Assembly: GCA_023443925.1 (NCBI GenBank)
Contig: JAEZSL010000224.1
Coordinates: 1 to 8,887, forward strand
Reading direction: 5' to 3'
Length of the DNA stretch: 8,887 nucleotides
Source: Bacillota bacterium
Lineage (GTDB): Bacteria > Bacillota_A > Clostridia > Lachnospirales > Lachnospiraceae
Part shown: positions 1-8,887 of the stretch, in pieces
Position numbering within the stretch: the stretch's first letter is position 1
How the letters are laid out: each line of letters opens with the position of its first letter
Notes under the pieces: generated by a model
The model's input: the letters and a program-made list of their open reading frames with translations, nothing else
What the model was told of the DNA's origin: nothing
Databases searched by the model: none
Position numbers and translations under genes: made by a program

Positions 1-272
1 GTATCACCACTAATTATAGCAGCGTTAATGGAATCAATACCCATCAGACCTGATATCGAGGTCTTTGTAAAATGCATCTTATAATATTCATTTAAATCCA
101 GATTAAATTTAATGGATAGTTGATGTAGGATATGTATGGAGGGTTCAGAAATACCCTTTTCAATGCGGTAGATCTGTTTTGGAGTACAGATATTTTGAGC
201 GAGCTTATCCCTGGACATGCTATATTTTTTTCTTAGTTCCTGTAGTAAAAAACCAAAATGTTCATATTCCAT
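1..272 (-). CDS. RRNPP/Rgg-like HTH-TPR regulator, paralogue 1 (3' part outside window)
   Basis: The first 90 codons of a minus-strand gene whose end lies beyond the left edge. The reading frame is open throughout. The protein begins MEYEHFGFLLQELRKKYSMS and carries an XRE-type helix-turn-helix at about residues 8-62 with the block CTPKQIYRIEKG, then the linker LSIKFNLDLNEYYKMHFT found in all the neighbouring paralogues. The ATG at 272 is chosen because AAAGG lies 8 nt upstream. An in-frame GTG three codons earlier is part of that ribosome binding site and is an unlikely start. By family analogy it is a cytoplasmic DNA-binding regulator whose missing C-terminal helical repeats would bind a short peptide. 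Whether this copy is intact cannot be seen. It lies 105 bp downstream of the next copy, with no terminator visible between them. Confidence 0.85.
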   Translation of the reverse strand, partial: MEYEHFGFLLQELRKKYSMSRDKLAQNICTPKQIYRIEKGISEPSIHILHQLSIKFNLDLNEYYKMHFTKTSISGLMGIDSINAAIISGD

Positions 273-288
273 AAGTATCACCTTTAGT

Positions 289-306
289 ATTATAATTAAT
301 TATAAT
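289..306. repeat. Perfect 18-bp AT palindrome upstream of paralogue 1
   Basis: ATTATAATTAATTATAAT reads the same on both strands and lies just upstream of the ribosome binding site of the left-edge regulator. It contains TATAAT on the minus strand, so it may simply be a -10 region. No good -35 is seen at the proper distance. The rest of the 273-377 spacer shows nothing else that I can support. Because it is pure A/T, chance formation is fairly likely. Confidence 0.35.
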
Positions 307-377
307 GATGCTTTGCTCCCTGACGGGACTTAACAGTATTGTATGATATGAATTAAAGCTAAATTAGTTTTTTTATC

Positions 378-1316
378 TCATGTCAGTAATTTGTAAAAGT
401 CGGCTCTCATTAAGCTTTCTAATTCCGTTAATTCTGTTGTATTATTTGATATTTTATAAAGTGATAAAATATAGTTATAATATTCACGGGCTTCAACATA
501 TCTTTCTTCATGATATAAGATTTTTAACTTCATAAAAAAGAGGTCAGTAAGATGTCTTGAATTATACTCTTTTAAGGAATATGCGATGCCTTTTTCAATT
601 AAGATTAGAGCCTGTTCTATCTGTCCTTGGTCGTATAATTGGAAACCCATATTATATAATGCTACCAGATATGCTTTCTTCGAAAATTCTGAAATATGTA
701 AGAACGAGATAGAAGTATTTAGTACAGAAGCTTCTAATACAGCAAGCAGGCCCTTAAGAACTTTCATACCGTTATTATCATCATTCATAGCAAAGAAGTT
801 CTGACTTATACAATTCAATAGGGTAATCCCGACATTTGAATATATATTATCTGATATATTTTCTATAGAAAATGAAGGATATTCATTTAGTATACCTTTA
901 TAACAGTATTCCAGGGACATATTGTAATTATTATCCAACAAGGCGGAGCATAATGCTTTGCCATAATAAATGTGCTGAAGATTCTCGCCTTTCTTAAAAT
1001 CTTTATGGTTTTCGTAGTTCTCGATTAAAGATCTTAATAGGTTCATATCGCCACAAATTAGAGCTGCATTAATAGAATTAATTCCTATGAGACCTGATAT
1101 TGTGTTTGTCGTAAAATGCATTCTATAATATTCATTTAAATCCAGATTAATTTTTTTGGATAATTGATGTAATATATAAATGGAGGGTTCAGAAATACCC
1201 TTTTCAATTCGGTATATTTGTTTTGGGGTACAGATATTTTGAGCAAGCTTATCCCTGGACATATTATATTTTTTTCTTAATTCCTGAAGTAAGATACCAA
1301 AATGTTCATATTCCAT
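378..1316 (-). CDS. RRNPP/Rgg-like HTH-TPR regulator, paralogue 2
   Basis: A complete 312-aa copy of the array family. The N-terminal XRE helix-turn-helix (about residues 8-62, FGILLQELRKKYNMSRDKLA then CTPKQIYRIEKG) is followed by an all-helical region from about residue 75 to the end. That region has TPR-like A/B helix pairs, for example GKALCSALLDNNYNMSLEYC and ALYNMGFQLYDQGQIEQALI, and a last repeat near YVEAREYYNYILSLYK. There is no signal peptide or membrane segment, so it acts in the cytoplasm. By architecture it belongs with the Rgg/PlcR/ComR regulators, which bind imported oligopeptides and then switch transcription. The peptide and targets are unknown. The ATG at 1316 is preferred over the in-frame GTG at 1325 because the GTG lies inside the AAAGGTGA ribosome binding site. 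It has its own plausible promoter (1387-1415), so it may be transcribed separately from the broken copy upstream. Confidence 0.88.
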   Translation of the reverse strand: MEYEHFGILLQELRKKYNMSRDKLAQNICTPKQIYRIEKGISEPSIYILHQLSKKINLDLNEYYRMHFTTNTISGLIGINSINAALICGDMNLLRSLIENYENHKDFKKGENLQHIYYGKALCSALLDNNYNMSLEYCYKGILNEYPSFSIENISDNIYSNVGITLLNCISQNFFAMNDDNNGMKVLKGLLAVLEASVLNTSISFLHISEFSKKAYLVALYNMGFQLYDQGQIEQALILIEKGIAYSLKEYNSRHLTDLFFMKLKILYHEERYVEAREYYNYILSLYKISNNTTELTELESLMRADFYKLLT

Positions 1317-1386
1317 AATCGTCACCTTTAGTAGGATAAAAAATTAATAATAGCTGCTATGAAAATATAGGTCTTTTGCTTAGACT

Positions 1387-1415
1387 GTTATAGCCCTCCT
1401 AGCTGGCCTATTCAA
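1387..1415 (-). promoter_or_regulatory. Candidate sigma-A promoter for paralogue 2
   Basis: Read on the minus strand, TTGAAT (1415-1410) and TATAAC (1392-1387) are separated by 17 bp, close to the vegetative consensus. Transcription would begin near 1380 and give a leader of about 65 nt. The rest of the 1317-1466 spacer shows no palindromic box like those at 4453 and 5617, so this copy appears uncoupled from that site. It is predicted by eye only. Confidence 0.5.
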
Positions 1416-1431
1416 TTAAGTATTCAATTAA
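1409..1431. repeat. Tandem 11-bp direct repeat TATTCAATTAA
   Basis: Two exact copies of TATTCAATTAA at 1409-1419 and 1421-1431, separated by one G (12-bp period). The left copy supplies the -35 hexamer of the candidate promoter of the gene at 378-1316. It may be a binding site or a simple slippage duplication. Confidence 0.6.
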
Positions 1432-1466
1432 ATAATAAGCTTAAAAAGGGTATAGTTGTCACTAAT

Positions 1467-2401
1467 TTAGACATTGATTTCCGGGTAATCAGTCAAATTA
1501 TCTATGTCATCTCTAGTAATAGGATTATTGGTTAATTTTGTTAGCAAATAAGAATAGTTATAATATTCCCGTGCTTCCTTATAATTTTGTTTACTGTATA
1601 ATATTTTGAATTTCATATAAAGTAGACCAGGAAGATGCCTCATATTATATTCCTTTAAAGAATATGCGATACCTTTATCTACATAAATCTGGGTTTTTTT
1701 ATAATATCACCATTTTCAAATAAATGACAACTCATATTATATAATATCAATTGATATATTTTCTTCGAAAATTCAGAAGTTTGAAACAATGGAAGAGAGG
1801 AATTAATAACATAAGCCTCTAAAACAGTAAGAATCCCAGATAGTACTTTCATACCGTCATTATACTCACCCATAGCAAAAAGATTCTGGCTAATACAATT
1901 TAATAAAGTAATGCCTACATTTGAATACATGTACTGAGAAACTTTGTTAATATCAAAATCAGGGCATTCTACCTTAATACCTTTATAGCTATATTTCAGG
2001 GAAGTTATATAATCCTTATCTAACAAGGCAGAGCAAAGTGCTTTACTATAATATATATGCTGGAGGTTTACCCCTTTTTTAAAATCCGTTAAACCTTCAT
2101 ATTTACTAACAATAGATTTTAATAATTGATAATCGCCTCTCTCAATCGCCGAATTTATGTTATTAATACCTTCTAATCCAATAATAGTATTACTGGTAAA
2201 GTGCATTTTATAGTACTCATTTAAGTCCTGATTAAATTTAACAGAAAGTTGATGCAATATATAGATAGAAGGCTCCGAAAGCCCCTTTTCAATCCGGTAT
2301 ATCTGCTTTGGGGTACAGATATTTTGAGCAAGTTTATCCCTGGACATATTATATTTAGTTCTTAATTCTTGGAGTAAGATACCAAAATGTTCATATTCCA
2401 T
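1467..2401 (-). pseudogene. Frameshifted RRNPP/Rgg-like HTH-TPR regulator, paralogue 3
   Basis: This copy starts like its neighbours (MEYEHFGILLQELRTKYNMS, AAAGG 8 nt before the ATG at 2401) and keeps the helix-turn-helix and most of the helical region. In the starting frame it hits TAG at 1679-1681 after about 240 residues. The missing C-terminus is present in another frame: 1467 to about 1700 encodes TQIYVDKGIAYSLKEYN, a REYYNYSYLL segment, and a tail ending TDYPEINV, collinear with the gene at 2491-3429. The break lies at a run of seven A (minus strand; T at 1694-1700), where this copy carries two extra bases relative to the paralogue. It may be a true pseudogene, a one-base homopolymer sequencing error, or a gene read through by slippage. 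A product truncated here would keep DNA binding but lose the last TPR-like helices. Long stretches near 1756-1840 almost match 2785-2870, so duplication was recent. Confidence 0.8.
1694..1700 (-). other. A7 run at the frameshift (possible -1 slippery heptamer)
   Basis: On the coding strand the zero frame reads ATA AAA AAA CCC. This contains A AAA AAA, the X XXY YYZ form of a -1 slippery heptamer. A -1 shift here would continue as ACC CAG ATT TAT GTA GAT AAA, which is exactly the frame that restores the conserved C-terminus. No convincing downstream stimulatory hairpin was seen, so decay or a sequencing error remains the simpler explanation. Confidence 0.45.
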
Positions 2402-2490
2402 AATTGTCACCTTTAGTAAAATATTTAAAAGAATAATAATTGCGCCTCATAGCCGGGCCGGATTGTGTAAAATGACTGTAAATAGGAGGT

Positions 2491-3429
2491 TTAAGCAAAA
2501 ACCTCAGGGTAATCAGTTTTGTTTAGGTTATTTATGTCATTTAAGGTAGTAGCATTATTGGTTAATTTTGATAGCATAAAAGAATGGTTATAATATTCCC
2601 GTGCTTCCTTATAGTTTTGCTCACTGTATAGTATTTTAAACTTCATGTAAAGCAAAGCAGGAAGGTGTCTCATATTATATTCCTTTAAAGTATGAGCAAT
2701 ACCTTTATCTACATAAGTACGGGCGTTTAAAATATCACCTTTTTCAAATAAATGACAACTCACATTGTATAATATACCTTGGTATATTTTCTTCGAAAAT
2801 TCAGAAGTATGAAACAATGGAAGAGAGGAATTAATAACATAAGCCTCTAAAACAGTGAGAATCCCAGATAATACCTTCATACCGTCATCATACTTACCCA
2901 TAACAAAAAGATTTTGGCTAATACAATTTAATAAAGAAATGCCGATATTTGAGTATATATTATGATCAACTGTTTTTATATTAAAATCAGGACATTCTAT
3001 CTTAATACCTTTATAGCAATAATCAAGGGAAGTTATGTAATCATTATCCAATATGGCAGAACATAGTGCTTTGCTATAGTAAATATGCTGTAGATTTTCA
3101 CCTTTTTTAAAATCCTCTAATTTTTCATATTTATTAACCATAGATTTAATTAATAGAATATTTTCTTGTTCAATAGCCGAGTTGAGGGAATTAATACCTT
3201 CTAATCCCAATAGGGTATTACTGGTAAAGTGCATTTTATAATACTCATTTAAATCCAGATTAAATTTAATAGAAAGCTGATGCAATATATAGATAGAGGG
3301 TTCCGAAACACCTTTTTCAATCCGGTATATCTGCTTTGGAGTACAGATATTTAGAGCAAGCTTATCCCTCGACATATTATATTTTGTTCTTAACTCTTGA
3401 AGTAAAACACCAAAATGCTCATATTCCAT
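2491..3429 (-). CDS. RRNPP/Rgg-like HTH-TPR regulator, paralogue 4
   Basis: A complete 312-aa copy. The XRE helix-turn-helix lies at about residues 6-60 (FGVLLQELRTKYNMSRDKLA, CTPKQIYRIEKG), followed by TPR-like helical repeats to the end, including GKYDDGMKVLSGILTVLEAY and KGDILNARTYVDKGIAH. The ATG at 3429 has GAGGTG about 8 nt upstream. It begins only 24 bp after the stop of the gene at 3454-4386, with no terminator between, so the two are very probably cotranscribed. It is the closest relative of the frameshifted copy at 1467-2401 and serves as the reference for reconstructing it. Predicted role: cytoplasmic peptide-responsive DNA-binding regulator. Ligand and targets cannot be deduced. 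Confidence 0.88.
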   Translation of the reverse strand: MEYEHFGVLLQELRTKYNMSRDKLALNICTPKQIYRIEKGVSEPSIYILHQLSIKFNLDLNEYYKMHFTSNTLLGLEGINSLNSAIEQENILLIKSMVNKYEKLEDFKKGENLQHIYYSKALCSAILDNDYITSLDYCYKGIKIECPDFNIKTVDHNIYSNIGISLLNCISQNLFVMGKYDDGMKVLSGILTVLEAYVINSSLPLFHTSEFSKKIYQGILYNVSCHLFEKGDILNARTYVDKGIAHTLKEYNMRHLPALLYMKFKILYSEQNYKEAREYYNHSFMLSKLTNNATTLNDINNLNKTDYPEVFA

Positions 3430-3453
3430 CTAAAACACCTCATTTAACTAATA

Positions 3454-4386
3454 CTATTCTTCAAATATTTCAGGATAATTTGAATTCTCCAATTCTGACA
3501 ACGCCGCTTCTTGATTAGTTAATTTGTATAGTGAGACGATATGGTTATAGTATTCTCTTGCTTCCGTATATTCCTGCTCACTATATAATATTCTAAATTT
3601 AAGAAGTAATAAGTTGGGAAGATATTCCAAGTTATATACTTTAACAGAAAAATCAATCCCTTTTTCCACATAAGTTAAAGCTTTTTTAGTTTCACCATGT
3701 TCAAATAAATGATTACCCAAATTGTGCAATGTTACCTGATATATTCTTTGAGAAAAAAGAGATGCCTTAAACATAGGATATGGAGAATTTACTACAAAAG
3801 TCTCTAATAATGTGAGTATTTCGCTAAGCACTTTCATACCATCATTATACTGTTCCAATGCAAAATAATTCTGACTGATACAATTTAAGAGTGAAATACC
3901 AATATTAGAATACATATTTTTAGATATTACATATATAGTGAACGAGGGACATTCTAAACGGAGACCTTTAATACAATAGTCTAAGGAAGCGTTGTAATCA
4001 TTATTCAACAAAGCGGAGCAAAGCGCTTTTCCATAGTATATTAACTGGAGATTTTCTCCCTTTTTAAAATCTTCCAGCTTTTCATATTTTAATACTAAAG
4101 AATTTAATAATGGTAAGTCTCCAATATGTATAGCATTACTTATAGATTTAGCTCCCTCTAAGCCTACCAAAGTATTACTGGTGAAATGCATCTTATAGTA
4201 TTCATTTAAATCCAGGTTAAACTTAATGGATAGCTGATGTAAAAGATAGATAGAAGGCTCTGATTCTCCCTTCTCAATTCGGTATATCTGCTTTGGAGTA
4301 CATATATTCTGAGCCAGCTTTTCTCTGGACATTTTATATTTTGTTCTTAGTTCTTGAAGTAAATAACCAAAATGTTCATATTCCAT
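3454..4386 (-). CDS. RRNPP/Rgg-like HTH-TPR regulator, paralogue 5
   Basis: A complete 310-aa copy starting MEYEHFGYLLQELRTKYKMS, with GAGG 8 nt before the ATG at 4386. An in-frame GTG at 4395 overlaps that site and is less likely. The helix-turn-helix (about residues 6-60) has the invariant CTPKQIYRIEKG. The C-terminal part is helical and TPR-like (QYNDGMKVLSEILTLLETFV, HGETKKALTYVEKGIDFS, YTEAREYYNHIVSLYK). It is the first gene of an apparent two-gene unit with the copy at 2491-3429. Its upstream spacer of 256 bp holds the 18-bp palindrome at 4453-4470. On the minus strand a TATAAT (4432-4427) lies 20 bp past that palindrome, so this operon may be controlled from it. Confidence 0.88.
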   Translation of the reverse strand: MEYEHFGYLLQELRTKYKMSREKLAQNICTPKQIYRIEKGESEPSIYLLHQLSIKFNLDLNEYYKMHFTSNTLVGLEGAKSISNAIHIGDLPLLNSLVLKYEKLEDFKKGENLQLIYYGKALCSALLNNDYNASLDYCIKGLRLECPSFTIYVISKNMYSNIGISLLNCISQNYFALEQYNDGMKVLSEILTLLETFVVNSPYPMFKASLFSQRIYQVTLHNLGNHLFEHGETKKALTYVEKGIDFSVKVYNLEYLPNLLLLKFRILYSEQEYTEAREYYNHIVSLYKLTNQEAALSELENSNYPEIFEE

Positions 4387-4452
4387 ATTAACCACCTCAT
4401 GAGAAGCTATTAGAATTCTAAGTGTTATTATAAATATTTATGTAACTTTCAT

Positions 4453-4470
4453 ATGGACATAAATGTCTAT
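4453..4470. promoter_or_regulatory. 18-bp palindromic box 2 (candidate RRNPP operator)
   Basis: ATGGACAT-AA-ATGTCTAT is an inverted repeat of 8-bp arms with one mismatch. It matches the box at 5617-5634 in arm start (ATGGAC), AA centre, length and the following TTATT. On the plus strand a TATAAT starts after exactly 22 bp (4493-4498), the same distance as at box 1. On the minus strand a TATAAT lies 20 bp away (4432-4427), so either or both directions could be controlled. It is inferred to be the binding site of one or more of the array regulators. Confidence 0.65.
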
Positions 4471-4492
4471 TTATTTTTGATGCAATTACAGA

Positions 4493-4498
4493 TATAAT
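4493..4498 (+). promoter_or_regulatory. Candidate plus-strand -10 element downstream of box 2
   Basis: TATAAT positioned 22 bp after box 2, with no good -35 hexamer, as expected for an activator-dependent promoter. A transcript would start near 4505 and run toward the 3' end of the convergent receptor gene at 4643-5596. The only small frame there (ATG 4548 to TAA 4616, 22 aa) lacks a good ribosome binding site and a hydrophobic segment. The target may therefore be a lost gene or an untranslated or antisense RNA. Confidence 0.4.
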
Positions 4499-4583
4499 AA
4501 AAATAAACATTTATTATATAATTTTTTACTTGAAGTATAAATATAATATGTTAGATTTAAATCAACAGATTTTGTACTTGGTT

Positions 4584-4597
4584 GGATTACGTAATCC
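4584..4597. repeat. Perfect 14-bp palindrome GGATTACGTAATCC
   Basis: GGATTAC directly followed by its complement GTAATCC, flanked by the looser pair ACTT (4577-4580) and AAGT (4599-4602). It lies in the 4387-4642 spacer, 46 bp beyond the stop codon of the receptor at 4643-5596. It has no U-tract in either direction, so it is not a standard terminator. It may be a protein-binding site. Confidence 0.5.
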
Positions 4598-4642
4598 TAA
4601 GTATAATGAAAGATAATTAATATTGTTACTAATTAAACAAAT

Positions 4643-5596
4643 TTACGGATTTTGTTCCTTAAATAGTTCAGGGTAATCTATATCTGCTGTATCTACTAAT
4701 TCTTCTAATAGGGTTGTTTTATTAGCTATTTTGGATAGATAAACAGCGCGGTTATAGTATTCCCTGGCCTCCTCATATTTTTTCTCACTATAAAGGATTT
4801 TAAATTTCATAAAAACCAGGTTGGGCAGATATCGTAAATTATATTCCTTTAATGAAAATTCGATTCCCAGTTCCAAATAATTTAGTGCCTTTTTAGTATC
4901 ACCATGTTCAAATAATCGAACTCCAAGGTTATATAATACTCCCTGGTATGTTTTCCTGGAAAATTGTGAGGATTTAAATAGTGGATAAGGGGAATTGATT
5001 GCATAAATTTCCAATATTGTCAAAAGTTCGGTAAGCACCTGCATACCCTTATTAAATTCCTCCATCGCAAAAAAATTTTGAGCTATGCAATTGAGTAGTG
5101 ATATGCCGACATTGGAATACATATTTTTAGAAATCTTATCTAAATCAAAAGCAGGATATTCCACATGAATACCTTTATAACAGTATTCAAGGGAGGTTTT
5201 ATAGTCATTATCTAATAAAGCACAGCATAGTGCTTTGCCAAAGTATATGTGTTGAAGATTTTCACCTTTTTTAAAGTCTTCCAGATCTTCATATTTATTA
5301 ATTATTGATCTTAATAATGGCATATCACCACTTTCTATAGCGGAATTAATATTATTAATACCTTCCAGTCCTGTGATGGTAATATTGGTAAAATACATTT
5401 TAAAATAATCATTTAAATCCAAGTTAAACTTGATAGATAATTGATTTATAAGGTATAAAGAAGGTTCATAGACCCCTTTCTCAATTCGATAGATTTGTTT
5501 TGGTGTGCAGATACCCTGAGCCAGTTGTTCTCTGGTCATATTACGTGACAGTCTTAATTCTTGTAGAAACTCTCCAAAATGTTCATAATTCATCAT
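4643..5596 (-). CDS. RRNPP/Rgg-like HTH-TPR regulator, receptor next to the propeptide gene
   Basis: A complete 317-aa protein, the most divergent member of the array in its helix-turn-helix (FGEFLQELRLSRNMTREQLA, then the shared CTPKQIYRIEKG, about residues 7-62). The rest is TPR-like: KALCCALLDNDYKTSLEYCY, EFNKGMQVLTELLTILEIYA, HGDTKKALNYLELGIEFSLK and YEEAREYYNRAVYLSK. There are no export or membrane signals. The ATG at 5596 follows AGG at 9 nt; the next codon is also ATG. It is divergent from the 51-aa propeptide gene at 5696, with 99 bp between the start codons, which is the standard arrangement of a receptor with its cognate peptide. Box 1 (5617-5634) ends 20 bp before its start codon. 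Binding there could block its transcription while activating the peptide gene. The cognate pairing is an inference from position and architecture. Confidence 0.9.
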   Translation of the reverse strand: MMNYEHFGEFLQELRLSRNMTREQLAQGICTPKQIYRIEKGVYEPSLYLINQLSIKFNLDLNDYFKMYFTNITITGLEGINNINSAIESGDMPLLRSIINKYEDLEDFKKGENLQHIYFGKALCCALLDNDYKTSLEYCYKGIHVEYPAFDLDKISKNMYSNVGISLLNCIAQNFFAMEEFNKGMQVLTELLTILEIYAINSPYPLFKSSQFSRKTYQGVLYNLGVRLFEHGDTKKALNYLELGIEFSLKEYNLRYLPNLVFMKFKILYSEKKYEEAREYYNRAVYLSKIANKTTLLEELVDTADIDYPELFKEQNP

Positions 5597-5616
5597 AGGT
5601 AATCACCTGACTTTTG

Positions 5617-5634
5617 ATGGACGCAAGCGTCCAT
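5617..5634. promoter_or_regulatory. 18-bp palindromic box 1 (candidate RRNPP operator)
   Basis: ATGGACGC-AA-GCGTCCAT is a perfect inverted repeat with 8-bp arms, in the divergent spacer between the receptor (start 5596) and the propeptide gene (start 5696). Its centre is about 43 bp upstream of the predicted start of the propeptide transcript, directly ahead of the poor -35 region. That is a typical activator position. For the receptor gene it lies close to the predicted start of transcription, which suggests negative autoregulation. The similar box at 4453-4470 supports it being a real site. Confidence 0.75.
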
Positions 5635-5640
5635 TTATTC

Positions 5641-5670
5641 GTTATAAAAATAATGTTATAATTTAGTCAT
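5641..5670 (-). promoter_or_regulatory. Weak candidate promoter for the receptor at 4643-5596
   Basis: On the minus strand ATGACT (5670-5665) and TATAAC (5646-5641) are 18 bp apart. Transcription would begin near 5634, placing box 1 at the very start of the transcript. The -35 matches only four of six consensus bases, so this is tentative. Confidence 0.35.
5654..5662 (+). promoter_or_regulatory. Extended -10 promoter of the propeptide gene
   Basis: TGTTATAAT is an extended -10 (TGnTATAAT) with no recognisable -35: the expected hexamer at 5634-5639 reads TTTATT. The transcript would begin near 5669, about 27 nt before the TTG start. A strong -10 with a poor -35 and an adjacent palindrome points to activator-dependent expression. 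Confidence 0.6.
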
Positions 5671-5695
5671 AAATTTGAAAGAAGAGGATAAATAA

Positions 5696-5851
5696 TTGAG
5701 AAAATTTATTACTAAATTTCGTTACTGGCTTGCTTTACTTGTTATCGTCTTAACAATTTCAAATGTAACTGTATCAACTAACCAGATCAATCCATCCGAT
5801 AACATGCAAGCTTTAGGTACTGGTGCCGTATGGGGGTTTGAAACTAATTAA
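5696..5851 (+). CDS. Putative exported signalling propeptide (51 aa, TTG start)
   Basis: A 51-codon gene starting at TTG 5696. GAAGAGG (5681-5687) lies 8 nt upstream, and an in-frame TAA immediately precedes the TTG, so no earlier start exists. The product begins MRKFITKFRYWLALLVIVLT: a basic stretch (residues 1-9), a hydrophobic core (about 10-21), then a polar tail (SNVTVSTNQINPSDNMQ) and the C-terminus ALGTGAVWGFETN. This is the plan of Sec-exported pheromone precursors such as PapR and NprX, and broadly of SHP and ComS, in which a C-terminal fragment is the signal. It is divergent from a receptor gene of the RRNPP type and lies behind box 1 and an extended -10. I infer that a C-terminal fragment is released outside, re-imported by an oligopeptide permease and bound by one or more array regulators. 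The mature peptide is not known. Alternatives are a small membrane or other exported peptide. Confidence 0.75.
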   Translation: MRKFITKFRYWLALLVIVLTISNVTVSTNQINPSDNMQALGTGAVWGFETN

Positions 5852-5860
5852 TACCATATT

Positions 5861-5895
5861 ATAACATATCTTGCATAAAATTACAAATATGTTAT
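5861..5895. repeat. 9-bp inverted repeat around the next promoter
   Basis: ATAACATAT (5861-5869) and ATATGTTAT (5887-5895) are perfect inverted copies with a 17-nt gap. They follow the propeptide stop codon by 9 nt. The right arm overlaps the -10 and the left arm abuts the -35 of the promoter at 5871-5898. It may form a weak 3' hairpin for the propeptide mRNA, which has no U-tract, or an operator for the downstream transcript. Confidence 0.5.
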
Positions 5896-5898
5896 GAT
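5871..5898 (+). promoter_or_regulatory. Candidate promoter of the riboswitch / EAL transcript
   Basis: TTGCAT (5871-5876), a 16-bp spacer and TATGAT (5893-5898) preceded by TGT, which makes an extended -10. Transcription would start near 5905 and give a leader of about 380 nt that contains the hairpin at 5913-5940 and the c-di-GMP aptamer. It is the best vegetative-type promoter I see between 5852 and 6130. Confidence 0.5.
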
Positions 5899-5912
5899 AA
5901 AATTTAACAAAA

Positions 5913-5940
5913 TCTGCTAAAATTTTAACTATTTAGCAGA
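5913..5940. repeat. Hairpin with 9-bp stem in the leader
   Basis: TCTGCTAAA and TTTAGCAGA form a perfect 9-bp stem around a 10-nt loop. On the plus strand no U-run follows. On the minus strand it is followed by TTTTGTTAAATTTT, so it could act as a weak terminator for antisense transcription, or as a stabilising 5' hairpin close to the predicted start at 5905. Between here and the aptamer I see no gene, only purine-rich Shine-Dalgarno-like tracts near 5952-5967 and 6088-6094. Confidence 0.5.
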
Positions 5941-6129
5941 AATCTATAAATAAGAGGTGAGGTGAAGAAAGAGAAATTATTATTATTGCTCACTTAGAAG
6001 TATTCAATCTAATGGCAAGTACATACTGAAATGCTCTTAAACTTTAATTTAGGGTAAATTCATTTAAAAATTTTATTAAAACTTTGAGGGGAGTTAACAT
6101 AAAATTTTTACCATAAGTATTAAATCATA

Positions 6130-6202
6130 CTAGCAAACCTGTCGAAAGGCAGTGACGCAAAACTAAAGGGCCTAATCAATCAGGTATGGCAGCCAGTTGC
6201 AA
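6130..6202 (+). promoter_or_regulatory. Cyclic di-GMP-I (GEMM) riboswitch
   Basis: The segment carries the hallmark order of the class I c-di-GMP aptamer: AGCAAACC, a CTGTC-GAAA-GGCAG hairpin with a GNRA tetraloop (6144-6147), GACGCAAA, GGGCCTAA as tetraloop-receptor side, then TATGGCAGCC and GTTGC closing onto GCAA (6133-6136 with 6197-6200). Flanking CATAC (6126-6130) and GTATG (6213-6217) could extend the closing helix. It lies 84 nt before the start codon of a PAS-GGDEF-EAL protein, so the sensed molecule is the substrate of the regulated enzyme. No U-tailed terminator is visible between aptamer and start codon. The output may be at translation, or of a type I cannot read by eye. Confidence 0.9.
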
Positions 6203-6285
6203 TATGGTTAATGTATGCTGATTTGAATTAAAACGACAAAAGCAGAGGTATTTTTAAGCTTGTGTCTGTATAAAGTGAGGTTTTT

Positions 6286-8001
6286 ATGGACGAAATAAAA
6301 GGTTGTTCAGGATTAACAGTGGGCGATAATGAAACGTTAAGTAAATTCAAGGATCGTTACAGTATAGTAATTGAACAGACCAATGTATACATTTTTGATC
6401 TGAATCTGATCGATCACGAGATTTACGTATCGGATAATTTCCTTGAACATACCGGAACCGAAAACCGAAAGCAGGCCATTTTAAAGCAGATGATATCATC
6501 AAAAGATGTTCATCCGGATGATTTGGACAAGTTTAAGAGCTATGTAAGACTTAGCAGTTCAGGTATGGTAATGGATTCTATCACCTATCGGCGGAAGAAT
6601 CCGGACGGCAGCTATATCTGGATAAGAAGTAACAAAAAGAATATTTTTAATGAGTATGGTAAATTAATCCGTGTCTTAGGGACGGCACAGGATGTCAGCG
6701 CAGAGATGGAACTGTACGAACGGATAAAAAACAGGGACGACAGGGATATCTTAACAGATATCCCTAATCTATCCGCATTTACCATCAAAGCGCAAGCAAC
6801 AATCAGGGAAAACAGGGATAAAAATTATGCGATAGTTGTTTTTGATATTGATAAGTTTCGGATCATTAATGATTTATATGGTTCGAAAGAAGGTGACGGA
6901 GTATTAAGATATATTGGTTATATACTAAAGACCAAGATCAGTGAATCCGGCTTATGCTGCAGAATGTACGCCGATAATTTTGCAATTCTGACGGAGTATG
7001 AAAGTGATTCGGACTTTAGTAAGATAACGGATTTATTAAGGGAAGCAATAAAGCAATATCCAGTCAATCTTGGAATCATGCTGTCCTTTGGGGTATGCAA
7101 AGCCGATGGAGAATCGGATATTATTACCCTATGCGACCATGCGGGATTGGCGAAAAAGACGATAAAAGGCAATGTCTTAAAGTTGGTAGCCTTTTACGAC
7201 GAAGCCCTCAGGAAGCAGGGCATTGAAGATAAGGATATTGAGAATGAGATGAATCATGCTCTGGAGAATGGGGAGTTTGAAATGTATCTGCAGCCTAAGG
7301 TCTCGATTGCCACAACGGAGGTGGTAGGAGCGGAGGCCTTGGTTCGATGGGTTCATCCCATCAAAGGGATCATTTTACCGGCGCAGTTCATTCCATTATT
7401 TGAAAAAAACGGTTTCATTGTAAAGCTGGATTATTACATCTGGGAGAAAGCTTTTGCAACATTAAGAAAGTGGATGGATGAAGGCTTTACACCGATTCCG
7501 ATATCGGTTAACGTATCACGGCTTCATCTACATAATGCTGGTATTGTGGGGCATTTTATCAAGCTGGCAGATAAATATAAGATACCAAGAAATTTTATAG
7601 AGCTGGAGCTTACGGAAACCATATTTTTAAGTAATCTGAATGAAGTGACTCAATTGGTATGTTCTTTAAAATCAGAAGGATTTGTTCTGGCCATGGATGA
7701 CTTCGGGTCAGGTTATTCCTCATTAAATATGTTAAAAGATGTGCCGATTGACAGCATTAAAATTGACCGGGGATTTTTCAGCGAGATCGTTGAAACAGAC
7801 AGAGGCAATACGGTTATCCAGTATACTATAGCAATGGCGAAAAAGCTGAATATTGACGTTATTGCCGAAGGAGTCGAGAATTTTGTACAGGCTGAATTTC
7901 TATATCGGGCCGGGTGTGAAACTGCACAGGGACTGTTTTATTCCGAACCGTTACCGGTCAGAAAGTTTGAGCAATATACTTTTGGTTATTATAATAAATA
8001 A
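6286..8001 (+). CDS. PAS-GGDEF(degenerate)-EAL protein, predicted c-di-GMP phosphodiesterase
   Basis: A 571-aa cytoplasmic protein. AGTGAGG lies 5 nt before the ATG. An N-terminal PAS domain (about residues 25-140, with RRKNPDGSYIWIRSNKKNI and LGTAQDVSAE) is followed by a GGDEF fold (about 155-305; FDIDKFRIINDLYG at 186-199). Its signature reads YADNF at 228-232 instead of GGDEF, so cyclase activity is not expected, though it may still bind nucleotide. The EAL domain (about 320-565) is complete: E350 of EALVRW, N409, E441, D471-D472 of DDFGSGYSSL, K492, E528, E531 and Q548, with spacing like known active enzymes. It should hydrolyse c-di-GMP to pGpG, with activity modulated by the PAS domain. 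The ligand is unknown. There are no membrane segments. It is a single-gene unit: riboswitch leader before it, intrinsic terminator after. The riboswitch implies feedback from c-di-GMP level to its own degradation. Confidence 0.93.
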   Translation: MDEIKGCSGLTVGDNETLSKFKDRYSIVIEQTNVYIFDLNLIDHEIYVSDNFLEHTGTENRKQAILKQMISSKDVHPDDLDKFKSYVRLSSSGMVMDSITYRRKNPDGSYIWIRSNKKNIFNEYGKLIRVLGTAQDVSAEMELYERIKNRDDRDILTDIPNLSAFTIKAQATIRENRDKNYAIVVFDIDKFRIINDLYGSKEGDGVLRYIGYILKTKISESGLCCRMYADNFAILTEYESDSDFSKITDLLREAIKQYPVNLGIMLSFGVCKADGESDIITLCDHAGLAKKTIKGNVLKLVAFYDEALRKQGIEDKDIENEMNHALENGEFEMYLQPKVSIATTEVVGAEALVRWVHPIKGIILPAQFIPLFEKNGFIVKLDYYIWEKAFATLRKWMDEGFTPIPISVNVSRLHLHNAGIVGHFIKLADKYKIPRNFIELELTETIFLSNLNEVTQLVCSLKSEGFVLAMDDFGSGYSSLNMLKDVPIDSIKIDRGFFSEIVETDRGNTVIQYTIAMAKKLNIDVIAEGVENFVQAEFLYRAGCETAQGLFYSEPLPVRKFEQYTFGYYNK

Positions 8002-8006
8002 AAATT

Positions 8007-8054
8007 AAAGACACATATTTTATGCGGTAGAGCATGGGAATATGTGTCTTTTTT
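8007..8054 (+). terminator. Rho-independent terminator after the EAL gene
   Basis: AAAGACACATATT and AATATGTGTCTTT form a 13-bp perfect stem around a loop of about 19 nt, followed by a run of T to 8054. It begins 6 bp after the stop codon and isolates this gene from the cotJ cluster. Confidence 0.9.
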
Positions 8055-8066
8055 GCTTTTGCAGTC

Positions 8067-8093
8067 ACCTTATAGGAGTTGGTTCATACTATA
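8067..8093 (+). promoter_or_regulatory. Sporulation (mother-cell sigma) promoter of cotJABC
   Basis: CATACTATA (8085-8093) fits the SigK -10 form CATAnnnTA exactly, and AC at 8067-8068 lies 16 bp upstream as in the SigK -35. The same -10 is close to the SigE form CATACAnT, but no good SigE -35 is seen. The B. subtilis cotJ operon is known to be SigE-dependent, so either mother-cell factor is possible. Confidence 0.55.
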
Positions 8094-8122
8094 AAGTATA
8101 ATTGTAAAAGGAGATTTACTCA

Positions 8123-8443
8123 ATGGATAACTACAGACGTCCAATGTATACCCGTTATAACAGGAATATGGGGTCTTATCAGAATCCTCAGAGCGGCTGC
8201 GGTGTAACTCCGGTTATGGAAGCAGGAAGAGATGCCCGCTGCAATAAAGATGATCGCTGTGACAAAGATGATTTTGAATGTGTTGATAAATTACCATTAG
8301 CTATGGCTTATGTACCGTTCCAGAAATGGAGAAAGGTGCTGGATGCTTCTGCCGGTCTTGCTGCCGGAACAATATTTGAAGAATTATACAAGCCCTGGTA
8401 TGGTGATAAAAATATGTGCGGAATGAGAGGTGATAGGCCATGA
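8123..8443 (+). CDS. cotJA: Spore coat protein CotJA
   Basis: A 106-aa protein with AAAGGAG 9 nt before the ATG. The C-terminal half carries the CotJA core: LAMAYVPFQKWRKVL (about residues 59-73) and GTIFEELYKPWYG (82-94). The N-terminal half is a variable Tyr/Arg/Asn-rich stretch and a short charged cysteine segment, CNKDDRCDKDDFEC (40-53), which could cross-link or bind metal (speculative). CotJA is a small component of the inner spore coat, made in the mother cell together with CotJB and CotJC. It is the first gene of the cluster: its stop overlaps the start of cotJB by 4 bp (ATGA), indicating translational coupling. Confidence 0.9.
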   Translation: MDNYRRPMYTRYNRNMGSYQNPQSGCGVTPVMEAGRDARCNKDDRCDKDDFECVDKLPLAMAYVPFQKWRKVLDASAGLAAGTIFEELYKPWYGDKNMCGMRGDRP

Positions 8444-8697
8444 CGAACAGAAGCCGTGAACAGTTAATGTGCATTATCACCGAAGCCAGTTTTGCTCTGG
8501 ATGATGTGAAATTATTCCTGGATACGCATCCCTGTGATAAGGAAGCCCTGGAATATTACCAGAACTACAGGCAGATCAGAAAAGAAGCCATGAATGAATA
8601 CAGAGACTGTTATGGACCTATTTCTGCTTATGATGTGGCAGAGGCCGATATGTGGACCTGGATTAACGATCCATGGCCTTGGGAAGGAGCGTGCTGA
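8440..8697 (+). CDS. cotJB: Spore coat protein CotJB
   Basis: An 85-aa protein matching the CotJB family by LDTHPCDKEALEYYQNY (residues 28-44), YGPISAYDV (58-66) and the diagnostic end WTWINDPWPWEGAC (72-85). It starts at the ATG that overlaps the cotJA stop and has AGAGGTGA upstream. It is a small spore-coat protein that in known systems is made from the same operon as CotJA and the catalase-like CotJC. It ends 3 bp before cotJC. Confidence 0.93.
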   Translation: MTNRSREQLMCIITEASFALDDVKLFLDTHPCDKEALEYYQNYRQIRKEAMNEYRDCYGPISAYDVAEADMWTWINDPWPWEGAC

Positions 8698-8700
8698 TCT

Positions 8701-8887
8701 ATGTGGAATTATGAAAAGAGATTACAGTATCCGGTAAATATTAAAAATCCTAATGCAAAAGCAGCAAAAATCATAATTACCCAGTTCGGAGGTCCCGACG
8801 GAGAGCTGGCCGCTTCCATGCGTTATCTGTCTCAAAGGTATACCATGCCATATAAAGAAGTAAGTGCTGTATTAACCGATATAGGTA
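8701..8887 (+). CDS. cotJC: Spore coat protein CotJC, manganese catalase family (3' part outside window)
   Basis: The first 62 codons of the third gene of the cluster, starting at ATG 8701 with GGAAGGAG (8682-8689) upstream inside the end of cotJB. The sequence MWNYEKRLQYPVNIKNPNA, FGGPDGELAASMRYLSQRYT and VSAVLTDIG is characteristic of CotJC and Mn-catalases. E35 in GGPDGELA corresponds to the first glutamate ligand of the di-manganese site in that family. The remaining ligands lie beyond the window. Expected role: a spore-coat di-manganese protein that decomposes hydrogen peroxide. Confidence 0.92.
   Translation, partial: MWNYEKRLQYPVNIKNPNAKAAKIIITQFGGPDGELAASMRYLSQRYTMPYKEVSAVLTDIG

Follow-up and report, generated by a model that had tools for sequence, protein, structure and literature searches.

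Does a 51-codon frame lying head to head with an HTH-TPR regulator in a Lachnospiraceae genome encode the precursor of a peptide signal for that regulator? We analysed the window, the whole stretch of 8,887 nucleotides (contig JAEZSL010000224.1), together with related genomes and conclude that the locus is very probably a PlcR/PapR-like pheromone module of the Anaerocolumna group. Our best reading of the promoter matches described below is that this module would switch on antimicrobial-peptide clusters in some relatives. The central features, in window coordinates, are as follows.

5696-5851, + strand: propeptide gene, 51 codons, TTG start, made up of leader MRKFITKFRYWLALLVIVLTISNVT, a middle part that varies, and WGFETN at the C-terminus, which follows a conserved pattern
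5681-5687, + strand: region of the propeptide ribosome-binding site (GAAGAGG), from the sequence
5657-5662, + strand: −10 hexamer TATAAT of the putative propeptide promoter, 24 nt after the dyad
5619-5632, unstranded: operator dyad GGACGCAAGCGTCC; one side lies 22 nt before the start codon of the receptor, the other abuts the propeptide −35 region
4643-5596, − strand: head receptor, N-terminal HTH plus TPR domain, 317 aa, PlcR-like (Pfam, sequence and fold comparison, AlphaFold model)

The short frame and its receptor

Translation of the frame at 5696-5851 (+) gives MRKFITKFRYWLALLVIVLTISNVTVSTNQINPSDNMQALGTGAVWGFETN. The original prediction of a TTG-initiated gene with a ribosome binding site, an in-frame stop just before the TTG and a divergent HTH-TPR regulator was confirmed: the codon directly 5′ of the TTG is TAA, AGAGG lies 8 nt upstream, and the start codons of the two genes are 99 bp apart, head to head. 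A column-shuffle coding test on six sequences gave a z of 5.54, with none of 1000 shuffles as high, and the tails of the same six sequences alone gave a z of 4.82 that was never reached in 1000 shuffles. This test is independent of saturated dS and was used to back up dN/dS, for which ten pairs gave a mixed outcome with dS saturated (dN 0.16-0.53, dS 0.20-1.15). Near-neutral ratios, named beforehand as an argument against the peptide, did occur in three of the ten pairs (0.8-1.0; window-G001 0.28/0.32, window-G002 0.38/0.39, G004-G008 0.16/0.20), but the ratio was lower in other pairs (e.g. window-G003 0.25/0.70, G001-G003 0.37/1.15) and the column-shuffle test was strongly positive, tail included. 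In all ten pairs the leader had a lower pN than the tail, and in eight a lower pN/pS.

Nine DNA copies of the gene contain no internal stops and vary in length only in whole codons, even though three of them are just 26-28% identical to the window copy. A nine-peptide profile searched against 5.8 billion proteins retrieved 20 homologs of 47-54 aa. These findings bear on the idea that this is a chance ORF, conserved only through conservation of promoter-region DNA. The window and G001 are indeed similar in flanking non-coding DNA as well, but the six-sequence column-shuffle result refutes a chance ORF unless the alignment is wrong, and the stop-free, codon-wise varying and partly very divergent copies and the homologs among predicted proteins speak against it too, so that we regard it as extremely improbable. 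On the strength of the column-shuffle test, the stop-free copies and the homologs we take the frame to be coding, with the leader constrained more clearly than the tail. Such genes had been expected to be usually missed by annotation. This one is not always missed: for six of the 20 homologs (P0123, P0125, P0126, P0127, P0133, P0134) a source gives the name 'hypothetical protein'. Nor is the start codon conserved, being, as assigned, TTG in three of the nine copies, GTG in one and ATG in five. In G001 and G002 the frame also has a further in-frame start upstream.

We compared 24 propeptide rows, made up of the 20 database proteins and four locus copies (G001 is counted twice). The basic and hydrophobic N-terminus described for the window recurs in every row, with a net charge of +2 to +5 ahead of a strongly hydrophobic 12-residue stretch, and by charge and hydropathy all 24 would be suited to Sec export. 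Alignment of the C-termini, proposed as a check on the small frame, yielded the pattern W-x-[IFL]-E-[TS]-x, with a hydrophobic residue at −4 in all rows, Glu at −3 in 21, Thr or Ser at −2 in 20 and Trp at −6 in 16; the segment between leader and pattern is variable. Such a layout would be expected where the C-terminal end is the signal.

The head receptor exceeds the Pfam cut-offs for both HTH_3 (35.3 bits, cut-off 23) and TPR_2 (34.2 bits, cut-off 27), and its AlphaFold model is all-helical. Its nearest solved relative by both sequence and fold is PlcR, whose overall fold it matches at ~17% identity in the structural alignment, in agreement with the RRNPP-type family to which it had been assigned from PlcR/PapR and its kin. 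Rgg matches were weaker than the PlcR match, and the dedicated models RNPP_C (22.6 bits, E 8.1e-5) and ComR_TPR (22.3 bits, E 1.1e-4) scored below their cut-off of 26.5. Promoters targeted by PlcR carry the PlcR box, TATGNAN4TNCATA. The window holds a single one-mismatch match to this box, at 8309 inside a coding gene, which is chance level given at least one in 141 of 200 shuffles. In kind the module is RRNPP-like, and because of this result we call it PlcR-like rather than PlcR-PapR.

The receptor is present at E ≤ 1e-40 in nine of 15 genomes of the Anaerocolumna group (Lachnospiraceae). A five-peptide profile searched against the same 15 genomes gave eight matches at E ≤ 5.1e-12, all of them ~100 bp divergent from a receptor and head to head with it, followed by a next best match at E 0.03; the best match in the six genomes without the receptor reached only E 0.048. 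The small frame is thereby kept beside orthologous receptors in eight of the nine receptor genomes as well as in the window, and the pairing is not due to chance. The one departure is G007, in which the profile search found no peptide beside a receptor and a perfect promoter. A family-wide search of 397 genomes, with at most five candidates scored per genome, found the receptor in at least four, namely G001, G006 and two with distant versions (37% and 30% identity). In G008 the head receptor appears to be interrupted by two transposase-like frames (L081 6775-9061), with peptide and promoter present.

A basic N-terminus followed by one hydrophobic stretch would also fit a small membrane protein or toxin-like peptide that is merely regulated by the receptor and is not its signal. 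This we consider improbable: the C-terminal hexamer, which lies outside the membrane stretch, is conserved in pattern where the middle is not, the gene occurs only beside this receptor among the 15 genomes, and the receptor groups by fold with the peptide-binding PlcR. The cell-cell signalling pair originally proposed is supported, and it may operate as follows. The small gene would give a propeptide exported by its basic-hydrophobic leader and then cut, with the C-terminal six to eight residues, (AV)WGFETN, as the likely signal because that part is conserved. Taken back up, the signal would bind in the TPR groove of the head receptor, as PlcR homology suggests. The loaded receptor would then bind the GGACRYAARYGTCC dyad, which abuts a weak −35 and a good −10, and raise propeptide transcription in a positive feedback. 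In some relatives the same promoter code may control a radical-SAM RiPP operon, a lasso-like cluster and a bacteriocin-like operon, judging from promoter matches. The promoter geometry, the paralog array and the likely targets go beyond the original prediction.

The dyad promoter and the tandem receptor array

The 'box' noted between the two genes proved to be part of a fixed promoter consisting of GGACN6GTCC, 24 nt and TATAAT, with ATTT directly after the dyad. Dyads between receptor and peptide genes are perfect, such as that of the window, or nearly so, such as GGACATAAGTGTCC with one mismatched arm pair. The combined motif occurs twice in the window with no mismatches, at 4455 and 5619 (0.02 expected with up to three mismatches), and these two copies, at array receptor 2 and at the propeptide respectively, are the only ones there. 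Across the 15 genomes we identified 24 matches with up to two mismatches versus four in a reversed control, so that about four of the 24 are to be expected by that control. A 22-nt spacer gave four matches, two of which were the same sites, versus 13 in its reversed control, and the 24-nt spacing is specific on this account. At no more than one mismatch the promoter is found in the nine receptor-bearing genomes among the 15 (table count) and in two of 200 sampled Lachnospiraceae genomes, one of them G001. When 12 chosen genomes were scanned more strictly for exact dyads, there were 12 matches in eight of them, versus three for the reversed pattern. Among 33 receptors, an upstream copy with a raw score of at least 17/19 precedes all ten heads and five of 23 array members.

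The propeptide promoter has TTTATT at its −35 position, which departs widely from consensus. In keeping with this weak −35, the promoter was not listed by a scan for consensus sigma-70 promoters. Taking the −10 hexamer as −12 to −7 puts the centre of the dyad at about −43.5. A dyad placed beside a poor −35 and a good −10 has the geometry of an activator site, and this arrangement therefore suggests that the propeptide is under positive feedback. The position of the dyad alone does not fix the sign of regulation, and at 22 nt upstream of the receptor start codon a bound protein could block the receptor's own transcript. The receptor might accordingly repress the peptide and target promoters, with the peptide relieving repression (PrgX-like or mixed logic), but we think this unlikely in view of a dyad centred there and abutting a non-consensus −35, which is the usual activator geometry, and of a 24-nt spacing kept before unrelated genes, for which repression has no need. 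Activation is clearly favoured over repression. A scan had flagged the dyad as terminator-like, yet it sits between divergent start codons and its 24-nt spacing to the −10 is kept before unrelated genes, and we rejected a terminator. A variant dyad, GGACATAACTGTCC, was seen at the second receptors of G008, G014 and G004 (L081 3364, L082 10909 and L085 8339); in G008 the next TATAAT is 34 nt off, not 24, which is one helical turn more.

The head receptor is the last of six HTH-TPR receptor genes in tandem on the − strand, and the array holds at least six paralogs. Its remaining features are given below.

4455-4498, + strand: second operator-24 nt-TATAAT copy, upstream of array receptor 2, after which comes only a frame of 22 codons (about 4549-4617) that lacks a good ribosome-binding site
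3454-4395, − strand: array receptor 2, paralog, 64% identical to the head
2491-3429, − strand: array receptor 3, paralog
1467-2410, − strand: array receptor 4, paralog, in two frames (1679-2410 and 1467-1643) via a frameshift
378-1325, − strand: array receptor 5, paralog
3-281, − strand: array receptor 6, paralog, cut by the window end

The frameshift in array receptor 4 lies near a T run at about 1690 and reflects either a pseudogene or a sequencing error. In a tree of 31 receptors the heads of the window, G001, G002 and G003 form one clade (99/96), with 19 array paralogs, expanded within lineages, as its sister clade (99/95); two further paralogs (G008, G014) branch elsewhere. All ten heads and 11 of 21 array members have an identical HTH stretch, CTPKQIYRIEKG, presumed to cover the recognition helix; the other ten array members show one or two changes in it. 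The peptide was found at head receptors only and not at array paralogs. As candidates for second peptide genes we considered the frames after the array dyad-promoters and rejected them: they are short (22 codons in the window, 14 codons in G001) and conservation was not seen, while the array promoters of G002 and G003 are followed by no frame with a start near the −10 plus a ribosome-binding site. Since these frames are short and were not seen conserved, we take the array dyad-promoters to be either remnants of duplication or sites that the paralogs themselves would use.

The tandem paralogs thus share the HTH sequence and, partly, the operator without such a peptide of their own, and probably serve as additional receptors acting on that class of promoter. 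As a tentative and rather speculative extension, one propeptide may feed a lineage-specific paralog array in which the HTH and operator code are kept and the ligand domain has diverged, forming a switchboard through which a single signal, or the variants made by neighbours, is wired to different, exchangeable antimicrobial-peptide clusters, with receptors expanding along with the clusters. Between two receptor arrays of G001 (L078 6202-19138) lie two similar 500-aa proteins with short variable neighbours, a region that by eye resembles a polymorphic secreted-protein and immunity locus.

Genes behind the promoter in related genomes

Sorted by coordinates, the 24 promoter matches lie at nine head receptors, at four array receptors, beside an array in one case and elsewhere in ten. 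In G001, 4.5 kb from the array, the promoter leads into two Cys-rich precursor-like frames, a radical-SAM/SPASM enzyme and an ABC exporter; the enzyme is above the Pfam cut-off and its best NCBIfam relative is PapB, below cut-off. In G006 it lies between an array receptor and a divergent operon comprising a thioredoxin-like gene, a TIGR04450 protein ('putative immunity/bacteriocin fusion'; score 57.1, above the cut-off of 27), an ABC transporter and an S41 peptidase. What follows the promoter in G007 is a lasso-like cluster with a class-V aminotransferase, PqqD, a B2-like transglutaminase fragment and an asparagine-synthase-type cyclase. By Pfam, PqqD and Asn_synthase are above cut-off there and B2 just below, all lasso NCBIfam models fell below their curated cut-offs in this cluster, and a precursor-like frame contains what we presume to be a lasso leader motif. 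The promoter therefore leads into a cluster of antimicrobial-peptide type in three of the nine receptor genomes, and these clusters may be regulated through it. No antimicrobial cluster is in view within the window itself.

Most matches away from receptors precede genes without recognisable function. We counted as noise or undecided the match in G010 (C615), before a gene that weakly matches PhpK-type radical-SAM proteins, a promoter-like site with two mismatches in G005, which has no receptor, the matches G006:3186300 and G007:1232643, the match beside an array (G006:344415), and four before genes of unclear kind (G001:2339545, G014:4427388, G014:637185, G014:639691). Far from the receptor arrays of G001, a perfect dyad with 24-nt spacing to TATTTT (L112 4546) precedes a GAF-domain gene and a gene for a thiamine-diphosphate-enzyme-like protein (the latter assigned by eye), a possible metabolic target.

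Known systems and the genomic neighbourhood

Systems of the TprA-PhrA type control an antimicrobial cluster whose product is a lantibiotic. This control is attributed to Hoover et al. 2015 in a passage of PMC10075063. TprA-PhrA of Streptococcus, itself PlcR-type, resembles the present module in propeptide layout; passages of PMC12445099 describe PapR/TprA-like propeptides of ~45 aa with a basic N-terminus and a hydrophobic leader, one of them beginning MRKF. Unlike TprA-PhrA, the link to antimicrobial clusters here runs through one promoter type that recurs at separate places in different genomes, and paralog arrays are present. PlcR-PapR of the Bacillus cereus group likewise combines an HTH plus TPR receptor with an adjacent small propeptide, and shares the C-terminal hydrophobic-Glu pair (PapR7 is ADLPFEF in a passage of PMC6568020, versus ..WGFETN here). 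It differs in that here the operator is GGACN6GTCC instead of the PlcR box, the genes are divergent, the receptor stands in a tandem array and identity is about 17%.

In solventogenic Clostridium, Qsr/Qsp and QssR/QssP are RRNPP receptor and propeptide pairs, with several systems per genome as described in parts of PMC7376267 and PMC7206700. By that description they are alike in coming from Clostridia and pairing receptor with propeptide, whereas several receptor-peptide systems there contrast with one peptide and an array here. Streptococcal Rgg-SHP, in which peptide quorum sensing turns on radical-SAM RiPP operons according to passages of PMC12445099, is alike in that linkage; in contrast, the receptor here is nearer PlcR and the propeptides, at 47-54 aa and of PapR-like layout, are not short SHPs. 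As passages of section 12 of PMC10075063 and of PMC12445099 indicate, the TprA-PhrA and Rgg-SHP work establishes that such modules can drive antimicrobial clusters.

Our search of the open-access literature returned no RRNPP system from Lachnospiraceae, and of the open-access papers on Anaerocolumna and quorum sensing none is, by title, about such a system. The 11 families for which the main text of PMC10075063, in section 12, lists biosynthetic clusters linked to quorum sensing do not include Lachnospiraceae, and the main text of three RRNPP surveys (PMC10075063, PMC9765709, PMC12700828) makes no mention of Lachnospiraceae or Anaerocolumna. Open-access searches combining RRNPP with bacteriocin or lasso peptide gave, among the matches listed, general papers on bacteriocins or lasso peptides that do not mention RRNPP. 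Judged by these searches, the lineage and the operator code appear to be new, as does a tandem array of receptors with one signal. If our reading is true, the short promoter code would be a handle for finding silent lasso, radical-SAM RiPP and bacteriocin clusters in the Anaerocolumna group, and a synthetic peptide of six to eight residues could induce them. The combination of an array with one signal would also make it testable how paralogous receptors divide one signal among targets.

Beyond the propeptide gene the window contains two further features.

6122-6204, + strand: c-di-GMP-I riboswitch, between the propeptide gene and the PAS-GGDEF-EAL gene
6286-8001: PAS-GGDEF-EAL gene, 3′ of the riboswitch

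These are followed by the spore-coat genes cotJA and cotJB and then a Mn-catalase-family (cotJC-type) gene. A c-di-GMP-I riboswitch lies beyond the peptide in eight of the nine relative sources scanned (L001, L002, L003, L080, L081, L082, L084, L085), the exception being L083 (G007), which likewise is without the propeptide. By its first residues the gene after the riboswitch in the relatives resembles the GGDEF-EAL gene of the window, and it is fragmentary in G010. This shared arrangement makes a functional tie of c-di-GMP to the peptide signalling possible.
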